Part shown: piece by piece, positions 1 through 32,210 of the stretch
Position numbering within the stretch: position 1 is the first letter of the stretch
Layout: each line of letters opens with the position of its first letter
Origin: an uncultured Nitrospirota bacterium
Lineage (GTDB): Bacteria; Nitrospinota; Nitrospinia; CAJXCL01
Length of the DNA: 32,210 bases
Direction of reading: 5' to 3'
Assembly (NCBI GenBank): GCA_913051775.1
Contig: CAJXCL010000020.1
Span: 1 to 32,210, forward strand
Notes under the pieces: generated by a model
Told to the model about the DNA's origin: nothing
Seen by the model: only the letters and a program-made list of their open reading frames with translations
Databases searched by the model: none
Position numbers and translations under genes: made by a program

Positions 1-1
1 A

Positions 2-955
2 ATTCATCATTGCGGGTATTATACCTCCCCAGTTTCCCGATTTGTCCTGGTGCTCTATAACCCACTTTTCAGCCTTTTTAATTGCTTTTTTACGCATAAA
101 GTGAAATGGATGGCTATCCAAAACCTTTAAAAAATATTTATCAAAATAATTGAAAAAGAGCTTCCAATAATCGGCAGCAGTAGTGCTATTTTTAAAATTT
201 GAATGCCCATTCGAAGCATATAATTCGTCAATTGAAAAGGAATCAGGTAAATAACAGACCGGTCTTTTCGCAAGGATAATTAATAAAGGCACGATTACGC
301 TTCTCGACCAGCTCGAAAACTCGTAAATGTTAAAATAAAACCAATTGGGAAGAAGCATCATCTCCACAGGCATTGACGGTAGTTTTTCCCACTCATATAA
401 TCCAAATAAAGCCAAAAACTTTTTAGTGAAAACTCGGCATTTTTCTATACCGCCATTATCAATAATAAAAACCTTTGCTTTTTTCATGGCAGGGTCGTCA
501 ATTGAAACTCCAGCCATTTTTAAAGCAAAATATGCTTCGACTGAGGTGCTTAATTCGCTTGGTCCACCATAGTATAGATTCCACCCCCCATCCGACTGAA
601 TGGTTCTCATTAAAAGTTCTACCGCTTTTTTTTCCTTCGCAATATCTACTTTACCTAAAAATCGATAGAACAAAATATATTCTGATGTTATTGTTGTGTT
701 GGCTTCAAGCTCCGATACCCAGTACCCTTCCTCATTCTGCTGGCTTAGTAAATACGCTTGGGATTTGGAAATGGCCAATTCTATTTTTTTTTCTAAGGAA
801 ATTTGGTGAGAATAAATACTGGTGTAACCGTCATGAAATGATTTCTCATCATCAATAGTTTGCTGGTTTTTATAATTGAAATGGTCCACAGGATTTTTAT
901 CGTAACTTATTCCGCGGCCCAAAAATGACGTGATAGATGTTAAAAAACTTACCAT
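2..955 (-). CDS. shc: Squalene-hopene cyclase, N-terminal 318 residues (partial, runs off left edge)
   Basis: I translated this frame by hand from the ATG at 955 to the window edge; it is open throughout. Squalene-hopene cyclases fold squalene into hopene, the first step of hopanoid lipid synthesis, at the inner membrane face. Terpene-cyclase QW-type repeats are visible: QQNEEGYWVSELEAN near residues 63-77, QSDGGWNLYYGGPSELS near 118-134, and QDKSGNWGGIIPAM near 303-316. The stretch LLPNWFYFNIYEFSSWSR is typical of bacterial cyclases. The catalytic DxDD motif lies in the missing half (the family is usually 630-720 residues). There is no clear Shine-Dalgarno before the ATG, but a consensus promoter lies upstream at 1039-1067. 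It could instead belong to a cyclase subtype acting on another polyprene. Family call secure, substrate inferred. Confidence 0.93.
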   Translation of the reverse strand, partial: MVSFLTSITSFLGRGISYDKNPVDHFNYKNQQTIDDEKSFHDGYTSIYSHQISLEKKIELAISKSQAYLLSQQNEEGYWVSELEANTTITSEYILFYRFLGKVDIAKEKKAVELLMRTIQSDGGWNLYYGGPSELSTSVEAYFALKMAGVSIDDPAMKKAKVFIIDNGGIEKCRVFTKKFLALFGLYEWEKLPSMPVEMMLLPNWFYFNIYEFSSWSRSVIVPLLIILAKRPVCYLPDSFSIDELYASNGHSNFKNSTTAADYWKLFFNYFDKYFLKVLDSHPFHFMRKKAIKKAEKWVIEHQDKSGNWGGIIPAMMN

Positions 956-1038
956 AACTAATAAACTTTAGTATGCTTTTAAATTTATTCTATATCTATT
1001 TGAATTCTTGTTTGTTTCATTGAAAAATAAATTTTTCA

Positions 1039-1067
1039 AATATACGATGGATGGAAGGTTAAGTCAA
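1039..1067 (-). promoter_or_regulatory. Sigma70-type promoter for shc
   Basis: On the minus strand, TTGACT (1067-1062) and TATATT (1044-1039) are separated by exactly 17 bases. Transcription would start near 1032, giving a leader of about 77 nt before the cyclase ATG at 955. Read from sequence only. Confidence 0.6.
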
Positions 1068-1171
1068 GCTTTTTTGTATTTACAGTAATGTTGCTTTTAT
1101 TTTTAGACATTCCTTATATAAAATAAAGGTTCAATTTTTCTGTCCGATACAATGGGATAGAAGGTAAAAAA

Positions 1172-1882
1172 ATGATGCTCGGTGGAATAAATTCAGTTTT
1201 GTCGGCATTAAGAGCATTTTTAAAAAAAGTCAGCAACACTGCTAATAACGTTGCAAATATACACTCCGCTGGTTTTAATAAAAGAGTCACTTCATTTCAA
1301 GAAGGCTGGAATTTAAAAGGCGTTCAGATCACTTCAAATCAACCGGTACATACACAAGGGCCACGCATGCTTGCAAATAATCCTCTAAATATAGCCGTGA
1401 ATCATCAGGGCTTTTTACGAGTTAGCTTACCCAATGGTGGAACCGGCTATTTACGCGACGGTAATTTGAAGAAAGATTCTGCTGGCAGACTCGTCACCTT
1501 AAACGGAAATCCAATTCAACAGGAAATTAGTATTTCCGGAAATGCAATTGGGGTGAATGCGTCAGGCTCCGGGCAAGACTCGGCTATCACTAATGGGCTA
1601 AGCCAGGTAATAGGGCAAATAGAACTGTCTTCTTTCCGAAATCCAGGCGGACAGGGTTCACTTGGAAATAATTTATTCATCGCGTCAAACGCCTTCGGCC
1701 CTGCAGTAAACGGAAGCCCCTGAACCGGTGATCTAGGAACCATTGTCCAGAGTAGTATTGAATCTTCAAATGTTGATATAGTAGAAGAATGTGTAAATCT
1801 CATTACTTCCAGCGCTGGTTACAAGGCAAACATAAAAACAATTAAAGCCAGGATGAACTCCTTAGCACTATTCTCGATATAA
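1172..1882 (+). pseudogene. Flagellar basal-body rod/hook family protein (FlgG/FlgF-like), interrupted by in-frame TGA
   Basis: Flagellar rod and hook proteins of this family build the axial shaft. The N-terminus carries the family signature around SNTANNVANIHSAGFNK (about residues 21-37). The middle contains TGYLRDGNLKKDSAGRLVTL, the usual FlgG-like strand. Translation halts at a TGA at 1721-1723 after 183 codons, but the same frame continues directly with TGDLGTIVQSSIESSNVDIV and EECVNLITSSAGYKANIKTI to a TAA at 1880-1882. That is the conserved C-terminal helix by which these subunits polymerise. The gene would be 236 codons without the TGA. A usable ribosome site (GAAGG) precedes the ATG. 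mobA and the GT9 gene here end in TGA, so TGA is a normal stop in this genome. No other flagellar gene is nearby. A nonsense mutation, a sequencing error or readthrough would all fit. Confidence 0.8.
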
Positions 1883-1973
1883 AAAATAGCCCGATTAGAT
1901 TCTCCAAATACTTCATCACTCCATAAATTCTGTTCTGCAATCCTAAAAAAGATAAATTTTTTTTAATAATACC

Positions 1974-2002
1974 TTGATTTTTTGGAGTAAGCATATTATA
2001 AA
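1974..2002 (+). promoter_or_regulatory. Sigma70-type promoter of groES-groEL
   Basis: TTGATT (1974-1979) and TATAAA (1997-2002) are 17 bases apart. The expected start point falls near 2008-2010, inside the left arm of the CIRCE operator, which is the usual arrangement for HrcA control. Confidence 0.6.
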
Positions 2003-2007
2003 TATAA

Positions 2008-2034
2008 TTAGCACTCTTTAGTAAAGAGTGCTAA
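2008..2034 (+). promoter_or_regulatory. CIRCE operator (HrcA binding site)
   Basis: TTAGCACTC, a 9-base spacer, then GAGTGCTAA: a perfect match to the CIRCE inverted repeat. In known systems the repressor HrcA binds this element and is released on heat stress, when GroEL is occupied by unfolded protein. No hrcA gene is in this window. Confidence 0.96.
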
Positions 2035-2329
2035 TTGTTTAAGTGTTTTATAGTGAATGCTTTTAGCAAAAAGATAAAATGTGGCAAAGTCGCAACCAGA
2101 TATGAAATATATAAATAAGGAGGTGAATAACAAATTTCTGGGGATGACATTAAGTAAACCCCTTTAGAATTTTGAAAGGGGCATTAAACCCCGCACAAAA
2201 AAGCGGAAGATATTATTTTTTAATTCCATTAATGTGCTTATGAACGGGGCCTCAACGAGGCAAATTATTCTTGCTTTTCATAAGTAGTTCTATTTTTTCA
2301 ATCATTAAAATGTAGAAAGGAGTATATAA
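2035..2329 (+). promoter_or_regulatory. Long structured 5' leader of groES
   Basis: About 300 bases separate CIRCE from the groES ATG with no recognisable gene. The leader holds a strong Shine-Dalgarno-like AAGGAGG at 2117-2123 that serves no obvious gene; the nearest ATG, at 2144, opens only a 7-codon frame. It also holds a hairpin of CCCCTTT/AAAGGGG (2159-2181) and a GCCTC/GAGGC hairpin (2249-2261). The true groES ribosome site is AGAAAGGAG at 2314-2322. I do not recognise a known riboswitch class. Confidence 0.6.
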
Positions 2330-2617
2330 ATGAATGTTCGTCCATTGCAAGACAGGGTTCTGGTCAAAGCCCTGGAGCAAAAGGAGACCGAAAAAGGTGG
2401 GATCATAATCCCTGATACAGCTAAAGAAAAACCAATGGAAGGAAAAATTATCGCTGTAGGAAATGGGAAATTGTCAGAAAATGGTAAAAGGCTGCCTTTA
2501 GAGGTTAAAAAAGGCAATAAAGTTATTTTTGGGAAATATGCTGGTACTGAAATTAAAGTAGATGGAGAAGAATTACTTCTCATGAGAGAAGATGATATCC
2601 AGGGAATTATTGATTAA
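2330..2617 (+). CDS. groES: Co-chaperonin GroES (Hsp10)
   Basis: GroES forms the heptameric lid on the GroEL cylinder, closing the cytoplasmic folding chamber during the ATP cycle. The 95-residue length is normal. The N-terminal signature [18 protein letters not shown] is followed by the mobile loop [15 protein letters not shown] (about residues 21-35), which contacts GroEL. The C-terminal strand [14 protein letters not shown] is also typical. The ATG at 2330 follows AGAAAGGAG with normal spacing. groEL begins 24 bases downstream, so the two form a classical operon under the CIRCE element. Nothing is missing. Confidence 0.99.
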
Positions 2618-2632
2618 TTTTTTTATATATAA

Positions 2633-4297
<1,665 letters not shown>

Positions 4298-4322
4298 GCT
4301 CAATTGTTTTGTATTTTTTTTT

Positions 4323-4349
4323 AGCCCCCCAAAAGGGGGCTTTTTTTTT
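4323..4349 (+). terminator. Rho-independent terminator of groES-groEL
   Basis: AGCCCCC and GGGGGCT form a GC-rich stem with a short CAAAA loop, followed at once by a run of nine T. It lies 26 bases after the groEL stop. Confidence 0.95.
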
Positions 4350-4389
4350 GCTTAATTTTAAATTAAAATCATAAATCAGGAGATGTTCG

Positions 4390-4770
4390 GTGTCAAAAAA
4401 ATCATCTGAAATTTTGAAGGTATTTCCAAATCCTCAACCAAAGCGGGATTATGAAATTCATATGGAATGTCCTGAATTTACCTGCTTGTGTCCAAAAACA
4501 GGGCAGCCTGACTTTGCTACTATCGATATCTTTTACATTCCGGAGAAACTGTGTATAGAGCTTAAGTCATTAAAATTATATATTTGGTCATACAGGAATG
4601 AGGGGACGTACCATGAAGCAGTCATAAACAAAATACTCGACGATTTGGTCAGTGCATGCAAACCTAGATATATGAAAATTACTGGCGACTTTTACGTTCG
4701 AGGTGGAATTCATACGGTCATTACTTCTGAGCATAATATGCCTGATTCCGCGAAGCCTCAACCAAAATAA
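4390..4770 (+). CDS. queF: NADPH-dependent 7-cyano-7-deazaguanine reductase (preQ0 reductase)
   Basis: QueF reduces the nitrile of preQ0 to the aminomethyl group of preQ1 in queuosine synthesis. This is the short, unimodular form (126 residues). The active-site segment [20 protein letters not shown] spans residues 26-45; the nucleophilic Cys is C34 and the proton donor Asp is D41. The NADPH motif [20 protein letters not shown] follows at about 57-76. The start is GTG at 4390: AGGAG at 4378-4382 gives 7-base spacing, whereas the ATG at 4383 opens a frame that stops after 8 codons. C32 replaces the residue usually seen two before the nucleophile. The gene stands alone after the groEL terminator. 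queA, a later step in the same pathway, lies about 17 kb away on the other strand. Confidence 0.96.
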
Positions 4771-4989
4771 GATTTTATAACTACGAAGATCACGAAAGCC
4801 ACGAAGAAAATTATGGATTTGAGTCAAAGGACAAGTACCTTGGATTAAATGTTGCTTTTTTTGACCCACGCCACCTGACTCATAACAATATCGTGTCTTT
4901 TGTGATTTAATATTTAACAAGTTGCATTTTTACCTGTGGCTTAGCAAGGCTTTGTTGCGCTAGTGCTTTTTAAATGAAGAGTTTTTTGT
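4771..4989. other. Intergenic stretch with short tandem-like repeat
   Basis: No coding potential is seen. At about 4780-4808 the unit ACGAAGA/TCACGAAAG/CCACGAAGA repeats imperfectly three times. The rest of this gap shows nothing I recognise. Confidence 0.4.
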
Positions 4990-4995
4990 TATAAT
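4987..4995 (+). promoter_or_regulatory. Extended -10 promoter for tRNA-Arg
   Basis: TGTTATAAT (extended -10 TGn plus perfect TATAAT at 4990-4995) lies 14 bases before the tRNA 5' end. No good -35 element is visible, which is common for extended -10 promoters. Confidence 0.5.
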
Positions 4996-5009
4996 TTTTT
5001 CAAGCCAAT

Positions 5010-5083
5010 GCGCCCGTAGCTCAGCTGGATAGAGTGGCGGATTCCGGTTCCGTAGGCCGCAGGTTCGAATCCTGCCGGGCGCA
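5010..5083 (+). tRNA. tRNA-Arg (anticodon CCG)
   Basis: A 74-nt cloverleaf. The acceptor arms are GCGCCCG (5010-5016) and CGGGCGC (5076-5082) with discriminator A. The D-arm starts GCTCAGCTGG. The anticodon stem is GCGGA/TCCGT (one G-U pair) around loop TTCCGGT, giving anticodon CCG, which reads CGG arginine codons. The T-arm is GCAGG-TTCGAAT-CCTGC. No CCA is encoded, so it must be added enzymatically. No terminator is seen before the next gene. Confidence 0.97.
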
Positions 5084-5121
5084 CTACAAATAATAATACA
5101 AAATTTAGAGGGTAGGTGTTT

Positions 5122-5766
5122 ATGAAAATTTTTGTTGATACTGCAGATATTAGTGAAATTCGCGAAGCACAGAAGTTAGGAGTCGTCGATGGTGTTACTA
5201 CCAACCCTACATTAATTTCTAAAACAGGGAGATCTTTTGATGAAGTTGTAAAGGGAATATGCAGGGAAGTTTCCGGACCGGTTAGTCTTGAAGCAATTTC
5301 TCTGGACTCAGAAGGACTAGTGGCAGAGGCAAAAAAATTATCAAAAATCTCTAAAAATGTAGTCGTTAAGATTCCGATGATCTCGGAAGGACTGAAAGCT
5401 GTAAAAATACTCTCTAAAGAAAATATTAAAACCAACGTTACCCTCGTATTTTCACCCCTCCAAGCGCTGCTGGCAGCAAAAGCTGGTGCAAGTTATGTTA
5501 GTCCTTTCGTCGGGAGGTTGGATGATATAGGACATGTAGGAATGGATGTTGTAAACCAGACATTAGAAATTTATGGAAATTATGGTTTTGAGACAGAGGT
5601 TATTGTTGCCAGTATCCGAAGTCCTATTCATGTTAATGATGCGGCGCTTATGGGCGCTCATGTGGCTACAATTCCTTTTAAAGTAATCCAACAACTTTCT
5701 AAACACCCTTTAACTGATATAGGAATTGATAAGTTTTTAAAGGATTGGGAAAAGGTTCCAAAGTAG
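5122..5766 (+). CDS. Fructose-6-phosphate aldolase / transaldolase (TalC/FSA family)
   Basis: Members of this family are cytoplasmic class I (Schiff-base) enzymes that either transfer dihydroxyacetone units in the non-oxidative pentose phosphate pathway (transaldolase) or cleave fructose 6-phosphate. The protein of 214 residues is the short FSA/TalC type. [16 protein letters not shown] opens the TIM barrel, [11 protein letters not shown] follows at 24-34, and the Schiff-base lysine is K83 in [17 protein letters not shown] lies near 134-144. I chose the ATG at 5122 because the match to the family begins there; an in-frame GTG lies two codons upstream. GGTAGGTG provides a weak ribosome site. 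The gene starts 38 bases after the tRNA with no terminator between them. Sequence alone does not separate aldolase from transaldolase. Confidence 0.93.
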
Positions 5767-5779
5767 CTGTTTTATAGCC

Positions 5780-5955
5780 TTGACAACTCAGTAAATATTG
5801 AAGTACATTTTAAATAGTGTTTAGAGCGCATTTCTCACAGCAAGCCAAGAGCCGTACTGCTATAGGGCTTACAGCGTGGTTTGCGAGCAAACTTAAAATA
5901 AAACTATGCTCTACACTGAAACTCGCTATTGGAACTTCAATCAATACTGAAATCT
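5780..5955. repeat. Long imperfect palindrome (MITE-like or structured RNA)
   Basis: The left arm (5788-5830, starting TCAGTAAATATTGAAGT) and right arm (5905-5950) are imperfect reverse complements; the right arm read backwards starts TCAGTATTGATTGAAGT. Both carry AGTGT and AGAGC further in. The centre (5831-5895) folds again, with AGCC/GGCT around TACTGCTATAG. No coding sequence is present. It could be a decayed miniature transposable element or a 3' structure of the preceding gene. Confidence 0.5.
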
Positions 5956-6060
5956 AAAAAACCTAATGTTTTTCTTGATATTACCGTAAAATAAGTATTA
6001 ATATGTTCTGGTTATCTAATTAGTTATTTGAACTTTGAATCTTTTTGGATGGAGGAAATC

Positions 6061-9919
<3,859 letters not shown>

Positions 9920-10210
9920 CTTAGTTTATTTAGTGATAAAAATAACGTTCAGTATATCCTATTGCACTCTGATTTAAAACAAAATAACCTTTTATAAAAT
10001 ACTCTTTTTGAGGCCAAGGTGTTGATAGAGCAATGGCGGATAGAATATGATACAATCAGGCCTCACAGTTCACTGGGATAGGCCTCCAGCACCAGAAACG
10101 TTTGAACCTATGCCCTCAGTTTCCGCTACGCTTCAACTGACGGCATAAAATCATCACTCTAAGAGTGGTACTAAGATTTAGGGTAGGTCAGGGTTTACTC
10201 AGGAGAAAGT
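9920..10210. other. Divergent intergenic region with several hairpins
   Basis: No gene. Three stem-loops precede the dehydrogenase: AGGCCT repeated at 10058-10063 and 10080-10085; a strong TATGCC-TCAGTT/AACTGA-GGCATA stem at 10109-10147 with one mismatch; and CACTCT/AGAGTG near 10154-10167. They may be a leader structure or a decayed repeat. Confidence 0.5.
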
Positions 10211-11239
10211 ATGCTCGTTGCAATGTATTATAAGAATGATGATGTGCGGTTGGAGGAAATACCTGTTCCAAAAATCGGACAAAGGGAGCTGCTTGTTAAA
10301 GTTATTGCAAGCGGTATATGTGGCAGTGATGTGTTGGAATGGTACCGGGTTAAAACCTCGCCACGTGTGTTAGGGCACGAAATTGCCGGAGACATTGTGA
10401 AAGCAGGGGAGGGTGTGAAGAATTATAAGATAGGGGATAGGGTTTTTGTGTCTCACCATGTTCCATGCAATACTTGTAAATATTGCCTTAAAGGACAGCA
10501 TACAGCCTGTCATACCTTGCACACCACAAATTTTGATCCCGGAGGATTTTCAGAATTTCTCCGTGTGCCAGAAATAAATGTGGATCGAGGGGTTTTTGTT
10601 CTTCCAGATAATGTATCTTATGAAGAAGGCTCTTTTATAGAGCCACTGGCCTGTGTAGTTCGTGGGCAAAGATTAATAGGTATTAAACAAAGCCAGTCTG
10701 TTTTAGTTATCGGAAGCGGCATTTCAGGTTTGCTTCACATACAAATGGCTAAAGCTGCTGGAGCAAGCAAAATAATTGCTACTGATATTAATAGTTTTCG
10801 TTTAAAAGCGGCTAAGCAATTTGGGGCGGATGTTATTCTACATGCAAGAGAAGATATTCCATTACGTATAAAAGAAGAAAATAATGGTAGCTTCGCTGAT
10901 CATGTTATTCTCTGTACTGCCGCAATGCCTGCAATTTCTCAGGCATTAAAGTCTGTTGACAGGGGAGGGGTTGTATTATTTTTTGCCGCTCCGGAACCAG
11001 GTATCGATGTGCCTTTACCAATAAATGAATTCTGGAGAAACGGAATTACACTGATGCCAACCTATGGAGCTGCGCCTGAAGATATTGAAGCCGCCATTGA
11101 ATTTATTCGGCATAAGAGAATAAATCTGATAGATATGATTACACACCGCTTAGAGTTGAAAAAAGCTGCGAAAGGTTTTCAATTAGTAGCAAACGCCCAA
11201 GAGTCTATTAAAGTAATTATTGAGCCGCATAAAAAATAG
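10211..11239 (+). CDS. Zinc-dependent medium-chain alcohol/polyol dehydrogenase
   Basis: MDR-family oxidoreductase of 342 residues that oxidises an alcohol or polyol with NAD(P)+. The catalytic zinc ligands are visible as Cys37 (GICGSD) and His56-Glu57 (GHE). The structural zinc site is C86, C89, C92 and C100 in CNTCKYCLKGQHTAC. EPLACVVRG follows near 144-152, and the Rossmann fingerprint VIGSGISG lies near 170. The architecture is closest to sorbitol/threonine dehydrogenases, but the substrate cannot be read from sequence. AGGAG at 10201-10205 precedes the ATG. It is a single gene, with structured DNA upstream and no obvious partner. Confidence 0.92.
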   Translation: MLVAMYYKNDDVRLEEIPVPKIGQRELLVKVIASGICGSDVLEWYRVKTSPRVLGHEIAGDIVKAGEGVKNYKIGDRVFVSHHVPCNTCKYCLKGQHTACHTLHTTNFDPGGFSEFLRVPEINVDRGVFVLPDNVSYEEGSFIEPLACVVRGQRLIGIKQSQSVLVIGSGISGLLHIQMAKAAGASKIIATDINSFRLKAAKQFGADVILHAREDIPLRIKEENNGSFADHVILCTAAMPAISQALKSVDRGGVVLFFAAPEPGIDVPLPINEFWRNGITLMPTYGAAPEDIEAAIEFIRHKRINLIDMITHRLELKKAAKGFQLVANAQESIKVIIEPHKK

Positions 11240-11339
11240 ATAACTGATAACGGTTAACAGATCTGAATGTGTAGTTCCAGTAAGCAGTCGGCTTCTTTCA
11301 CTAAACCCTTAACCTTGGCACCTCTGACCCTCCTGCTTT

Positions 11340-12584
11340 TCAAAGCGCTCTGATAGCCTGAATGCGTTCCATTATGGTGGGGTGAGAGTAGTAAAACGTG
11401 CTGTACCAGGGGTGAGGTGTAAGGTTGGATAAATTTTGTTTTGTGAGCCGTAATAATGCATCTTCCATAGATTTTTTTTCTCCAATATTTTTAACTGAAA
11501 ATCGATCCGCCTCATATTCATGTTTACGCGATAATGCTGAATATAATGGTTTTAAATAAAAAGTAAAGGTTCCGGATAAAAGAGAAAATAGAACTAAAGC
11601 ACCATGATTATTTGGCATGTTCAAGCCGAACACCTTAAACAGCGGAGCAAAATCATATATTAAACTAAGGAAGAACAAACCAGCGAAGAGGCTGATTGCG
11701 CTAATTCCAATCATCTTTTTTATATGATGCAATTTATAGTGTCCCATTTCATGCGCCAGAACAGCCATGCTTTGAGGAATGGTCATTTCTTTCATTAAGG
11801 TATCGAACAATACAATCCGACGGCTTTTGCCGAAACCGGTAAAGTAGGCATTGGAATGACTCGACCGTTTGGAGCCATCCATACGAAATATACCGCTTAG
11901 AGAAAATTTAATCTTTTCGCTTAATGCCTGTATAGCATGTTTGAATTCTCCATCTTCCAGCGGTTCAAATTTATTGAACAGCGGAGCAATAAATAGAGGA
12001 TAAATAATGAGCATAACAACCTGGAAAGCCATGATGAAACCAAATACCCAAACCCACCATAACATTCCTGAAGCTTCCATGAACCACAAAATAGCATAAA
12101 GACATGGAACACCAATCAGAACAGTCAAGAATATTCCTTTAATTTTGTCTTTGATGTAGAGGCGAAGAGTCATTTTGTTAAAACCATGCTTTTGTTCTAT
12201 GCCAAAAATTGATATCCATTCCAGAGGCAATCCCAGGAGAAACGAGATAACACTAAGTCCAAAAATAAACAAAATGCCGGTGATAATGGAATTAAAATTA
12301 TAAGACTCCGACCATTGTTCCAGCCATGGAAGAACCCCGCCAAAAAGAATCCATAAAGTAATGAAAGTGTCATAAACAAGACTCCAACGAGTCATTTTGA
12401 CTTTGTCTAGAGTATAGCTGACAGATTTGCGGTAGGTATCGTCATCGATGGAATCACGAAAAAACTCTGGCGTCCGGGTTTTATGAGATAGAAGATGACG
12501 TAGATTGAGTTCATTGAGTCCACAGGAGACGATCCGTTCAAGAGAGAAGAAGAAAATGAAAAGGACAAGAATTATAGATTCCAT
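11340..12584 (-). CDS. M48 family metalloprotease, Ste24/CAAX prenyl protease type
   Basis: Integral-membrane zinc protease of 414 residues. The catalytic motif HEMGH (278-282) and the third-ligand motif HEYEADRF (355-362) are both present. Hydrophobic segments near 1-15, 66-90, 100-122, 150-170, 175-202 and 293-345 match the multi-helix Ste24 cage rather than the shorter HtpX. Bacterial members are membrane-protein quality-control or processing proteases; CAAX substrates are not expected. I use the ATG at 12584. The frame extends to a GTG at 12611, but that lies in a repeat-like intergenic stretch. No ribosome site is clear. Confidence 0.93.
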   Translation of the reverse strand: MESIILVLFIFFFSLERIVSCGLNELNLRHLLSHKTRTPEFFRDSIDDDTYRKSVSYTLDKVKMTRWSLVYDTFITLWILFGGVLPWLEQWSESYNFNSIITGILFIFGLSVISFLLGLPLEWISIFGIEQKHGFNKMTLRLYIKDKIKGIFLTVLIGVPCLYAILWFMEASGMLWWVWVFGFIMAFQVVMLIIYPLFIAPLFNKFEPLEDGEFKHAIQALSEKIKFSLSGIFRMDGSKRSSHSNAYFTGFGKSRRIVLFDTLMKEMTIPQSMAVLAHEMGHYKLHHIKKMIGISAISLFAGLFFLSLIYDFAPLFKVFGLNMPNNHGALVLFSLLSGTFTFYLKPLYSALSRKHEYEADRFSVKNIGEKKSMEDALLRLTKQNLSNLTPHPWYSTFYYSHPTIMERIQAIRAL

Positions 12585-12599
12585 ATATATAGTATGTGG

Positions 12600-12715
12600 G
12601 AAATAGAGCACGGATTAAACAGATAAAACGAAATAGCACAGATTAAAAAATTTTGATTTTTTGAAATCTGCGTATATCTGTTCAAATCTGTATCATCTGC
12701 GTTCAGTTTTTTAGC
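12600..12715. repeat. Degenerate CAGATTT/ATCTGTG-type intergenic repeat
   Basis: Imperfect, tandem-like copies of (A)ATCTG(T/C)GT(A) run through the gap between the NrnA-like gene and the protease gene, for example AAATCTGCGTATATCTGTTC and AAATCTGTATCATCTGCGTT. A related piece with CACGGATTTCACAG and GCACGGATGA occurs near 22693-22717. Confidence 0.5.
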
Positions 12716-12749
12716 TGAGGCCCTAGGCCGAGTTATCGTGAGCTTGCAC

Positions 12750-13757
12750 TTATTCTTTCCGGGAATCAGTAAATGCTTTAATGGAATTGGAGGTTTCCAA
12801 TAATATTTTTTGAACTGTTGGTTCAAGTTTTGTGTTATTTAAAGTGACTCCTGCAGCAAAGGGATGTCCTCCGCCTCCGAATTTCATGGCAATTTGATTG
12901 ACATCTATATTACCCTTAGAACGTAGGCTGACTTTAATAAAATCTTTCTCTTTTTCAGAAAACAAGAGAACAACCTCTATGCCATTTAGCGATCGTAATA
13001 TATCAATAAAACCCTCTTTATCTTCCGAGTTATAATCAAATTCTGTTTCCTGAAGCGCTTTTTGAGTCACAACAGCCCATGCTAATTTGTTAGATTCATC
13101 CAATTGTAAGGTATTCAGCATTTTCCCCATAAGGAGAATTTTCTGGTATGAATTATTTTCGTAAATATTTTTATAAATACTGTAAGGTTCGATCCCAAAT
13201 TTTAGCAATTCTGCCGCAATCACGTGTGTTTTACTGTTAGTATTTGTGTATTTAAATGAGCCGGTGTCAGTGAGGATGGATACATAAATACCTAAAGCTA
13301 TATCCTTAGTTACATTTAATCCCATTTCTTTTGCCAGATCATATATCATCTCGCCTATGGAAGACGCGTTTTCATTAACTACATGGATATCCGCAAATTT
13401 TTTATCCGGCGGATGATGGTCAAAGCAAACAGAATAAATATGTTTGTTTTTAAGTTCTTCTTCTACCGCTCCAAGCCTGTCAGGGCTGCTTAAATCGATA
13501 GCAAGAAGGACGTCAGCAGACTTAAAAATTTGATGGTGTAACTCCCTGTTATAAACACAAAAATTACCTTTTTTATCGAGGAAAGAATAAGTAACCAGGG
13601 GAGGATCCTGATTGATCAGAGAGACTTCTTTCCCAAGGTTCTTTAATAAATGAAAGAAAGCAATCTCAGACCCTAACCCATCGCCATCTGGGTTTATATG
13701 AGTGGTTATAACAAACTTTTGTTTTTCTTTTATTACTTTTATTAAATCTTCAAACAT
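12750..13757 (-). CDS. nrnA: DHH-family phosphodiesterase, NrnA-type oligoribonuclease / pAp phosphatase
   Basis: NrnA-like enzymes degrade very short RNA oligomers (nanoRNase), dephosphorylate 3'-phosphoadenosine 5'-phosphate, and in some bacteria cleave pGpG. The 335-residue protein shows the DHH motifs in order: THINPDGDGLGSE at about 19-31, DLSSPDRLG near 88-96, FDHHPP near 113-118 and TDTGSFKYTNT near 159-169. The DHHA1 substrate-binding motif GGGGHPFAAGV lies near 294-304. The ATG at 13757 is chosen over an in-frame TTG at 13799 because the family begins near MFEDLIKVIK. Repeats lie on both sides, so it is probably monocistronic. Confidence 0.92.
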   Translation of the reverse strand: MFEDLIKVIKEKQKFVITTHINPDGDGLGSEIAFFHLLKNLGKEVSLINQDPPLVTYSFLDKKGNFCVYNRELHHQIFKSADVLLAIDLSSPDRLGAVEEELKNKHIYSVCFDHHPPDKKFADIHVVNENASSIGEMIYDLAKEMGLNVTKDIALGIYVSILTDTGSFKYTNTNSKTHVIAAELLKFGIEPYSIYKNIYENNSYQKILLMGKMLNTLQLDESNKLAWAVVTQKALQETEFDYNSEDKEGFIDILRSLNGIEVVLLFSEKEKDFIKVSLRSKGNIDVNQIAMKFGGGGHPFAAGVTLNNTKLEPTVQKILLETSNSIKAFTDSRKE

Positions 13758-13799
13758 ATATGCATAACGCGGTGGAGCCGTAACCAAAAGGAAATGCAA

Positions 13800-14358
13800 A
13801 ATTACAAATCACAAGCACCAAATAATAAATAATTTTCAAGTTCCAATAATTAAATGTTTAGGAATTTTAATATTGAGATTCTTCAGTCACGAAAACTGTG
13901 CTGAACGAAGATAGTGCTCCCTCAGAATGATATCTTAGGTAGAAGTATCATTCTGAGCGAAACGAAGAATCCAACTCGATGACCCAAACATTTTCACTTT
14001 GCCTTCGTTTCAGTCATTGTAATTTAATTATGGTCATTGAGATTGATTTGTTATTTCATTCAATTAAATAGATTGAAAAAACTTCCTCAAAAAAGAAGAT
14101 TTTGCAGAGTAACCGCATAATTGATATTTCAAGTCCGCTTCTGTATTATTTCGATACAGCACAGTCTTTCCTGCCTATTACAAATAATACTAAAGTAAAG
14201 GTGAAAACGCACGATAATAAAAAAGGTTCACACACCATTTATCATCATAAATATTAGAAACAAGAAAACCCAAATGCTGTTAGCGCTTGTTAAAATTTTT
14301 AATAATTAGCAAATTAAGATTAACACAAAGATAAAAACTAATAAAGTATTGAGATATT
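13800..14358. other. Non-coding gap of about 560 bases
   Basis: It contains one copy of a dispersed palindromic repeat (13860-13972) and, before it, an AT-rich stretch beginning ATTACAAATCACAAGCACC. From 13973 to 14358 I see no open frame, RNA gene or repeat that I recognise. Confidence 0.6.
13860..13972. repeat. Dispersed palindromic repeat, copy 1
   Basis: It starts AGGAATTTTAAT. The outer arms are GATTCTTC (13877-13884) and GAAGAATC (13964-13971); the inner arms are TCAGAATGA (13922-13930) and TCATTCTGA (13948-13956). It is closely similar to 24834-24922 in the same order. Confidence 0.8.
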
Positions 14359-16422
14359 TTAAGATTCTTTCAACTTATTAATTAACTTTCTAATTGATTC
14401 AGCGGAATTTTGGTCAGGATCTAATTCTAAAGATTTTTGTAGATGATAAACTGCTTTCACAGGATAATAAAAATCCTTTCTTGCGTATAACATACCAATA
14501 TTATTATGAAATATAGGATCCTTAAGATTAAATGATAGAGCTAATAGATATTCCTTTAATGCCAAACTAGGTTTGTTTATATACGAATAAGCATTGCCAA
14601 GATTAATTAAAGTTTGTGTGTGCTTCGAGTTAAGCTTCTTTGATTTTTTATATTCTTTAATAGCCTTTTCAAAACGTCCTAATTTACTAAAAACATTTCC
14701 AATTTGAAAAAAACCTTTCCAGTCTTCTCCTGCAAGCGATAAATAGTTTTTGTATGATTCTATAGACTTATCAAACAATTCCATACTTTGATAAAGATTT
14801 CCCAGGCTAAAATAAATTTGAGATACCTGAGGAGCAAGGTTTCGCGCATAAGATAATGCTTTTTCCCCTTCGCTGAATTGACCGGATCTCATATAAACAA
14901 GACCTAAGTTATGAAATGTTTCCCATTCACCCGGATTGAGATTTATTGCCGTTGTAAATTCGCTGAGTGCTTTAGAAAGCCGGCCCTGCTTTGTGTAAAC
15001 TTTCCCAAGATTGTTATGTGAATAAAAATTGTTTGGATCAATTTTCAGGCTTTTGTTATAAGCAGCCACCGCTTTTTCTATATTTCCTATGTTGAGATAG
15101 GCATTGCCTAAATTTCCGTATTCATTTGCCTCATTTTTTTTGGACATATCCGGAATGGTATTAAACAAAAAAAATAAAATTATAAAAGTGGTTACAGAAA
15201 GAATTATTATTTTATATTTTCTAAATACGCACCAGGTGCATACCCTATCTAAAAAAACTCCGGCAAAAATCGCAAAGTATGGAACAACTGGGATTCTGAA
15301 CCTGCTAACAACATAAAATAAAACGACTGACATTGTTATTCCTATTATATAGGTATATAAAAGTCGAAATCGTTTGAAATTATTAACATTTAATAAAAAC
15401 CCCATCAAGCCGAGAGAAGAAAAAAACGCAAAATTAGAAAAAGGAGTTTTTAACAAGAATGAAAACTCCTGGAAAATATAAAAGTTGTAGTTTGAAGTAT
15501 ACTCATATGAATTGAAGAAATAATAAAACTTTCTGAGATAAAGTGTAATCATTTCTACAGGGTTGGAAATAAAGTTTTGAAAAAGTATAAAAACGACTTT
15601 CTTATAATTTAATGAAGTATCTTCAGGATGTCGAAATTCAGGCAGATACTCAGCCCCGGTATAACCGGGGTTATTCCCCATTAAAATCGTTAATATTCCG
15701 CTTGAGTCAAAAAAAACAAATTTTCCATGCACGATATAAGCCTGTATTAGTAAAGGAATAAAGAACAGTAAAACAACAAAGCTTAAGAATAGATTTATTT
15801 TTAGATTTTTTTTATCGGTGCAATAAAAAGAAACGAAAAATAATAAAGCAAAAACTAATATGACATTTGGGCGGCTTTGAATAAAGAGTGAGATAACTAA
15901 AGCCGTTATCACAATTCTTAATAAATTACTTTTTTCCTCCAGTTGAATTAAAAGATAAAGAGATAAAACACCAAGGAATGTTACAAAGGAGGCTCTTAAA
16001 AGAATTCCCTCGTACATTAATTCCGGACCGTATAAAGCATATAAAGTGGAGCTTATAAGCGCAGCACGTTCATTAAACAGTTTCGACGTTATTAAAAACA
16101 CCAGCAAAATAGTGATTGTTCCTAAAACAAATTGAATTCCCCATACCACAGGAAGATTCCTGCCTGCTAAAATATAAATAAAACCAAGAAAATATTTATA
16201 AAGGGGTGAATAACTATTATTGGCTGAGGTAGCTAAAAGATCGCCGGAAGCAAAGTTTTGAGCACCGATATCAAAGTTTATTGCGTCAGAAGTCTCATGG
16301 ATGAAGTGAAAAAAAGGATTCTCATTGAAATGGTAAAAATATAGTATCTTTATAGAAATCGAAATGAAAAAAATTAAAAATAGGTTAGTTTTTTTATTCT
16401 CACTAAAGCCAAAAATTTTCAT
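14359..16422 (-). CDS. Multi-spanning membrane glycosyltransferase (GT39/ArnT-like) with C-terminal TPR array
   Basis: The protein is about 687 residues. The first 415 or so are a polytopic membrane region with roughly ten hydrophobic segments. Early on it has SDAINFDIGAQNFASGD, where the acidic residues resemble the first periplasmic loop of PMT/ArnT-type enzymes that use polyprenyl-phosphate sugars. SRFRIPVVPYFAIFAG near 373-388 is common in this superfamily. After the last membrane helix come about seven TPRs (for example YGNLGNAYLNIGNIEKAVAA, FHNLGLVYMRSGQFSEGEKA and IGNVFSKLGRFEKAIKEY). These would lie on the outer side and could bind an acceptor protein. The start is uncertain: ATG 16422 or TTG 16470. 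The acceptor is unknown, and the glycosyltransferase role is inferred from topology and motifs. Confidence 0.75.
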   Translation of the reverse strand: MKIFGFSENKKTNLFLIFFISISIKILYFYHFNENPFFHFIHETSDAINFDIGAQNFASGDLLATSANNSYSPLYKYFLGFIYILAGRNLPVVWGIQFVLGTITILLVFLITSKLFNERAALISSTLYALYGPELMYEGILLRASFVTFLGVLSLYLLIQLEEKSNLLRIVITALVISLFIQSRPNVILVFALLFFVSFYCTDKKNLKINLFLSFVVLLFFIPLLIQAYIVHGKFVFFDSSGILTILMGNNPGYTGAEYLPEFRHPEDTSLNYKKVVFILFQNFISNPVEMITLYLRKFYYFFNSYEYTSNYNFYIFQEFSFLLKTPFSNFAFFSSLGLMGFLLNVNNFKRFRLLYTYIIGITMSVVLFYVVSRFRIPVVPYFAIFAGVFLDRVCTWCVFRKYKIIILSVTTFIILFFLFNTIPDMSKKNEANEYGNLGNAYLNIGNIEKAVAAYNKSLKIDPNNFYSHNNLGKVYTKQGRLSKALSEFTTAINLNPGEWETFHNLGLVYMRSGQFSEGEKALSYARNLAPQVSQIYFSLGNLYQSMELFDKSIESYKNYLSLAGEDWKGFFQIGNVFSKLGRFEKAIKEYKKSKKLNSKHTQTLINLGNAYSYINKPSLALKEYLLALSFNLKDPIFHNNIGMLYARKDFYYPVKAVYHLQKSLELDPDQNSAESIRKLINKLKES

Positions 16423-16561
16423 GTTTAAATATAAAAAAACACAATAACAAATAAATTTCAGGTCATCCAATCAGGATCTTATAAAAATACATTGCCTTTA
16501 GAAATTATCAAAAAGATTCTGGGGTGCCTCTACCGTTATTTTTTAATTCACTTGAAAGTGT

Positions 16562-16780
16562 TTAACAAGCAGATTCCTCATCTTGGGCTAGGTCATAAAT
16601 ATTGTGTATATCTGACTTAATCATTTTTGCCCAGCCGATAAAAATGGCCTCGTCATTAAAAATTGGAAGAGTAGTTAAATCAGCCATGCGGGTCATTAAA
16701 AATAACAGAACGATTGCTAAGAAAAGAAAGTTAATGGAAGGCCTATTATTTATTATCGTTATACACTTAATAGAAGACAT
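16562..16780 (-). pseudogene. N-terminal stub of a second PMT/ArnT-like glycosyltransferase
   Basis: The 72-codon frame has one hydrophobic helix (INFLFLAIVLLFLMT) followed by TLPIFNDEAIFIGWAKMIK. This matches the catalytic first loop of GT39/GT83-type glycosyltransferases, where an acidic pair follows the first membrane helix. It then stops after EESAC, and nothing downstream continues the protein. A full enzyme would have 400-600 residues. It is probably the remains of a gene cut by a deletion between this point and the 14.4-16.4 kb glycosyltransferase. A genuine small membrane protein is less likely. Confidence 0.5.
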
Positions 16781-16922
16781 TAAAAAAAATTACAGATGAG
16801 TCTGTTGGATTTTTATGCTTTTAAAAAGCATGGGACGGAGGAATTAGGTTCCCGAGCTTTATCGATGTGTCAAACTTCGTACAGGAAAACAGGATATCCA
16901 GGATATTTTGTAATATGTTCCT

Positions 16923-19661
16923 TTAGCTAACAAAGAAACATTGGCTGGCGGGGGTTCGACAGTCCATGTCTGTTCCACGATCGAGATGATCAGCTATTTC
17001 AGCAGAGATACCCACCATACGGGCAAACAGAAAAATCAGGAAAACTATTTCACTCATTTCTTTTTGAGTAATTTCCTTGGAGGAATACTGTTTCCACATA
17101 AGTTTTAATGCGATGACTGCAATTACCGCGTCGATATTTACACAGAAAACCTTTGGAGATGCGCCAACTTCATAAAGGGACCAGACAAGTTTATGATAAA
17201 AATCTAAAAAAATATTATAAATTCCTTTGCTTTCAAACTGCTTGGAAATATAATCTTCCCGTGGGTCCAGGTTTACTTTTTTATCTTTAAAGACAGGGTG
17301 GTTTGTGCAGGGTATTTTATCATAGTTCAATATCCCTCTTGCTTTTGCCTGTGTTTTATATTCCTTATAAGCTGCGGCTACTTTATCAGCCATTTTTTTT
17401 AAGTTCACTTTATGTTTTTTATTCCCCGGTGTATCTATTTTTACTCCTTCAAGCTTTTCCAATAGAAACTGTACAGCTTCAAACCCGTTTCCACCATGAG
17501 CAAGCCCTGCATTTGTCATAAAACCGACATAAGCTAATGAAATATCATTCCTCGCGCTTACGCTCTCTTTTGCACCTTTGGAACTGATAGTTCCCGGTCC
17601 GTTTGTGATGGTTAGAGCCAGCAGGGAGTTGAACTCTGCTAATTCAGAGATTGATGGTTTACGGTTGAACAGGATTTGAAAGCACGTTTCAGTAAAGGAT
17701 TTTTTTAGCAGGTTAACGTCGCTTATAGTAGTGATACGTTTCCAGTAAATGTTATTCTCCGGTTTAATCACACTCAAGCCTACCATAGAAGCCTGAATAG
17801 AGAAGTGAACAGGCAGGTTTTCCGCTGTTTCTCTTGAAATTCGTTTACCGGATAATGCGTCCCATCCAAAACTCAGCAATATGGAGCAAATCAAAAACTC
17901 CAGCTCGCACTTTATAGATTTTTTCTTTGATTTTAAATTCCCCAATATTTTTATAGTTGTTTTGTCAATGCCGTTCTTGTTTTTAAGGCCATTTAATTCT
18001 TTGAATAGTAAAGATACAACTTCATTTTCCTTATTCTGCTTTTTTGTTCCTAAAATGCTAATAAGTTTTTTTGCCGCTCCATTTGCATCATAATTTGTGG
18101 CATTGACATCGGATTCCACATTTTCAGCAAATGATGAAATGAGCTTACTGGTTATGTCCTTAAAGGTCTTGAACTTTGCGTTATTTCCTAAAAGAGCGAT
18201 CACGGAAGCGAGGTAGGCATTTGGTGTACAGTTATTATCTTTTCCTAGAGTAACTACAGGCAGTAAGTTTGAGTTTAAAGCTATGAAATAATTTAAAATA
18301 ATATTAAGCAATTTTTGCTGTTCTTTCTTTAATGTGGTTTTTGTCAGGGCAAAAAAGATATTTGCTTCAAAAGAATACCTGGTCAAATCAAGTATAGAAC
18401 GCCCATGCAGCTCAGTAATTTGTGTCTTCCTGTCCATTTTACTGGCACCGCTTTTGTTTCTCATTGAATCCCTGAGATAGTTGGCACCGATTTGTCTATT
18501 AACAACTTCTATTTCATCACAATAAGGCTTTATAGCTTTTACAACAGGAATTGAAAGCTTTTTAGGAAGTTTTAAGCCTACATCATTTGCAAACCAGGGT
18601 TTTAGAGAAAGATCGCCAATCGGTTGAAAATCTGGAGAAATCCCATGTTTACGCATAACCAGTTTCAATGCTTCAGGAATATATTGAATGCTGGTAACCC
18701 TTATTCCTTTTTTCGAGACCTTTGCTTTATCTGGATTGTATGCCTCCATGCCAAAGTAACTATCAAACCATTCTTCTTTCACGATAGCATCATCGCCGGA
18801 ACCTCCTATTGCCCCAGCGTGACCGCAGGCTCGTGTGATGTCTTTCTTCCACCTGCCGGTAATACAGGCAACAATCGGTTTTGTGAATTTGAATTTTTTT
18901 TCTCGAATCCAGTCCAATGCCTGTTTTTCATAATAGCCGCCTGGTTCTATATAAAGCACAACAGCCTTGGTACGCGGATCATTCTCAGCACAATATAAAA
19001 ATTCGGGCAATGCGAAATGGACATAAATATCTTTACCTGAGCTAACAACAGTAGTGAGCCCGAATCCGGCAGTTTTCAAATATTCGGATATAGTTGTACA
19101 GAAATTTCCAGAATTACTGTGGATTGCGATAGAACCTTTTTTCAAGCTTTCCGCGGGATGGCTCCCTCCTAAAGCGCCTCCAACACGCACCCTGTCCCAG
19201 GCATTAGCTATTCCGAGAGAGTTAGCTCCTACAACATCGACTTTTTCATGTTGGCAAAGCGCCCTGACCATTCTAGAGTCTTTGACAGATATTTTTTCAG
19301 TAATGATTACTATAGTTTTTAAACTTTTATTATTATCCAGCAGCTCCGCCACTGCGAAATAAACGGCAGTAGGAGGCAGGTATATAACCCCGGTATCAAA
19401 ATTATAGTTCTTACAAACTTCCTTGACACCTCCAAAGACAGGAATAGTACCTAATTTAGTTTCGAGTTGTCCCGGCCGACCGTATTGCACTCCGGCAACA
19501 ATATTGCCACCGCTATATTCGTGCGAAATAGGAGATACTTTAGAGCTTTCTCCACCTAAAATATTCATTACGCATACACGGGTATTCTTATTGACAAGCT
19601 GTTTCAAAGAATCAATGCCAACGTAATAGTCAAAGGGGTTTTTATTGTTATTTCCGCTCAT
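16923..19661 (-). CDS. aclA: ATP-citrate lyase, large (AclA-type) subunit with extended citrate-synthase-like region
   Basis: Together with AclB this enzyme cleaves citrate with ATP and CoA to acetyl-CoA and oxaloacetate, the key step of the reductive TCA cycle. Residues 20-310 are a succinyl-CoA-synthetase alpha-type unit: a CoA-binding fold, then the ligase domain with phospho-histidine H281 in CGHAGAIGGSGDD. The C-terminal third (about 615-912) is a citrate-synthase homology domain. Its catalytic residues are visible as H722 (AHGG), H788 (CTNHPVF) and D844 (NIDAV). The protein is 912 residues, about 300 longer than the roughly 610-residue AclA of Chlorobium. Part of the extra length (about 412-510) resembles a second citrate-synthase N-half without catalytic His. 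It follows aclB by 16 bases. The Shine-Dalgarno AGGAG is set rather far upstream (about 13 bases). Confidence 0.88.
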   Translation of the reverse strand: MSGNNNKNPFDYYVGIDSLKQLVNKNTRVCVMNILGGESSKVSPISHEYSGGNIVAGVQYGRPGQLETKLGTIPVFGGVKEVCKNYNFDTGVIYLPPTAVYFAVAELLDNNKSLKTIVIITEKISVKDSRMVRALCQHEKVDVVGANSLGIANAWDRVRVGGALGGSHPAESLKKGSIAIHSNSGNFCTTISEYLKTAGFGLTTVVSSGKDIYVHFALPEFLYCAENDPRTKAVVLYIEPGGYYEKQALDWIREKKFKFTKPIVACITGRWKKDITRACGHAGAIGGSGDDAIVKEEWFDSYFGMEAYNPDKAKVSKKGIRVTSIQYIPEALKLVMRKHGISPDFQPIGDLSLKPWFANDVGLKLPKKLSIPVVKAIKPYCDEIEVVNRQIGANYLRDSMRNKSGASKMDRKTQITELHGRSILDLTRYSFEANIFFALTKTTLKKEQQKLLNIILNYFIALNSNLLPVVTLGKDNNCTPNAYLASVIALLGNNAKFKTFKDITSKLISSFAENVESDVNATNYDANGAAKKLISILGTKKQNKENEVVSLLFKELNGLKNKNGIDKTTIKILGNLKSKKKSIKCELEFLICSILLSFGWDALSGKRISRETAENLPVHFSIQASMVGLSVIKPENNIYWKRITTISDVNLLKKSFTETCFQILFNRKPSISELAEFNSLLALTITNGPGTISSKGAKESVSARNDISLAYVGFMTNAGLAHGGNGFEAVQFLLEKLEGVKIDTPGNKKHKVNLKKMADKVAAAYKEYKTQAKARGILNYDKIPCTNHPVFKDKKVNLDPREDYISKQFESKGIYNIFLDFYHKLVWSLYEVGASPKVFCVNIDAVIAVIALKLMWKQYSSKEITQKEMSEIVFLIFLFARMVGISAEIADHLDRGTDMDCRTPASQCFFVS

Positions 19662-19677
19662 TGAAGTATTATCTCTC

Positions 19678-20940
19678 CTATCTCTTTAGCTTTAAAAATT
19701 GTTTTTTCCCTTCCTTTGCCCACCACTTGTCTATTTCAAGGGCATAGTAAAGAGTTTGCATCATGCTGCTGTTATGAGCAAAAATGCGATAGGGTAGTCC
19801 CATCGAGTTTAAGGTATCATGGGCATAAGCCATTCCTTTAATTAGATTGGGTCCACCACGGCCAATTACAACATAACAGGGATGAACCCCATGCTCAGCC
19901 GAGTGATCTTTTAATGCGTCAAAAATCGCTTTAAATGTTACAAAAATGTCAGTATTGTTCGCTTTTCCGCCTATTACTAAAAGCACACTGGTTTGTTTTA
20001 GCCAGTACTTGTATACTATTCTTGCAATACTGTACATTTTTTCGTAAGGGGGATTTCCGCCGAAATCACTAGAAATAGAGGTGCGTTCGGCAAGAATTTC
20101 AGTTGCAGCGCTGTTTGCGCCGCCACCGAACATAAATGGTGTGATGGTTCCTTTAGGATTAATTTCTACTACATCACTTTGTCCCTGGTAAGTTCTCAAT
20201 GTATTAATCTCTGCCTCGAAATCAGTAACTTCGGTGTCAAATATTTCCTGCGGAAAGCCAAGTCGTTTAAATGCGGGATTGTCTTGATCAAATGAAGCTT
20301 TAATATCACAGGCTACAGGTATAGGCCTCTTACCCAACTTACTCATTCTAATTGGATTTAACTCTAAAGTTGTAAGTCCATAATTATTATAAAGTTCCCA
20401 CAATTTCGGAAGTTGCTGAACCAGGGGGCTAATACAATTTTTTGGACATCCCAACTCAACTAAAGTGTCATTAATATGAAATGCCTTTATTCCGGTAATC
20501 GGGTCGAAATCAACCGTTTTTTTCTTATCTTCCGGTAATTCCTCTATATCCACGCCACCGAAGGGTGTTATTGTAAAGGTAGGTCTTCTATGGATAGTGG
20601 AAGCCGTTATATTGAAATAAACTTCCACATCAGATGGAATAAATTCTTCAAAAGTTACACCATTTGCATGAACAATCTGGTTGTTATTTCGGTGCCTGGC
20701 AAAAAAAAGTTCTCTTTTGGCATCGAGGGCATCAGAAACGTGATCCACTATCCTTACCAGGCCGGCTTTCCCTTTTTTTCCGATGCCGCCCATAAAACAG
20801 GGTTTTATGACAATTTTCCCTCTTTTTGCGATCAGGTTCTTAATTTCTTCAACTGACGCCTCTTCATCCAATACAGCAGTCACAGGGAACTCGACCAAAT
20901 CTAATAATTTTTTTCCAAACTTTAAGCCTGTTAATTGCAT
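19678..20940 (-). CDS. aclB: ATP-citrate lyase, small (AclB-type) subunit: ATP-grasp plus citrate-binding domain
   Basis: This subunit phosphorylates the partner's active histidine using ATP and binds citrate. At 420 residues it matches the AclB class. The N-terminal ATP-grasp domain resembles succinyl-CoA synthetase beta (IVIKPCFMGGIGKKGKAGLV near 47-66, LTTLELNPIRM near 207-217). From about 265 the citrate-binding domain shows TPFMFGGGANSAATEI, VLLVIGGKANNTDI and the typical RGGPNLIKGM near 370-379. The ATG at 20940 is supported by CAGGATA upstream and by a promoter at 20963-20971. That promoter lies inside the 20-codon N-terminal extension of the frame and so rules the extension out. It is the first gene of the operon with aclA. 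Confidence 0.92.
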   Translation of the reverse strand: MQLTGLKFGKKLLDLVEFPVTAVLDEEASVEEIKNLIAKRGKIVIKPCFMGGIGKKGKAGLVRIVDHVSDALDAKRELFFARHRNNNQIVHANGVTFEEFIPSDVEVYFNITASTIHRRPTFTITPFGGVDIEELPEDKKKTVDFDPITGIKAFHINDTLVELGCPKNCISPLVQQLPKLWELYNNYGLTTLELNPIRMSKLGKRPIPVACDIKASFDQDNPAFKRLGFPQEIFDTEVTDFEAEINTLRTYQGQSDVVEINPKGTITPFMFGGGANSAATEILAERTSISSDFGGNPPYEKMYSIARIVYKYWLKQTSVLLVIGGKANNTDIFVTFKAIFDALKDHSAEHGVHPCYVVIGRGGPNLIKGMAYAHDTLNSMGLPYRIFAHNSSMMQTLYYALEIDKWWAKEGKKQFLKLKR

Positions 20941-20962
20941 TAAATTTATCCTGACAAAGAAT

Positions 20963-20971
20963 ATTATACCA
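20963..20971 (-). promoter_or_regulatory. Extended -10 promoter of aclB-aclA
   Basis: On the minus strand TGGTATAAT (TATAAT at 20968-20963 with an upstream TGn) lies about 22 bases before the aclB ATG. The predicted leader is only about 15 nt. No convincing -35 element is present. Confidence 0.55.
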
Positions 20972-21108
20972 AAGAAGAATTTTGCATAGTAACAAAACAA
21001 AAATAAATTTGCAAATAGTATTTTAAAAAAATAATCAAATGAACCAATATTTTAGTTGATTTTAAAATTTGGATATGTTATTTCTCACTAATAAGAAAGG
21101 AAGGTCCC

Positions 21109-21393
21109 ATGACTAAGCTAGACATTATTAATGAAGTATCGGAGAGGGTTGGATTACCGAGAAATATATCTGAGAAAGCGATTGAATCTATTATTGCTCT
21201 TATTAAAGAGACCTTAGCAAAAGGAGAACCGGTTATTTTAAGAAAGTTCGGTTCTTTCCATGTAAAAGAAAAAAGAGAAAGGGTTGGGAGGAATCCCAAA
21301 ACAGGAGAAGAGGCGACTATTTCAGCCCGTCGTGTGGTGAGATTCAAGTCAGGCAAATACTTCAAACAGATTGTGAATTCCGGCGTTTCTTAA
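21109..21393 (+). CDS. HU/IHF-family DNA-binding protein (copy 1)
   Basis: Small nucleoid protein of 94 residues that binds and bends DNA as a dimer. The N-terminal helices are TKLDIINEVSERVGLPRN. The conserved core VILRKFGSFHVKEKRERVGR spans about 44-63, and NPKTGEEATISARRVVRFKS (about 64-83) includes the intercalating arm. The body resembles IHF alpha more than classical HU. AAGGAAGG precedes the ATG. It is divergent from aclB, convergent with queA (20-base gap), and has a paralogue at 26154-26441; the two could form a heterodimer. Confidence 0.93.
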   Translation: MTKLDIINEVSERVGLPRNISEKAIESIIALIKETLAKGEPVILRKFGSFHVKEKRERVGRNPKTGEEATISARRVVRFKSGKYFKQIVNSGVS

Positions 21394-21413
21394 TCTTCAT
21401 AAGAATTCCGCTA

Positions 21414-22478
21414 CTATAAAATAAGCATTGCGTCTCCATAACTGTAAAATCTGTATTTTTTTTCAATGGCTTCCCGGTATGCTTTTTGCGTTAAGTTTTT
21501 TCCTGCAAAGGCATAAACCAGCATCAGTAGAGTTGATCCGGGTAAATGAAAATTAGTTAAAAGCGCGTTTACAAACCGAAAGTTAAACCCGGGGTATATG
21601 AACAGGTCTGTCCTGCCTCTCAACGGGTTTACAGTGTTCCCTTCAATATTGATACTTTCAATGGTTCTTGATGATGTGGTACCTGCGCCAATAATCCTCC
21701 TTTTTTCTAATACTGCTTTTTTTATTTTTTTTGCGGAAGGGGGATCAATTTCAAAATATTCAGGATCCATGGAGTGTTGTTCAATGAATTCGGTTTTTAC
21801 AGGTTTGAATGTTCCGGCGCCCACATGAAGAGTTACTTCTGCTATTTCCACTCCCTTTTTCTTTAACCTACTGAGGATATCCTCAGTAAAATGAAGTCCT
21901 GCTGTAGGAGCGGCAATAGCCCCGACCTTAGACGCATATACGGTTTGATAACGCTCTTTATCCAGTATGGATGAAGGCTTGCCTTGATTTCGTTTGATAT
22001 AGGGAGGCAGGGGAATTAGCCCGACCTTATCTAAAATTTTTTTAGCACTTTCTTTGCTGTCAAATTGAATGAGCCGTTGCGCTCTGTATTCTTCATCACT
22101 CAGATTGCTTTTATCTTTCCCGACAATCACAGCGGAAACGCCACTGAGACTGAAAGTGATTTCTGTATTTTCTTTTAGCTTGCCGGAACTTTTAATCATA
22201 GCTTTCCAGATTCCCGGTTCAATCTCTTGCGTTAGCAAAATCTCCACCTTCCCGCCGGTATTTTTTTTGCCGATCAATTTTGCGGGAAAAACCTTCGTAT
22301 TATTAAGCACAAGCAGATCCCCTTTATAGAAATAATCCGGGAAGTTAGAAAAAGTGTTGTGGTTAATAGAACTGTTTTTCCTGTCCAGTATCATCAGTCG
22401 AGAATTGTCCCGGGAGGACAAGGGATGTTGGGCAATTAAATCTTTTGGTAAGTGATAATTAAACTCAGAAAGTTTCAT
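21414..22478 (-). CDS. queA: S-adenosylmethionine:tRNA ribosyltransferase-isomerase
   Basis: QueA transfers and isomerises the ribosyl group of SAM onto preQ1 at tRNA position 34, giving epoxyqueuosine. At 354 residues it is full length. Recognisable segments are KLSEFNYHLPKDLIAQHPLS at the N-terminus, SRLMILDR, VLNNTKVFPAKLIGKK near 67-82, GAIAAPTAGLHFTEDIL near 187-203, LHVGAGTFKPV near 217-227 and LLTNFHLPGSTLLMLVYAFA near 306-325. The ATG at 22478 is preferred; the frame continues upstream only through repeat DNA. AAAGG is the only ribosome-site candidate. It works downstream of QueF (4390-4770). Confidence 0.97.
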   Translation of the reverse strand: MKLSEFNYHLPKDLIAQHPLSSRDNSRLMILDRKNSSINHNTFSNFPDYFYKGDLLVLNNTKVFPAKLIGKKNTGGKVEILLTQEIEPGIWKAMIKSSGKLKENTEITFSLSGVSAVIVGKDKSNLSDEEYRAQRLIQFDSKESAKKILDKVGLIPLPPYIKRNQGKPSSILDKERYQTVYASKVGAIAAPTAGLHFTEDILSRLKKKGVEIAEVTLHVGAGTFKPVKTEFIEQHSMDPEYFEIDPPSAKKIKKAVLEKRRIIGAGTTSSRTIESINIEGNTVNPLRGRTDLFIYPGFNFRFVNALLTNFHLPGSTLLMLVYAFAGKNLTQKAYREAIEKKYRFYSYGDAMLIL

Positions 22479-22814
22479 AAGAAAACCTTTGATAGCTAAA
22501 AAAAATGTCGTCGTGAAAAAATTGTCATGCGGAGCTTGTCGAAGTATAAAGCAATTTTCCGCATGTTGCACTTCGGCAGGCTCAGTGTGAGAAGGTGTTT
22601 TATTTTAGTTCTATAAAAAATACCAATTACCGCCATCAAAGTCAAAGAGCTATATGGTTAGCTCAGGTAAAATAAATAATGTGTGTTAGCTCACGGATTT
22701 CACAGAATTGCACGGATGAAAAATTTTTTAAATTTCCCCTTTTCTAAAGAGGAATTTTTGTGTCACTCTTACAGGGCTTGAAAGGAATTTTTGCCGATTA
22801 TTGGCAATAAGGAA
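22479..22814. repeat. Non-coding gap with decayed dispersed repeats
   Basis: No gene is supported. At 22522-22590 a palindromic unit pairs TGTCATGCGGAGCTTGTCG with the reverse-complement-like CTTCGGCAGGCTCAGTGTGA; ATGCGGA/TCCGCAT also pair internally. Near 22693-22717 there is CACGGATTTCACAG...GCACGGATGA, related to the repeat at 12600-12715. Nothing else is recognisable. Confidence 0.6.
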
Positions 22815-23885
22815 TTATTTTATGGAAGCGATTTTTTGTTTGAGCAGATGATCCGCGAGGACAAGGGCAAGCATGGATTCTGCTATTGGGACAATGCGGG
22901 GACAAATGCAGGGATCATGGCGGCCTTCAACATTTATCTTTTTAGGCCTGCCTTTCCGGTTCACTGTGCGCTGTTCTTGTGCAATAGAGGCGGTGGGTTT
23001 GACGGCTAATCGCACAATAATATCGTTTCCATTAGAAATACCACCAACTATACCACCGGCATGATTGGTTTTTGTTGAAATTCTTTTGGATTTTACAATC
23101 AGCTCATCATTAGCTTCCGAGCCTTTCATAGAAGAAACGGCAAAGCCGTTTCCGATCTCAATGCCTTTTACACTCCCCAAGCTCATCATTGCTTTTGCTA
23201 TATCCGCGTCTAATTTGTCAAATACCGGTTCCCCTAAACCAGGCGGTACTCTTTTCGCGATTACTTCAACAATTCCGCCTAAAGAATCACCGGCTTTTTT
23301 TGCCCGACGAATTTCATTAACCATTTTTTGTGCTGCTTTTTTATCGGCACACCTCACAGGATTTTTTTCTATTTCTTTTTGGGAGAATTTTTCTGCCTTA
23401 ATGAACCCTATTTGAACTGTATGGCCGGTAATAGCAATTTTATTTTTTTGAAGTATTTTTTTTGCAACAGCTCCGCAGGCTACTCTGGCTGTAGTTTCAC
23501 GAGCACTGGATCTCCCACCACCGCGATAATCCCTGATGCCGTACTTGGCCAGATAGGTAAAATCCGCATGACCCGGCCTGAAAAGATTCTTTATCTTTTC
23601 ATATTTAGACGAGTCTACATCCTGATTTTTTATCAGGAGGGAAATAGGTTGGCCTGTTGTAATACCATCAAATAAGCCAGCTAAAATTTCTACTTTATCC
23701 GGTTCTTTTCTGGATGTAGTAATAGAGCTCTGACCCGGGCTTCTCCTGTTTAATTCATTTTGAATACCCTCTTTTTTTAATGGAATACCTGCAGGGCATC
23801 CGTCGATGACTACTCCTATTGCTGGTCCATGTGATTCGCCCCAAGTGGTTATTCGAAAGGCATCTCCAAAACTATTTCCAGCCAT
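22815..23885 (-). CDS. aroC: Chorismate synthase
   Basis: AroC converts 5-enolpyruvylshikimate 3-phosphate to chorismate with reduced FMN, the last step of the common aromatic pathway. The protein has 356 residues, the usual length. Family signatures are present: GDAFRITTWGESHGPAIGVV at the N-terminus, NRRSPGQSSITTSRKEPD near 47-64, FRPGHADFTYLAKYG near 102-116, DYRGGGRSSARETTARVACG near 119-138, and DPCICPRIVPIAESMLALVL near 324-343. It stands alone, with decayed repeats before and after. Confidence 0.98.
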   Translation of the reverse strand: MAGNSFGDAFRITTWGESHGPAIGVVIDGCPAGIPLKKEGIQNELNRRSPGQSSITTSRKEPDKVEILAGLFDGITTGQPISLLIKNQDVDSSKYEKIKNLFRPGHADFTYLAKYGIRDYRGGGRSSARETTARVACGAVAKKILQKNKIAITGHTVQIGFIKAEKFSQKEIEKNPVRCADKKAAQKMVNEIRRAKKAGDSLGGIVEVIAKRVPPGLGEPVFDKLDADIAKAMMSLGSVKGIEIGNGFAVSSMKGSEANDELIVKSKRISTKTNHAGGIVGGISNGNDIIVRLAVKPTASIAQEQRTVNRKGRPKKINVEGRHDPCICPRIVPIAESMLALVLADHLLKQKIASIK

Positions 23886-24096
23886 AATATCTCTAAACTT
23901 TAAAAAATGTTAAATATACTAACAGGAATACGGCTGTTAGCAGTCAGCTTTCAACGGTCAGCAATAGAAGAATCAACAATTGACTCTTAAATATTTTCAA
24001 TTCTCAATAACAAATAACCAATGACTTATGATATATGAGAGTAATTGTCATGCTGAACCCGCCCTCTTTATCCTGTATGTTCTGTCAAAACGCTTC
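23886..24096. other. Intergenic stretch with TCAGC/GTTAGCAGTCAGC-type repeat fragments
   Basis: Near 23932-23966 there are short related units (GTTAGCAGTCAGC, ACGGTCAGCAATAG), and near 24047 a TCATGCTGAACC fragment akin to the repeat at 22522. No gene is seen. Confidence 0.35.
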
Positions 24097-24795
24097 TTAC
24101 ATCTTAAATCTAAATTGAAGGGTTTTCCATGCTGTATCTATGTATTGGCATAAATTTTTTGTAGAATCTCCCCTGGTACGATCTTCAAAAACTATGGGTA
24201 TTTCCTTTATTCTAAATTTTTTTAGATGGCAGGCATACAAAATCTCTTCAACAATAGAAGGTCCTTTGGATACCATTTTTTCAAGTCTAATGGATTCTAA
24301 TGCCCGTCGTCTGAAGCATCTGTAACCTGAAGTACAGTCTTTGACATTGATGCGCATAATTATCCTAATATATAAATTGGCGAACCATGTAATAAATTCC
24401 CTGAAACCGCTTCGACCGAGCTCTTTTCCGCCTTCAACATTCCTTGACCCGATAACAACATCAGAATTTTGAATTTCCTTTAAAAATGTAGGTATATATT
24501 TTGGATGATGAGAATAGTCGCTATCCATCTCAATTATATAATCCGCCCCTTTTTTTAATGCATGTTCAAAGCCAACAATACCTGCAGTTCCCCTCCCTTT
24601 GTCATTTTTTCGACATATCAGGTCTACCCTCAAGTTGTTGCTGAAAGAGGACTCTACCAGTTGGCTCGTTCCATCCGGTGAATTATCGTCCACCACTACA
24701 ACTGAAATATCGTTATTGAGAGAAAGAATATCATTAATTAAATTATTTATATTTTCTCTTTCATTATAGGTTGGGATCATTACCATTGTTTTCAT
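24097..24795 (-). CDS. Family 2 glycosyltransferase, polyprenyl-phosphate mannose synthase (DPM1-like)
   Basis: DPM1-like enzymes move a hexose from a nucleotide sugar to a polyprenyl phosphate at the cytoplasmic membrane face, feeding GT39/ArnT-type transferases. The 232-residue protein has the GT-A fold: MVMIPTYNERENINNLI near 4-20, VVVVDDNSPDGTSQLV near 33-48, the metal motif EMDSDYSHHP near 94-103, VIGSRNVEGG near 118-127 and CTSGYRCFRR near 156-165. It ends near 232 without the C-terminal membrane helices of some relatives, so it resembles the soluble or peripheral type. The membrane glycosyltransferase at 14.4-16.4 kb could use its product, but this is inference. Confidence 0.9.
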   Translation of the reverse strand: MKTMVMIPTYNERENINNLINDILSLNNDISVVVVDDNSPDGTSQLVESSFSNNLRVDLICRKNDKGRGTAGIVGFEHALKKGADYIIEMDSDYSHHPKYIPTFLKEIQNSDVVIGSRNVEGGKELGRSGFREFITWFANLYIRIIMRINVKDCTSGYRCFRRRALESIRLEKMVSKGPSIVEEILYACHLKKFRIKEIPIVFEDRTRGDSTKNLCQYIDTAWKTLQFRFKM

Positions 24796-24833
24796 TTTAA
24801 AGTTTAACCACTAATTTCGCTAATTAAACGTAC

Positions 24834-24922
24834 AGGAATTTTAATGTAGAGATTCTTCGGTCGCGTCGCTCCCTCAGAATGACAGCACAGAAGTGTCATT
24901 CTGAGCGAAGAGAAGAATTTCC
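24834..24922. repeat. Dispersed palindromic repeat, copy 2
   Basis: It starts AGGAATTTTAATGTAGAGAT, as in copy 1 at 13860. The outer arm is GATTCTTC (24851-24858) against GAAGAATT; the inner arms are TCAGAATGACA (24874-24884) and TGTCATTCTGA (24894-24904). The spacer is shorter than in copy 1. It ends about 10 bases before the stop of the GT9 gene. Confidence 0.8.
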
Positions 24923-24931
24923 AGAATTGGT

Positions 24932-26077
24932 TCAGGATAAACTCCGCGAAGAATCTAATTTGGCATTTCCAATTTTTTCTACCAATTGCATTGTTTTATC
25001 ATAAACAGTATCTACAGAGATCATTTTCATGCAATGGTTCTTAATATTACAAGTCCCTTTATAACATGGTGCGCATTCTATTGGTGAGAAAATGATTTCA
25101 CCTTTTCCGTAAAGATCGATTTCCTGTGGGCATGTGGGTCCAAACAGAGCCAGAACATGTTTTTCATGAGCAATGGCCAAATGCATGGGAAGTGTATCAC
25201 CACAAATCACCAAATCACATTTCTTTATTAATGATGAAAATTGCAGGAGAAAGTTATGATTCCCAGCTTCATATAACGGTCCACTCATCTTATTTTTGAT
25301 TTCCTTATTAATTTCGGTTTCAGATTTTCCACCCATGAGCAATATTTTTAGTCCAGTCTGTTTGTTCAACCGTTTAATAACCTCAACATATCCCTCAAGT
25401 GTCCATGCTTTGTTGGCAAATACCGATCCTGCTCCAGCATTGATTCCTATAATGAAATCTTTGGAGTTAAAATTAAGTTTTTTAAATAGCTTATTTGCAA
25501 ATTCATCATTTTCCGTGGAACAGGTCAATTGATATTTTTCTCCTTTGTAACTTAAACCGACTGCTTCAAAGATAATTTTTTGATACGTCTTCTTATTTTC
25601 AAAAAATTTAAGCTGATCGAAAATACCCAATTGAAAGGCGTATTCAGCTTCTTTGGTAAAAGGACGGAGATTGCCGTATTTGGTCAAACCAAAGCCTACT
25701 TTTCTTTTTGCGGTTATTTTTTCGGCTAAAGCAACCGCTCTAACCTCTTTTTCCAGACAAATCAACAGGTTAAATTCTTGAACCATTAATGTAAGGGTTG
25801 AGTTTAATGAAAAATGCAAAATACGGTCAATTTGTTTGTTGTTTTTTAACAAGTCATTTGAGGCCGGATCGACTAACCATGTAATATAACTTTTAGGATG
25901 TTTTTTTTTCAGTCCTTCAATCAATGGTGTCGTGCGTAGAACATCTCCCATAGCTCCAAGTTTGATAATTAAGATATTGAATCCCATGGGATTGTACTTA
26001 TCGCAGCCTTCACATAGTTGTTTAAATTCGCAAGGCTTTTCACCGGTGAAATAGCGGCAGTCAAAATTATATTTCAT
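24932..26077 (-). CDS. Family 9 glycosyltransferase (ADP-heptose:LPS heptosyltransferase-like) with Cys-rich N-terminus
   Basis: GT9 enzymes add heptose or related sugars to the lipopolysaccharide core at the cytoplasmic membrane. The 381-residue protein has the N-terminal domain start ILIIKLGAMGDVLRTTPLIE near 35-54. The C-terminal nucleotide-binding part shows IIGINAGAGSVFANKAWTLE near 209-228, ILLMGGKSETEIN near 246, CDLVICGDTLPMHLAIAHEK near 288-307 and LALFGPTCPQE near 310-320. Before the GT fold is a short module with Cys at 7, 16, 22 and 25 (CRYFTGEKPCEFKQLCEGC), a likely metal site. Further cysteines lie near the C-terminus (CAPCYKGTCNIKNHC). The last residues (LDSSRSLS) are encoded by sequence like the neighbouring repeat. 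It ends in TGA. Confidence 0.88.
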   Translation of the reverse strand: MKYNFDCRYFTGEKPCEFKQLCEGCDKYNPMGFNILIIKLGAMGDVLRTTPLIEGLKKKHPKSYITWLVDPASNDLLKNNKQIDRILHFSLNSTLTLMVQEFNLLICLEKEVRAVALAEKITAKRKVGFGLTKYGNLRPFTKEAEYAFQLGIFDQLKFFENKKTYQKIIFEAVGLSYKGEKYQLTCSTENDEFANKLFKKLNFNSKDFIIGINAGAGSVFANKAWTLEGYVEVIKRLNKQTGLKILLMGGKSETEINKEIKNKMSGPLYEAGNHNFLLQFSSLIKKCDLVICGDTLPMHLAIAHEKHVLALFGPTCPQEIDLYGKGEIIFSPIECAPCYKGTCNIKNHCMKMISVDTVYDKTMQLVEKIGNAKLDSSRSLS

Positions 26078-26153
26078 GATTAATGGTTATAACATGGAAA
26101 CGGGAAAGGGCGGAATTTTTTTTAAGGAATTAGAAAAGATAGAAAATGAAATG

Positions 26154-26441
26154 CTAACTGCTTTTTTTGCCGTCAACCATTTCTCTTAATTCTTTTCCGG
26201 TCTTAAAGAAAGGGACTTGTTTGGCTGGGACCTCGACTTTAGCTCCTGACTTAGGATTTCTTCCTAACCTGGGATTCCTGCGTCTAACACGAAAACTGCC
26301 AAAACCTCTCAACTCGACTTTATTCCCGATAGCTAAAGCGTTTGTAATACAGTCCAGAATGGTATTCACAACCAATTCGGTCTGTTTTTTTGTCAGACCG
26401 ATTTTGTCAGAAATTTTTTCAACAAGATCAGCTTTTGTCAT
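26154..26441 (-). CDS. HU/IHF-family DNA-binding protein (copy 2)
   Basis: A 95-residue nucleoid protein. TKADLVEKISDKIGLTKKQT opens the helical base, VELRGFGSFRVRRRNPRLGR spans about 42-61, and NPKSGAKVEVPAKQVPFFKT (about 62-81) is the DNA-binding arm. It resembles IHF beta or HU, and the pairing with copy 1 would suit a heterodimer; this is inference. AGCAGGGAAAT precedes the ATG. A strong promoter lies between it and pdaD, so it can be transcribed separately from the nadE-pdaD pair. Confidence 0.94.
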   Translation of the reverse strand: MTKADLVEKISDKIGLTKKQTELVVNTILDCITNALAIGNKVELRGFGSFRVRRRNPRLGRNPKSGAKVEVPAKQVPFFKTGKELREMVDGKKSS

Positions 26442-26486
26442 ATTTCCCTGCTTTCACCTTATGACGTCAATCTGCAGTGGGTAAAA

Positions 26487-26514
26487 ATTATCACAACAAT
26501 CCTTTCTATGTCAA
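26487..26514 (-). promoter_or_regulatory. Sigma70 promoter with extended -10 for HU/IHF copy 2
   Basis: On the minus strand a perfect TTGACA (26514-26509) is followed after 16 bases by GATAAT (26492-26487) with an upstream TGT, an extended -10. The leader would be about 40 nt. The -35 box sits only a few bases after the pdaD stop. Confidence 0.72.
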
Positions 26515-26519
26515 GTACT

Positions 26520-27065
26520 TTAAAACAAAAAAATTGCAGCAGCAACAACAGTTGTAAATCCCTTTTTTTTGATAACAGTAGACTGGGTGATATTGGTTGT
26601 ACGAACAATTTTGTCACTGATTTTGAAAACTTCTTTTTTTTCGTCCCAGTTTTTATCTTCATCGAACTCAATACCCAAGGTAGAGGCAAGCATACCCGCC
26701 GCTAGGTCTTCGGCATAATCACCGGCGATTTTTTCCGATTCTCCGTAAGCTTTATGCTCGCTCAGGTAACCGTATGTCCCTTTGTCGGTTGGTATGGCAC
26801 ACCCGATAGAAGCGGCTAATAACCTGTTCTTCTCATCGCTGCTGCCGCGAGCCATCACGCAAAAAGTTATCATACCCGGCACCAACTGTTTAAGACCCTC
26901 TTTTTTACTAATGATTTTGCAGCCAGAAGGTAAAATGCTGGAAATATGTACAAGGTTACATTTTTCAATCCCTGCGCTCCTTAAGGCAAGCTCGAACGAA
27001 CGTAGCTCATCACGGTGAGTACCATGCCCCTTTGTAAAAAACATTTTTTTTGGAACGAACTTCAT
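26520..27065 (-). CDS. pdaD: Pyruvoyl-dependent arginine decarboxylase
   Basis: PvlArgDC converts arginine to agmatine, the first step of polyamine synthesis, using a pyruvoyl group formed by self-cleavage. The 181-residue proenzyme shows the cleavage site in HISSILPSGC: cutting between S42 and S43 would make the pyruvoyl beta/alpha chains. PGMITFCVMAR near 63-73, IGCAIPTDKGTYGYLSEHKA near 87-106 and EDLAAGMLASTLG near 118-130 are family typical. AGAGGTAAA precedes the ATG. It begins 9 bases after nadE, so the two are probably co-transcribed. No other polyamine gene is present. Confidence 0.94.
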   Translation of the reverse strand: MKFVPKKMFFTKGHGTHRDELRSFELALRSAGIEKCNLVHISSILPSGCKIISKKEGLKQLVPGMITFCVMARGSSDEKNRLLAASIGCAIPTDKGTYGYLSEHKAYGESEKIAGDYAEDLAAGMLASTLGIEFDEDKNWDEKKEVFKISDKIVRTTNITQSTVIKKKGFTTVVAAAIFLF

Positions 27066-27074
27066 TTTACCTCT

Positions 27075-28784
27075 TTAAAAGCATTTTTTCATGAATTTAT
27101 TTACAATTGGTCTTCTTCTATCTTTTCCAAAAGCTTTTGGTGTAATTTTTATTCCCGGTGGACCCTGCCGTCTTTTATATTCACTTTTATCTACTAAATC
27201 AAGAACTTTCAGTGTTAAACCTTTTTCAAACTTTTTGGAAATGATCTGATTGAGAGTTTTATCCTCCTCTACATAGGCATGCAGAATAGCATCGAGAATA
27301 TCATATGGAGGCAGAGAATCCTGATCTTTCTGATTTAGACGCAGTTCTGCGGACGGAGGTCTTTTTATTACATCATCCGGAATGATTTTTATACCCTTTG
27401 TCCGGTTGATATAACATGATAAGCGGTAAACCATAGTTTTAGGGACGTCTTTTAGTACTGAAAAACCCCCTGCCGTATCTCCGTAGAGAGTGCAGTATCC
27501 CACACTAATTTCACTTTTATTTCCTGTTGTCAGAACCAGCCATCCGAATTTGTTGGAGAGCGCCATTAGCAAATTACCCCTGATTCTGGCCTGGATATTT
27601 TCTTCAGTAATATCTTCTTTTTTTCCTTTAAAAGTTTCAGATAGGATCTCTGTATAGGCTTTCATTGCCTTTTTAATAGGCAGAGTTAAAATCTCAATAC
27701 CTAAATTGAGTGATAGGATATTAGCATCATTTAAGCTTTCTTTAGATGTATAAGGTGACGGCATGGTTACACCTATTACTTTTTGAGTTCCTAAAGCTTC
27801 TACTGCTATTGCCGCTGTCAAAGAAGAATCGATGCCGCCGCTTAACCCTACGGCAACTTTTTCAAACTCACTTTTTTTTACGTAATCCCGCGTTCCCAAA
27901 ACCAGGGCTTTAAAAATTTCTTCAAGAGGTTTGAGCGCAATATTTTTTCTTTTTTGAATGCTCGTATACTTTTTATTTTTTATCACATTTCTGATAAAAA
28001 CAACATTTGAGTAAGGCTTTTTACCTGTATTTTTTGACTTGGTTTTGGGATTAATATTTAAATCATAAAGGATATAATCTTCTTCAAACTGTTTCCCCGC
28101 AGCCAATAACTTGCCTTTTTTATCCATCAACAGGCTATGACCGTCAAATACCAATTCATCCTGGCCGCCCACCAGGTTGTTATAAGCCATAAAAGCATTG
28201 TTTTTCAGGGCTCTTTCCGAAAACATTTTAGTTCTCTCTCTCCCTTTATCCGCGTGATATGGTGAAGCGGAAATATTAAAAATCAATACTGCTCTGCCAT
28301 CTTTGCATTGTTTTGAAACAGGTCCTTCATCAACCCAGATGTCCTCACAAATGTTCACGCCAAAAGTAATATCACCATACTTATAAACAGGATATCTTGC
28401 CCCTGGCATGAAATATCTCTTTTCGTCAAATACTCCGTAGTTTGGAAGAAGTGCCTTATGGTAGACATCAACAAGTTTTCGGTTTGATATAATAGCCGCT
28501 GCGTTATATGTAAACTTTTTATGATCCACAAATCCGATTACGGCTGTTATATTGTTCACATGAGAAACAATTTTGCTTAGAAACTTTTTATTGGCTTTTA
28601 AAAAATCATTATTAAAAAGCAAATCTTCCGGCGGATATCCAGAAATAGCCAGTTCAGGAAATGTAATGATATCCACCTGATCAGAAATTCCACGATTAAT
28701 AAAATAAATTATTTTTTTGGAATTTTCCTCAAAGTCACCCAGGGTCATGTTGACCTGTGCCAGTGCGATTCTTAAATTGCCCAT
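27075..28784 (-). CDS. nadE: Glutamine-dependent NAD+ synthetase
   Basis: This cytoplasmic enzyme amidates nicotinic acid adenine dinucleotide to NAD+, using ammonia released from glutamine by its own nitrilase domain. The protein has 569 residues. The N-terminal amidase triad is visible as E44 (TFPELAISGYPPEDL), K110 (YHKALLPNYG) and C146 (NICEDIW). The C-terminal synthetase has the P-loop SGGIDSSLTAAIAVEALG, then TTGNKSEISVGYCTLYGDTA and IIPDDVIKRPPSAELR. The ATG at 28784 fits the family start. It leads the nadE-pdaD operon. A modest promoter (TTGCCT, 17 bases, TACTTT) lies at 28812-28840. Confidence 0.97.
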   Translation of the reverse strand: MGNLRIALAQVNMTLGDFEENSKKIIYFINRGISDQVDIITFPELAISGYPPEDLLFNNDFLKANKKFLSKIVSHVNNITAVIGFVDHKKFTYNAAAIISNRKLVDVYHKALLPNYGVFDEKRYFMPGARYPVYKYGDITFGVNICEDIWVDEGPVSKQCKDGRAVLIFNISASPYHADKGRERTKMFSERALKNNAFMAYNNLVGGQDELVFDGHSLLMDKKGKLLAAGKQFEEDYILYDLNINPKTKSKNTGKKPYSNVVFIRNVIKNKKYTSIQKRKNIALKPLEEIFKALVLGTRDYVKKSEFEKVAVGLSGGIDSSLTAAIAVEALGTQKVIGVTMPSPYTSKESLNDANILSLNLGIEILTLPIKKAMKAYTEILSETFKGKKEDITEENIQARIRGNLLMALSNKFGWLVLTTGNKSEISVGYCTLYGDTAGGFSVLKDVPKTMVYRLSCYINRTKGIKIIPDDVIKRPPSAELRLNQKDQDSLPPYDILDAILHAYVEEDKTLNQIISKKFEKGLTLKVLDLVDKSEYKRRQGPPGIKITPKAFGKDRRRPIVNKFMKKCF

Positions 28785-28811
28785 TTGAGAAGTGTATTAA
28801 AAAAAAAGGAA

Positions 28812-28840
28812 AAAGTACAATAAAGAAGTTAAAAAGGCAA
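28812..28840 (-). promoter_or_regulatory. Possible promoter of nadE-pdaD
   Basis: On the minus strand TTGCCT (28840-28835) and TACTTT (28817-28812) are separated by 17 bases, about 30 bases before the nadE ATG. Both boxes are imperfect. Confidence 0.4.
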
Positions 28841-28859
28841 GTGTTTTTCGATTTTTGAA

Positions 28860-28973
28860 ATGGTTGTAAGGTCAGGCGAGAAATTAACTGAAATCTTTTT
28901 AATGGCTAAGGTTGTTCGTGTGGAAAATGATGAAGAAAAAAAGAATGACAAATATATAAAAATAACTCTTTGA
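28860..28973 (+). pseudogene. Short remnant resembling the end of a PilZ domain
   Basis: A 37-codon frame reads MVVRSGEKLTEIFLMAKVVR and then VENDEEKKNDKYIKITL before TGA. The pattern of a strand ending KVVRV, a charged turn, and a second strand resembles the C-terminal half of PilZ (c-di-GMP-binding) domains. The upstream part with RxxxR and D/NxSxxG motifs is missing, and a stop lies 9 codons before the ATG. There is no ribosome site. The similarity is weak and is my pattern judgement only. Confidence 0.3.
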
Positions 28974-29155
28974 TTTACCACTATCTATCCTAATTTTCAA
29001 AACCTCCTACAAGCTTATTTGGATCTTCAGAGCAAAAAAAGTGACAAGGTAAAGGTAATCTAAAATTATTTGCTGTGGCAAAATTAAAGAAGAAAAAGCG
29101 GTTAAGTCCATTCTTTACTGCATGTTGAATTAAATGACGCCAAGAATGAACCTGA
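28974..29155. other. Part of the 784-base gap between nadE and dodecin
   Basis: I find no supported gene here. On the minus strand there are open codons reading RGQVHSWRHLIQHAVKNGLN, which end in a Phe-rich low-complexity stretch. They may be a decayed gene fragment. The junction at 29149-29163 (AACCTGACCCCTTTT) is one arm of an inverted pair. Confidence 0.35.
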
Positions 29156-29384
29156 CCCCTTTTCACTGAGGAGAAGCTAAAACATTTATTTTCCAGCACG
29201 GGCTCGTATGCCAATACGTTGAGGGAAAAGATGTTGAACTATTCACAACAAGTTTCTATTCATAAAGATTGGACATCAATTATTGAAGAAGAACTTCTTT
29301 TTGCATCTACAGCAGTTAATCCTGTATTGAGAGCTCTTCTTTTAAAGGTTAGAAAATGAACCGTAAAAGTAAAAGGGTCAGGTT
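29149..29384. repeat. Remnant segment bounded by inverted AACCTGACCCCTTTT arms
   Basis: AACCTGACCCCTTTT (29149-29163) and AAAAGGGTCAGGTT (29371-29384) are reverse complements except for one G. Between them a plus-strand frame of 67 codons (29156-29359) follows a stop, with no proper start. It reads LFTEEKLKHLFSSTGSYANT at its beginning and ASTAVNPVLRALLLKVRK at its end. It looks protein-like, but I do not recognise the family. It may be a small decayed mobile or gene fragment. Confidence 0.4.
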
Positions 29385-29530
29385 TGCTATTATTGGATTT
29401 GAAATCTTTTAGCAAAGCTTCTCTAAAAAGTTTACATTTTGTTTCGTGTTCTTTTTTAACATGCATTATACTATTGCTATGTAAAAGCTTGTTTTTTTTG
29501 AGCATTATTTTGTTTGCTAATCAGAGCGAA

Positions 29531-29552
29531 GGCTCCATTCAGTTGCGGAGCC
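29531..29552 (-). terminator. Stem-loop downstream of dodecin, possible terminator
   Basis: GGCTCC (29531-29536) pairs with GGAGCC (29547-29552) around a 10-base loop, 17 bases after the dodecin stop. On the minus strand no good T-run follows, so it may be an RNA 3'-end structure rather than an intrinsic terminator. Confidence 0.35.
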
Positions 29553-29568
29553 TCTCCGCTTTAAGAAA

Positions 29569-29778
29569 TTATCTTTGAATCTTGAAAGATAATTTAACTT
29601 TTACCTGGTATTCGGAAACTTTCCCATCAGTAATGTGCCCCCGTTGTTCAACTACTTCCAGCCACGACAGGTATTTTATTGTATTTGCGGCCTCTTTAAC
29701 AGCATTGTTAACCGCATCCTCAAAACTTTCTTTAGAAGTTCCTACCAGCTCAATTAACTTATAAGTTCCACCGGACAT
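29569..29778 (-). CDS. Dodecin family flavin-binding protein
   Basis: Dodecins are small proteins that assemble as hollow dodecamers and store or buffer flavin (riboflavin or FMN) in the cytoplasm. The 69-residue length is typical. TYKLIELVGTSKESFEDAVN, the long helix (VKEAANTIKYLSWLEVVEQR) and the final strand (VSEYQVKVKLSFKI) match the family throughout. The conserved Trp (SWLEV) that stacks on the flavin is present. AAGGAG precedes the ATG, and a perfect -35 lies upstream. Divergent from the zinc-ribbon gene. Confidence 0.93.
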   Translation of the reverse strand: MSGGTYKLIELVGTSKESFEDAVNNAVKEAANTIKYLSWLEVVEQRGHITDGKVSEYQVKVKLSFKIQR

Positions 29779-29815
29779 TTATATCTCCTTTTAAAAAATT
29801 TATTAATAAAATGTT

Positions 29816-29844
29816 AATATGATGCATCGAGAAAATAATGTCAA
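29816..29844 (-). promoter_or_regulatory. Sigma70-type promoter of dodecin
   Basis: On the minus strand a perfect TTGACA (29844-29839) and CATATT (29821-29816) are 17 bases apart, followed by a leader of about 30 nt carrying AAGGAG. Confidence 0.6.
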
Positions 29845-29886
29845 CCCTGATATTGTATAAATATCTATCTAAAAACTTTTTAACAA

Positions 29887-29915
29887 TTGTTTTGTTTTAG
29901 AATATTTGCTATTAT
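29887..29915 (+). promoter_or_regulatory. Promoter abutting the zinc-ribbon gene start
   Basis: TTGTTT (29887-29892) and TATTAT (29910-29915) are 17 bases apart. The ATG at 29922 lies 6 bases after the -10 box, so transcription would begin at or next to the start codon. Confidence 0.45.
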
Positions 29916-29921
29916 TTTTTC

Positions 29922-30128
29922 ATGCAAGGCAGAGAATTTAAAAAATTTCAGGCTTCTTCGTTGTATTGTCCAAAGTGCAAACAAGCAACAGAGGTTCGGG
30001 AGAGGCTGCTGTTGGTTCTTCCGGACGGAGACCTCTTTAATTATTATTGTTCTTTATGTGGTACTTCGGTCGGGAAAAAGAAAGACAGCCAGACTGAAAA
30101 CAAAAAGATTGTTCTTGGCGGAGGATAA
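29922..30128 (+). CDS. Small zinc-ribbon protein of unknown function
   Basis: A 68-residue protein with two Cys pairs, YCPKCKQATEV (about 15-25) and YYCSLCGTSVG (about 41-51). They are spaced as in a zinc ribbon around a short beta segment (ERLLLVLPDGDLF). The C-terminus is basic and low in complexity, ending in three Gly. No enzyme domain is present; such proteins often bind nucleic acid or serve as small adaptors, but I assign no function. There is no ribosome site, and the promoter sits right against the ATG. The gene is convergent with moaCB. Cysteine spacing and frame integrity support a real gene. Confidence 0.72.
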   Translation: MQGREFKKFQASSLYCPKCKQATEVRERLLLVLPDGDLFNYYCSLCGTSVGKKKDSQTENKKIVLGGG

Positions 30129-30187
30129 AAGTAGATTATTACCCATCTGTCAGTTGCTAACGACAATTGTTAATAGAAAATTACTAA

Positions 30188-31093
30188 TTAATGCCCTTTC
30201 CCCTCCATCATTGGGTAAATATGAAATATAGCGGGGAATATTGCGTCCATGCATTCTTTTACCCCTGTAGCAGAACCGGGGAAATTGATAATCACTGTTT
30301 TTCCATTTAATCCTACTAAGCCCCTGGAAAACATGGCGTATGGCGTCCTTTTTTGTCCGTAAGCCTTGATCGCCCCTGCTATACCGGCTAGTTCTCTTTT
30401 AATAACTTCGTTTGTTGCTTCAACAGTAACATCCCTCGGGCCAGGACCTGTGCCTCCGGTAGTAATAACCATATGTATTCCATTAGCACAGTAACTTTCA
30501 ATTTTTTGTTTAATTAATTCTTTTTCATCCGGTAGTACTTCATAATCGATGTTTTTAACGCTAAATTTTTTAAGAGTCTCTACAATAGTTTTTCCTGACT
30601 TATCTTCCCTTGTTCCCTGGGAGGCACTGTCTGATGTGACGATAACAACAGCTTTAAATCCATCGGGTAAAGCCACCTTAAAGTCGCTCTTGCCGCCCCT
30701 TTTTTCTAAAAGTTTGACAGATGTAATTTCAATTTCATCATCTATGGGCTTTAAAATGTCGTAAATGGTAAGAGCGGCTACACTTGCACCGGTTAAGGCT
30801 TCCATTTCCATTCCGGTTTTTGCAGACGCTGTTACTATAACTTCTATTTTAATTTCATTCCCTTTTATTTTAAAATCAACATCCACACTTTCGATAAGGA
30901 GAGGATGGCAGTGGGGGATAAGGAAAGGAGTTTTTTTTACCGCTAAAAAACAGGCAGCCTTTGCGTAAGGCAGAGGGTCTCCTTTTGGAACGGTTCCGTT
31001 TTGAATGGCCTGAATAGATTGATGGGAGCATTTGACGGTTGAACCGGCAGTTGCTGTCCGTAATGTTTCGTTTTTAAATGTTACATCTTTCAT
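30188..31093 (-). CDS. moaCB: Bifunctional molybdenum cofactor protein: MoaC fused to MoaB/MogA
   Basis: The N-terminal half (about 1-140) is MoaC, which with MoaA makes cyclic pyranopterin monophosphate from GTP: FLIPHCHPLLIESVDVDF near 57-74 and the catalytic region GMEMEALTGASVAALTIYDI near 95-114, with KLLEKRGGKSDF near 127. The C-terminal half (about 145-301) is MoaB/MogA, the molybdopterin adenylyltransferase fold: VIVTSDSASQGTREDKSG, TTGGTGPGPRDVT near 215-227, and INFPGSATGVKECMDAI near 269-285. The 301-residue length equals the two domains joined. GGAGC lies before the ATG. The gene is divergent from mobA, so the two probably share regulation. Steps between these domains (MoaD/E) must be encoded elsewhere. 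Confidence 0.96.
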   Translation of the reverse strand: MKDVTFKNETLRTATAGSTVKCSHQSIQAIQNGTVPKGDPLPYAKAACFLAVKKTPFLIPHCHPLLIESVDVDFKIKGNEIKIEVIVTASAKTGMEMEALTGASVAALTIYDILKPIDDEIEITSVKLLEKRGGKSDFKVALPDGFKAVVIVTSDSASQGTREDKSGKTIVETLKKFSVKNIDYEVLPDEKELIKQKIESYCANGIHMVITTGGTGPGPRDVTVEATNEVIKRELAGIAGAIKAYGQKRTPYAMFSRGLVGLNGKTVIINFPGSATGVKECMDAIFPAIFHIYPMMEGKGH

Positions 31094-31110
31094 GGTTTTT
31101 AGCTCCTTAT

Positions 31111-31203
31111 AATTTGGTATTTTTCTTGGAAATTTGGTATCTTATCATTAAAGTGCCTAAAGTGTAAAGTAAACTAAAGTATTTAAAGTTATAAAATTAA
31201 AGT
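31111..31203. promoter_or_regulatory. Direct-repeat array between moaCB and mobA
   Basis: AATTTGGTAT occurs at 31111-31120 and 31131-31140, exactly 20 bases apart (about two helical turns). After it TAAAGT occurs six times in 55 bases, starting at 31149, 31158, 31165, 31175, 31184 and 31198. The pattern suggests a multi-site operator for both divergent genes. It does not resemble the E. coli ModE site. Confidence 0.5.
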
Positions 31204-31214
31204 TTGAGGACACT

Positions 31215-31811
31215 TTGAAATTCCAGAAAAATAAAATAACAGGCGTGATTCTGGCTGGAGGGAAAAACAGAAGGTTTGGTTCCGAAAAAGCCTTGGCTAA
31301 GATTAATGGCAAGAGACTAATCGATAGAATTATAGCTGCGATGAGCGAGGTCTTTGAAGAAAATATTATTATTACCAATAACGAAGATTTGTACAAAGAG
31401 TTCAATTTAAAAACATATCCCGATATACTCGCAGGAAAAGGGCCTTTAATGGGGGTATATACTGCGCTCCACTATTCTTCCAAGGATATTTTTGTTACGG
31501 CGTGTGATATGCCGTTTGCGAGTACAAGCGTAATTAGAAAAATAATTGACAATCTCGAAGGTTATGATGCCGTGATACCTAAACACAGAGGAAAATTACA
31601 CTTTCTGCACGCAGCTTATTCCTTAAAGTGTTTTGATATCTATAAAAAAAAACTGGCTGGAGGTTTCCTTGGGCTGAAAGATGTTGTAGAAGAGTTAAAC
31701 TGCAATATTATAGAGGGATTCAAATTTGAAGACGATCATTTATCTCCATTTTTTAACATGAACACGCCTGATGATTTTTTTTTAGTCAAAGATCATTCAA
31801 AAGATCTTTGA
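31215..31811 (+). CDS. mobA: Molybdenum cofactor guanylyltransferase
   Basis: MobA attaches GMP from GTP to molybdenum-molybdopterin, forming the guanine dinucleotide cofactor. The 198-residue protein has the nucleotide-binding start GVILAGGKNRRFGSEKAL at about 9-26, the metal/GTP motif TACDMPFA near 96-103, and FNMNTPDDFF near 181-190. The start is TTG at 31215, supported by GAGG at 31206-31209 and by the family N-terminus beginning within ten residues; no ATG is available. The stop TGA lies within a perfect 11-bp stem-loop. Together with moaCB and the modE-like gene it forms a Mo-cofactor locus. Confidence 0.94.
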   Translation: MKFQKNKITGVILAGGKNRRFGSEKALAKINGKRLIDRIIAAMSEVFEENIIITNNEDLYKEFNLKTYPDILAGKGPLMGVYTALHYSSKDIFVTACDMPFASTSVIRKIIDNLEGYDAVIPKHRGKLHFLHAAYSLKCFDIYKKKLAGGFLGLKDVVEELNCNIIEGFKFEDDHLSPFFNMNTPDDFFLVKDHSKDL

Positions 31812-31813
31812 CT
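31784..31813 (+). terminator. Perfect stem-loop spanning the mobA stop codon
   Basis: AGTCAAAGATC (31784-31794) and GATCTTTGACT (31803-31813) are exact reverse complements around an 8-base loop. No T-run follows (there is one before it), so it is an imperfect intrinsic terminator at best. It could instead stabilise the mobA mRNA end. Confidence 0.4.
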
Positions 31814-31925
31814 ATCACAGCAATTAAATTGACAAACAATTTCTGTTCTTCCTTTCAAATAAGTCCTAAATATTTTCTCTTATTAAATCAATCATTAAAA
31901 TTTCGCTGAGGCAAATAAAAATTCG

Positions 31926-31954
31926 TTGACAAGGGTTATTCCTTTTTGTATATT
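31926..31954 (+). promoter_or_regulatory. Strong sigma70 promoter of the modE-like gene
   Basis: Perfect TTGACA (31926-31931), a 17-base spacer and TATATT (31949-31954). Transcription would begin near 31961, only about 3 bases before the ATG at 31964. Confidence 0.8.
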
Positions 31955-31963
31955 ACGCTGATA

Positions 31964-32210
31964 ATGAAAACATCTCAACCAAAACATAAAACAAAAAAGA
32001 GAAAAAGAACCGGCATCTGTAGCAGGTATGAAAATAAATGCTCGATAAATGGCAGGATATGGATATCCAAAAAAGAGGAGACGTTTCTTGGGTATGGAAG
32101 GGTTGTTCTTTTAGAAAGAATAAAGGATTACGGTTCGATAACTAAAGCAGCAAAATCAATGGGGATGTCATACCGGAATGCGTGGGAACTGGTGGCTTCT
32201 ATGAATAAAT
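31964..32210 (+). CDS. ModE-type molybdate-responsive regulator, N-terminal DNA-binding domain (partial)
   Basis: The frame runs off the right edge after 82 codons. ModE-type proteins regulate molybdate uptake and cofactor genes through an N-terminal winged helix. The visible part matches that domain: GRIWISKKEETFLGYGRVVL near 35-54, LERIKDYGSITKAAKSMGMS near 55-74, and SYRNAWELVASMN near 74-81, a near-perfect ModE recognition helix. A basic tail of about 28 residues (rich in Lys/Arg, two Cys) precedes the domain. The C-terminal molybdate-binding (TOBE) part, if present, is beyond the window; many relatives lack it. The ATG sits next to the promoter with no ribosome site. Confidence 0.9.
   Translation, partial: MKTSQPKHKTKKRKRTGICSRYENKCSINGRIWISKKEETFLGYGRVVLLERIKDYGSITKAAKSMGMSYRNAWELVASMNK

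Follow-up and report, generated by a model that had tools for sequence, protein, structure and literature searches.

Two citrate synthase homology domains, one of them degenerate, in a divergent AclA-like protein found across bacterial phyla

The AclA-like protein encoded in the window, by which is meant the whole 32,210-nucleotide stretch of DNA that was analysed, carries two citrate synthase homology (CSH) domains in tandem: a degenerate copy, here called lobe 1, and a second copy with intact catalytic residues, lobe 2. Profile comparison, structure prediction and fold search agree on this internal duplication, about which very little doubt remains. Proteins with this layout are found in many bacterial phyla, and in each of them one half of the cleaving core probably serves as a partner without catalytic function. 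Together with the gene directly upstream, the protein appears to constitute a divergent two-gene ATP-citrate lyase (ACL) in which lobe 1 is a dead structural partner, likely forming an intrachain pseudo-dimer with lobe 2, a reading to which we assign a probability of roughly 0.6. Full-text searches of the open-access literature turned up no account of a CSH domain duplicated in this way.

The aclA-like gene (positions 16923 to 19661, minus strand) is a single open frame that begins with ATG, is free of internal stops and ends in a stop codon at 16923-16925. Its 912-residue product exceeds the cut-offs of the Pfam Succ_CoA_lig, CoA_binding and Citrate_synt models and is arranged in the order SCS-alpha, CSH lobe 1, CSH lobe 2. 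The first of these, a module resembling SCS-alpha and the citryl-CoA synthetase (CCS) small subunit (residues 1-371; 18549 to 19661, minus strand), exceeds the cut-offs of PF13607, PF02629 and PF00549, as is characteristic of AclA, and has the CCS small subunit (6hxq_A) as its best PDB match (E 2.6e-34). The candidate phospho-His of this module is H281 in the motif GHAGA, which is invariant in the alignment of 67 sequences. Downstream lies a conserved stalk and beta-hairpin region (residues 372-416; 18414 to 18548, minus strand; predicted strands 407-409 and 416-418) that runs into lobe 1, and mean pairwise identity is 50.8% over residues 372-425 versus 27.3% for the lobe 1 core. Lobe 1 itself occupies residues 417-637 (17751 to 18413, minus strand) and lobe 2 residues 642-912 (16926 to 17738, minus strand). 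It is lobe 2 that accounts for the PF00285 match (30.5 bits against a cut-off of 27), the citrate synthase C-terminal match of Pfam spanning residues 652-892, and its profile match is citryl-CoA lyase (CCL; 6hxp). With two CSH domains in chains of 890-912 residues, the aligned proteins depart from the AclA standard of one CSH domain in about 610 residues, and no NCBIfam equivalog for ATP-citrate lyase is matched, which counts against the favoured reading.

To compare the two lobes, the window protein was aligned with 66 relatives (n = 67), and lobe 1 (372-645) and lobe 2 (640-912) were cut out as profiles. Residues 417-637 pair with 642-893 in hhalign over 218 collinear columns (probability 97.7, E 2.5e-12), at a score of 88.6 that far exceeds those of 100 column shuffles (mean 15.0, maximum 22.4), of 60 block shuffles of 18 columns (mean 28.2, maximum 41.9) and of a reversed-profile control (21.6). 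The pairing comprises two segments, 417-537 with 642-761 and 538-637 with 791-893; lobe 1 thus represents a whole CSH domain from which about 29 residues, corresponding to 762-790 of lobe 2 and including H788, are missing. In the AlphaFold2 model, helix and non-helix states of the paired residues agree at 0.82 in register and at about 0.5 when shifted by 10-12 positions. The original prediction had matched residues 412-510 to the N-half of the active lobe, citing ELHGRSILDLTRYSFEANIF and TPNAYLASVIALLG, which lie within lobe 1 at residues 417-436 and 479-492, and the first hhalign segment bears this match out. The second copy that it proposed is real, although its extent was set too small: the full domain is duplicated rather than the N-half alone, and the stretch of about 100 residues thought to separate the copies is the C-half of lobe 1 and no linker. 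Its central idea, an internal duplication with one copy degenerate, is upheld by the profile-profile comparison, the predicted structure and the fold search alike.

The structural predictions are in keeping with this assignment. For the full protein, AlphaFold2 gives a pLDDT of 87.2 and a pTM of 0.70, with lobe 1 mostly at 85-97 except for the stalk and the 511-530 loop; for lobe 1 alone, the values are 90.0 and 0.87. A Foldseek search of the PDB with the lobe 1 model returns the Hydrogenobacter CCL 6hxp first (E 9.9e-4, probability 1.00), ranks 1-31 are all CSH modules of CCL or ACL(Y), those of ACLY likewise reaching probability 1.00, and the later ranks are mostly citrate or methylcitrate synthases. 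A fold unlike that of citrate synthase, named beforehand as the outcome that would speak against the original prediction, was therefore not what emerged, and together with the hhalign match to lobe 2 the search identifies lobe 1 as having the CSH/CCL fold. The TM-scores are moderate (about 0.45-0.54), which counts against the favoured reading. In the fold search with the full-length protein, the SCS module dominates the matches. When lobe 1 was searched against PDB chains with a sequence-only profile, nothing meaningful was found (best E 0.21, to S100 proteins), so that its homology rests on profile-profile and fold evidence; for the same reason, automatic annotation shows a single domain. Against seven canonical CSH domains, lobe 1 scores a weak 29.7 (shuffles at most 22.9, block shuffles at most 24.6). 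In depth-matched sets, lobe 1 of other clades scores 30.7 against lobe 2 of seven Nitrospinia sequences and 29.5 against canonical CSH domains, values so nearly equal that tandem duplication of lobe 2 and fusion of two CSH-type domains are not separated.

Lobe 2 retains its catalytic residues. Residues N687, H722, H788, R801, D844, R881 and R902 are invariant in all 67 sequences, and their equivalences to citrate synthase (CS) and CCL are anchored by the segments DHG, AHGG, GYGH and NVDG in the alignment with 6hxp, using the established residue numbering of CS and ACLY. H722, in the motif AHGGN (17496 to 17498, minus strand), corresponds to CS H274; H788 (17298 to 17300, minus strand), in the segment deleted from lobe 1, to CS H320 and ACLY H975; and D844 (17130 to 17132, minus strand) to CS D375 and ACLY D1026. 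The H274/H320/D375 triad of the citrate synthase superfamily is therefore complete, at the three positions originally predicted, and the catalytic His (H975) and Asp (D1026) expected in the C-terminal CSH domain of AclA are present as H788 and D844 throughout. The His expected at the position of pig CS H238 and human ACLY H900 is lacking: alignment with the DHG of CCL places N687 there (17601 to 17603, minus strand), Asn in every sequence. This residue replaces a His of ACLY that contacts CoA and citrate, which counts against the favoured reading; in the class of the window organism, ACL-like chains that are canonical in other respects carry Asn at the H900 position as well. ACLY residues H900, D1026 and R1065 are named in earlier work (PMC10115795).

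In lobe 1, by comparison, the position of H722 is taken by K, A, Q or R, as anticipated in the description of a degenerate copy without the catalytic His, that of R801 by V, F or L, that of D844 by a mixture of E, D and other residues, and that of R881 by mixed residues, while H788 has no partner at all. None of these five residues is conserved in lobe 1 across the 67 sequences, and the catalytic triad is accordingly absent. The structural residues W600/W856 and P444/P669 are largely kept in both lobes.

CS and CCL work as dimeric or tetrameric enzymes, and the simplest role for a fused dead copy is therefore that of an internal partner by which the CSH interface is made complete. By homology, AclB and the SCS module would phosphorylate citrate via H281 and form citryl-CoA, which lobe 2 would then cleave. 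Lobe 1, having kept the fold and lost the catalytic residues together with the H788 segment, would take the place of a second CSH subunit in an intrachain pseudo-dimer, and an alpha2beta2 particle would supply the four-lobe core that the ordinary A4B4 enzyme builds from four chains. Such a role as structural pseudo-subunit is the one we favour for lobe 1, by a modest degree; the fast drift of its core (mean pairwise identity 27%, versus 56% for lobe 2) fits a structural role and also weak constraint, and to that extent counts against it. The original prediction suggested a scaffold or a regulatory site, either of which would be plausible. Conceivably, lobe 1 could instead be an allosteric site, tuning the enzyme through a retained ability to bind citrate, CoA or acetyl-CoA, as dead enzyme domains often turn regulatory. 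For human ACLY, it has been argued that the function of the CSH domain is allosteric and not catalytic (PMC10115795). For lobe 1 we consider this unlikely, as it conserves none of the residues with which lobe 2 contacts ligands, and conservation in the region peaks in the stalk and hairpin rather than in a pocket.

Directly upstream of aclA, after a gap of 16 nucleotides, is the aclB-like gene (19678 to 20940, minus strand; probable ATG start at 20940, mechanical open reading frame to 21000). It encodes the ATP-grasp and citrate-binding subunit expected as the partner of AclA (PF16114, 60.6 bits against a cut-off of 26.8; PF08442, 57.4 bits), and its best PDB matches are the CCS large subunit and ACL subunit A. 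Both subunits are closer to Hydrogenobacter citryl-CoA synthetase than to solved ACLs, which counts against the favoured reading. Among the 106 relatives having an aclB match, 104 have it on the same strand and close upstream of aclA; in the four relatives without a match, the contig extends only a little beyond aclA on one side or both. On the other side of the window gene, a 703-residue protein (14359-16470, minus strand) combines a mannosyltransferase-like membrane domain (PMT_2) with C-terminal TPR repeats. The window AclB is the sole PF16114 match in its genome (2.05 Mb, 96% complete), which also encodes two ordinary citrate synthases, 2-oxoacid:ferredoxin oxidoreductases, a succinyl-CoA synthetase adjoining a 2-oxoacid:acceptor oxidoreductase, and a POR-type cluster. 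With this set of genes, a reversible TCA cycle is possible.

The AclAB pair can with good confidence be predicted to have ATP-citrate lyase activity. Were the complex a ligase/lyase acting on some other acid with a CoA thioester, this would account for the invariant replacement of His by Asn at 687 and for the low similarity to validated ACLs, likewise remarked upon for Nitrospina gracilis (PMC3578206). Such a function seems improbable, however, given the citrate-binding Pfam domain of AclB and the occurrence of the same replacement in the otherwise canonical ACL-like chains of the class. Nitrospinota with such a divergent ACL are, moreover, held to fix CO2 via the reverse TCA cycle, and N. 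gracilis is reported to have yielded neither CCS nor CCL (PMC3578206).

Scanning 84,980 species genomes yielded 523 stretches that encode relatives, the best 80 of which were inspected. These 80 derive from Ignavibacteriota, Bacteroidota, Calditrichota, Acidobacteriota (Geothrix), Spirochaetota, Planctomycetota, Krumholzibacteriota, KSB1, SAR324/Lambdaproteobacteria, Thermodesulfobacteriota, Myxococcota, Rokuibacteriota, Nitrospirota and Nitrospinota, according to labels that come from both MAGs and isolates and that, for MAGs, are not always reliable. Full-length two-lobe proteins are distributed patchily over about ten or more phyla, and the cultured Geothrix oryzisoli (L042) is among the holders of the gene pair. 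In the class of the window organism, 58 of 60 genomes have some match to the window protein and about 40 a full-length two-lobe copy; 16 of 61 genomes are positive in the Geothrix family and 9 of 57 in the Melioribacter-type family, every match there being full length. A reading of lobe 1 as a relic or spacer that is tolerated and has no specific job, as its low core identity relative to lobe 2 might suggest, is improbable: lobe 1 measures 260-274 residues in every aligned member, its W, P and PN motifs are conserved, and no complete one-lobe form was seen among the full-length members of the family in any genome searched. The notion of a single continuous CSH domain with a long insertion, the other outcome named beforehand as speaking against the original prediction, has no point in its favour and can be dismissed, since there are two complete, separately aligning sets of helices, the hhalign score stands clear of the shuffles, and lobe 1 folds alone and matches CCL in Foldseek.

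Other forms of the enzyme occur in the same class. Two genomes (G003 and G006) encode canonical single-CSH AclA of about 610 residues, and G003 holds both this form (C98, L144) and a two-lobe AclA of about 900 residues (C28, L004). Three further genomes (G011, G017 and G019) have single-chain ACL-like open reading frames of about 1024-1028 residues (L145, L147 and L148), with AclB-like and then AclA-like portions in one frame, as in animal ACLY, and with DNGP instead of the DHGP that holds ACLY H900; L146 and L149 are apparently contig-cut copies of the same. One-lobe and two-lobe forms therefore coexist in the class.

The window AclA shares 55% identity with Ignavibacteria-type and Spirochaetia-type proteins and about 46% with those of its own class, and its place in the tree is outside the Nitrospinia clade, beside Spirochaetia, SAR324 and Lambdaproteobacteria sequences (SH-aLRT 98). 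The likely source of this pattern is horizontal transfer or differential loss. Nitrospinia-type lobe 2 sequences bear a 7-residue insertion (SADGPEQPDRV) in the interval between NGPGTIS and AHGG (alignment A1, columns 711-717), which maps between window residues 703 and 704; neither the window copy nor the inspected non-Nitrospinia sequences have it. Some Melioribacteraceae MAGs have two full-length two-lobe aclA copies, as in one with L054 (JALSNL010000132.1) and L055 (JALSNL010000152.1) and in G158. Melioribacter roseus has been published as lacking ACL (PMC3534657); MAGs so named carry the gene, yet it is present in just the 9 of 57 family genomes, and no conflict with that report is claimed.

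The reverse TCA cycle has ATP-citrate lyase as its marker enzyme, and the architecture of the CSH domain is central to accounts of CS, CCL and ACL evolution. A widespread, duplicated and half-dead CSH domain offers a natural experiment on the purpose of the CSH oligomer, which is debated for human ACLY. Two-lobe AclA scores below the curated ACL models and has a patchy distribution in phyla with few reports of ACL; carbon-fixation surveys may therefore miss it. It could be, and we advance this tentatively, at slightly worse than even odds, that a multi-phylum class of ACLs consists of built-in pseudo-dimers, smaller alpha2beta2 enzymes with half the active sites, and that some organisms thought to lack ATP-citrate lyase have an unrecognised copy.

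Comparisons can be drawn with systems already known. In Chlorobium-type AclA and ACLY-B (6hxj_B, 6hxi_B), as in the window protein, an SCS-alpha portion with a phospho-His precedes the CSH domain and the ATP-grasp and citrate-binding partner is encoded next door. Those proteins have one CSH domain in about 610-630 residues, whereas the window protein has two in about 900; the SCS portions are only distantly similar, the equivalent of H900 is Asn, and the CCL-like AHGG stands in place of RFGG. Among solved structures, the CCS and CCL of Hydrogenobacter (6hxq, 6hxp) are the nearest to the two subunits and the two lobes alike, and AHGG is common to lobe 2 and CCL. In Hydrogenobacter, however, synthetase and lyase are separate proteins, whereas the window protein fuses the synthetase alpha portion to the lyase and has the lyase domain twice. 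The predicted ACL of Nitrospina gracilis very probably belongs to the same family, to which a two-lobe protein from a Nitrospina MAG (L109) can be assigned; the relevant passages of its description note "very low similarities" to known ACLs and make no mention of a duplicated domain (PMC3578206), and later work calls the Nitrospina enzyme simply ACL (PMC8026999). With citrate synthase, lobe 2 shares the fold and the H/H/D triad, but in the citrate synthase homodimer the two identical subunits are both active, while the window protein unites an active and a dead domain in one chain.
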